Of a DNA stretch of 41,202 bases, positions 1 through 41,202 are shown piece by piece. The stretch is from assembly GCA_903912925.1 (NCBI GenBank), contig CAIWJG010000293.1, positions 1-41,202 of the forward strand, given 5' to 3'. The position numbers and the translations under genes were made by a program. The notes beneath the pieces are model-generated. The model was not told the DNA's origin. It ran no database searches and worked only from the letters and a program-made list of their open reading frames with translations. Numbering within the stretch: position 1 is the first letter of the stretch; the number at the start of each line of letters is the position of its first letter. Source of the DNA: an uncultured Verrucomicrobia subdivision 3 bacterium. Lineage in GTDB: Bacteria > Verrucomicrobiota > Verrucomicrobiia > Limisphaerales > UBA8199.

Positions 1-2
1 AG

Positions 3-76
3 CCCTCTCCCCTTCGGAAGGGGAGAGGGAGAAGCCACGGCAGCTTTGGGTGTAGTGTATGGTGCGGACTCCTCAG
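3..76. repeat. Dispersed palindromic repeat, copy 1
   Basis: A 13-bp perfect stem (CCCTCTCCCCTTC and its reverse complement around a single G, bases 3-29) is followed by about 47 bp of conserved tail. A second copy of identical 74-bp length lies at 40406-40479 in the same orientation and matches at roughly 60 of 74 positions by hand alignment. This copy sits just beyond the 3' end of the small membrane protein gene, so it may also act as a terminator-like stem. Confidence 0.8.
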
Positions 77-300
77 CATACCGGGTCCTGTCTGGTTCGG
101 GAGTTCGTTCGCAACACCCAGGCGCGGGCACGCCGCAACCACCGCCTGGCGCGCACAAACTTGAGCATCAAGATCTCCAGGCCACCCGGGATAAGGAACA
201 AGACCAGGAGAGCGAGCCCGACCAAGACAACGCCGACGGCGAACGCCGTCCCCCCCGCCGCGGCTGCAATCAGGGCTTTGACTGATCGAAAAGCCATCAT
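73..300 (-). CDS. Small membrane protein, possibly PGPGW-like
   Basis: This 75-residue protein starts 27 bp downstream of the hflC stop codon on the same strand, so it is probably the last gene of the hflK-hflC transcript. Residues about 8-40 are strongly hydrophobic (Ala/Gly/Val/Leu-rich), followed by the stretch IPGGLEILMLKF and a very basic tail with RARRWLRRAR. The glycine turn followed by a helix ending in an aromatic/arginine cluster resembles the PGPGW transmembrane family, but the match is loose and I cannot verify it. The last residues run into the edge of a dispersed repeat, so the original C-terminus may have been replaced. Function is unknown; a role beside the HflKC complex is only suggested by position. 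Confidence 0.5.
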   Translation of the reverse strand: MMAFRSVKALIAAAAGGTAFAVGVVLVGLALLVLFLIPGGLEILMLKFVRARRWLRRARAWVLRTNSRTRQDPVC

Positions 301-327
301 GCAATTAACTCGCAGTGATGGCCGGCA

Positions 328-1233
328 TCACCGTGTTCCATGTGCCGGGGTGACGTTGGTGGCCGGGCGGGGTTGCGGGCTGCTGAGGTAGCGGAACAGA
401 TCGGAGTCCGCCGGCAGCACCAAGGTGCTGCGTTTGCCCAGGAACTGCTCGTAGGCCTGCAGGCTGCGCACGAAGGCGTAGAACTCGGCGTCCTTCCCGT
501 AGGCCTCGGCATAGACGCGCGTGGCCGTGCCGTCGCCTTCGCCGCGCAGTTTGTCAGAATCCTGTTTGGCCTGGGCCAGAAGGATGGTGCGCTGTTTGTC
601 GGTTTCGGCCTTGAGCTTGGCGGATTCCTCATCGCCTTCACTACGGTAGCGTTTGGCCTCGCGCTCGCGCTCGGCCACCATGCGTGAAAAGACACTCTGT
701 TGCACCTCTTGCGGCAAGTCGGCGCGCTTGATGCGCACGTCCACAACCTCGATGCCGAACTCCTTAGCCTTCTCGCGCCCGCTCCTGGCAACGTTCTCCA
801 TGATGGTTTCGCGCTTGCCCCCAATGACGAGGGCGAAGTTGTGGCTGGCCACTTCGCGGCGCATTTCGGACAAGACCAGGTCGTCGAGCCGGGCGCGGGC
901 GCCGGACTCGTCGCGCACGGTCTTGTAGAACAGCAGCGGGTCGCTGATGCGCCAGCGGGTGACCGGGTCGGCCACGAGGCGCTTCTTGTCCTGCGTGAGG
1001 TATTCGGCCTTGGGCGCGTCGCTGGTGAGGATGCGGCGGTCGAAGCGGTTGACGGTTTGGAGGAAGGGCATCTTCCAGGCCAGACCAGGTTGTTGAATGG
1101 TGCGCTTGTACTCGCCGAACTGGGTGATGATGACCTGCTCGGTCTCGTTGACCGTGAAGAAGACCTGGCGGGTAACAATGAAGGCCAGGAGGACCAGCAC
1201 CAAGCCGCCGACGCTGAAGAGTTTTGTTCGCAT
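328..1233 (-). CDS. hflC: HflC, SPFH/band-7 membrane protease regulator subunit
   Basis: The 301-residue product has one N-terminal membrane anchor (about residues 7-26) followed by an SPFH/band-7 domain that begins VNETEQVIITQFGEYKR. It ends in a charged, coiled-coil-prone region rich in Glu/Lys/Arg/Ala (about residues 170-255) and carries the RVYAEAYGKDAEFYAF segment typical of HflC. In characterised bacteria HflC pairs with HflK to form a large membrane cage around the FtsH protease and modulates its activity. The gene lies 23 bp downstream of hflK on the same strand, as expected for a co-transcribed pair. Length is close to the family norm (about 300-335). Confidence 0.93.
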   Translation of the reverse strand: MRTKLFSVGGLVLVLLAFIVTRQVFFTVNETEQVIITQFGEYKRTIQQPGLAWKMPFLQTVNRFDRRILTSDAPKAEYLTQDKKRLVADPVTRWRISDPLLFYKTVRDESGARARLDDLVLSEMRREVASHNFALVIGGKRETIMENVARSGREKAKEFGIEVVDVRIKRADLPQEVQQSVFSRMVAEREREAKRYRSEGDEESAKLKAETDKQRTILLAQAKQDSDKLRGEGDGTATRVYAEAYGKDAEFYAFVRSLQAYEQFLGKRSTLVLPADSDLFRYLSSPQPRPATNVTPAHGTR

Positions 1234-1256
1234 AAGAGTAATCTTGGGGGCTGAGG

Positions 1257-2279
1257 TTACTTGACGGGAGTGGGAGCAGCGGCAGCGCGCGGATTGAGCA
1301 GGCTGGCCGCGCCGGGGGTCAAAGGCAGCAGGGGCAGCAGGCGCTGGTTCACGTCGCCGCCGATGATGATCTTGTCAATGTCGGGCAGGATCTTCTCGAC
1401 GGTTTCCAGATGCAGGCGGTCGCGGGTGACATCCCGGGCTTTTTCGTATTCGGCCAGGACGCTGAGGAAGCGGGCAGCTTCGCCCTGAGCCAGGAGAAAG
1501 CGCTGTTCCTTGTAGCCCTCGGCTTCGCGGAGGAGCTTCTGGGCCTCGCCGCGGGCCTTGGGCAGGATGTCGGCTTGGTAGCCCTTCGCCTGGTTGATGA
1601 GCTTTTCCTTGTCCTCGCGGGCGCGCACCACGTCGTGGAAGGCGTCGCGGACGGCATCGGGCGGATCGGCGGCCTGCAGCTTGACCTCTGTGATGACCAA
1701 GCCGGACTCGTAAGCATCCATCAGCCGCTGGATGAACAGGCGGGCGTCGCCCTGCACCTTGGCGCGCTCCTCAATCATGACCTGGTCAATGGTCATGCTG
1801 CCGACAGTGCTGCGCAGCGCCACCTCCGTTGCCGCGAGGAGCGCGGCTTCCGGATCACGCAGGCGGAAGAGGTATTTGGAGGGGTCGGCCACCCGGTACT
1901 GCACGACGATTTGCGCCTCGACGATGTTTTCATCGCCGGTGAGCATGAGCGCCTCCTCGGCAACCCGTTGGCTGCCGCGGAAGCCTACTTCGATGCGGCG
2001 GATCTGTTCGACGCTGACAATGTCCACGCGCTGGAACGGCCAAGGGTAGCGGTAGTTCAGCCCGGGGTCGGTACGAGCCGTTTCCTTGCCGAAGGTGCGG
2101 ACCACTCCTTTGTGGCCGGGATTGACGGTGTACACGCCGGAGGCCAGCCACAAGAGCAAGATGGCGCCGGCAGCGAGGGGGAGGATTCTAGCCAGATGAT
2201 GCTGAATCCACCGGCTGGCCTGCTCGAAGGCCTGGAACAGTTGTTGGACCGACTCCGGTTGGTCGTGTTGGTAACTCAT
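1257..2279 (-). CDS. hflK: HflK, SPFH/band-7 membrane protease regulator subunit
   Basis: The ATG at 2279 (MSYQHDQPES) gives 340 residues. The frame stays open further upstream but would then overlap the metallopeptidase gene, so the shorter start is preferred. There is a single membrane span at about residues 37-53. The SPFH domain opens with VNPGHKGVVRTFGK and contains GLNYRYPWPFQRVDIV, the usual HflK signature. A long charged helical region follows (DKEKLINQAKGYQADILPKA) and the tail is Pro/Ala-rich. HflK partners HflC to scaffold FtsH. Upstream lies a YugP-type zinc peptidase only 23 bp away, so the three genes are likely one membrane-proteostasis operon. Confidence 0.92.
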   Translation of the reverse strand: MSYQHDQPESVQQLFQAFEQASRWIQHHLARILPLAAGAILLLWLASGVYTVNPGHKGVVRTFGKETARTDPGLNYRYPWPFQRVDIVSVEQIRRIEVGFRGSQRVAEEALMLTGDENIVEAQIVVQYRVADPSKYLFRLRDPEAALLAATEVALRSTVGSMTIDQVMIEERAKVQGDARLFIQRLMDAYESGLVITEVKLQAADPPDAVRDAFHDVVRAREDKEKLINQAKGYQADILPKARGEAQKLLREAEGYKEQRFLLAQGEAARFLSVLAEYEKARDVTRDRLHLETVEKILPDIDKIIIGGDVNQRLLPLLPLTPGAASLLNPRAAAAPTPVK

Positions 2280-2302
2280 AGTGTTATGTTTGGTTGACGC
2301 GG

Positions 2303-2989
2303 CTAGAACGGCGGCCGAATCAATCGGCCCCAGCGCAACAGCCGCAATAGTTGCACAAAAGTCATCGTGAACGCCGCGATGTAGGTCCATGCGGCGGCAT
2401 GGAGCACCTCGCCCACCCCGACCAGCTCCCGGGGACTGATCAGCCCGCGCTCGCGGAGCAGCCGGCCCGCGCGCCGGCTGGCGTCGAACTCCAGTGGCAG
2501 GGTGATGAGTTGGAACGTGAGCAACACCAGGAACGAACCCGCCCCGATCACCATCAGCGGCGGCACTCGCAACAGCAAACCGGCCACCAACAACGGCAGG
2601 GCCAGCCACGCGCCGAGCCGCGTAAGCGGGAGCAAGCGCAGGCGCGCTTGCATGGGCCAGTAAAGCACCTGGTGTTGGAGCGCATGGCCCGCCTCGTGCG
2701 CCGCAATGCCCACCGCGGCCAGCGAGTCGGTGTCATGGACTACGGCGGAGAGGCGCAGGGTGCGCGTCTGCGGGTCGTAGTGGTCGGTCAGGTGACCGCC
2801 GGTGCGCTCGATCGGCACGTCGGCGAGCCCGGCGGCATCCAGGATATCGCGCGCCGCGCCTGCGCCCGTCAGGGGCCGCGCGGCGCGGGCCTGGCCCGAC
2901 CAGCGGCGATAGGCCGAGCGCAATCGCCACTGGGCCCACAAGGCCAGCAGCACACCCGCTACTAAGAACCAAGAGAGGCAAGCGCGCAT
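2303..2989 (-). CDS. YugP-type zinc metallopeptidase, membrane-bound
   Basis: This 228-residue protein matches the neutral zinc metallopeptidase family represented by Bacillus YugP. It carries the HEAGH zinc motif at residues 98-102 (AAHEAGHALQHQ), and E167 in LPLEFDASRRA is the likely third metal ligand, a pairing typical of the family. Hydrophobic segments lie at about residues 3-20, 120-162 and 200-217. The active site is probably at the membrane surface. It stands first in the run yugP-like, hflK, hflC, which suggests a joint role in membrane protein quality control; that is inference from context. The start MRACLSWFLV is the first Met and gives a normal length. Confidence 0.9.
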   Translation of the reverse strand: MRACLSWFLVAGVLLALWAQWRLRSAYRRWSGQARAARPLTGAGAARDILDAAGLADVPIERTGGHLTDHYDPQTRTLRLSAVVHDTDSLAAVGIAAHEAGHALQHQVLYWPMQARLRLLPLTRLGAWLALPLLVAGLLLRVPPLMVIGAGSFLVLLTFQLITLPLEFDASRRAGRLLRERGLISPRELVGVGEVLHAAAWTYIAAFTMTFVQLLRLLRWGRLIRPPF

Positions 2990-3133
2990 ATAAGCCTTAC
3001 CAGGCTCGGTCGGGCGGTGCCTTCCGGCCCGTGGCGGTCACGGCGGCCCTCGCAGTCTGAAGGAGCGGGTTCACTGGTTAGGCCCGATTGGTCGCCGCCG
3101 GCTTGGCCGTGAGCACAGTCAGTCTGAAGCGTG

Positions 3134-3172
3134 GTTAGCCCAGCGAAGTAAAGGAAAGACTTCACGGGGCTA
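3134..3172. repeat. Small hairpin repeat (AGCCC..GAAGT / ACTTC..GGGCT), copy 1
   Basis: Bases AGCCCAGCGAAGT and ACTTCACGGGGCT form imperfect arms around a short loop. The element runs right into the stop codon of the zinc-ribbon gene. Related hairpins occur at 18184-18216 and, inside a coding region, at 12281-12314. Confidence 0.65.
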
Positions 3173-3484
3173 GCGCCGGCGTATAATCTTTAGGCACGTG
3201 TGGAAGAAACTGCCTTGGCCCGCGCTCTCCACGATGGTGCCCAACTCACCCGCGTCCAACCACACACCCTTGCAGCTCGGACAGACATCCATCTCCACCG
3301 AGCCGCATTTCTCCATTGCCAGCTTCTGGCCACACTTCGGGCAGTGCATCCAGTGAGTCTCCTTCAGGCGGAGCTTCTCCGCTTCCGATTCCGTCTGCTG
3401 CTCCTTTTCCAGTTTGGCTAATCGCTGCTGCAATTCCTGCACCCAGATGTATTCATCTTCGTTTTTGTATGGTTTCGTAATCAT
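3170..3484 (-). CDS. Zinc-ribbon (zf-TFIIB-like) protein
   Basis: The 104-residue product starts at MITKPYKN (ATG at 3484); a longer frame exists upstream but its extra 26 residues have no family character. Residues about 15-45 form a charged heptad-like helix (LQQRLAKLEKEQQ). The core is a four-cysteine zinc ribbon, CPKCGQKL and CPSCKGVWLDAGEL, where the WLD-GEL ending is diagnostic of the zf-TFIIB family. The C-terminus is basic (KIIRRR). Proteins of this family are small and cytoplasmic with no firmly established role. Its stop codon lies inside a dispersed hairpin repeat. Confidence 0.85.
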   Translation of the reverse strand: MITKPYKNEDEYIWVQELQQRLAKLEKEQQTESEAEKLRLKETHWMHCPKCGQKLAMEKCGSVEMDVCPSCKGVWLDAGELGTIVESAGQGSFFHTCLKIIRRR

Positions 3485-3627
3485 AGCTGTTGTCTCTACT
3501 CGGTCAGAGCCCAGAAGCGGTGCGCCGACGTGACTGGAACCGACCAACAATGACCCAGGCACTCAAGGATTCCGGAATACTTCGTGTTTTCATAATGTCG
3601 TTATTGTCTTGTTTCCGTTTCTCCCGT

Positions 3628-4062
3628 TCATGCCCTGCATCCTGCCAAGGTCAGTGACGAACGCCCCGGCAGCAGCCCGAGTCGCACGTTAGTTTTCCGC
3701 TTGTCTGCCTGGCGGCTCTTCCGCACCCGGATCTGTCGCTCCAGGTTCTTCACCACCTTCAACAAGGCCGCTTGAAGGGTGTAGTCGCTCGCCTCCGCAT
3801 GGAAGTCCGGCCCGGGGACCTCCAGGTGCGCCAGCACCCGGAAGGCGGGTTTGACTTCGTGTTGCCACTCGAGGGTCACCCGGGCAGAGGCGATCGCCAC
3901 GAGGTCTTGCAACCGCTTGATTTGGGCCTCTACCAGCCCTCGCCAGAAGTCGCGGGCGTGAAGACCATGGCATCGCACAATGACGTTCATGGGCGTTCTT
4001 ACATTGTTGTCTGCGGCCATTTCCTGTTGCTGAATCTGCATTTCTCTTACGTTCGATTTCAT
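3628..4062 (-). CDS. hpf: Ribosome hibernation promoting factor / RaiA family
   Basis: The 144-residue protein contains MNVIVRCHGL, a central beta-alpha-beta domain (VTLEWQHEVKPAFRVLAHLEVPG) and DYTLQAALLKVVKNLERQI, the characteristic layout of HPF/RaiA (sigma-54 modulation) proteins, which bind the 30S decoding region and silence ribosomes in stationary phase. I place the start at the ATG at 4062 (MKSNVREM) because GAGAG lies five bases before it; the ATG four codons upstream lacks such a site. The tail is basic (RVRKSRQADKRKT). The C-terminal dimerisation domain of long HPF is absent, so this is a short-type protein with an N-terminal extension of about 24 residues. Confidence 0.85.
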   Translation of the reverse strand: MKSNVREMQIQQQEMAADNNVRTPMNVIVRCHGLHARDFWRGLVEAQIKRLQDLVAIASARVTLEWQHEVKPAFRVLAHLEVPGPDFHAEASDYTLQAALLKVVKNLERQIRVRKSRQADKRKTNVRLGLLPGRSSLTLAGCRA

Positions 4063-4122
4063 AATTTCTCTCATTTAAAGGTTATTAGTTTCCATTTGTG
4101 CCACGGATGCCGTGCCGAGTTG

Positions 4123-4207
4123 AAAGGCTAAAGGCTAAAGGCTGAATGCTGAAAGCGGACCGATGATCTCTCCCTTCCGCGCTTTTAGCATTCAGCCTTT
4201 AGCCTTT
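4123..4207. repeat. Snapback hairpin with GGCTAAA heptamer repeats
   Basis: The left arm (4123-4158) holds GGCTAAA repeated, then GGCTGAATGCTGAAAGCGG. The right arm (4177-4207) answers with CCGCGCTTTTAGCATTCAGC followed by CTTTAGCCTTT. It lies between the end of the minus-strand exported-protein gene and the start of hpf, where it could terminate the former transcript. Confidence 0.85.
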
Positions 4208-4259
4208 GCTTGCTGGGCGTGCCACACACGTGGCACGCTAAGACCGAGCGGGAGGGGAA

Positions 4260-4646
4260 TCAGGAAACCGAGGAGGGAGCGCGCGGCTCAAGTGCCGTGC
4301 GCCAGTGAAATTGCCAGGACCTGGCCAGGCCAAGCGGACCATCGCAAATGGTGAGAGGGCCTTCAGCTTGCGGCAAGCTGGGAAGCGCCACATCGAAAGC
4401 GGCAAGAAACACGGGGAACCCATCCGGCCCGGAATGGACCCAAACCCGGCGGTTCCAGCATCGGGCCGACTGTTCGAACGAACAACTGCCTTGAATGGGA
4501 AGACGGGTGCCCGGTCGAGTGGCAGCAATGGAAGCGACCTGGCGGTCGCCAGCATGTTCGCTTATGGACTCGAGAAAACAATACCCGGTTGCCAACAGCA
4601 ACAAGGCTGACATCAGCGAACCGAGCATAACTCTGATCCGACTCAT
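4260..4646 (-). CDS. Small exported protein with C-terminal RTALxPRAPS motif
   Basis: The 128-residue product starts at ATG 4646 (MSRIRVMLGS), with AAAGGA four bases before it, which favours this start over the upstream Met. Residues about 5-21 form a hydrophobic signal or anchor. The protein ends in WQFHWRTALEPRAPSSVS, almost the same ending as the product at 12438-12836 (WQFSQRTALPPRAPSIVS). The two otherwise look unrelated in length and cysteine content. This one is divergent from a CDF metal exporter and the other precedes an RND metal efflux operon. A role in periplasmic metal handling is plausible by association only; I do not recognise a named domain. Confidence 0.6.
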   Translation of the reverse strand: MSRIRVMLGSLMSALLLLATGYCFLESISEHAGDRQVASIAATRPGTRLPIQGSCSFEQSARCWNRRVWVHSGPDGFPVFLAAFDVALPSLPQAEGPLTICDGPLGLARSWQFHWRTALEPRAPSSVS

Positions 4647-4712
4647 AGATCCTTTGACGCCAGCAAATGCAAAACGTTCAATCTGCTTGCGCGAAAGCGA
4701 GGAGCGCGAAGA

Positions 4713-4803
4713 CAAAGCAGAAATTGAGAAAGCAGAAAGCAGAAATCCGAAGCCACTCGTTTTACATTCCGCCCCTGCTTATTTCTGCTTTCTGCTTTGC
4801 CTT
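4713..4803. repeat. Snapback hairpin with AGAAAGC heptamer repeats
   Basis: The left arm near 4727-4746 reads GAGAAAGCAGAAAGCAGAAAT, preceded by a further AAAGCAGAAAT. The right arm at 4781-4800 is its reverse complement (ATTTCTGCTTTCTGCTTTGC). It sits in the 263-bp divergent space between the exported-protein gene and the CDF exporter, so it is not a simple 3'-end terminator. The rest of that space shows no feature I can name. Confidence 0.85.
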
Positions 4804-4919
4804 ACGGCCGGATGAAGATGATCGCGCACTTGAAGCAGCCGTAGCGCCAGCCGGGCGGGAGATTTACTGCTCACGGCAATGCTGGCACCATGCCATGAAT
4901 TCTGTTACTGTTGCGGCGC

Positions 4920-5843
4920 ATGAACTCAGAAAGGGAACCCTCGCCGTTGACCCGTTTTGCGTGGCTCTCAATCGCTGCCGCGGTTGTCACCATCGCATTA
5001 AAACTGGTCGCCTACCGTTTGACGGGCTCCGTTGGCCTGCTCTCCGACGCCATCGAATCCGTTGTCAATCTGGTTGGAGGCATGATGGCTTTGGCGATGT
5101 TGACGGTGGCGGCACGCCCGGCCGATGAGGACCATCCATACGGTCACGGCAAAGCGGAGTATTTTTCCAGCGGCGTCGAGGGCACGCTCATTCTCCTGGC
5201 CGCGGTCAGCATCGCCTATGCTTCGGTGGGCCGTCTCATTACTCCTCAACCGCTCGAACAAATCGGCCTCGGGTTGGTGGTCTCCGTTCTGGCATCATTG
5301 GTTAACCTGGGCGTCGCCTTGTTGCTTCGGCAAGTGGGACGCAAGCGCAATTCCATCACCCTCGAAGCCAATTCACAGCATCTGCTCACTGACGTGTGGA
5401 CCTCGGTGGGGGTCGTCTTGGGAGTGGGTGCCGTGGCCCTCACAGGCTGGCAGCGCCTCGATCCCCTTGTGGCGCTGCTGGTCGCCGCGAACATTGTCTG
5501 GACGGGCGTCGGCATCGTTCGACGCTCCATGGCGGGGCTCATGGATGCGGCGCTGTCCCCGGAAGACCAGGCGGTTGTACGAAAGGCGCTTCTGATCCAC
5601 GAACCGGACGGGATACGCTTCGAGGCCTTGCAGACGCGCCAGTCAGGCGCATACAAGTTCGTGTCTCTCCATGTCCTGGTCCCCGGTGAATGGACAGCGC
5701 GACGCAGTCACCAACTCCTTGAGCGCGTGGAAAGCGACATACGCCAAGCATTACCGGGTGCCTCTGTAATCACGCATTTGGAATCGCTGGCTGACCCCGG
5801 CTCCGGAGCTGAGGAACTGTCGGCCCGAAAAGAACGGCCCTGA
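4920..5843 (+). CDS. Cation diffusion facilitator (CDF) metal exporter
   Basis: The 307-residue protein has six predicted membrane spans followed by a cytoplasmic C-terminal domain (from about residue 205), the standard CDF fold that exchanges divalent metal for protons. In TM2, [12 protein letters not shown] places E46 and N50 where other CDFs carry H/D and D. In TM5, HLLTDVWTS supplies the H154-x3-D158 pair. [13 protein letters not shown] after TM2 is the conserved loop. The E/N pair in TM2 departs from the Zn-type H/D pair, so the metal (Zn, Fe, Mn or Co) cannot be assigned. The ATG at 4920 is chosen over an in-frame TTG three codons earlier. Confidence 0.9.
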
Positions 5844-5919
5844 CGAAACCGGGCTAGCCAGCTACAAGCCTGCTGATAGCGTGTTGAGAGCCACTTGCTC
5901 CCGGGTTGCTCCCATGATG

Positions 5920-5972
5920 TTCCATAGGGATTCCATAGGTACTCCATAGGACTTCCATAGGATCTCCATAGG
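5920..5972. repeat. Five TCCATAGG repeats at 11-12 bp spacing
   Basis: TCCATAGG begins at 5920, 5932, 5943, 5954 and 5965, so spacing is 12, 11, 11 and 11 bp, about one helical turn. It lies in the 214-bp convergent space between the CDF exporter and czcA, where no gene is visible. Confidence 0.85.
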
Positions 5973-6057
5973 ATTGGCCCTTTTTCGCTGCCCTTGGCTG
6001 CCTGGCCTCGACCGGCCAAGGCTCCGATTGTATAGACGTTTTTGGCGGCGAAAAGTT

Positions 6058-9000
6058 TCACGCTGTGGGGAGTGCAGCTACACTGTCCGAGCGTTCCGAC
6101 TCCTTGCGTTTGAAGAGGGTATAGAGGACGGGCAGGACGACCAGCGTGAGCAGGGTGTTGCTGAGGACGCCACCGATGACCACCGTCGCCAGCGGGCGCT
6201 GGACTTCACCGCCCACGCCGACATTGACGGCCATCGGGATGAATCCCACGGCGGCCACGAGCGCGGTCATGAGCACGGGGCGCAGGCGTACGAGGCAGCC
6301 TTCGCGCACCGCGGTGTCGAGGGGGGTGCCCGCATCGAGCTTTTGTTTGATGAAGGTGACCAGCACCAGGCCGTTGAGAATGGCCACACCGCTCAGGGCG
6401 ATGAAGCCGACGGCGGCGCTGACAGTAAAGGGCATGCCGCGCAGCCACAACGCCAGCACGCCCCCAACTGCGCCCAGCGGAATACCGGTGGCGACGATGA
6501 ACACGTCACGCAGTGACTTGAGGCTAAAGTAGAGCATGATAAAAATCAGCCCCAGGGCCATCGGCACCACAAACCGCAGCTTGGCGTTGGCGCGCTCCAT
6601 GTTTTCAAACTGCCCGCCCCATTCGATGCTGTAGCCTTCCGGCAGTTTCACCTGGGCAGCGATTTTCTTCTGCGCCTCGGCGACGAAGCTGCCCACGTCC
6701 CGACCCCGCACGTTGCACTGGACGGTGATGCGCCGCCGGCCCCATTCGCGGTTGATGGTCGCTGGGCCTTCGGTTTCCACCACCTGGGCCACCTGGTTCA
6801 GCGGCAGGACCGAACCGGTGGCGGTTGGAATGAGCGTGTTAGCCAGCGCGTCGGGGTCGGTACGCTGGCGGTCGGGCAAACGCACCACCAGCGGGAACCG
6901 CCGCTGGCCTTCGCGCACTTCACCGACCTTCCTGGTGCCGACGGCTTCCACGACGTTCATTACGTTGCGCGTAGGCACGCCATAACGGGCGATGGCCTGC
7001 GGGTCCATGCGCACCTGCAAGATGAGTTGGCCGGTGAGTTGTTCGCCGGTGACTTCGCCGACACCCTTGATAGCGCCTAACACCTTCTGCACCTCGTCGG
7101 AGAGCAGACGCAATTGCTCCAGATCGTCGCCGTAGATTTTGATGCCGATGTCGGAGCGGATGCCGGCGATGAGTTCGTTGAGACGCATTTCAATGGGCTG
7201 GCTGAACGCGACCGTCATGCCGGGGAATTTGGTAAACAGCTCGCGCATTTTCTCCACCAGCTCCGTCTGCGTGCGGGCTTTCTGCCATTGATCGCGCGGC
7301 TTGAGCGCCAGGAAGAAGTCGGACAATTCAATGCCCATCGGGTCCGTGGCGATTTCGGCGCTGCCCAGGCGGGTCCAGATGTTGGCGAGCTCGTTGGGAA
7401 ACTCGGCCAGCAGGAGCTTCTCGATGCGATCGTTGTAGGCTACCGCTTCTTCAACCGAAACGCCGGCCAGCCGGACGGTCGTGCCCACGATGGCCCCCTC
7501 CCCCAGCTTGGGCAGGAATTCGCCGCCCAGGCGCAGGGCCAGAATGACGGCGGCCATCAGAATCGCCAGCGCGCCCAGCAGGGTGAACGCGCGGAAGCGC
7601 ATAGCCAGGGCCAGGACCGGCGCGTAGAGGCGATGCGTCGCCCGCACCAGCCAAGGCTCCTTTTCCTTGACCTGCTGCGGCAGAAACAGGCTGGCCAGGA
7701 CGGGCGTGAGGGTGAGCGATAGAATCAGCGAGCCGGCCAGCGCGAAGATCATCGTCAGCGCCATCGGTTTGAACAGCTTTCCTTCCACCCCTTCCAGCGC
7801 CAGGATGGGCAGGAACACGATTAAAATGATGCCGACGCCGAAGGCCACAGGCCGCGCCACTTCCAGCGGCGCGCTGGTGAGGGTTTCGTCGCGTTCTTGC
7901 TTCGTCAACGTACGCCCCAACTCACGCTGGCGCAGCGCCAGCCGGCGCATGGCATTTTCGACCATTACCACCGAGCCATCCACGATGAGTCCGAAGTCAA
8001 CGGCGCCCAGGCTCAGCAAGCTGGCGGAGATGCCGGTCTGCAGCATCAAGTCGCCGGCGAACAGCATGGAAAGCGGAATGGCCGCCGCCACCACCAGACC
8101 CGCCCGCAGATTGCCTAGGAACGCGAAGAGAATCGCAATCACCATCAGCGCTCCAGCCAGCAGGTTGTGTTTAACGGTTTCGATGACCTTGTCCACGAGT
8201 TCGGTGCGGTCATAGAGCACCTGGACGACCACGTCTTTGGGCAGGGTCTTTTGAACTTCAGCGAGCTTGTCTTTCAAGCCGCGCGTGACGACGGCGCTGT
8301 TTTCCCCCATGAGCATGAACCCCAGGCCCAGCACGATTTCGCCTTTGCCGGCGCCCGTCACCGCCCCACGCCGAATCTCATGGTCCACCTTCACCTCGGC
8401 GACGTCGCGCACGCGCACCGGCACGCCATCGTGTGCGGTGATGACGATGTTGGCGATTTCCTGGGCGTTCGTGGTCAGCCCAAGGCCATGCACCAGCAAG
8501 GACTCTCCGCTGCGCACCACCTGGCCGCCGCCGACGTTTTGATTATTGGCCGCGAGCGCCTCAAAGAGCTGTTCGAGTGTAAGACCGTATTTGACCAATC
8601 GCTGTGGCTCCGTGATGACGTGGAACTGTTTCTCGAACCCGCCCCAGGTGTTGACCTCGGCCACGCCCCGCACCTTGCGCAACTGCGGCTTGACTACCCA
8701 GTCCTGGATTTCGCGCAGCTCCGTGAGTGTCCGGTTGGTGCTGTCCGAGCGGACGGCGTAATGAAACACTTCACCCAAGCCCGTAGAAATCGGGCCGAGT
8801 TGGGGCCGCGCAATACCCGGCGGCAGCTCGATGGCTTGCAGTCGTTCGGTGATGAGCTGCCGCGCAAGGAAGATGCTCGTGGCATCGTCGAAGGTGGCCA
8901 CGACTTGCGAGAGGCCGAACTTGGACACCGAGCGGATATTGATAAGGCCGGGCAGCCCGCCGATGGCCAGCTCTACGGGAATGGTGATTTGCGACTCGGC

Positions 9001-9180
9001 TTCCTGCGCATTCAGCGACGGCACGGTGGTATTGATTTGCACTTGCACCGGCGTCGTGTCCGGGAAGGCGTCGATGGGCAGGTTGGTGAGCGCGCGTCCG
9101 CCCACCAGGATGAGCAAGGCCGCCAGGATGGCGACGAGCAGTCGGTTCTTGAGCGAGGTTGTGATGAGCCAGTTAAGCAT
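6058..9180 (-). CDS. czcA: Heavy-metal RND efflux pump, CzcA/CusA family
   Basis: The 1040-residue inner-membrane antiporter drives metal from periplasm or cytoplasm out through a tripartite channel. Features include TM1 at the N-terminus followed by LPIDAFPDTTPVQVQI, the HME-RND proton-relay motif DFGLIVDGSVVMVEN with D395, D401 and E408, and a second TM bundle in the C-terminal half (GLIFIMLYFSLKSLRD through VLPVLYTLF). Length is typical. It is the last gene of the czcC-czcB-czcA order but is separated from czcB by 465 bp filled with repeats, so it may have its own promoter or reduced expression. I cannot tell monovalent from divalent substrate preference. Confidence 0.94.
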   Translation of the reverse strand: MLNWLITTSLKNRLLVAILAALLILVGGRALTNLPIDAFPDTTPVQVQINTTVPSLNAQEAESQITIPVELAIGGLPGLINIRSVSKFGLSQVVATFDDATSIFLARQLITERLQAIELPPGIARPQLGPISTGLGEVFHYAVRSDSTNRTLTELREIQDWVVKPQLRKVRGVAEVNTWGGFEKQFHVITEPQRLVKYGLTLEQLFEALAANNQNVGGGQVVRSGESLLVHGLGLTTNAQEIANIVITAHDGVPVRVRDVAEVKVDHEIRRGAVTGAGKGEIVLGLGFMLMGENSAVVTRGLKDKLAEVQKTLPKDVVVQVLYDRTELVDKVIETVKHNLLAGALMVIAILFAFLGNLRAGLVVAAAIPLSMLFAGDLMLQTGISASLLSLGAVDFGLIVDGSVVMVENAMRRLALRQRELGRTLTKQERDETLTSAPLEVARPVAFGVGIILIVFLPILALEGVEGKLFKPMALTMIFALAGSLILSLTLTPVLASLFLPQQVKEKEPWLVRATHRLYAPVLALAMRFRAFTLLGALAILMAAVILALRLGGEFLPKLGEGAIVGTTVRLAGVSVEEAVAYNDRIEKLLLAEFPNELANIWTRLGSAEIATDPMGIELSDFFLALKPRDQWQKARTQTELVEKMRELFTKFPGMTVAFSQPIEMRLNELIAGIRSDIGIKIYGDDLEQLRLLSDEVQKVLGAIKGVGEVTGEQLTGQLILQVRMDPQAIARYGVPTRNVMNVVEAVGTRKVGEVREGQRRFPLVVRLPDRQRTDPDALANTLIPTATGSVLPLNQVAQVVETEGPATINREWGRRRITVQCNVRGRDVGSFVAEAQKKIAAQVKLPEGYSIEWGGQFENMERANAKLRFVVPMALGLIFIMLYFSLKSLRDVFIVATGIPLGAVGGVLALWLRGMPFTVSAAVGFIALSGVAILNGLVLVTFIKQKLDAGTPLDTAVREGCLVRLRPVLMTALVAAVGFIPMAVNVGVGGEVQRPLATVVIGGVLSNTLLTLVVLPVLYTLFKRKESERSDSVAALPTA

Positions 9181-9200
9181 TGGAAAATTCTTTCAGGTAA

Positions 9201-9464
9201 TGGCTGGTCGCCAGCAATTCTCATTATGGGACGAATGGGACGAATGGGACGGATGGCGGATGATCCCAGGTGGCCTCGGACACCCTAAAGGGTGGACACC
9301 AAACCTCCCAGACCAGCCAAAATGAGAACTGCTGGCTGGTCGCCAGCAATTCTCATTATGGGACGAATGGGACGAATGGGACGGATGGCGGATGGTCCCC
9401 TGTGGCCTCGGACACCCTAAAGGGTGGACACCAAACCTCCCAGACCAGCCAAAATGAGAACTGC
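9201..9464. repeat. Two tandem copies of a 132-bp element
   Basis: Copy 1 (9201-9332) and copy 2 (9333-9464) are nearly identical. Each begins TGGCTGGTCGCCAGCA, contains two to three GGGACGAAT units, then GGCCTCGGACACCCTAAAG and GGTGGACACCAAACC, and ends AAAATGAGAACTGC. The CACCCTAAAGGGTG palindrome recurs inverted at 15227-15240. It fills the gap between czcB and czcA. Confidence 0.93.
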
Positions 9465-9551
9465 TGATCGCCAGACGATAGGCTCCAAAGTTCTCCAATG
9501 ATTCCTGACTCATAATTGGTTCCAATTAACGGTTTGCACTATTCAAATCAA

Positions 9552-9641
9552 GGGAAGGGGCGGGGCCTGGGGGGCGAGGGACGAGGGGGTGGGAACGAAC
9601 TCGTCCCGTCGGCCTCGCCCCTCGCCCCGCTGGCTTCGCCC
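9552..9641. repeat. G-rich tract with C-rich snapback arm
   Basis: GGGAAGGGGCGGGGCCTGGG and GGGCGAGGGACGAGGGGG form the left part. CCTCGCCCCTCGCCCC and TTCGCCCC form the right part, a micro-repeat hairpin just beyond the czcB stop codon. The left part is a close copy of 10970-11017, so the two direct repeats flank czcB. Confidence 0.75.
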
Positions 9642-9645
9642 CTCA

Positions 9646-10920
9646 TCAGTCATCCGCGCAACCCGCGCCGAGCCGCGAAATCAGGAAGGCGGACTTGAGC
9701 GGGAAGACGTGGTTCACAGCGACAACTTCCTGTGGCTTCAAGCCCTCGATGATTTCCACCTTACCGTCGAATTTGGCCCCGAGCCGAACTACGCGAGCGT
9801 CGAACAAATCATCCGCTAGTTTCACGAACACAAAGCTCCTGCCTTCCATGCGTTGGATCGCCGAAGGCGGCAGCAACAACGCGCCTTCTGCTTGGCGAGT
9901 CAGGATGCGGGCCTGGGCAAACATCCTCGCTTTGAGCAACCCGTCCGGGTTGGCCACTTCGGCGCGGGCACGGGCCATGCGGCTCTTTTCGTCCACTTCC
10001 GCGCCGATCCAGGTCAGTTTGCCCGTGAACGTCTGGCCCGGCAACGACTCGACTCGCAACTCGACTGTTTGGCCAATCTTCACCCGGGCCAGGGCCGATT
10101 CAGGAATGTTGAGCATGGCCCACATCACCGAGCGATCCGCGAGCGTGAACAAGGATTTGCCGGCTTCCACCAAAGCGCCGCGCACGGCGGTCCGCTCGAC
10201 GATCTCACCCGCAAATGGCGCGCGCACATCCATGAGCACCTGATCGTTGGGCTTGGCCACCAGCGCGTCAATCTGCTCCTCGGTGAATCCCTGAGTGCGG
10301 AGTTGCTGGCAGGCCGCGCGGTGCTCGGCTTCCGCTTGCTGCAAGTCCTTCTCCGAGGTAACCCGCTCAGCGCGTAGTTTGCGCTCGCGGTCGAGGGTCT
10401 GATGACTCAACACCGCTTTGGCCACGGCTTCCGCAATAGAGGCTGACCAAATCTTCACCACCGGCTGCTTTTCTTCGACCTTGCTGCCCAAGTCCACGGA
10501 CACTTCCTGAATGATACCGCCCACCGGCGCGGCGATTTGGGCCAGCTTGTTTTGGTTGAACGTGAGCTCAGCGTAACACTCCACGGCGTCGGCAATCGTG
10601 CCCACGGTCGGCGCCGCGGTCTGAACGCCGGCAATGTCGGCAGAGTCATTGGAGGCTAGCCGCACCTTGGCCGACTCGCCGGGTTTCAGTGTCCCCGCCA
10701 GTAGCGGTCGGCAAATGCCGCATTCCTCCAGCGGGACGTTGTGCTCCGCGCACATTTTCTTGCCCGGCGGGGCTTTGGTTTCGGCGGCTGGCTCACCGTG
10801 TTTGTGGCCTGCGTGATCATCTTGCCCGGCGGGCTCGCTCTGTTTGGAGCACGCGGTCAGCAGGCCCACGGCGGCGAGCAGTGGGAGGATGGTTAATTTG
10901 CAAATGATTTTGGTGTTCAT
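9646..10920 (-). CDS. czcB: RND efflux membrane fusion lipoprotein, CzcB/CusB family
   Basis: The 424-residue periplasmic adaptor links the RND pump to the outer membrane channel. I use the ATG at 10920; a GTG six codons earlier is less likely because the ATG start yields a clean lipoprotein signal, ending LLTAC with C24 as the lipidation site. Behind it lies a His-rich stretch (DDHAGHKHGE) and a Cys/His cluster C57-x2-H60-x6-C67-x2-C70 (MCAEHNVPLEECGIC), a likely metal-sensing or delivery site. The lipoyl/hairpin part (IAAPVGGIIQEVSVDLGSKV) and beta-barrel (VDVRAPFAGEIVERTAVRG region) follow. It lies 21 bp after czcC on the same strand. Confidence 0.92.
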   Translation of the reverse strand: MNTKIICKLTILPLLAAVGLLTACSKQSEPAGQDDHAGHKHGEPAAETKAPPGKKMCAEHNVPLEECGICRPLLAGTLKPGESAKVRLASNDSADIAGVQTAAPTVGTIADAVECYAELTFNQNKLAQIAAPVGGIIQEVSVDLGSKVEEKQPVVKIWSASIAEAVAKAVLSHQTLDRERKLRAERVTSEKDLQQAEAEHRAACQQLRTQGFTEEQIDALVAKPNDQVLMDVRAPFAGEIVERTAVRGALVEAGKSLFTLADRSVMWAMLNIPESALARVKIGQTVELRVESLPGQTFTGKLTWIGAEVDEKSRMARARAEVANPDGLLKARMFAQARILTRQAEGALLLPPSAIQRMEGRSFVFVKLADDLFDARVVRLGAKFDGKVEIIEGLKPQEVVAVNHVFPLKSAFLISRLGAGCADD

Positions 10921-10941
10921 AAATCGTCTCGTTATCACTCG

Positions 10942-12345
10942 TCATTCTTTGATTCCAGGCTGGTTGGATTGGAAAGGGACGGGGCCTGGGGGGCGCGGGG
11001 CGAGGGGGGGGGGGAGGGGAGGGAAAGGCTTGGCTTCGCCGGAATTCCGGGCCACCAGGGCTTCAATCCCGGCCTGAGCCACGTTGAGTTCGAGCAGTTT
11101 CTGTTGGTAAGCCAGCCGCACTTCGGCGGCCGTGCGTTGCGTGTCCAGCAAGTCAATGAAACCGAACTTGCCTTCCTCGAAGCCGCGTTGGACGAGTCGC
11201 AGGGCCTCGTTTGCCTTGGGCAGGATCCGCTCACGGTAGTTGGCCGCTTGTTCCACAGCGGTTCGCAAGCGTTGGCTCGCCATGCCCCAATCCCGCAGCA
11301 GCCGTTGCTCCACCGCCGCAAGTTCCGACTCGGCGACTGATACATTGGCTTGTGCCTCCTGTTTCCTGCCCTTGGACCGGTCAATGATTGGCACCGGCAC
11401 GGTCAGGGTAAACTGCACAATCGAACCGGCCCCGCCCGACTCCTGGCCACCAGCGGCCCCCAGTTTGACGTCAGGATACGGCTCCAGCCTGGCCCGCCGC
11501 GATGCCGCCTCCGCCCGTTCCTTGCTCGCCTGCGCCGCCAGCACGCTGGGATGCCGGGGTAGCCATTGCTCCGGACCGTTTTTCAGCAGCGACAAATCGC
11601 CCGTCTCCGACAGGGCGCCGGAGACGGGAACCGCTCTCAATTCAGGACGCCCCAAAAGCATGGCCAGCTTCTGGCGGGCGAGTTCCTGTTCCCGCTCAAA
11701 GCCAGCCAACTCGGTTCTGGCCTGTTCCCAAGGAATTTCCGCGCGCAACTGCTCCTGGTCAGCCGCCGCTCCGGCCTGCACTCGCTTGCGCGCTGTGGCG
11801 GCCGACGACTCGGCTACCCCGACCAGTTCGCGGGACACCTCCACCAAGCGGCCCGCCGCCAGCACCTCAAAGAAGGCTGTCTTCACGTCGCGCACTAACT
11901 CCACCCGCCGCAAGCCGTAGTCCGCCTCGCTAACGCGCACACCCAGGCTGCCGATTTTGCCGTCGAGCCGCTTCTTGCCGGGGAACGGGACCGTTTGAGA
12001 CACCCCCACCAACTTCTTGGCATCCGCGAACCCGCCGCCACCCGTCGGCCAATCTTCGGCGCTCAACTCCAAGTCGGGATTGGACCATAGCTTCGACTGG
12101 TAGGCGCGCCCAGCCGCACTGCTGATCTGGCTGTCCGCCGCGCGAAGTTGCGGGTTGCTTTCGAGCGCTAAACGGACGGCAGCCTCCAGCGTGAGGGAGT
12201 TGGTGACTGATCCGGATTCAGCTTCCCGGCTGATTGCCGGGAGGACGCAAGCACTACCCAGCGCCGCCGCCAGGAGCAGCGGCCCGGTGAAGTAACCGAA
12301 GAACCTCACGGGCCAAGGCCAGCCACGATAAATCTCTTGCTTCAT
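10942..12345 (-). CDS. czcC: Outer membrane efflux protein, TolC/CzcC family
   Basis: The 467-residue product contains the two TolC-type helical repeats (LTLEAAVRLALESNPQLRAA and later EVRLAYQQKLLELNVAQAGI). It forms the outer membrane channel of the czcCBA pump. The start is set at ATG 12345 (MKQEIYRGWP), just before a signal-like hydrophobic segment. Two parts look like repeat DNA read as protein. The N-terminal WPWPVRFFGYFTGP is encoded by a hairpin repeat at 12281-12314. The Pro-rich C-terminus (PPLPPPLAPRPPGPVPF) is encoded by a G-rich repeat also found at 9552-9593. Neither is expected in this family, which suggests in-frame insertions. Confidence 0.9.
   Translation of the reverse strand: MKQEIYRGWPWPVRFFGYFTGPLLLAAALGSACVLPAISREAESGSVTNSLTLEAAVRLALESNPQLRAADSQISSAAGRAYQSKLWSNPDLELSAEDWPTGGGGFADAKKLVGVSQTVPFPGKKRLDGKIGSLGVRVSEADYGLRRVELVRDVKTAFFEVLAAGRLVEVSRELVGVAESSAATARKRVQAGAAADQEQLRAEIPWEQARTELAGFEREQELARQKLAMLLGRPELRAVPVSGALSETGDLSLLKNGPEQWLPRHPSVLAAQASKERAEAASRRARLEPYPDVKLGAAGGQESGGAGSIVQFTLTVPVPIIDRSKGRKQEAQANVSVAESELAAVEQRLLRDWGMASQRLRTAVEQAANYRERILPKANEALRLVQRGFEEGKFGFIDLLDTQRTAAEVRLAYQQKLLELNVAQAGIEALVARNSGEAKPFPPLPPPLAPRPPGPVPFQSNQPGIKE
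10970..11017. repeat. G-rich repeat copy inside the 3' end of czcC
   Basis: The stretch GGAAAGGGACGGGGCCTGGG followed by GGGCGCGGGGCGAGGGGG closely matches 9552-9593. Here it is translated on the minus strand as the Pro-rich tail of the czcC product. Confidence 0.75.
12281..12314. repeat. Hairpin repeat inside the czcC signal region
   Basis: GGCCCGGTGAAGT and AACCTCACGGGCC form the arms. The element matches intergenic hairpins at 3134-3172 and 18184-18216 but here lies in frame at the 5' end of czcC. Confidence 0.6.
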
Positions 12346-12437
12346 AAACAGACGACTCAGGTTGAAACGGACTAAAAGGACGGACAAAGCGGCGTGAAAT
12401 CACGCGACGCTTACAGAGGAATCCCCGCGGGGATTAT

Positions 12438-12836
12438 TCAGGAAACTATGGAGGGCGCGCGCGGCGGAAGCGCCGTGCGCTGGGAGAATTGCCAGATCCT
12501 CGGAAGGTCCGGCGGAGAGGAAGAAGCAGGAACCAGGCAGACGGATTCGCCAGCCTGGCAACTGTACGGCAAAGGAACCAACCAGGCGACGAACATGAGC
12601 AATGGCTTCAGCGGCGCCGGTTGCGGCTTGGCCAGCTTGTAAAAGCCGAGTTCCACTGCCGCGCAGCCGTCATCCTGGCAGTCCTTCTCATGGTGGGTCG
12701 GGTTCTTTTCGACGTCCGAGTGCTGGCAACAGGAGAGGAATTCAAAGCCGGGCAGGATCTCCAGTCGGCAATGCGAGCCCGCCGCCACCCAAAGGGTCGC
12801 AATCACAACTGCGAAGATGATTCGCCAAGCTCGCAC
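12438..12836 (-). CDS. Small exported Cys/His-rich protein of the czc locus
   Basis: The 132-residue product begins at a GTG (12836) and has a hydrophobic signal at residues about 5-20. Behind it comes a Cys/His-rich segment (SHCRLE, FLSCCQHSD, THHEKDCQDDGCAAVE) well suited to binding a soft metal in the periplasm. A second hydrophobic patch follows at about residues 83-95, and the tail is WQFSQRTALPPRAPSIVS. It stands directly upstream of czcC on the same strand, so it is probably the first gene of the efflux operon. The shared tail with the product at 4260-4646 marks a small family linked to metal exporters. Function is unproven; I do not recognise a named Pfam domain. Confidence 0.72.
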   Translation of the reverse strand: MRAWRIIFAVVIATLWVAAGSHCRLEILPGFEFLSCCQHSDVEKNPTHHEKDCQDDGCAAVELGFYKLAKPQPAPLKPLLMFVAWLVPLPYSCQAGESVCLVPASSSPPDLPRIWQFSQRTALPPRAPSIVS

Positions 12837-12944
12837 TTAGCACAATAGAAAGGCAAATGCGCCGAATGTTCAATCATTTAGTATCTCTCATTTTGTATCT
12901 CTGCTTTCCTCCGAGGGAGGTTTAGTGTTTAGTCGCCGCCGATT

Positions 12945-13880
12945 ATGAGCAAAACGGCATTATTATTTGCAGGGCAAGGCGCGCAGGTCGTGGGCATGGG
13001 GAAAGACCTGGCAGAGAATTCGCCCGCCGCCAAGGCGTGGTTTGACCGCGCCAACGCGGCACTCGGATACGACCTCGCGGCCATCTGCTTCAGCGGGCCG
13101 GAGCCCGAGCTGACGAAAACGGAGCACGCGCAGCCCGGGATCTTCCTGGTAAGCTGGGTCGCCTTTGAACTGCTGAAGGAACGCGTGCCTTCCCTGGTGT
13201 TCGAAGCCACGGCCGGCTTGTCGCTGGGAGAGTTCACGGCGCTGACGGCAGCGGGCGCGCTGAGCTTTGAAGACGGGCTGAAAGTGGTGCGCCAGCGCGG
13301 GCGTTTCATGCAGGAGGCGTGCGCGGCGACCCAAGGTGGCATGGCGGCTATAATCGGCCTGAATGAGGCAGTCACACGCGAAGTCTGCGCCGAAACCGGC
13401 GTGGTTCTGGCAAACCTGAATTGTCCCGGGCAACTGGTGATCTCCGGCCCGACGGAAAAGCTGGGGCCGGCTTGCGCGCTGGCCAAAGCGAAAGGCGCCA
13501 TGCGCGCCCTGCCACTCCCGGTCGCCGGCGCCTATCATTCGCCGCTCATGGCCAGCGCGCAGCCCAAGCTCGAGGCCGAACTAGCTCGGGTGACCTGGCG
13601 CGATCCAGTCGTCCCCGTCATCTCGAACGTGACTGCGCAGCCGCATGGCGGCCCGGATGCCATTCGGGGCCGATTGGTCGAGCAGGTCACTTCGTCGGTG
13701 CGCTGGGAGGAATCCATGCGTTACCTGATCGGGCAAGGATTCACGCGTTTCATTGAGCTGGGACCAGGCCGGGCCTTGAGCGGCTTTCTGAAGCGCATCG
13801 ACAAGACGGCCCAGGTTCTGAACGCCGAAGACCTGGCGAGCCTGGAAACCACCGTAAAGGCCCTGCAAGGGAAACGCTGA
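12945..13880 (+). CDS. fabD: Malonyl-CoA:ACP transacylase FabD
   Basis: The 311-residue enzyme moves malonyl from CoA to acyl carrier protein, committing it to fatty acid elongation. It opens with LLFAGQGAQVVGMGKDL. The nucleophile is S93 in GLSLGEFTAL, where Leu replaces the His of the commoner GHSLGE form. VVRQRGRFMQEA supplies the substrate-binding Arg and GAYHSPLM the catalytic His. Length fits the family (about 310). It begins a plus-strand series fabD, fabG, acpP, fabF; no fabH or plsX is present upstream in the window. No clear Shine-Dalgarno site precedes the ATG. Confidence 0.96.
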   Translation: MSKTALLFAGQGAQVVGMGKDLAENSPAAKAWFDRANAALGYDLAAICFSGPEPELTKTEHAQPGIFLVSWVAFELLKERVPSLVFEATAGLSLGEFTALTAAGALSFEDGLKVVRQRGRFMQEACAATQGGMAAIIGLNEAVTREVCAETGVVLANLNCPGQLVISGPTEKLGPACALAKAKGAMRALPLPVAGAYHSPLMASAQPKLEAELARVTWRDPVVPVISNVTAQPHGGPDAIRGRLVEQVTSSVRWEESMRYLIGQGFTRFIELGPGRALSGFLKRIDKTAQVLNAEDLASLETTVKALQGKR

Positions 13881-13939
13881 AATACTGAAAACCAAAACAT
13901 GCCCCCACCCATTCCCATTTCAGCTTTTCAGTATTCAGC
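13876..13939. terminator. Stem-loop overlapping the fabD stop codon
   Basis: GCTGAAATACTGAAAA (13876-13891) pairs with TTTTCAGTATTCAGC (13925-13939) with one bulged base. The left arm includes the fabD TGA. There is no T-run, so intrinsic termination is uncertain; it resembles the other snapback hairpins of the window. Confidence 0.55.
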
Positions 13940-13943
13940 AGTT

Positions 13944-14061
13944 CTCATTTTGGCCATTTCACCCCCTCGCCGGGAGAGGGCACCCGACCTACACACCCCG
14001 CAAAACCGCCCCTTTGTAGGCCGGGTGCCCTCACCCGGCGTCCCATCTCGGCCATAATGAG
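13944..14061. repeat. Composite palindromic element with CTCATT/AATGAG ends
   Basis: Outer ends CTCATTTTGGCCA and GGCCATAATGAG enclose inner arms: CGCCGGGAGAGGGCACCCGA (13968 on, continuing CCTACA) and TGTAGGCCGGGTGCCC with TCACCCGGCG (14015-14040), differing at about 2 of 26 positions. It occupies most of the 233-bp gap between fabD and fabG. A solo inner arm recurs at 26016-26041. Confidence 0.88.
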
Positions 14062-14113
14062 CTGTTCAGTATTTGCTCAGTATTGACAAACGCCCGGAGA
14101 TAGGCGACAACAC

Positions 14114-14866
14114 ATGGGTTCCATGAACGAACTAGCCGATAAAGTAGCGGTTGTTACGGGCGCTGGCCGCGGTATCGGCCAGGCGATTGCCCTGAAACTG
14201 GCTGCCGCCGGGGCGGATGTCGCCTGCGTCGATTTGCAGGCCGACTTCTGCATGGAAACCGTGCAAAAGATCGAGGCACTCGGTCGCAAAGCGTGGAGCA
14301 TTGGCGCCAACGTCGCCGAGGCGGCGAGCGTGGAGGCGGCGAGGGATCAGATCATCGCGGCGGCCGGCAAAGTGGACATCCTGGTGAACAACGCCGGCAT
14401 CACCAAGGACGGCTGGCTCATGCGCATGAGCGAAGCGGACTGGGACGCCGTGCTGGACGTCAATCTCAAGGGCACGTTCCTCTTCACCAAAGCCTTTACG
14501 CGCCTCTTCTTCCAGCAGGAGTCCGGCCGCATCATTAACATTGCCTCCGTCGTCGGCATTATGGGCAACCCCGGGCAGTGCAATTATGGCGCCAGCAAGG
14601 CCGGCGTGATTGGCTTTACGAAGTCGGCCGCCCGGGAGCTGGCATCGCGGGGCATCACTGTGAACGCGATCGCCCCGGGCTTCATCGAGACCGCCATGAC
14701 CGCCAAGCTCAAGCCCGAAGCCCGCGAGGCGCTCGCGAAGATGATTCCGCTGGCCAGCCTCGGCCAGCCGGAGGATGTGGCCAACGCGGTCCTGTTCTTC
14801 GCCAGCCCCGGCGCCCGTTATATCACGGGCCAGGTGCTCGCGGTGGACGGGGGCATGGCAATGTAA
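14114..14866 (+). CDS. fabG: 3-oxoacyl-[ACP] reductase FabG
   Basis: This 250-residue short-chain dehydrogenase reduces beta-ketoacyl-ACP with NADPH. It shows the Rossmann motif TGAGRGIG, the NNAGIT segment, the catalytic Ser in INIASVVGIMG, and Tyr/Lys in NYGASKAG. It ends ITGQVLAVDGGMAM, as FabG does. Its position between fabD and acpP supports the fatty-acid role over a generic SDR. Two Met codons (14114 and 14123) are possible; GGAG lies 13 bases before the first, a long spacing, so the exact start is not settled. Confidence 0.94.
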   Translation: MGSMNELADKVAVVTGAGRGIGQAIALKLAAAGADVACVDLQADFCMETVQKIEALGRKAWSIGANVAEAASVEAARDQIIAAAGKVDILVNNAGITKDGWLMRMSEADWDAVLDVNLKGTFLFTKAFTRLFFQQESGRIINIASVVGIMGNPGQCNYGASKAGVIGFTKSAARELASRGITVNAIAPGFIETAMTAKLKPEAREALAKMIPLASLGQPEDVANAVLFFASPGARYITGQVLAVDGGMAM

Positions 14867-14872
14867 CTTTTT

Positions 14873-14903
14873 ACGATTCGGGGCTTGACGGGTTCCGAAT
14901 CGT
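14873..14903. terminator. Intra-operon stem-loop between fabG and acpP
   Basis: ACGATTCGG (14873-14881) and CCGAATCGT (14895-14903) form a perfect 9-bp stem with a 13-base loop, starting six bases after the fabG stop. No T-run follows, so it could be an mRNA stabiliser or processing site upstream of acpP rather than a terminator. Confidence 0.55.
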
Positions 14904-14942
14904 CGCTTAGACACACAGCAACACTTAAAACCGGAGTAAAAC

Positions 14943-15188
14943 ATGGCTGAGAAAACAATTGAGCAACGAATTAGGGACATTATTGTCGAGCAGTTGGGAG
15001 TGAACGCTGACCAGGTCACCCCTGACGCCAAGTTCATCGAAGATCTTGGGGCGGATTCGCTGGACACCGTGGAGTTGGTCATGGCGCTCGAAGAAGAATT
15101 CGGCCATGAGATTCCCGATGAGCAGGCGGAGAAGCTTCAGAGCGTCGGCGACGTTATCAAATACATCGAAGACTTCCAGCAGAAGTAG
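14943..15188 (+). CDS. acpP: Acyl carrier protein
   Basis: The 81-residue acidic protein carries growing acyl chains on 4'-phosphopantetheine attached to S39 in the motif [18 protein letters not shown], which also forms helix II that docks with FAS enzymes. A good ribosome site (GGAG, six bases before the ATG) suits its expected high expression. It lies between fabG and fabF in the classical order. The N-terminus [15 protein letters not shown] is typical. Confidence 0.97.
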
Positions 15189-15215
15189 CTGTGAGGTGAA
15201 CACTTCCGGGGCGGA

Positions 15216-15301
15216 GGTTTGGAGTTCACCCTTTAGGGTGTCCGAGGCCGCAAGCACGCTAAAGCGTGGTCTCCAAACCAGGCGCAAGTGCCCATAATGA
15301 G
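15216..15301. repeat. Nested REP-like palindrome between acpP and fabF
   Basis: GGTTTGGAG (15216-15224) and CTCCAAACC (15271-15279) form an outer stem. Inside are two smaller near-palindromes, CACCCTTTAGGGTG (15227-15240) and CACGCTAAAGCGTG (15255-15268). The right edge reads CCCATAATGAG. The left part is the inverse of a segment in the 132-bp tandem element at 9201-9464. It occupies most of the 147-bp gap. Confidence 0.85.
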
Positions 15302-15335
15302 AGTTGCATCAGCTTAAGCCGCCCTGCTTGATTTT

Positions 15336-16595
15336 ATGGCTATCAACTGGGTCGAGCGCCGGGTAGTCATTACCGGCTTGGGCGCGGTGACTCCACTGGG
15401 CCATCAGGTCGATGCCTTCTGGAGCAGCCTGATCAACGGCCAATGTGGCGTGGAAAAAATCGCCCGCTTTGATGCGTCCGATTACGATTCTCAGATTGCC
15501 GCTGAAGTAAAGGACTTCGACCCGCTTCCCGCGTTGCCCTCACCCAAGGAGCTGCGGCGCACGGACCGTTTTGCCCAATTCGCCGTGCATGCGGCCTGGC
15601 AGGCTTTGGGCGACTCGGGGCTAGATCTGGACCGGGAGAATCGCGATGAGATCGGCGTGTTCATCGGCTCCGGTATCGGCGGTTTGTATACCGTCACGGA
15701 GCAATGCAGAGTTCTGATAGAACGCGGGCCGGACCGGCTTTCGCCCTTCATGATCCCCATGCTCATTGCGAACATGGGTTCGGGCCTGTTCTCGATGTAT
15801 CACAAGCTGCGGGGACCCAACTTTGCGACCTGCTCGGCTTGCGCCACCTCCAACCACGCCCTGGGCGAAGCCTGGCGCACCATCAAGATGGGAGATGCGC
15901 AGGTAATGTTCGCCGGCGGCGCGGAGGCAACCATCGTGCCCGTCGGCATTGGCGGGTTCTGCGCTATGAGAGCACTGAGCACCCGCAACAACGATCCCCA
16001 GCACGCCTCGCGGCCGTTCGATAAGGAGCGGGATGGATTTGTGATGGGCGAAGGCGCCGGTGTGCTGGTGCTCGAAGAACTTGAACACGCGAAGAAGCGC
16101 GGCGCGAGAATCTACTGTGAGATGGTCGGCTACGGCAACACCGCCGATGCCAACCATGTGACCGCCCCGTCGCCGGAAGGCGAAGGCGCCGCTCGTTGCA
16201 TGAAGATGGCCCTTCGCCACGCCGGCCTCAACCCCGAGGACATTTCTTACATCAATGCCCACGGCACTTCCACTCCCCAAGGGGACATTGCGGAGACCAA
16301 GGCGGTGAAGAGAGTTTTCGGCGAGCACTCCCGCAAACTGGCCATCAGCTCGACCAAAGGCGCCATCGGCCACATGCTGGGGGCGGCCGGCGCCGTGGAG
16401 ATGGTCATCTGCACCAAGGCCATCGAGACTGGCACCGTCCCTCCGACCATCAACTACGTCGTCCCGGACCCGGAATGCGATCTGGATTGCGTCCCCAATA
16501 CCGCCCGCCAGATGAAGGTCGAAGCGGTCCTGAACAATTCATTCGGCTTCGGTGGCCACAATGCCAGTATCCTGGCAAAGCGGTTTACGGGTTAA
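15336..16595 (+). CDS. fabF: 3-oxoacyl-[ACP] synthase II FabF
   Basis: The 419-residue condensing enzyme elongates acyl-ACP with malonyl-ACP. The Cys-His-His triad is visible: C169 in CSACATSNHA, H309 in INAHGTSTPQGD and H346 in KGAIGHMLGAAGAVE. The C-terminal LNNSFGFGGHNASIL closes the fold. Length (usual about 410) and position after acpP fit FabF rather than FabH. The start MAINWVERRVVITGLG is the expected N-terminus. A repeat-filled gap of 147 bp separates it from acpP. Confidence 0.96.
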   Translation: MAINWVERRVVITGLGAVTPLGHQVDAFWSSLINGQCGVEKIARFDASDYDSQIAAEVKDFDPLPALPSPKELRRTDRFAQFAVHAAWQALGDSGLDLDRENRDEIGVFIGSGIGGLYTVTEQCRVLIERGPDRLSPFMIPMLIANMGSGLFSMYHKLRGPNFATCSACATSNHALGEAWRTIKMGDAQVMFAGGAEATIVPVGIGGFCAMRALSTRNNDPQHASRPFDKERDGFVMGEGAGVLVLEELEHAKKRGARIYCEMVGYGNTADANHVTAPSPEGEGAARCMKMALRHAGLNPEDISYINAHGTSTPQGDIAETKAVKRVFGEHSRKLAISSTKGAIGHMLGAAGAVEMVICTKAIETGTVPPTINYVVPDPECDLDCVPNTARQMKVEAVLNNSFGFGGHNASILAKRFTG

Positions 16596-16666
16596 CCGAT
16601 GCCGCGCCTTCAGGTTTCCGGACGGCGTGTTCTGCAAGCGGCAATGCGTGCTGACATCGTAAATCT

Positions 16667-16796
16667 GAAGCGCGAAACGTGAAACGTGAAGAAATCTGAA
16701 ATCCGAACATGCAACACCCCTCGCGCCTCGCGCTTCACGCTTCACGTTTCACGCTTCACGTTGATGGCCGCACTCGTAAATCGTAAATCGTAAATC
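16667..16796. repeat. Snapback hairpin (GTGAAAC / CTTCACG units) plus ATCGTAAA triplication
   Basis: The left arm GAAGCGCGAAACGTGAAACG continues TGAAG. The right arm (16729-16760) has CTTCACG units in series. Then CGTAAATCGTAAATCGTAAA (three 8-mers, 16775 on) ends seven bases before the GTG of the phosphorylase gene. The unit GATGGCCG-ACTCGTAAATCG recurs at 18231-18256, so direct repeats flank that gene. Confidence 0.87.
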
Positions 16797-16801
16797 AAGC
16801 A

Positions 16802-18106
16802 GTGAACTTCCTTTCCCTCATCGAGGCCAAACGCGACGGGCACTCGCTGGACCCACTCCAGCTCAAGGAATCCATCTCGGCCTACACCACCGGCCGGGTA
16901 CCGGATTACCAGATGGCCGCGTTCCTCATGGCGGTCTATTTCCAGGGCCTGAACGCTGCAGAGACAGGGGCGCTCATGCGCGCCATGCGCGACTCCGGCG
17001 ACGTGCTCCGTTTCCCCGCAGATCCCCGCCCCCTGGTTGACAAACATTCCACCGGCGGCATCGGGGACAAAGTCTCACTGCCGCTGGCTCCCTTGCTGGC
17101 GTGCCTTGGATTTCGTGTGCCGATGATCTCGGGGCGCGGGCTCGGCATCACCGGCGGCACGCTCGACAAGCTCGATTCCATACCCGGCTTCCAAAGCCTG
17201 CCATCCACCCAGCGCATCGTGGAGATTGTTCAGACCGTCGGCTGCGTCATCTGCGGCCAGACCGCCCGAATGGTGCCGGCGGACAAAGCCCTCTATGCCT
17301 TGCGGGATGCCACCGCCACCGTCCCGTCCATCCCGCTGATTGTCGCCTCGATTCTTTCAAAGAAGCTGGCCGAGAGCCTGGAAGCCCTCGTGCTCACCGT
17401 GAAATTCGGCGTCGCGGCCTTCATGCCCACGCTGGAAAGAGCACACGAGCTGGCCCAGGCGCTGGTCGCGCTGGCCAACGAATCCGGGGTCAAAACCCGC
17501 GCGCTGCTCACAGACATGCACATCCCGCTCGGCCGCTCCGCCGGGAATTGGCTCGAAGTAAGAGAATCGGTGGAATGTTTGGAAGGCCGAGGGCCCAAGG
17601 ACCTCCGTGAACTGGTTCTTGCCTGCGCCGCGCATCTGCTGGTCCAAACCGGCAAAGCCAAAACACTGGACGCCGCGCTCCAGCAGGCCGCGGACTGCCT
17701 GGCCTCCGGCAAGCCGCGCCAGAAATGGAACGAACTGCTCGCAGCCCAGGGGGCAGACCTTCCCGCCTTCGACCGGAAGCTGGCTCGGGAGCATACCGCG
17801 CCGGTGGTGGTTGAGTTGAAAGCACCCGCCTCAGGCTACGTCTCGCGCTGCGACGCCCGCATTATTGGCGAGGTGGTTCGTGACCTGGGCGGCGGGCGCT
17901 TCACGAAGGAGTCCAGCATCAACTACGACGTTGGAGTGGATGAGATTGCCAAGCCGGCGGAACCCATCAAGGCCGGGGGCCTGCTGGCTCGCATCCACGC
18001 CGTGGATGTCGCGCAGGCTGAAGCCGCTGGGGCACGGTTGAAAACGGCGTTCGAGATTTCCGTGCAACCCCCTGTGGCAAATCCGCTTATCGCGGGCACA
18101 ATCTAG
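16802..18106 (+). CDS. Pyrimidine-nucleoside / thymidine phosphorylase
   Basis: This 434-residue enzyme cleaves thymidine or uridine with phosphate to the free base and (deoxy)ribose 1-phosphate. It carries DKHSTGGIGDKVSLPLAP at residue 80, the phosphate-binding loop, and the family signature SGRGLGITGGTLDKLDSIPG at residue 110. The C-terminal alpha/beta domain is present (SGYVSRCDARIIGEVVRDLG). The start is a GTG, since the next Met lies too far inside. I cannot choose between deoA and pdp from sequence alone, so no symbol is given. The gene stands alone between two repeat-filled spaces rather than in a nucleoside salvage operon. Confidence 0.93.
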   Translation: MNFLSLIEAKRDGHSLDPLQLKESISAYTTGRVPDYQMAAFLMAVYFQGLNAAETGALMRAMRDSGDVLRFPADPRPLVDKHSTGGIGDKVSLPLAPLLACLGFRVPMISGRGLGITGGTLDKLDSIPGFQSLPSTQRIVEIVQTVGCVICGQTARMVPADKALYALRDATATVPSIPLIVASILSKKLAESLEALVLTVKFGVAAFMPTLERAHELAQALVALANESGVKTRALLTDMHIPLGRSAGNWLEVRESVECLEGRGPKDLRELVLACAAHLLVQTGKAKTLDAALQQAADCLASGKPRQKWNELLAAQGADLPAFDRKLAREHTAPVVVELKAPASGYVSRCDARIIGEVVRDLGGGRFTKESSINYDVGVDEIAKPAEPIKAGGLLARIHAVDVAQAEAAGARLKTAFEISVQPPVANPLIAGTI

Positions 18107-18183
18107 CTCCAACGCCAGGCTCTGCGGCTACGGACTGTTTTCCTGGACAGCGGGTGCGGACATACAAGATAGATCCGAAACCC

Positions 18184-18256
18184 GCCCAGTGAAGTAGCAG
18201 GAAGACTTCACGGGCCAAGGAAATCCGAAGGATGGCCGAACTCGTAAATCGTAAAT
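18184..18256. repeat. Hairpin repeat copy plus direct repeat flanking the phosphorylase gene
   Basis: GCCCAGTGAAGT and ACTTCACGGGCC (18184-18216) form a hairpin related to 3134-3172 and 12281-12314. Then GATGGCCGAACTCGTAAATC with GTAAAT (18231-18256) matches 16763-16788 at 25 of 26 bases. The remainder of the 191-bp gap shows nothing else. Confidence 0.75.
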
Positions 18257-18297
18257 GGTTAACCGCTATGAGGTTGAGGCCCAACTGAATGTGCGGC

Positions 18298-18951
18298 TCA
18301 GGCGCGGGTCGGCACGATGTAGCAATACACGGCGGCCCAGTGGCACGCGCTGCCCGCCAAAACCCAGAGATGCCACACGGCGTGGTGATACGGCAGCTTT
18401 TTCCACGCGTAAAACACCGTGCCACCGGTGTAGCAGAGCCCGCCGGCCAGCAGCAGCAACAGCCCGCCCAGGGGCACGGCGTGCAGCACCGGCCGCAGCG
18501 CGATCACCACCAACCAGCCCATCGCGATGTAAATCGCCATGGACAGCGCGCCGAAGCGGCCGGTGAACCAAAACTTCATTGCCACGCCCGCCGCCGCGAG
18601 ACCCCAAATGACGCCAAACAGGCTCCAGCCCCATGCCCCGCGGAGGCTGACGAGCAGGACTGGCGTGTAGGTGCCGGCGATCAGCAGGAAAATCGCCGCG
18701 TGGTCGCACTTGCGGAGCAGGAATTTCCGCCGCGCACCCGGCAGGCTGTGATAGAGCGTCGAAGCCGAGTAGAGCAGGATGAGGGTCGCGCCGAAAACCG
18801 CCGAGCTGCTGACGCCCCAGGCGTCGCCATGCCGGCTGGCCGTCACCAGCAGCAGCACCAGGCCGACGATGCTGAGCGCGACGCCGAAGCCGTGGGTGAT
18901 GGCGTTGGCGAGTTCCTCGGGGGGAGTGTATGCGGACGGTGCGGCATTCAT
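18298..18951 (-). CDS. Hemolysin III / AdipoR-like (YqfA family) membrane protein
   Basis: The 217-residue protein from ATG 18951 (MNAAPSAYTP) has seven hydrophobic spans. It shows the family signatures THGFGVALSIVG, ASTLYHSLPG (Ser and His of the presumed metal site), FLLIAGTYTPVLLV and, near the C-terminus, HHAVWHLWVLAGSACHW with the remaining conserved His residues. These define the CREST/hemolysin III superfamily, thought to be metal-dependent membrane hydrolases; the bacterial role is poorly known. The frame stays open 39 codons upstream, but that stretch lacks family character. It is convergent with the phosphorylase gene. Confidence 0.9.
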   Translation of the reverse strand: MNAAPSAYTPPEELANAITHGFGVALSIVGLVLLLVTASRHGDAWGVSSSAVFGATLILLYSASTLYHSLPGARRKFLLRKCDHAAIFLLIAGTYTPVLLVSLRGAWGWSLFGVIWGLAAAGVAMKFWFTGRFGALSMAIYIAMGWLVVIALRPVLHAVPLGGLLLLLAGGLCYTGGTVFYAWKKLPYHHAVWHLWVLAGSACHWAAVYCYIVPTRA

Positions 18952-19025
18952 GCCGGGCCAGTTTGCCCCCGAAACCATTTCCCCGCAAGCCCGCAGGGCT
19001 CTGGGCCATGCGTAGTCAGCGTTAG

Positions 19026-19217
19026 GAAACGGGCCTGCAGAAAGCCGAGCGAATTGTGCAGGAAGCAATTGAGCGCCTGGGCTGGGATGAGGACCAACTG
19101 CGGGCGCGCCGCAAGGGACATCGGTCGAAGGTTAAGCTAGCGCGTCGGCTTCGGCTGGAAACGACCCTGAGTTTGAAATGAATCGCGGTCCGCTTGCAGA
19201 CGGCCACTTGGACCTAC
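19026..19217 (+). pseudogene. Remnant of RAYT/IS200-like transposase, C-terminal part
   Basis: Read in frame from about 19026 this gives KAERIVQEAIERLGWDEDQL, then RARRKGHRSKVKLARRLRLE and TTLSLK, a stop, then IAVRLQTATWTYFSNLAE. The block from KAERIV to the end recalls the C-terminal extension of REP-associated (IS200-like) transposases common in Verrucomicrobia, where the sequence normally runs ..LKWIA.. The stop (TGA) stands exactly where that Trp (TGG) is expected. No catalytic HUH domain lies upstream, so this is a truncated and further decayed copy. Family assignment is from memory. About 180 bp follow before comM with no other gene. Confidence 0.65.
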
Positions 19218-19397
19218 TTTTCTAACTTGGCTGAATGAGCCCCCCAGAGCCCCAGCCCGGGCGCTCGGCGAATCTACGGTTTGCCCGGATGGCTGACCCC
19301 GGCTATCCCTTTCGATCGGTGCCTGGAAAGCAGCCGTGATTTTCGGCGCGTGATTTTCGCATTGCGCATCAACCCCCGCTTGCGCATAACTGGATGA

Positions 19398-20924
19398 ATG
19401 TTGGCCAAGGTTTGTTCGGCGGCCGTTAACGGAATTGAAGCCTATCCGGTCGAGGTAGAGGTCAATGCCGGTTTTGGGGATACCCTGCTGGTCATTGTGG
19501 GATTGCCCGATGCTGCCGTCAAAGAATCTCGTGACCGGGTGATGACGGCGCTGATCAACTCGGGGTTCAGCTTCACCTTCGGCCGCACCACCATCAACCT
19601 TGCCCCGGCGGATGTGAAAAAAGAAGGGCCGAGCTTCGACCTGCCCATCGCCATCGGGATGGCGGCCGCCAGCGAACAGATGGAGAGCGACCAACTCGAC
19701 AACTTCGTCATGGTCGGCGAACTGGCCCTCAACGGCGCGGTGCGCACGGTCAAAGGGATGCTGCCCATTGCGCTGAGCGCGCGCGCGCAGGGCAAGATCG
19801 GCATTCTGGTCCCGCCGGAAAACGCCGCCGAGGCCGCCGTGGTGTCAGGCTTGCAGGTCATCCCGGTCCGTAACTTGCGCGAAGCCGTCGGCTTCCTGGA
19901 AGGGGAAGTCAAGATCGCTGCGATCAAGGTGGACATGACCCGGGTCTTCGACCATGACCATGAGGATGAGGTTGATTTCGCCGAGGTCAAAGGCCAGGAG
20001 TCAGTCAAACGCGCCCTGGAGATAGCCGCCGCTGGCGGGCACAACGTGCTGCTGATCGGCCCGCCGGGCACGGGCAAGTCCATGCTGGCGAAACGACTGG
20101 CCACGATACTGCCGCCGCTCACGCTGGAAGAGGCGCTGGAGACCACCAAGATTCATAGCGTGGCCGGCCTGCTGGCGCCCGGCCAGGCACTGGTCACACG
20201 CCGCCCATTCCGCGCGCCGCATCACACGGCCAGCGATGCCGGGTTGCTGGGCGGCAGCATGAATCCCACGCCCGGAGAAATCTCCTTCGCTCACCACGGC
20301 GTGCTGTTCCTGGACGAGTTGCCCGAGTTCAAGCGCAGCGTCCTGGAGACCATGCGCCAACCGCTGGAGGATGGGCGCGTCACTATTTCACGCGCCGCGG
20401 GCACGATGACCTTTCCATGCCAGTTCATGCTGGTAGCCGCCATGAATCCGACGCCCGACGGCAAGATGCTCAGCGAGTCGCGCAGCTCGCCGCGCGAGAT
20501 CCAGAACTACCTCGGCCGCATCTCCGGCCCCCTGCTCGACCGCATTGACCTGCACGTCGAGGTGCCGCCCGTCAAGTTCCGTGAGATCACCAGCGAGCAG
20601 ACCGGCGAGCCGTCCGCGCAAATCCGCGCGCGGGTCATCGCGGCGCGGCAGCGCCAGCAGACGCGCTTCAAGGACAAGCCGAAGATCACCTGCAACGCCC
20701 GCATGGGCAGCCGCGAGCTGAAGAGCTGCTGCGCTCTGGATGAAGCCACCATGGACCTGCTCAAATTTGCCATGACCGATCTGAACCTCAGCGCCCGCGC
20801 TTACGATCGCATCCTCAAAGTCGCCCGCACCATCGCCGACCTGGCCGGGACGGAGAGCATCGCCAGCGACCACATCTCCGAAGCGATTCAATACCGGTCG
20901 CTCGACAGACAAATCTGGACGTAA
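19398..20924 (+). CDS. comM: ComM/YifB-type Mg-chelatase-like AAA+ ATPase
   Basis: The 508-residue protein has an N-terminal Lon-like/ChlI domain (VIVGLPDAAVKESRDRV, NLAPADVKKEGPSFDLPIA), a central AAA+ domain with Walker A GPPGTGKS at residues 221-228 and Walker B VLFLDELPEF. It ends in the Mg-chelatase C-terminal helical domain (NLSARAYDRILKVARTIADL). In competent bacteria ComM is a hexameric helicase that promotes branch migration during natural transformation; it is widespread in non-competent species too. Length matches the family (about 505). No other competence gene is in the window. Confidence 0.94.
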   Translation: MLAKVCSAAVNGIEAYPVEVEVNAGFGDTLLVIVGLPDAAVKESRDRVMTALINSGFSFTFGRTTINLAPADVKKEGPSFDLPIAIGMAAASEQMESDQLDNFVMVGELALNGAVRTVKGMLPIALSARAQGKIGILVPPENAAEAAVVSGLQVIPVRNLREAVGFLEGEVKIAAIKVDMTRVFDHDHEDEVDFAEVKGQESVKRALEIAAAGGHNVLLIGPPGTGKSMLAKRLATILPPLTLEEALETTKIHSVAGLLAPGQALVTRRPFRAPHHTASDAGLLGGSMNPTPGEISFAHHGVLFLDELPEFKRSVLETMRQPLEDGRVTISRAAGTMTFPCQFMLVAAMNPTPDGKMLSESRSSPREIQNYLGRISGPLLDRIDLHVEVPPVKFREITSEQTGEPSAQIRARVIAARQRQQTRFKDKPKITCNARMGSRELKSCCALDEATMDLLKFAMTDLNLSARAYDRILKVARTIADLAGTESIASDHISEAIQYRSLDRQIWT

Positions 20925-20949
20925 GGCCAACCAAGCAGTTAGCAGTGTT

Positions 20950-21831
20950 TCAGGCCAGAATCTCGCGCATGAACTTGCAATTGGCCTGGTAGCTTTCGAG
21001 CATCGGCTTGCCGGCCGGCACGGCCCCCTCGATCTGAATCCAGCCCTGATAGCCGATGTCGTCCAGCGCGGCGCGCACCTTCTTGAAATCCACATTGCCC
21101 TTTCCGAGCAGGGAGCCATTCTCCTTCGCATGGAGTTCGCAGATGTGCTTGCCCAGCTTGCGAATCTCAGCATAGATATCGTAGCCCCGGTCGGTGGAAT
21201 TGCATACGTCGTAATAGATCTGCACCGACTTCGACCCCACCCGCTCAATAATCTCCAGGTGCTGGTCGGCGCTGAGCCAGCTTTCGATGCCCAGGATGAC
21301 GCCCGCCTGCTCCGCTTTCGGCGCAACCGCTTTGAGCCGGCGCACCACCTCTTCCACCCCGGCTTTGTCATCGCGCAAATCGCCGTTGCCGAAGAACGCC
21401 AGCAGGACTACGCGCATGCCCAGGGCTTGGCAGACAACAATGCTGTCGCTCACCCACGGCACGGTGCGCAGGTCCTTCTTATAGGGGATGCTGTTCAACT
21501 CCCCGATGGCCAGGGAGGCGGCTTCCAAACCGGCTTTCTTCGCGGCTTCCTTGTATTGCTGTTGCACTTCCGGCTTGCGCAGGCGCATGTCGTCCGCAGC
21601 CGTGCCCAGGCTCACCTGCACCCCGTCGAGACCGATCTGTTTGGCGACTTCAAATGCGGCCGGATCACCCATCTTGCCGATGGACCAATCGCAGGCGCCG
21701 AGCTTGAAGCGACGCTTATCCGGCGCCGCGAACAGCGGGGCACAGTTTGAGGCAACCGCCAGCCAAGCCGTTGCCTGCATCGACTGCCGGATCATTTCCC
21801 GGCGGGAGAGTTTAGTATTGTAGTGACCCAT
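20950..21831 (-). CDS. Tat-exported sugar phosphate isomerase/epimerase-like TIM barrel
   Basis: The 293-residue product starts at ATG 21831 (MGHYNTKLSRREMIRQS). SRREM with the following hydrophobic stretch is a twin-arginine signal, ending near FAAPDKRR. The mature part is a xylose isomerase-like TIM barrel: KLGACDWSIG, QIGLDGVQVSLG, VVLLAFFGNGDL, ILGIESWLSADQHLEII, YYDVCNS and ICELHAKENG, with Glu, Asp, His and Glu residues suited to a divalent metal site. It ends in the IQIEGAVPAG segment. Exported members of this superfamily are abundant in planctomycetes and Verrucomicrobia; substrates are mostly unknown. It is convergent with comM, 25 bp apart. Confidence 0.88.
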   Translation of the reverse strand: MGHYNTKLSRREMIRQSMQATAWLAVASNCAPLFAAPDKRRFKLGACDWSIGKMGDPAAFEVAKQIGLDGVQVSLGTAADDMRLRKPEVQQQYKEAAKKAGLEAASLAIGELNSIPYKKDLRTVPWVSDSIVVCQALGMRVVLLAFFGNGDLRDDKAGVEEVVRRLKAVAPKAEQAGVILGIESWLSADQHLEIIERVGSKSVQIYYDVCNSTDRGYDIYAEIRKLGKHICELHAKENGSLLGKGNVDFKKVRAALDDIGYQGWIQIEGAVPAGKPMLESYQANCKFMREILA

Positions 21832-21913
21832 AATGTCCAATCGTTGCATTCCGCAGTTAACTTAGCTAGCTGTTCCAAAACTCTAACCCCAATAAGTCGA
21901 ACTTCCACAAGCC

Positions 21914-22070
21914 CTCTCATTAACACCGGGGCTTCAGCCCGGTGAAAGGCAGGGCCACGGAGGTCGAGCCGATTCAACGGCTTTGCCCCCGGGGCAGGAA
22001 ACTGTTGAAACAGTTCAAACCCCACGGCCGCGTCCCTACACCGGGCTGAAGCCACGGTGTTAATGAGAAC
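21914..22070. repeat. Large palindromic element with CTCATTAACACCG ends
   Basis: The left arm CTCTCATTAACACCGGGGCT continues TCAGCCCGGTG. The right arm (22039-22070) is its near-perfect reverse complement. The interior carries the smaller palindrome AACTGTTGAAACAGTT. It fills most of the 257-bp gap between the epimerase-like gene and pyrF. As in two other elements, the ends read CTCATT and AATGAG. Confidence 0.9.
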
Positions 22071-22088
22071 ACCGGCGTGGGGTCGAAA

Positions 22089-22811
22089 CTAGAGGCTGGA
22101 GGCCGATTCGGCAATCTCTTTGAGTATCTGCTCCGCGGCAGCGCGCGGATCTTCGGCGGCGCAGATCGGGCGGCCTATCACCAGCCAGTTGGCACCCAGG
22201 GCCAGTGCTTCCCGCGCGGTGAGCGTACGTTTCTGGTCATCGGCGGGAGCGGTTTGGGAGCGGATGCCGGGAATGACCAGTTGCGTGCTGGCGGGCAGCA
22301 TCTGCCGCAGTTCCGACACTTCGCGCGGCGAGCAGACCAACCCGCGCAACCCTGCGTTGGTAGCCAGGCTGGCCAAACGCCGCACCTGAAGGCCGACATC
22401 CGGACTCAGGCCAATCTCCTGGAGCGCGGCGCCATCCAGACTGGTCAAAACGGTCACGCCGAGCACGAGCGGAGGGGTGCAGCCCAGCTTTCGGGCGGTC
22501 TCCTGGGCCGCCTGCTCCGCGGCTTTAAGCATCTCCGTTCCGCCGCTAGCATGGACGGTAAGCATTTGGACATCGAGATGCACCGCAGCCGCCACGGCCT
22601 TGGCGACCGTGTTCGGAATATCATGGAACTTGAGATCAAGGAACACCGGCGCTCCGAGGCTGCGAATGCTTCTCACCATGTCCGGCCCTGCGCTGGTGAA
22701 GATCTCCTTGCCTATCTTGAAGGCGCCCACAACCGGGGCCAGCTTCTCGACGAGCTTTAGCGCTGCGTCGGCTGTCGGCACATCCAAGGCAACAATGATG
22801 GGGTTCCGCAT
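22089..22811 (-). CDS. pyrF: Orotidine 5'-phosphate decarboxylase
   Basis: The 240-residue enzyme makes UMP, the last step of de novo pyrimidine synthesis. The strand-1 motif IIVALDVPT and the catalytic loop FLDLKFHDIPNT supply D59, K61 and D64 of the D-x-K-x2-D active site. The phosphate-binding end is PGIRSQ with NWLVIGRPI. Length fits the type I family. It lies on the minus strand, divergent from hisD, and is flanked on both sides by large palindromic elements. Confidence 0.96.
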   Translation of the reverse strand: MRNPIIVALDVPTADAALKLVEKLAPVVGAFKIGKEIFTSAGPDMVRSIRSLGAPVFLDLKFHDIPNTVAKAVAAAVHLDVQMLTVHASGGTEMLKAAEQAAQETARKLGCTPPLVLGVTVLTSLDGAALQEIGLSPDVGLQVRRLASLATNAGLRGLVCSPREVSELRQMLPASTQLVIPGIRSQTAPADDQKRTLTAREALALGANWLVIGRPICAAEDPRAAAEQILKEIAESASSL

Positions 22812-22854
22812 GGGGAGACTCTAATCGCACCGGGTCAGCGCAACAAGCCTTGGA

Positions 22855-22962
22855 AATTGTAGCAGCCGACGTCAGTCGGCTCTAACCTCTCCGCCTGCTG
22901 CCACAATCTGCGCTTTCTCAGAACGGGCTGATTAGAGCCGACTGCCGTCGGCTGCTACAATT
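22855..22962. repeat. REP-like palindrome with 31-bp arms, copy 1
   Basis: AATTGTAGCAGCCGACGTCA, continuing GTCGGCTCTAA (22855-22885), pairs with 22932-22962 at 30 of 31 positions. It occupies the divergent space between pyrF and hisD, where promoters for both genes should also lie. A second, more diverged copy is at 35770-35859. Confidence 0.93.
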
Positions 22963-22999
22963 TTGACTTCGCGCCCCCCATCCTCTAGCCTTGTTCGAC

Positions 23000-24292
23000 A
23001 TGAACACAATCCGCTACACCGACGCCAGCTTCGCCAAGCGCTTGCGGGAGCTGGCCGCCGCCTCGAGCCTGTTCGACCCGGTCATCGAGCAGCGGACCCA
23101 GGCCATCCTCGATGACGTGCGGACGCGCGGCGACGCGGCTTTGCTGGAGCTGACCGAGCGGTTCGACGGCGCAACCCTGACGGCGGACCAACTGCCCGCC
23201 ACCCAGGCCGAATTGGTGGCCGCCTCGCTCAAAGCCGACGATTCGCTGCGGGCGGCAATGGCCGAGGCGGGGGGCAATATCACGGCGTTTGCCAGGAAGT
23301 CCCGGCGCAAGGATTGGCAGACCCGCAATTCGCATGGCGCTACCGTCGGAGAGAAGTTTGATCCGTTCCAACGCGTGGGCATTTATATTCCCGGCGGAAC
23401 GGCCCCGCTGGTCTCGACGGCCTTGATGACGGTGACTCTGGCCAAGGTGGCGGGCTGCCCTGAGATCGTCGTCTGCACCCCCTGCGGCAAAGACGGCAGC
23501 ATCAACCCGGCAATACTGTTCGCGGCGCGAGCGGCGGGCGCCACGGAGGTTTATCGTGTCGGCGGCGCCCAGGCCATCGCGGCTATGGCTTACGGCACCG
23601 CGACGATCAAGCGCGTGCAGAAGATCTTCGGCCCTGGCAACGCCTACGTCGTCACCGCCAAACGGCTGGTGGTCGGGCACGTCGCCATCGACCTGCTCCC
23701 CGGCCCCAGCGAACTGTTGGTGCTGGCGGACGACACCGCCAACCCGAGGTTCGTCGCCGCGGATATGCTGGCCCAAGCGGAGCACGGCACGGGGCATGAA
23801 CGGGTGTGGCTGGTAACCACCGCCGGCAAACTGCTCAAATCGGTGGCGAAGGAAATCGCGCGGCAACCGGCGAAGCTGGCTCGGCGGGACCTCATCAAGC
23901 AGGTCCTCGACCGCAACGGCTGGCTTATCCAGGTCAAGACGCTCGAAAAAGGAGTGGCCCTGACGAACCAGCTCGCGCCCGAGCATTGCGAGGTCATGAC
24001 ACGCAAGGCCGGCGACGTGAGCCGCCGAATCGTCACCGCGGGGGCGATCTTCCTCGGATCCTACTCCCCCACGGTGCTGGGCGACTATGTGGCCGGCCCG
24101 AGCCACACCTTGCCTACCGGAGGAGCGGGCGCATCGTTTGCCGGGCTGACGATTGATCAGTTCCAGCGGCGCACCAGCGTGGTGCAATACGACCGCACCT
24201 CACTCAGAAAAGCGCTCTCCGCCGTGCGGAAATTCGCCGACATCGAGGGCCTGAGCGCACATGGGAAGAGCGCGGAGATTCGCAGCACGTGA
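23000..24292 (+). CDS. hisD: Histidinol dehydrogenase
   Basis: The 430-residue enzyme oxidises L-histidinol to L-histidine in two NAD-dependent steps. Family hallmarks are present in order: VGIYIPGGTAPLVSTALM, IYR-type VYRVGGAQAIAAMAYGT, KIFGPGNAYVVTAKR, GPSELLVLADD, DMLAQAEHG (zinc and catalytic residues), NQLAPEHCEVM and GPSHTLPTGG. The start is set at ATG 23000; a TTG three codons earlier is possible. It is followed by a small DUF4926 gene and then hisC, so only two histidine genes are clustered here. Confidence 0.96.
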   Translation: MNTIRYTDASFAKRLRELAAASSLFDPVIEQRTQAILDDVRTRGDAALLELTERFDGATLTADQLPATQAELVAASLKADDSLRAAMAEAGGNITAFARKSRRKDWQTRNSHGATVGEKFDPFQRVGIYIPGGTAPLVSTALMTVTLAKVAGCPEIVVCTPCGKDGSINPAILFAARAAGATEVYRVGGAQAIAAMAYGTATIKRVQKIFGPGNAYVVTAKRLVVGHVAIDLLPGPSELLVLADDTANPRFVAADMLAQAEHGTGHERVWLVTTAGKLLKSVAKEIARQPAKLARRDLIKQVLDRNGWLIQVKTLEKGVALTNQLAPEHCEVMTRKAGDVSRRIVTAGAIFLGSYSPTVLGDYVAGPSHTLPTGGAGASFAGLTIDQFQRRTSVVQYDRTSLRKALSAVRKFADIEGLSAHGKSAEIRST

Positions 24293-24365
24293 TTTGATTG
24301 AAGGGAAAGCCCGGAATGAGACTGCCAAACGCGGACAGAGCCTCCGTGCCAGCCAGAAAGATCAC

Positions 24366-24599
24366 ATGATGATCAAAGAACTCGACAGTGTGGTATTGAC
24401 GGCAGATTTGCCGGAACATCGCCTGACAAAGGGCGACATCGGCACCGTCGTGCTGGTGCATGAGGGCGGCAGGGGTTGCACGGTAGAGTTCATGACGCTG
24501 ACAGGGGACACCGTGGCGGTCGTCACGTTGTTTACCGACCAGGTTCGTAAGACTGCAAAGGACGAAATCGCTCACGCACGTCCTGTAGCGATTGCGTAA
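24366..24599 (+). CDS. DUF4926 small protein
   Basis: The 77-residue product from ATG 24366 (MMIKELDSVVLTADLPEH) matches the DUF4926 pattern: D-x-V-x-L at the start, GDIGTVVLVHEGGRGCTVEF in the middle and VVTL near the end. The fold is probably a small SH3-like beta barrel. Members are often found with toxin-antitoxin-like or mobile genes and have no assigned function. Here it sits between hisD and hisC on the same strand, 73 bp after hisD and 91 bp before hisC. No partner gene of toxin type is present. The frame is open upstream of 24366, but DUF4926 proteins are of this length. Confidence 0.8.
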   Translation: MMIKELDSVVLTADLPEHRLTKGDIGTVVLVHEGGRGCTVEFMTLTGDTVAVVTLFTDQVRKTAKDEIAHARPVAIA

Positions 24600-24690
24600 G
24601 CCGCTCGGCCCCGGTTTTCCTTGGCCTGCCGCGAGCTCACGTCCAATCGCTTCACGCGGAACTCGACTTTCTAACCGCCATTACCTGACA

Positions 24691-25833
24691 ATGAACTTGA
24701 TGTCATCGCGCCAAACAAAACTGCTAATCCGCCCACTTGTGCGCGGTTTGCACCCTTACGTGCCCGGCGAACAGCCCAAGATCAAGGGCCTGATCAAGCT
24801 CAACACAAACGAGAACCCCTACCCGCCCTCGCCCGGGGTCCTCGCGACGACCCGGGCTGCCGTGGATGGACGGCTGCGGCTTTATCCGAATCCCACCGCC
24901 GAACTGCTGCGCGAAAAGCTGGCCCGGCTGCACCGCTGCCAGCCCGACAACATCATTATCGGCAATGGCTCCGATGAAGTGTTGGCCCTGGCCGTGCGCG
25001 CGTTTGTGGAGCCCAGCGAAGGGACCACAAGACCACGGGACCTCGTAGTCCGTGGTCCCGTGGTCTCGTCGTCCCTGGTCCAGTTCTTCACCCCCAGCTA
25101 CTCCCTCTATCCGGTGCTGGCGGACATCCATGGCGCGGTTTGCAACGCCGTGCCGCTGAGCGCCGACTTCAACCTCCCGCCTCTGTCTGATCTGAAGCGC
25201 GCGCGGCAATGGGACTTCCCGGCGGCCCTGAGTTTGGTCACTACGCCGAATGCGCCCAGCGGTCGAGGCTACGGCACCGCGCAGTTGGAAGAGCTTTGCC
25301 GCACCCAGAAGGGCGTCGTGCTGCTGGACGAAGCCTACGTGGATTTCGCCGCCGAAAACGCCATGAACCTCGCGTTGCAATACCCGCATGTGCTCGTCGC
25401 GCGGACCTTCTCGAAGGCTTACTCACTTTGCTTCCAGCGCGTCGGCTATTGCGTCGGCCACCCGGAACTCATCGCCGCCCTCCACAAGATCCGCGACAGC
25501 TACAACGTCAACGGCCTGGGCCAAATCGCGGCGTGCGCCACGCTTGACGACTTACCCTACTATCGGGCCAACTTCCGGAAGATCATCGCCACCCGCGAGC
25601 ATCTCAGCCGGGAGCTTGAGGCTTTGGGCTTCCAAGTTGTCCCGAGCCAAACCAATTTCATCCTCGTGCGCCCGCCGAAATTCCCCGCCCGGATTTGGCT
25701 CCAGAAACTGCGCAGCCACAGAATACTAGTGCGGTGGTTCAGTGACCCAACCGTCTGCAATTACCTGCGCATCACCATCGGCACAGCCGAGGAGGCCGGG
25801 GCACTAGTCAGAGCTGCCCAGGCAATTCTGTAG
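24691..25833 (+). CDS. hisC: Histidinol-phosphate aminotransferase with in-frame palindrome insert
   Basis: The 380-residue PLP enzyme converts imidazole-acetol phosphate to histidinol phosphate. It shows GLIKLNTNENPYPPSPGVL, IIGNGSDEVLALAVRAFVEP, TPNAPSGRG, LLDEAYVDF and K242 in RTFSKAYSLCFQRVGY as the Schiff-base lysine. Between VRAFVEP and QFFTPSYSLYPVL, where the family normally has only a short link, there are about 18 extra residues (EGTTRPRDLVVRGPVVSS). They are encoded by a 22-bp-arm palindrome at 25021-25075. The frame is kept, so the gene is probably still functional. ATG 24691 is chosen because it precedes the family N-terminus RGLHPYVPGEQP by a short leader. Confidence 0.94.
   Translation: MNLMSSRQTKLLIRPLVRGLHPYVPGEQPKIKGLIKLNTNENPYPPSPGVLATTRAAVDGRLRLYPNPTAELLREKLARLHRCQPDNIIIGNGSDEVLALAVRAFVEPSEGTTRPRDLVVRGPVVSSSLVQFFTPSYSLYPVLADIHGAVCNAVPLSADFNLPPLSDLKRARQWDFPAALSLVTTPNAPSGRGYGTAQLEELCRTQKGVVLLDEAYVDFAAENAMNLALQYPHVLVARTFSKAYSLCFQRVGYCVGHPELIAALHKIRDSYNVNGLGQIAACATLDDLPYYRANFRKIIATREHLSRELEALGFQVVPSQTNFILVRPPKFPARIWLQKLRSHRILVRWFSDPTVCNYLRITIGTAEEAGALVRAAQAIL
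25021..25075. repeat. In-frame palindrome inside hisC
   Basis: The left arm 25021-25042 (GGGACCACAAGACCACGGGA, then CC) pairs with 25054-25075 at 20 of 22 positions, including a perfect 12-bp core GACCACGGGACC / GGTCCCGTGGTC. The arm itself repeats GACCAC, like the heptamer hairpins elsewhere in the window. Confidence 0.9.
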
Positions 25834-25886
25834 AAGCAGCCCTCCTGCCACCTGAAGAATGCGAAAACGGCACCCTTTGGGCCAAG

Positions 25887-25917
25887 AAAAACGGCGCAGT
25901 CTTGCCAGACTGCGCCG
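25887..25917 (-). terminator. Rho-independent-type terminator reading on the minus strand
   Basis: CGGCGCAGTCT-TGCC-AGACTGCGCCG (25892-25917) is a perfect 11-bp stem with a tetraloop. On the minus strand it is followed by TTTTTCTT, so it is a complete intrinsic terminator in that direction. No annotated minus-strand gene ends nearby; it could still work weakly after hisC on the plus strand. Confidence 0.7.
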
Positions 25918-26015
25918 AACCACATGAAACACCAAACTTAACCCACATTAATCAGACAAGGGCGACGCAATCCCGTTCAAACAATGCCCGGAAAAGTAGC
26001 AGGGCGAAAATGGGC

Positions 26016-26041
26016 TGTAGGCCGCGTGCCCTCACACGGCG
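26016..26041. repeat. Solo arm of the TGTAGGCC repeat family
   Basis: TGTAGGCCGCGTGCCCTCAC followed by ACGGCG is nearly the same as 14015-14040 in the fabD-fabG gap. Apart from this, the minus-strand terminator and a candidate promoter, I see nothing in 25834-26178. Confidence 0.7.
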
Positions 26042-26135
26042 TTCAAGGGTTGCCTGATCCGGTCGGCCTGGCCACAACAGCACACCCCTTTTCAGCCTTT
26101 CAGCGTTTCAACTTTTGCTTTTCCAGTCGAAACAG

Positions 26136-26164
26136 GTGACAAGTGCCGGCGAAGATGTTAGTAT
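26136..26164 (+). promoter_or_regulatory. Candidate sigma-70 promoter
   Basis: GTGACA (26136-26141) and TAGTAT (26159-26164) are spaced 17 bp, matching the -35 and -10 consensus at five and four of six bases. The -10 ends 14 bp before the ATG of the small Cys-containing protein. This is a pattern match only. Confidence 0.3.
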
Positions 26165-26178
26165 AGAGACCTAGACTG

Positions 26179-26448
26179 ATGACAACGAATGGCAAACCGC
26201 AAGCGGCAACCGAGCTTGAAGCCGAACTCCTGAGGCTCAACGCGTTGGTGCGGGCACGACGCAAGCAATTGGTCCGCTTGGATAAGTGTCCAAACAAGGA
26301 CTGTCCGTGCCGTTTCGTTTGGAGGGAACACGTGGAGAAGAATCTGGCAGGCCAAGTTGGGAAAGTTCGGCACCAGATCGTCAGCAAGTTGGCGCAGACC
26401 ACCAAGCCGAAGACCCGGGCTAAAGCAAAAGTGAAACGTGAAACGTGA
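26179..26448 (+). CDS. Small basic protein with CPNKDCPCRFVWRE motif
   Basis: This 89-residue protein starts at ATG 26179. Residues about 10-33 form an amphipathic, leucine-spaced helix (LEAELLRLNALVRARRKQLV). A three-cysteine segment CPNKDCPCRFVWRE follows, then a second helix (HVEKNLAGQVGKVRHQIVSKL) and a very basic tail. The three Cys plus nearby His could bind a metal, and the charge suggests nucleic acid contact, but I do not recognise the family. The last codons (KVKRET, stop) are made by the GTGAAAC heptamer array that forms the left arm of a hairpin, so the C-terminus may be an acquired addition. Confidence 0.6.
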   Translation: MTTNGKPQAATELEAELLRLNALVRARRKQLVRLDKCPNKDCPCRFVWREHVEKNLAGQVGKVRHQIVSKLAQTTKPKTRAKAKVKRET

Positions 26449-26506
26449 AACGGGCGCTGGGGAGCGTGCCCGGTCATTCGCCTTTCCTTCACGTTTCACG
26501 GTTCAT
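26427..26506. repeat. Snapback hairpin with GTGAAAC heptamers
   Basis: GTGAAACGTGAAACGTGAAA (26431 on) pairs with TTCACGTTTCACGGTTCATG at 26488-26506. The left arm is coding, forming the 3' end of the small Cys-containing protein gene. It uses the same unit as the hairpin at 16667-16760. Confidence 0.85.
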
Positions 26507-26575
26507 GTCACCCCTTAACCCGCGCAAGCTCTAGAGCGGTTTCTGGTGCTGGGCTGGCACGGAGTCAAGCCGCGC

Positions 26576-27091
26576 CTATTTCTTAATCGTGGAGGCGATG
26601 TATATCAGCAATCCAATAATCACGAGGCCAAGGACCACCCCGATGATAATGAAGATTACGTTGACTCGGTTGTCCTTCTTCGAGAAGCCCGACCCCTTGG
26701 TGTCGAAGGTTACGCCGCGCGCGCCCTGCTCCAATTCGGTCATTTTCACTCCCCCCGGGATAACGGTCGTACGGTCGAGGTGTGTTTTCCCGGGAGCCGC
26801 AGGGCTATCGGCTTCCAGCCGCATCTCGACCTGTCCCAACCGCAGAATCTGGCCCGGCTTCAGAACGCCCTCGGCTACCTTCTCACGGTTGATGTAGCTG
26901 CCGTTGGTCGAATTGAGGTCGCGGACTACCACCTCGCTGCCGCGCAATAGAATCTCGCAGTGATGACTGGAAATCGACGGCTCGACAATCGGGAATGTGT
27001 TATCCTCCAGGCGGCCAATAGTACACTTGTCCGCATCCAATTGCAACGCGCGCCCGGTCATTCCCGGGCTCAGCATAACGAGTCTTAGCAT
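26576..27091 (-). CDS. FHA domain protein with C-terminal membrane anchor
   Basis: The 171-residue protein has an N-terminal forkhead-associated domain with the full phosphothreonine-binding signature: CTIGRLEDNTFPI, SISSHHCEIL, VVRDLNSTNGSYIN and LRLGQVEMRLE (residues about 15-95). A linker holds PGKTHLDRTTVIP, which contains Thr residues that could be an intramolecular or partner kinase site. Residues about 146-168 form one membrane span (VIFIIIGVVLGLVIIGLLIY). It is therefore a tail-anchored phosphopeptide-binding protein, presumably in Ser/Thr kinase signalling; no kinase lies in the window. Confidence 0.9.
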   Translation of the reverse strand: MLRLVMLSPGMTGRALQLDADKCTIGRLEDNTFPIVEPSISSHHCEILLRGSEVVVRDLNSTNGSYINREKVAEGVLKPGQILRLGQVEMRLEADSPAAPGKTHLDRTTVIPGGVKMTELEQGARGVTFDTKGSGFSKKDNRVNVIFIIIGVVLGLVIIGLLIYIASTIKK

Positions 27092-27251
27092 ACGTCACCC
27101 ACGCGCTACGATAATGGGGCGCTGCGCGTCAAAGTCAAGGAGGCTCCTCCGAAAGTTGCCGGTGCGCCGGGCCAATTCATGAAGGTCAAAAGGCAGGGGC
27201 GCTCTAAAGTCGGTTAGGATCGGCCTAAAACCGAAATCCGAAAGCAGAACC

Positions 27252-27346
27252 GGATGCCCGCTAAACACGCTAAACACGCTAAAGTAAGGGACAGAAATGA
27301 AATTCAAAATTCCTTTTAGTGTGTTTAGCGTGTTTAGCGGGCATCC
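27252..27346. repeat. Snapback hairpin with CTAAACACG nonamers
   Basis: GGATGCCCGCTAAACACGCT followed by AAACACGCTAAAG (27252-27284) is matched by the reverse complement at 27315-27346, nearly without mismatch. The loop is about 30 bases. It lies in the 486-bp gap between the divergent FHA gene and the DUF1549 cluster. Confidence 0.9.
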
Positions 27347-27349
27347 TCA

Positions 27350-27434
27350 GCGTGAAATCCGAAATCCGAAAAGCTCCCGCCGCCCGCACGCCCTTCGGAT
27401 TTCCTTCGGATTTCGGGTTTCGGGCTTCGGATTT
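27350..27434. repeat. Snapback hairpin with GAAATCC heptamers
   Basis: GAAATCCGAAATCCGAAAAG (27354 on) faces a longer right arm of TTCGGATTTCC, TTCGGATTTCGGG and CTTCGGATTT (27391-27434). It is directly adjacent to the CTAAACACG hairpin, and a further GAAATCCGAAAGC copy lies at 27233-27245. The rest of this gap up to 27577 shows no gene. Confidence 0.85.
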
Positions 27435-27577
27435 GAGAGCTGCTCGCTGGAAACGGGAGAGCCTTAGATCAGCCCTGATCCCCGCCCCTTTCATGAATTG
27501 GCCCTGGCCGTGCGCCTGAAGCATTCGGCGGAGCACCCCTTGCCAATCTGATTAGTCGAGTTTAGTGTGGCCATTAA

Positions 27578-29524
27578 ATGACACATAATCGCCAAGCGAT
27601 GTGGCTGCCTTTGGGGCTCGCCCTGACCTTTGGCTCCGTGGGGGCTGCGCCGTTGACGCCCGATCAAATTCGCTCGCTCCCGCCGCCGACGGCTCGCCCA
27701 GTCGAATTCAAACGGGACATAGAGCCGATCCTCGCATCCAGTTGCATCAAGTGCCATGCGCGCGGACGGGCCAAAGGGGGGTTCCTGATTGATACACGCG
27801 AGACGCTACTGCGTGGAGGCGATTCCGGACCCGTGGTGGTCGCGGGCCAAAGCCAGGCGAGCTTGCTGATCGCGCTGGTCGCCGGGGTTGACCCGGACGA
27901 GGTGATGCCTAAGAAGGGTTCGCGTCTTACCGCCAATCAAATAGGCTTGTTGCGTGCCTGGATTGATCAGGGGTTGGCCTGGGACCCCGGGATCACCTTC
28001 GCCCGCCCTGCCCCGCTGAACCTGCTGCCGCACTCCCCCCGGCTGGAGATCTCCACGGCGAGCCAGACGGGTCCAATTGACCAGATCCTGGAACCCTACT
28101 TTAAGACCAACCACTTCCATCCCGAGGCCCGCCCCGTGAAGGCCCCCTACTTCACCGGGGCCGTAATCGACGACCGGCTCTTCGCCCGCCGGGCCTGGCT
28201 CGATGTGGTTGGCCTGATGCCGCCGGGAAACGAACTGGAATCGTTCCTCGCGGATGCGCATCCAAACAAACGAGCTCTGCTGGTGGAGCGCCTGCTGGCC
28301 GACGACCAGCATTATGCGGAACATTGGCTTTCGTTCTGGAATGACCTGTTGCGCAACGATTATCGCGGGACGGGCTACATTGATGGCGGGCGCAAGCAGA
28401 TCACCCACTGGCTCTATTCCGCCCTGGCTACCAACATGCCCTACGACCGGTTCGTCGCGCAGCTCGTCAATCCCACGCCGGAAAGCGAGGGCTTCAGCAA
28501 GGGAATTGTCTGGCGCGGCGTCGTCAACGCCAGCCAATCGCCGCCGCTGCAGGCGGCCCAGAACATCTCGCAGGTATTCATGGGGGTGAACCTCAAGTGC
28601 GCCTCCTGCCACGATAGCCTCATCAACGACTGGCGGTTGTCGGACTCCTACGGTCTGGCGAGCATCTATAGCGATGGCCCGTTGCAGTTGTTCCAATGTG
28701 ACAAACCAACCGGCCAAACGGCCGCCGCCAGGTTTATCTATCCAGAACTCGGTGAGATCGATCCTGCCGCGGACAAGCCGGCCAGGTTAAAACGGCTGGC
28801 CGAAATCATCGCCGGCCCGAAGGATGGGCGGCTGCCGCGCACCCTGGTTAACCGGCTTTGGGCACAGTTCTTCGGCCACGGCCTCGTGGAACCTGTGGAC
28901 GACATGGAGCAAGCGGCCTGGAACCAGGACCTGCTCGACTGGCTGGCTGAGGACCTCGTCGCTCACCATTACGACGTCAAACATACCATCGCTCTGATAC
29001 TCACATCCCAGGCTTATCAATTGCCGGCGGTGGATCTGGCGGAATCAAAAACCTTTGTCTTTCGCGGTCCGGGGGTGCGCCGTATGTCGGCCGAACAGTT
29101 TCGGGACGCCCTTGGCCAAATCACCGGGGTCTGGTTCCCGAAAGCCGCGTTCGGAAACGTAACGAATCAAATCCGTGCCAGCCTCGTGGCCGCTGATCCT
29201 CTGGCTGTCGCCCTTGGCCGCCCGAACCGGGAGCAGGTGGTCACTTCGCGTCCGACCGTAGCGACAACCCTGCAGGCGCTGGAACTGACCAACGGTGAAA
29301 CGCTCGCGAAGATCCTGCACCGCGGGGCCGAGCAACTCGCCGCTGCCGACCCATTGCCAGGTGAATTGATTGATCGGCTTTACCGCAATGCGCTGAGCCG
29401 CCCACCCCGGGCAACCGAAAAGGCTATCGCCGTTGATCTGCTCGGACAGCCTACTCGTCGGGAGGGGATCGAGGACCTGGTTTGGGCCATGGTGATGTTG
29501 CCGGAATTCCAACTCATCTACTGA
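27578..29524 (+). CDS. Secreted DUF1549/DUF1553 protein with cytochrome-type CxxCH (first copy)
   Basis: The 648-residue protein has an N-terminal signal (about residues 8-24). A planctomycete-type cytochrome domain follows with C56-x2-C59-H60 (SSCIKCHARGRAKGG) and GGDSGPVVVAGQSQASLL. DUF1549 comes next (IDDRLFARRAWLDVVGLMPPG, LLADDQHYAEHWLSFWNDLL) with a second motif C341-x2-C344-H345 (KCASCHDSLINDW). DUF1553 is C-terminal (TLVNRLWAQFFGHGLVEPVDDM, RGPGVRRMSAEQFRDALG). Proteins of this layout are abundant in planctomycetes and Verrucomicrobia and are assumed to be exported haem proteins in degradation of complex substrates; the reaction is unknown. Three bases separate it from its DUF1501 partner, as usual. 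Confidence 0.92.
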   Translation: MTHNRQAMWLPLGLALTFGSVGAAPLTPDQIRSLPPPTARPVEFKRDIEPILASSCIKCHARGRAKGGFLIDTRETLLRGGDSGPVVVAGQSQASLLIALVAGVDPDEVMPKKGSRLTANQIGLLRAWIDQGLAWDPGITFARPAPLNLLPHSPRLEISTASQTGPIDQILEPYFKTNHFHPEARPVKAPYFTGAVIDDRLFARRAWLDVVGLMPPGNELESFLADAHPNKRALLVERLLADDQHYAEHWLSFWNDLLRNDYRGTGYIDGGRKQITHWLYSALATNMPYDRFVAQLVNPTPESEGFSKGIVWRGVVNASQSPPLQAAQNISQVFMGVNLKCASCHDSLINDWRLSDSYGLASIYSDGPLQLFQCDKPTGQTAAARFIYPELGEIDPAADKPARLKRLAEIIAGPKDGRLPRTLVNRLWAQFFGHGLVEPVDDMEQAAWNQDLLDWLAEDLVAHHYDVKHTIALILTSQAYQLPAVDLAESKTFVFRGPGVRRMSAEQFRDALGQITGVWFPKAAFGNVTNQIRASLVAADPLAVALGRPNREQVVTSRPTVATTLQALELTNGETLAKILHRGAEQLAAADPLPGELIDRLYRNALSRPPRATEKAIAVDLLGQPTRREGIEDLVWAMVMLPEFQLIY

Positions 29525-29527
29525 GCC

Positions 29528-31030
29528 ATGCGCACTGCTCCTAATTGGACTCGCCGCGATTTCCTCAGGACCGCCGGGGCAGCCACGCTCTCCGCCCTGA
29601 CCGCCGGGTACCCTCGGCAGATTATTGCCGCTGAAGCCAAGCATGAGCAGCCGAAGCCGACCGCGGATACGATCATCGTGCTCTGGATGGGTGGAGGGAT
29701 GGCGCATACGGAAACCTTCGATCCCAAGCACTATACGCCGTACGAGAAGGGCATGTCGCCGAGCGCATTCCTGAGCACCTTCCCGAGCATTAATACCAGC
29801 GTGGACGGGGTGAAGTTCTCGCAAGGGCTCGAGAACCTGGCGCGGGTAATGGATCGCGGCACACTGATTCGCTCCTACACGGCCGGCGATTTGGGGTTCA
29901 TCCTGCACTCCCGGCATCAGTACCAGTGGCATACTGGCTATGCCCCACCGCAGACGGTCGCTGCTCCGCATTTGGGCGCCGTCATTGCTCGCACGCTCGG
30001 ACCGCTCAATCCAGTTGTCCCGGCCTTCATTAACATCGGCCAACGCTTTGACGTCGGCGAAGGGGAGGAGCTGAAGGCGTTCACCACCGCCGGCTTTCTG
30101 GGTAGCGAGTATGGCCCATTCAACGTCCCGTTCCCGGAGGAGGCCGCCGAGAGCGTGCGGCCGCCAGAAGGCATGACTCCGGGCCGATTCGAGAACCGCG
30201 AGAAGTTCCTCAAGAAGCTCCTCGCTGCCAGTCCGGTTGGGGAATACGGGAGCGGCTACCAAAAAGACTCGCTCGTGCGCTCGTTAGACAACGCCTATCG
30301 GCTGCTCAACTCTCCAGCCGCCAAGGCCTTCGACCTCACGCTCGAACCGATCGAAAACATCCGCAAATACGCGTCCAACTATGAGCCTGGCCGCCACTTC
30401 AACGCCACCCAGGACCGCTTCGGCGCCAAATACGAGGAGCAGATGCTCGGTCGCTTCGGTCTTAGCTGCCTTCTCGCGCGCCGCCTGGCCGAGGTGGGCG
30501 CTCGCTACATCGAGGTCACCACCGAATACATTCCCTTCCTGAACTGGGACACTCACGAGAACGGACATGCGCGCGCCGCGGCCATGAAGCAGCAAATCGA
30601 CGCCCCCGTAGCGCAGTTGGTGCTCGATTTGGAAGCGCGCGGGTTGCTCAGCCGCACTCTGATCGTGCTAGCCAGCGAATTCAGCCGGGACGCGCTCATC
30701 GAAGGCCGCCCCGACAAGACGGTCAAAGACCAGGTTGAGGTGCCGGAGAAGGTTGAAGATCCCAAGTTCTACGGGATGCATCGCCACTTCACGGACGCCG
30801 GTTCCGTATTGCTCTTCGGCGGCGGCGTCAAGCGCGGCTACGTGCATGGCCGAACAGCCGAAGAGCGGCCGTGCAAGACGCTTGAGAAACGAGTGGTCAT
30901 CGAGGATCTGCACGCCTCGATCTACCGCGCAATGGGGATTTCGCCTGACCTGGCTTACGAGATCGAGCGGCGTCCATTCTATGTCACACGGGACGGCAAG
31001 GGTAACCCGATCTCCGAACTGTTCGCCTGA
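29528..31030 (+). CDS. Tat-exported DUF1501 protein (first copy)
   Basis: The 500-residue protein starts MRTAPNWTRRDFLRTAGA, a clear twin-arginine signal. The mature part is DUF1501, related to the alkaline phosphatase/sulfatase superfamily: TIIVLWMGGGMAHTETFDPK near the N-terminus, LLARRLAEVGARYIEVTTEY, NWDTHENGH and LIVLASEFSRDALIE, followed by a late His-containing MHRHFTDAGSVLLFGGG. The His and Asp residues suit a metal site. DUF1501 genes almost always follow a DUF1549/1553 gene, and here the spacing is three bases, implying translational coupling and co-export. Confidence 0.92.
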   Translation: MRTAPNWTRRDFLRTAGAATLSALTAGYPRQIIAAEAKHEQPKPTADTIIVLWMGGGMAHTETFDPKHYTPYEKGMSPSAFLSTFPSINTSVDGVKFSQGLENLARVMDRGTLIRSYTAGDLGFILHSRHQYQWHTGYAPPQTVAAPHLGAVIARTLGPLNPVVPAFINIGQRFDVGEGEELKAFTTAGFLGSEYGPFNVPFPEEAAESVRPPEGMTPGRFENREKFLKKLLAASPVGEYGSGYQKDSLVRSLDNAYRLLNSPAAKAFDLTLEPIENIRKYASNYEPGRHFNATQDRFGAKYEEQMLGRFGLSCLLARRLAEVGARYIEVTTEYIPFLNWDTHENGHARAAAMKQQIDAPVAQLVLDLEARGLLSRTLIVLASEFSRDALIEGRPDKTVKDQVEVPEKVEDPKFYGMHRHFTDAGSVLLFGGGVKRGYVHGRTAEERPCKTLEKRVVIEDLHASIYRAMGISPDLAYEIERRPFYVTRDGKGNPISELFA

Positions 31031-31065
31031 CCTATGATTTCTCACCCTATTAACCTGATGCGCAC

Positions 31066-34000
31066 ATGAGGTTCCTCTCGGACAGTTTCGACCGGCCCGC
31101 GAGGCGCTCCACTGGCGCGCCTGGCTGGATGGCAGCTTTGCTTGGCGTCGCCGCAGCGCTTGTCGGGAGTCCGTCAGCCCCTGCGGTTGAGGCCGATCAA
31201 GCTTCCCCGGCCCCGATCCAGTTCAACCGCGATATCCGGCCGATACTTTCCGACAACTGCTTCAACTGCCATGGGCCTGACCCCACGAAACGGAAAGCGG
31301 AGTTGCGGCTCGACACACCGGAGGGGGCAACCGCAACGAATAAAGATGCGACGGTAGCCATCAAAGCCGGCGACCTCAAGGGCAGCGAACTCTGGCGGCG
31401 CATCAACGCCACCGATCCGAAAGTTCACATGCCCCGGCCCGATTCGGGCAAGCAGCTCAGGCCGAAACAGATCGCCGCGCTCGGCAAATGGATCGAGCAA
31501 GGCGCGCAGTATCAAAAGCATTGGGCCTTCGATCCGCCCACCCGCCCCAACCCGCCGACCGTGAGGAAGGCCGACTGGCCGCGCAACGACGTTGACCGGT
31601 TCATCCTCGCCACGCTTGAGGCCAAACAGTTAGCGCCGACGGCCGAAGCGCCCAGGGAAACCTTGATCCGCCGCGTCTCACTCGACCTCACCGGATTGCC
31701 GCCCACGCCGGCAGAAGTTGATGCATTCCTGGGCGATCAGACCCAGGGCGCCTACGAGAAACTCGTGGATCGCCTGCTTGCCTCGCCGCGCTACGGCGAG
31801 CATATGGCGAGGTACTGGCTCGATGTGGCACGTTACGGCGACACCCACGGGCTCCACCTCGACAACGAGCGCTCGATGTGGCCCTACCGGGATTGGGTGG
31901 TAGATGCTTTCAACCGCAACCTCCCTTTCGATCAGTTCACGATCTGGCAGCTCGCCGGCGACCTGCTGCCCAAAGCCACACGCGAGCAGCGCGTTGCCTC
32001 CGGCTTCAACCGCTGCAACGTCTCCACCGGCGAGGCCGGCGTGATCGACGAAGAGTTCCAGGTCCGCTACGGCGTTGACCGCGTCGAGACGACCTCCGCC
32101 GTCTGGCTGGGCCTTACAATGGGCTGTGCCGTCTGCCACGACCACAAGTTCGACCCCATCACGCAGAAGGAGTTCTACCAGGTATTCTCGATCTTCAACA
32201 ACATCTCCGAAAAGACCCTCGACAAGAACGCGCTGCTGCCCCCTCCCACGATGCAACTCCCGAATCCCGACCAGGAGAAGCAGCTCAAAGAATTGGACCA
32301 CCAATTGGCGGAGCTGGATAACAAGAGCCAGGCCGCGGTCTCCAACTTGAACTATACCGACCCGGCCACTTTGACGATAGCGCCCAAGATGGAGCCGAAG
32401 GAGATTGTGTGGATTGACGACGCTTTTCCGATCGGCACCGCGCCGCAGGTTAACGAAGGGAACGCACCCCACAAGTGGATCTCGACGAATGAGGGCCCGG
32501 TCTTCAGTGGCCAGCGCGCCATCCAGCGCAGCGGCAAAGGCCTCCACCAGGTCTCGTTCCCGGACTGCAAAGAGCCGCTCACGGTAAGCGCGGGCGACAA
32601 GTTCTTCGCCTACGTCTTCCTTGATCCCAAGGACCCGCCAAAGGCGATCATGCTCCAATGCAGCGTCGGCGGGAGTTGGTCGGGACGCGCGAACTGGGGT
32701 GATGACGACGCCATTCCCTACGGCAAGAAAGGCACGCCGGAAAAGCTCCTTCTCGGCAAGCTACCGGAGACAGGCAAGTGGGTCCGACTCGAAGTAGAGG
32801 CCGCCCAACTTGATCTGAAGCCGGGCAAGAAAATCACCGGCATCGGCTTCACGATGTTTGATGGCACGGCCTACTGGGATAAAGCGGGCCTCTCCACCAC
32901 CGCCGACCCCGCCCAGAACACCGCTTTCTCCCTCCTCGCGTGGGAGAAATCAGAGGGGAAGTTGGGGGATGATTCGCAGGCGCCGGACGACGTTAAAGCC
33001 GGGCTCAAGAAGGAAGCGGCGAAGCGGGACGGCTTGGAAAAGCAAAGGCTTCGCGAGTTTTTCCTAGCCAGAGTATATGCCGAAGCGGGGCCGGAGTTGC
33101 AGGCGCTCCGCGACGCGTCCCGACCTATCCGCGAAAAGCTCATGGCGCTGGACAAGGAAATTCCCGGGACCATGGTCTCGCAGGAATTGGAGAAGCCACG
33201 ACCGGCCTGGCTGCTCCTCCGCGGTCAATATGACAAGCACGGCGACCCTGTATCCCCGGGCGTGCCGGCAGTGCTGCCGCCCTTGCCGCAGAGCGACGTG
33301 ACAAACCGGCTCTCGTTCGCAAAGTGGCTGGTAGATGGGACAAATCCACTGACGGCGCGCGTCACGGCGAACCGTTTCTGGCAGCAGTTCTTTGGTACAG
33401 GCCTCGTGAAGACCAGCGAGGATTTAGGCACGCGAAGCGAATGGCCTTCGCATCCCGAGTTGCTGGACTGGCTGGCGACCGAATTCATCCATACCGGCTG
33501 GGACGTGAAGAGCTTCGTTAAAATGATTGTCACCTCCGCGACGTACCGGCAGGACTCGCGGGCGACGCCAAGACTGTTGGCATCGGACCCAGACAATCGT
33601 CTGCTCGCGCGCGGACCTAAATATCGCCTGGACGCTGAGGTCTTGCGGGACAACGCCCTGTGCGTGAGCGGCCTGCTCAACCCGAAGATGGGCGGGCGCG
33701 GCGTGCGGCCCTACCAACCCGGCGGCATCTGGGAAGCCGTTGGCTACACCGATAGTAACACGGCTAAATACACACAGGACCACGGCGACGCGCTGTATCG
33801 CCGCAGCCTTTACCTTTTCTGGAAGCGCACCGCACCGCCGCCGTCCCTGACGACTCTCGACACCCCGTCCCGCGAGCAGTGCCGCACACGACGCGAGCGC
33901 ACGGACACGCCCCTTCAGGCGTTACTAATGATGAACGACGTGACCTATTTCGAAGCCGCCCGCCAGCTCGGCTACCGCATGCTCCATGAGGGCGGCGCGA

Positions 34001-34254
34001 GCGACGCGGACCGGCTGCGCTACGGTTTCCGCCTGGTCACCGCCCGAATGCCGGCTGACAACGAGTGCGCCATCCTCGCGCAAAACCTCGACGCCCAACG
34101 CGCGGCCTTCCGCGCGAATGAAGCAGCGGCGAAGCAGGCGATCCGTGTGGGCGAGTCACCAGTGCCTGGTGACGTGCCGCCTGCCGAACTGGCGGCCTAC
34201 ACGATGGTCGCAAATCTCCTCCTGAACCTCGATGGTGTTGTTACCCGAGACTGA
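31066..34254 (+). CDS. Large secreted cytochrome-DUF1549-DUF1553 protein (second copy)
   Basis: The 1062-residue protein has an N-terminal signal-like segment ([19 protein letters not shown], about residues 23-41). A planctomycete cytochrome domain follows, with C65-x2-C68-H69 ([20 protein letters not shown]). DUF1549 begins near residue 165 ([20 protein letters not shown]) and contains C354-x2-C357-H358 ([19 protein letters not shown]). Between DUF1549 and DUF1553 lies about 280 residues that the first copy lacks, including a beta-rich region ([19 protein letters not shown]) and charged helices. DUF1553 follows ([20 protein letters not shown]) and ends with [20 protein letters not shown]. 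It lies 35 bp after the first pair. Confidence 0.93.
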
Positions 34255-34271
34255 TTGGGTTATCTCTCCTC

Positions 34272-35744
34272 ATGCAACCGTTGACTGAATTCCACCAGCG
34301 CCAGACCCGGCGGCTGTTCTTTAAGAACACCGGCCTTGCGGCCGGGCGCATCGCGCTGGCCACAGTGCTCGGGCCTGGGCTGTTGCGCGCCGCGGCGAAC
34401 GTCAGGCAGCAGCGCGCCCACCCGTCGCTGCCGGGCCTGCCACACTTCGCGCCAAAGGCCAAGCGGCTCATCTACCTCTTCATGAACGGCGCGCCCTCAC
34501 AGCTCGACCTGTGGGACTACAAACCCCGGCTCAGCGGCCTCTACAACACCGACCTGCCCGACTCGATCCGCATGGGGCAGCGGCTGACGACGATGACGAG
34601 CGGGCAGAAGCGCTTTCCCGTCGCGCCCACGATCTATAAGTTCGCCCCGCACGGCCAGTGCGGCACGCTGGTAAGTGAGCTGCTCCCGCACACGGCGCAG
34701 ATAGTGGATGAACTCGCCGTCATCAAGACCGTCCACACCGAAGCCATCAACCATGATCCCGCGGCCACGTTTCTGCTCACCGGAAACCAGGTGCCCGGCC
34801 GGCCGAGCATTGGCGCCTGGATTTCCTACGGCCTCGGCAGCGAGGCGGAGAACCTGCCGGCGTTCGTAGTCATGACTCCCCGCTGGTCAGCCAAGCGCCC
34901 CGCCCAGGCGCTCTACCAACGGCTCTGGGGCGCGGGCTTTTTGCCATCGAAGCACCAGGGCGTGGCGCTGCGGTCACAGGGGGACCCGGTGCTGTTCTTG
35001 AACAACCCGCCAGGCGTTGACGCGGCCACACGCCACACGATGCTGGACGGTTTGGCCAAGCTGAACCAGGCCGCGTTCGAGCGCAGCGGCGATCCTGAAA
35101 TCCAGACCCGCATCGCTCAGTACGAAATGGCCTTCCGGATGCAGACCTCGGTCCCGGAACTCACGGACATCTGCGGAGAGCCCAAGTCGGTGCTGGATCT
35201 CTATGGCCCGGAGGCGAGCGTGCCAGGCACGTTTGCCGCGAGCGCGCTGATGGCGCGGCGCCTGGTGGAGCGCGGCGTGCGCGTCGTGCAAATCCTCCAC
35301 CGCGAATGGGACCAGCATGAGAACCTCCCCCGCGACCTCAGCCTCCAATGCCGCGACATTGACCAGGCCTGCAAGGGGCTGATCCTCGATCTCAAGCAGC
35401 GTGGCATGTTGGAAGACACGCTCGTGGTGTGGGGCGGCGAGTTTGGGCGCACGGTATATTGCCAGGGCGAACTCACCCAAACCAACTACGGCCGCGACCA
35501 TCATCCACGCTGTTACACGATGTGGCTGGCCGGCGCGGGCGTGAGGGGCGGCACTGCCTATGGCGAGACGGACGACTTCAGCTACAACATCGTGCGCGAC
35601 CCGGTGCATATCCGCGACATCAATGCCACGATCCTCCACCTGCTGGGCGTTGATCACAAGCGGCTCATTTATACGTTTCAAGGTCTCGACCAACGCCTGA
35701 CAGGCGTGGAAGAGGCCAACCCAGTGAAAGGGATACTGGTATGA
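34272..35744 (+). CDS. Exported DUF1501 protein (second copy)
   Basis: The 490-residue protein starts [19 protein letters not shown], with TRRLFF and the hydrophobic stretch behind it forming a twin-arginine-like signal. DUF1501 signatures follow: [83 protein letters not shown] and [19 protein letters not shown]. The EFGRT and GRDHHP elements are the best conserved in the family. It is paired with the preceding DUF1549/1553 gene at a 17-bp gap. It is only distantly similar to the first DUF1501 copy, so the tandem arrangement is not a recent duplication. Confidence 0.92.
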
Positions 35745-35769
35745 GAGAGGGTTGGGAGACTGTCGTGGA

Positions 35770-35859
35770 TTGTAGCAGCCGACGTCAGTCGGCTCTAATC
35801 CTTTGGGAGCTCTGCCGTTCTGCCCTCAGTCAGAGCCTCCTCACGTCGGCTCCTACAAC
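35770..35859. repeat. REP-like palindrome, copy 2
   Basis: TTGTAGCAGCCGACGTCAGT, continuing CGGCTCTAAT, matches the left arm of 22855-22962. The right arm (35827-35859) is more diverged. It fills the gap before the DUF2231 fusion gene, and the ribosome site of that gene lies a few bases beyond the right arm. Confidence 0.85.
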
Positions 35860-35877
35860 CATCCGGGAGGGTGCAAG

Positions 35878-37740
35878 ATGACCCCCCCCTCGGATACGCT
35901 GCTTCTTTTCGGCCGCTTTCACCCACTGCTGGTGCATCTGCCGATTGGGCTGATTGTCGTATTGGCATTCCTCGAATTGCTGGCGTGCTGGCCACGGCTC
36001 AAGCAGGCCAACGCGTCCGCTGGGGCCATCCTCGCCCTCGCTGTGCCGGCCTCGATCATCACCGCCGTCTGCGGCTGGCTGCTCTCTCTCGCTGGCGGCT
36101 ATGAAGCGGGCCTGCTGCAATGGCATAAATGGACCGGCATCGCCGTTGCCGTCATGTGTGCAGTGATCGGGCTGGTTTATTGGCTGGACTTGAAGAAGCT
36201 CTACCGAGTGGCCCTGTCTGCCACGTTTGGCGTCCTCGTGTGGGCCAGCCATTACGGCGGCTCTCTAACTCACGGCAAGGATTACCTCACCCGCTACGCG
36301 CCGGAATCGCTGCAAACGCTGCTCGGCGGCGCGAGCACACCAGCGCCCGGCCGAAATAGAGGGGGCACTCTCGCGGACAAACAGGCTTTCGCGGATGTCA
36401 TCAGGCCCATGCTGGGTAACACGTGCATTTCCTGTCACGGCCCGGAGAAGGCGAAGGCCGGCTTGCATCTCGACACGCATCCCGCGTTGATCAAGGGCTC
36501 CGAGAACGGCCCGGTGATCGTCGCGGGCAAGGCCGCTGACAGCCCTCTGATCAAGCGGATCGTTCTCCCGGCCGATCACGAGGACCACATGCCTCCCGCT
36601 GGCAAACCGCAACCTGCAGCCGACGATATTGCGCTGCTCCGATGGTGGATCAATGCCGGCGCGCCCGACGACAAGAAGATCAGCGAGTTAAAGGTGCCGC
36701 CGGACATTCAGAAGATCCTGGACAAGCGTTTTGCCGGCGCAATGGCTGGTGCAGGTAAAGCCGAGTCCGTTGTCCAACCCCTGCCGCTAGCCGCAGTTCT
36801 GCCCCTTGCCGAGAAGTTAACGGACGACCTGAACATCGCCGTGAGCGCGCTTTCGCCGAGCGAGCCGTGGCTTCAGTGCAATGCCAGCATCGCCGGCACG
36901 AACTTCGCGGACGCCGACCTTGCCGCGCTCGCTCCCCTTGCCGCCAACCTCCGGTGGCTCGACCTCGCCGGCACCGGCGTCACGGATGCCGCCCTGGCGC
37001 AGGTCGGGGCAATGCGCCACCTCACCCGCCTTCACCTTCAACGCACGGCCATCACCGACACCGGAGTCGCGCACCTCGCCGGTTTAGCCGAGTTGGAGTC
37101 CCTGAATCTCTACGGCACCGCCGTGACTGATGCCGCCCTGGGAACTCTGGGACGGCTCGCGAAGCTCCGGCAGCTCTATCTCTGGCAGAGCAAGGTCACC
37201 CCGGAGGCCGCGAAGGCCTTCGCCGAAGCGCGCGTGGACAAGGAGCAGATCGCCAAGTGGGAAGCGGAGATCGAGCAACTCCAGGCGCAGATCAAGGATC
37301 AGCATATAGCCGTCGAGGCAGGCGCGCCCGCCTCGGCTGCCGCCGACCCCGGCCCCATTCCGATCAACACCGTCTGCCCCGTATCCGGCAAGCTCGCCGA
37401 CCGCACCAGGACCACAGTGCATGAAGGCAAAATCGTGGCCTTCTGCTGCGACAACTGCAAAGCCAAGTTCACAAAGGACCCAAAGCCTCACCTGGCGAAG
37501 CTGGCACAATTGGCCAACCCGCCGCCCGGCAACCTCGGCCTCGCTAAGGCGATCAACACCAAATGCCCCGTGTCCGGCAAAGACGTGGACCCGACCAGGA
37601 CTCGCCTCCACGATGGCAAACTCGTGGCCTTCTGCTGCGACGACTGCAAGGCCAAGTTCGACCAGGATCCCAAACCCTTCCTGGCGAAGCTTGGGTTAGA
37701 CTCACCAGACAGCGCACCTCCGAAAGAACAAAAGCAATGA
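35878..37740 (+). CDS. DUF2231 membrane domain - cytochrome - LRR - double YHS-like fusion
   Basis: The 620-residue protein starts at ATG 35878 because GGGAGGG lies seven bases before it. In order: a four-span DUF2231-like membrane domain (LFGRFHPLLVHLPIGLIVVL, residues about 8-140); a planctomycete cytochrome domain with C183-x2-C186-H187 (CISCHGPEKAKAGLHLDTH); leucine-rich repeats (GVTDAALAQVGAMRHLTRLH and following, about 350-440); and a short coiled helix. Two YHS/TRASH-like metal modules close it, at C500 (CPVSGK) with FCCDNC at 522-527 and at C563 with FCCDDC at 585-590, 63 residues apart. The soluble parts are probably periplasmic. It follows the DUF1549/1501 pairs on the same strand and is coupled to the next gene by an ATGA overlap. 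Confidence 0.9.
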   Translation: MTPPSDTLLLFGRFHPLLVHLPIGLIVVLAFLELLACWPRLKQANASAGAILALAVPASIITAVCGWLLSLAGGYEAGLLQWHKWTGIAVAVMCAVIGLVYWLDLKKLYRVALSATFGVLVWASHYGGSLTHGKDYLTRYAPESLQTLLGGASTPAPGRNRGGTLADKQAFADVIRPMLGNTCISCHGPEKAKAGLHLDTHPALIKGSENGPVIVAGKAADSPLIKRIVLPADHEDHMPPAGKPQPAADDIALLRWWINAGAPDDKKISELKVPPDIQKILDKRFAGAMAGAGKAESVVQPLPLAAVLPLAEKLTDDLNIAVSALSPSEPWLQCNASIAGTNFADADLAALAPLAANLRWLDLAGTGVTDAALAQVGAMRHLTRLHLQRTAITDTGVAHLAGLAELESLNLYGTAVTDAALGTLGRLAKLRQLYLWQSKVTPEAAKAFAEARVDKEQIAKWEAEIEQLQAQIKDQHIAVEAGAPASAAADPGPIPINTVCPVSGKLADRTRTTVHEGKIVAFCCDNCKAKFTKDPKPHLAKLAQLANPPPGNLGLAKAINTKCPVSGKDVDPTRTRLHDGKLVAFCCDDCKAKFDQDPKPFLAKLGLDSPDSAPPKEQKQ

Positions 37741-38798
37741 ACCGACGCGATTTCCTTTTCACCAGCGCCTCCCTGGCCGCCGGCACCTTCGCCGGGCACG
37801 GCCATGCGCACGAACATCATTTCCCCGACCAGACGTTCCAGCTTGCCGCCGCTAACAGTCCGGCCCCGCCCGACGCGCAACCGGCCAGCGGCGGTGCCAT
37901 CGTCAGCGGCTCCGGCGAGTTCCGCTTTGAGTACGTCCCGACGCGGCTGATACCGCCGCCCGAAGTGAAGATGCGCAACGGCCACGGCTTGTGCCTCGAT
38001 GACCATGGCAACATCTACTTCACCTTCGAGCCGGAGAAGGTGGAAGCGGACACGCGCTGCCTGGTGAAGTTCGCGCCCGACGGCACCAACCCTGTCCTGC
38101 TCGGCAGCGACAACTCCCTGGCTCATGGCGTGCCGCACGGCCTCAATATCCACTCCGACAAAGACGGCAAGCTCGTCCTCTACCACGCCAACAATGACGC
38201 GACTGTCCACAAGACCACTTTGGAGGGGCAGATCCTCTGGACGCAGAAGTGGTCCCCGCAGATGGGCAACTACAAGCCCACCGACGCCGCTGCGACTCCG
38301 GGCAGCGACCGGGTGGTCGTCGCCGACGGGTATGGCAGCAGCATGATCCACGAGCTCAAAGCCGCGGATGGCGTGTATGCCGGCAAATCCTGGGGCGGCC
38401 TGGGCTCAGCACACGGCGAACTGAATTGCCCGCACGGGATCACCTACGACCCGCGCTGCAAGCTGCTGCTCACCGCCGACCGGGGCAACAAGCGCCTGGA
38501 GTATTTCACGCTCGCCGGCTTCTACCACAGCACGATCGAGGCAAAGGAGATTACCGCCCCCTGCAACGCCGACATCCGGGGTGACCACATGCTTGTGCCC
38601 GACCTCAACGGCCCCCTGGTGATACTCGACAAGGACAACAAGGTCGTTTCCGTGATCGAGGTGGGCAAGTTGCTCGGCGCGCAAGGCTTCAAGCACCCGC
38701 ACGATGCCATCTGGCTAGCCAACGGCGACATCGCCGTCTGCACGTGGAACCCGGGCCGCCTGGGGTATTGGAGGCGATTGGAGCCGGCGGCACGATGA
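37737..38798 (+). CDS. Tat-exported NHL-like beta-propeller protein
   Basis: The 353-residue product starts at ATG 37737, overlapping the previous stop codon in ATGA, which implies translational coupling. MNRRDFLFTSASLAAGTF is a twin-arginine signal. Immediately behind it is a His-rich run, HGHAHEHHF, a plausible metal-binding tail. The rest has repeated blade signatures: GHGLCLDDHGNIYFTFE, PHGLNIHSDKDGKLVLYHAN, CPHGITYDPRCKLLLTADRG and HPHDAIWLANGDIAVCTWNP, as in six-bladed NHL/SMP-30-like propellers. The ligand is unknown. Its place suggests it works with the cytochrome/YHS fusion. Confidence 0.85.
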   Translation: MNRRDFLFTSASLAAGTFAGHGHAHEHHFPDQTFQLAAANSPAPPDAQPASGGAIVSGSGEFRFEYVPTRLIPPPEVKMRNGHGLCLDDHGNIYFTFEPEKVEADTRCLVKFAPDGTNPVLLGSDNSLAHGVPHGLNIHSDKDGKLVLYHANNDATVHKTTLEGQILWTQKWSPQMGNYKPTDAAATPGSDRVVVADGYGSSMIHELKAADGVYAGKSWGGLGSAHGELNCPHGITYDPRCKLLLTADRGNKRLEYFTLAGFYHSTIEAKEITAPCNADIRGDHMLVPDLNGPLVILDKDNKVVSVIEVGKLLGAQGFKHPHDAIWLANGDIAVCTWNPGRLGYWRRLEPAAR

Positions 38799-38858
38799 GG
38801 AATGTTCGGCCGTAACTCTGCAGTCGAGCGCTCGGTTCCCCCTGAACCGAAAAAGGAG

Positions 38859-38990
38859 AACATCGAACATCCAACATCGAACGCCCAACATCCAATAATG
38901 GCGCAGACAGTGGCCCTTGGCTATTGGCTATTGGCTGTTGGCTGTTCGATGTTGGATGTTGGATGTTCGATGTTCGATGTTCGATGTTCG
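38859..38990. repeat. Snapback hairpin with CGAACATC / TTCGATG and GCTATTG units
   Basis: The left arm (38859-38897) has AACATCGAACATCCAACATC and CCAACATCCAATA. The right arm (38921-38990) has GGCTATTGGCTATT, GGCTGTTGGCTGTT and then five units of the GATGTTGGATGTTC/GATGTTCGATGTTC type. It lies between two convergent genes in the 217-bp gap and may terminate both. Confidence 0.88.
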
Positions 38991-39015
38991 GGCCCTCCGA
39001 CTCAACAGGGCCGGC

Positions 39016-40524
39016 TTACTCCAACCGCCACTTCGTAAGCGCGACATCCATCTTGCAACGGGTGGCCTCCGCAGTGTTGTTGAACCCCGTGCCAAAGGCC
39101 GTCAGAAGCGTGCCGTCCGGCAGCCGAACCGTCGAAGTGGATTGCACGCTGCAGAACCACGAACGCTCATCCTTCAGAGTGCCAGTCCACGTCGCCAGCA
39201 CATAGCGGTGGCCAAAATCCCAGGTTCGCCCGTTGTCGCTGCTGATCACGGCCTCGACCCCGAACTGCGGGAGACCTTGGGCGTTGTTCGGGTAACCGAG
39301 ACGCACAACGTAGGTCATTAGGATCCGCTTGTCGGGCAGCAACACCATGCTCGGATGATGGCGGCCCCACTCATAAAGCCGCTTCATGTCGGACCACGTC
39401 TTGCCCCGATCCTTTGAAATGGAGATGCCCAGCCCACCATAGTGATCGAACTGATAGCGGGCGAACCGTTTCGGATAGTCTATGCGGCACGCCGCCACCC
39501 AATCGCCGTTACCGGCGACGATCATGCTGACCTCATTCACGCCGAGCCACTGCGACACCTTGGCCGCCTCGCTCCAGGTTTGGCCCTCGTCCACGCTGCT
39601 GCGGAGATAGGCTTGCGAGTAAGGAGCATCGGGCGATCCCCAGGCCACGCCAGTCGGCTTCCAGCAACCTTGCGCCACGCGCTCGACCCGACCGCCAGCC
39701 CCGCGCACCACCAATAACGGATCCCAGGCATACCTTTCGGAACCCGGATCACTCACAGCCGTGCTCTTCCAGGTCTGGCCGTAATCCGAACTGTTCCAGA
39801 GCGCCTTGAGATCCTCGGGAAAGGCCAGCAGTTTCCCATCACCCAGGCACGTCAGCCCCAGGCCCACGCTGTTGGGCTGTCCGTTGGTAGCTCCCTCTCC
39901 CCCTTGGGAGAGGGTCGGGGTGAGGGTGCCAGGCTTATCCACGCTCAACCAGCGCCGTGCGCTCCACGTCTCACCGTGGTCGGCGCTGGTGATGAATGCC
40001 GAGTGGATCGGCTGCCTGCATTGGACAAGCATGAGCACCCGGTCCTTTTCAGGCAGATACACCAGATACGGCATCTGGGCGTTCTCGCCGTTCCACGGCT
40101 GGCTGATCCACTGCATCTGCGCGGGCCGAGTGGCGGGTTTCTTCTCCCCGTCGAGCTGGAGCACGACATGTTCCCGCTGCCCGAACGGATGCGGCTTCGA
40201 CGGCGGCAGACACTGGTCCAACTGCGCCCGCGTCACTGCCTCCCCGCCAAAGTCCCCTGCCTCAATGGCCTTCAGCGCCGGTGCCAGCATCGATTCTCCC
40301 CCCACCGCGTTGCAAGTCACCAATTTCGCCGCCAGCAGCACGATCCAGAAGCGAGCTACTGACAAGACTGCGGGACAGACAACCCCGAGCAACCCCTCAC
40401 CCCTGCCCTCTCCCCTTCTGAAGGGGCGAGGGAGAAGCCTCCGCAGCTTTTGGTGTAGTGCCGGCCGGGGATTCCTCAGTAAGGGCAGCTTCAGGTAGCG
40501 AGTGATGGTCCTCGTTGTCTTCAT
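39016..40524 (-). CDS. Exported sialidase-like (BNR/Asp-box) protein with repeat-derived inserts
   Basis: The product (502 residues from ATG 40524, MKTTRTITRYLK) carries five Asp-box motifs, SADHGETW, SSDYGQTW, SVDEGQTW, SKDRGKTW and SSDNGRTW, one per blade of a six-bladed sialidase/neuraminidase propeller. The export signal is the hydrophobic LSVARFWIVLLAAKLVTC near residues 52-69. Two parts look like translated repeat DNA: residues about 12-42 (LRNPRPALHQKLRRLLPRPF on) from the element at 40406-40479, and TPTLSQGGEG from a hairpin at 39893-39914. The catalytic residues cannot be confirmed, so true sialidase activity is uncertain. The frame is open further upstream, so the start is tentative. 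Confidence 0.83.
   Translation of the reverse strand: MKTTRTITRYLKLPLLRNPRPALHQKLRRLLPRPFRRGEGRGEGLLGVVCPAVLSVARFWIVLLAAKLVTCNAVGGESMLAPALKAIEAGDFGGEAVTRAQLDQCLPPSKPHPFGQREHVVLQLDGEKKPATRPAQMQWISQPWNGENAQMPYLVYLPEKDRVLMLVQCRQPIHSAFITSADHGETWSARRWLSVDKPGTLTPTLSQGGEGATNGQPNSVGLGLTCLGDGKLLAFPEDLKALWNSSDYGQTWKSTAVSDPGSERYAWDPLLVVRGAGGRVERVAQGCWKPTGVAWGSPDAPYSQAYLRSSVDEGQTWSEAAKVSQWLGVNEVSMIVAGNGDWVAACRIDYPKRFARYQFDHYGGLGISISKDRGKTWSDMKRLYEWGRHHPSMVLLPDKRILMTYVVRLGYPNNAQGLPQFGVEAVISSDNGRTWDFGHRYVLATWTGTLKDERSWFCSVQSTSTVRLPDGTLLTAFGTGFNNTAEATRCKMDVALTKWRLE
39893..39914. repeat. In-frame hairpin in the sialidase-like gene
   Basis: CCCTCTCCC-CCTT-GGGAGAGGG is a perfect 9-bp stem with a 4-base loop. 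Read on the minus strand with its flank it encodes TLTPTLSQGGEG, the peptide typically produced when this kind of dispersed repeat is translated. Confidence 0.85.
40406..40479. repeat. Dispersed palindromic repeat, copy 2, inside the sialidase-like gene
   Basis: The stem CCCTCTCCCCTTC-T-GAAGGGGCGAGGG (one mismatch) plus tail is the same 74-bp unit as 3-76. Here it lies between the start codon and the signal peptide of the sialidase-like gene and is read through in frame. Confidence 0.85.
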
Positions 40525-40636
40525 TTGAAAGTCCACAGGCATATCAGGACGTGAGGATTGAGCGTCCTGGGGCGGGTTGTCAATGCGGACCCGGATTGCA
40601 ATTGCGTCTGGCCAGCCAAATAGACCACGATTGGGC

Positions 40637-41202
40637 ATGGAATCGAGCTCTGCATTACTCACCGAGCCAACGGCAATGGCGGTGAGCGCTGCCATCGCAC
40701 GGCGGGTGAGTTGCCGCGCCTACCAAACCACCCCAATCCCCGAGGCGCATCTGATGCAGATGCTGGAGGCGGCCCGGCTCGCCCCGTCGGCCTGCAACCA
40801 GCAACCGTGGCGGTTTGCCGTGGTGCGCGATGCCGAAGTGAGGCGGCGAGTAGTGGAAGAAGGCTTCCTGCCGGGTGCCAGGATGAAGTGGGCGCTGGAC
40901 GCTCCCGTCCACGTCATCATCGGCATGGAACGCTCTTTTGTAACGCACCGGCTCGCGCCCTCGGTCACCGGTGTTGATTACCCCTGGGTGGACATTGGCA
41001 TCGCCGGAGAGCACCTGGTGCTTGCGGCCACCGAACTCGGCCTGGGCACCTGCTGGATTGGTTGGATCAGGCCCCGCGTGCTGGCCAAGATTGTGGGCTG
41101 GCCAACCTCCGTGAAACCAGTGGTCGTCATCACGGTCGGTTACGCGTCTGATCCCGATTCAGCCCAGCTTCCCGCCTCGCGCCGCAGGCCGCTGGCTGAA
41201 AT
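40637..41202 (+). CDS. Nitroreductase family protein, truncated by the window end
   Basis: A frame from ATG 40637 stays open to the last base, giving 188 residues so far. It has RRVSCRAYQTTPIPEAHLMQ and LEAARLAPSACNQQPWRFAV, the FMN-binding N-terminal signature of the nitroreductase fold, and DIGIAGEHLVLAATELGLGT with CWIGW, the conserved central helix. Such proteins are FMN-dependent NAD(P)H oxidoreductases with varied substrates. It is divergent from the sialidase-like gene with 112 bp between the starts. The C-terminus lies outside the window. A long open frame on the opposite strand here is only a shadow. Confidence 0.9.
   Translation, partial: MESSSALLTEPTAMAVSAAIARRVSCRAYQTTPIPEAHLMQMLEAARLAPSACNQQPWRFAVVRDAEVRRRVVEEGFLPGARMKWALDAPVHVIIGMERSFVTHRLAPSVTGVDYPWVDIGIAGEHLVLAATELGLGTCWIGWIRPRVLAKIVGWPTSVKPVVVITVGYASDPDSAQLPASRRRPLAE

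Follow-up and report, generated by a model that had tools for sequence, protein, structure and literature searches.

Proteins with DUF1549, DUF1553, and DUF1501 domains are abundant in Planctomycetota and Verrucomicrobiota, and their chemistry is uncharacterised; the functions of the DUF1549 and DUF1501 proteins are given as unknown in the literature (PMC5615132). At the locus described here, a run of such genes ends with a protein, P0001, that joins a membrane domain, a c-type cytochrome domain, leucine-rich repeats (LRRs), and YHS modules, followed by a propeller protein, P0002. What does P0001 contribute to the system beside which it is encoded? As a membrane cytochrome, it is a testable way into a common but uncharacterised enzyme system. 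The window is positions 1-41,202 of contig CAIWJG010000293.1, and P0001 to P0006 are its proteins as numbered in the analysis. Labels beginning with G and L denote the genomes and loci compared.

Gene organization of the locus

The region 35878-38798 on the forward strand consists of exactly two genes, P0001 and then P0002. They close a same-strand run of six genes that begins upstream at 27578, in which two PSCyt1-DUF1549-DUF1553 proteins and two DUF1501 proteins precede P0001 (Table 1). The first four genes are separated by gaps of 3, 35, and 17 bases, and P0001 follows after a longer gap of 133 bases. The start codon of P0001 is an ATG with GGGAGGG upstream, and the orthologues start at the same point. 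The start codon of P0002 lies within the stop of P0001 (ATGA, 37737-37740).

A scan for promoters and terminators gave sites not in excess of those in shuffled sequence. Between the convergent genes 3′ of the propeller gene, a sequence of the GAACATCGAACATCCAACATC type is repeated within positions 38858-38993, also in inverted orientation (GATGTTCGATGTTGGATGTT); one arm was scored as a terminator-like hairpin.

Table 1. Positions in the window of the genes and protein features discussed in the text
Feature	Coordinates	Strand	Basis or remark
P0006, second PSCyt1-DUF1549-DUF1553 protein	27578..29524	+	Pfam
P0005, second DUF1501 protein, Tat signal	29528..31030	+	Pfam
P0004, PSCyt1-DUF1549-DUF1553 protein, partner	31066..34254	+	Pfam
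P0003, DUF1501 protein, partner	34272..35744	+	Pfam; 79-82% identity in orthologous operons
P0001, membrane-cytochrome-LRR-double YHS protein, 620 aa	35878..37740	+	ORF, Pfam, and homologues
DUF2231-type four-helix membrane domain, residues 1-132	35878..36273	+	Conserved His; model
PSCyt1 c-type cytochrome domain, residues 183-242	36424..36603	+	Pfam; CISCH 183-187, Met238
Leucine-rich repeats, residues about 357-450	36946..37227	+	Pfam LRR_8
YHS/TRASH-like module 1, residues 496-543	37363..37506	+	Cys500, 523, 524, 527
YHS/TRASH-like module 2, residues 559-606	37552..37695	+	Cys563, 586, 587, 590
P0002, predicted Tat-exported NHL propeller, PAL-like, 353 aa	37737..38798	+	Overlaps P0001 by ATGA
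His cluster HGHAHEHH, residues 21-28, end of Tat signal	37797..37820	+	2-6 His in close orthologues
Stretch spanning His134, Tyr199, His233, His322	38136..38702	+	Invariant in 21 homologues; first three align to PAL

Domain composition and topology of P0001

From the N-terminus, P0001 consists of a four-helix DUF2231-type membrane domain, a PSCyt1 domain, LRRs, a short helix, and two YHS modules. Pfam recognises PSCyt1 (PF07635; E = 2e-15, 57.6 bits against a cut-off of 22), LRR_8 (E = 1.3e-6), and YHS in two stretches (PF04945; E = 2.8e-10, 40.4 bits against a cut-off of 30.3). The match of P0001 alone to DUF2231 (PF09990) is below the threshold (E = 0.044, 14.3 bits against a cut-off of 26.4). 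Since 18 of the 19 aligned relatives match the model at E ≤ 0.05, the best of them at 2.3e-9, the name is correct at the family level. P0001 has the HPxxxH-P motif and the four helices in common with the DUF2231 family, and is 29% identical by blastp (E = 7.8e-5) to L001, a short, free-standing DUF2231 protein encoded elsewhere in the same genome. The single-chain composition given in the preliminary description, including two Cys-rich YHS modules, thus agrees with Pfam and the homologues, in the case of DUF2231 by way of the relatives.

The conserved residues of the two N-terminal domains should be noted. In the membrane domain, His15, His20, and His83 are conserved in all 42 sequences, which represent at least two phyla, and His125 and His132 in 41 each. 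AlphaFold2 models this domain as a four-helix bundle (mean pLDDT 95.6). Its comparison with PDB folds gave no significant match, with cytochrome b561, the formate dehydrogenase membrane subunit FdnI, CcmC, and CcmF appearing only at E > 0.8, and the fold search with the model of full-length P0001 returned LRR proteins as the sole matches. It is reasonable to infer that the membrane domain could hold haem b. In the cytochrome domain, Cys183, Cys186, His187, and Met238 are invariant among the 19 relatives. This domain is a PSCyt1 domain of the CxxCH/Met type to which haem c is predicted to be attached, and cytochrome-c assembly genes are encoded in the same genome.

The loops predicted to be cytoplasmic contain on average 2.83 and 1.86 Lys/Arg residues, and the other loops are neutral or acidic. 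This charge pattern suggests that the N-terminus, the cytochrome domain, the LRRs, and the YHS modules face the periplasm and that the anchor lies in the cytoplasmic membrane. The surface location proposed in the preliminary description was rejected on the strength of these loop charges.

Distribution of the architecture and its operon

In a search of 58 related genomes, seven besides that of the window proved to encode the full architecture, all of them from its own family (G002, G004, G006, G007, G009, G010, and G012); their copies are 50-56% identical to the window protein. The domain order is the same in all eight full-length family copies, with one to three YHS modules each. The preliminary description had named as its refuting case that the domains occur elsewhere only as unrelated separate genes; this neighbourhood survey found them fused. 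Because the order recurs in seven other genomes, in most of which the flanking genes are also arranged alike, P0001 is no chance fusion. The order P0004-P0003-P0001 is present in every family genome whose contig allows it to be seen, with frequent ATGA overlaps, and in L002, a named Limisphaerales record. In G001, of the same genus, the contig ends after P0005, and any P0001 would lie beyond it.

A wider search covered 289 genomes of the phylum. The membrane-cytochrome-LRR core is present throughout the class; outside the family, it is encoded in at least 14 further genomes, and no YHS module was recognisable among the core proteins checked there. Of 13 distant neighbourhoods in the phylum, four (L133, L137, L138, and L140) have the P0004-P0003-P0001 order and nine have the membrane-cytochrome-LRR gene alone, so the core is not tied to the DUF1549/1501 genes. 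The operon is also found at five Bacteroidota loci; Flavobacterium, Spirosoma, Larkinella, and Mucilaginibacter possess it. In Flavobacterium and Spirosoma, a DUF2231-PSCyt1 segment is fused straight onto DUF1549-DUF1553 in the same operon (L006:1827-4184 and L007:1803-4217). This Bacteroidota counterpart of P0006 thus begins with a DUF2231 membrane domain of its own. This fusion is the strongest single hint that the parts may share a function.

The core protein is of a known but unstudied kind; little literature was found on DUF2231, on DUF1501, or on YHS with cytochromes. P0003 and P0004 are ordinary members of the PSCyt1-DUF1549/DUF1553-DUF1501 systems already described (PMC5615132), with the same domains and gene pairing. 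What sets this locus apart is that the system has a membrane-cytochrome-LRR subunit dedicated to it, which bears a YHS tail and is partnered by a propeller. That P0001 is a redox-type protein linked to the DUF1549/1501 proteins, as had been proposed, is supported. Sequence searches of the PDB gave no match, and hence no relative of solved structure, for either the DUF1501 or the DUF1549/1553 proteins.

That a membrane cytochrome is encoded next to DUF1549/1553 and DUF1501 genes in different phyla, and in Bacteroidota is joined to DUF1549/1553 in one chain, suggests a role in electron transfer. Our tentative reading, to which we give somewhat less than an even chance, is that P0001 serves the PSCyt1-DUF1549-DUF1553/DUF1501 system as an electron-transfer subunit, seated in the inner membrane and facing the periplasm, with the YHS modules as a soft-metal add-on and the propeller as a PAL-like partner. 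Close to the periplasmic side of the membrane, the five conserved His residues of the DUF2231-type domain would hold haem b or a different metal centre, and the quinone pool would be the partner with which this domain exchanges electrons. Next in line would be the CxxCH/Met haem, from which electrons would reach the CxxCH haems in the DUF1549/1553 proteins, with the LRRs serving as a docking surface. The direction of the electron flow is a guess, since the activities of the DUF1549/1553 and DUF1501 proteins are uncharacterised.

The C-terminal tails of the relatives bear on another reading, in which P0001 is mainly a docking scaffold that anchors the DUF1549/1553-DUF1501 enzymes by a polysaccharide or other substrate, with the LRRs and the tail serving recognition and the haem being secondary. 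The YHS modules are replaced by chitobiase- or Fn3-associated tails at the four Bacteroidota loci scanned, by an F5/8-type C domain in L138, and by another domain or nothing in other relatives; the tail position is thus an exchangeable slot. PSCyt genes often lie near sulfatases, some with carbohydrate-binding modules, and carbohydrates have been proposed as substrates for PSCyt genes generally (He et al., PMC5615132), a proposal with which the putative sugar-binding-type tails agree. However, the invariant Cys183, Cys186, His187, and Met238 and the membrane His residues would be superfluous in a pure anchor, and, apart from a BNR-repeat protein on the opposite strand, the window genes scanned included no recognisable enzyme of polysaccharide degradation. 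We regard the scaffold as an unlikely explanation, albeit one with some weight.

The YHS tail

The number of YHS modules per family copy is one in six genomes, two in the window protein, and three in G009, and all 11 modules keep their four Cys residues. Two modules of G009 are 98% identical, pointing to a recent duplication there; the two in the window are 73% identical. Judging from these sequences, the modules readily duplicate. Within the genomes compared, the tail appears as a variant of the core protein confined to the family of the window organism.

The modules have the CP..G...FCCxxC pattern of YHS/TRASH modules (PF04945), such as those of Cu-ATPases and Mycobacterium phlei adenylyl cyclase. 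In the latter, the YHS domain is a copper sensor through which Cu2+ activates the enzyme (PMC4626032). Those in P0001 differ in forming a periplasmic tail on a cytochrome and in having an extra Cys beside the usual ligands; they are likely to bind copper or some other soft metal. As occupants of the C-terminal adaptor slot, they may tune or sense the electron-transfer complex. The lineage-specific tail is an example of how such systems gain metal-binding adaptors.

The same observations raise the question of whether the tail is a neutral accretion, spread by tandem duplication and adding nothing essential. The copy number of one to three, the nearly identical pair in G009, and the existence of relatives without YHS are what such a process would leave. 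All eight full-length family copies, however, retain one or more modules in which the set of four Cys is complete, and YHS is associated with this gene system in several further ways: as a separate double-YHS gene adjoining DUF1549/1553 and DUF1501 genes (L014), as the tail of a DUF1553-type protein (L012 and L018), and in a cytochrome-LRR-YHS protein without the membrane domain (L068). A neutral tail therefore seems improbable to us.

Acidobacteria and Planctomycetota encode double-YHS proteins that are only about 145 amino acids long and look secreted (L013:9914-10345, L015:8865-9311, and L017:547-990). No P0003- or P0004-like genes were found beside them.

The propeller P0002

P0002 is an NHL propeller (PF01436, E = 9.6e-7). 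The preliminary description left unmentioned that it resembles PAL, the zinc lyase of PAM: it matches 3fvz at E = 6.4e-8 with P0002 as the query and at 2.3e-7 with the alignment as the query. The PHG (His134), PTD...DGY (Tyr199), and PHG (His233) motifs of P0002 align to PHG, DGY, and PHS of PAL. His134 and His233 presumably correspond to the two zinc ligands of PAL, and Tyr199 to its catalytic Tyr. His83, Asp88, His134, Tyr199, His233, Arg249, and His322 are invariant among 21 homologues, His322 being beyond the reach of the PAL alignment. TRIM-type NHL propellers outscore PAL in the PDB search with P0002, and other NHL repeats match as well. A TRIM-like function was rejected, as those top matches represent repeat similarity while PAL shares the conserved PHG and DGY motifs.

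In comparison with eukaryotic PAL, with which it has the NHL propeller in common, P0002 is bacterial, predicted to be Tat-exported, and furnished with an N-terminal His cluster. Among the genes examined, none was found to encode a copper monooxygenase domain as its partner. We infer that P0002 may be a PAL-like metalloenzyme; it would be a separate periplasmic enzyme of the same pathway as P0001. A second clue to the reaction of the system comes from the propeller, as the substrates of PAL are hydroxylated intermediates. One could go further and envisage a two-step oxidative machine, in which the membrane cytochrome would exchange electrons with a DUF1549/1553-DUF1501 oxidase, this oxidase would hydroxylate a substrate, the propeller would cleave the product, and copper in the YHS modules would take part in the redox step. 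Parts that are for the most part unrelated to those of eukaryotic PAM would then do an equivalent job. We consider this machine very improbable.

The propeller gene immediately follows P0001 in the window, G002, G007, G009, and G012. It adjoins P0006-P0005 in G001 and is unlinked in G004, and no close copy was found in G006 and G010, though the YHS tail is present there. In Bacteroidota, the propeller gene is next to a P0001- or P0003-like gene in five of eight cases. From this linkage pattern, the partnership of P0001 and the propeller is widespread and not obligatory.

The position of the His cluster in P0002 should also be noted. The N-terminus reads MNRRDFLF...AGHGHAHEHHF, a Tat-type signal followed directly by the cluster; this and the ATGA overlap are as the preliminary description had them. 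The cluster lies just past a possible AxA-type cleavage site, which suggests that the His residues would be at or near the N-terminus of the mature protein. It is present in every close orthologue with two to six His and absent in distant propellers, including operon-linked ones. The metal relay proposed for the pair, read as one from the YHS modules to this His tail, is disfavoured, since the two do not go together: a close propeller is missing from G006 and G010, whose proteins carry YHS, the unlinked propeller of G004 has only HH, and the distant operon-linked propellers lack the cluster. A further point absent from the preliminary description is that the invariant His residues are those of the membrane domain and of the core of the propeller, not those of the His tail.

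The lack of co-occurrence also weakens a broader reading, in which the YHS modules and the His tail would bind, pass on, or sense periplasmic metal, such as copper, and the cytochrome would keep it reduced. The conserved Cys sets and the copper sensor of M. phlei (PMC4626032) fit such metal handling. So does L061:1004-3964, from the same genus, where a 290-residue membrane-cytochrome paralogue without LRRs or YHS adjoins genes for a CusF-SCO1 fusion and a plastocyanin-type protein. The window itself has a set of genes for a CusA/CzcA-family RND efflux pump, an HlyD/CusB-type adaptor, and an outer-membrane channel (6058-12387), but they are more than 15 kb from P0001-P0002 on the opposite strand. 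The same operon, moreover, occurs in other families and phyla without YHS. Metal handling as the main role is thus rather doubtful.

At L137:8449-9450, a Mal s 1-like propeller with HH just past its signal is encoded by a gene that overlaps the preceding membrane-cytochrome-LRR gene.
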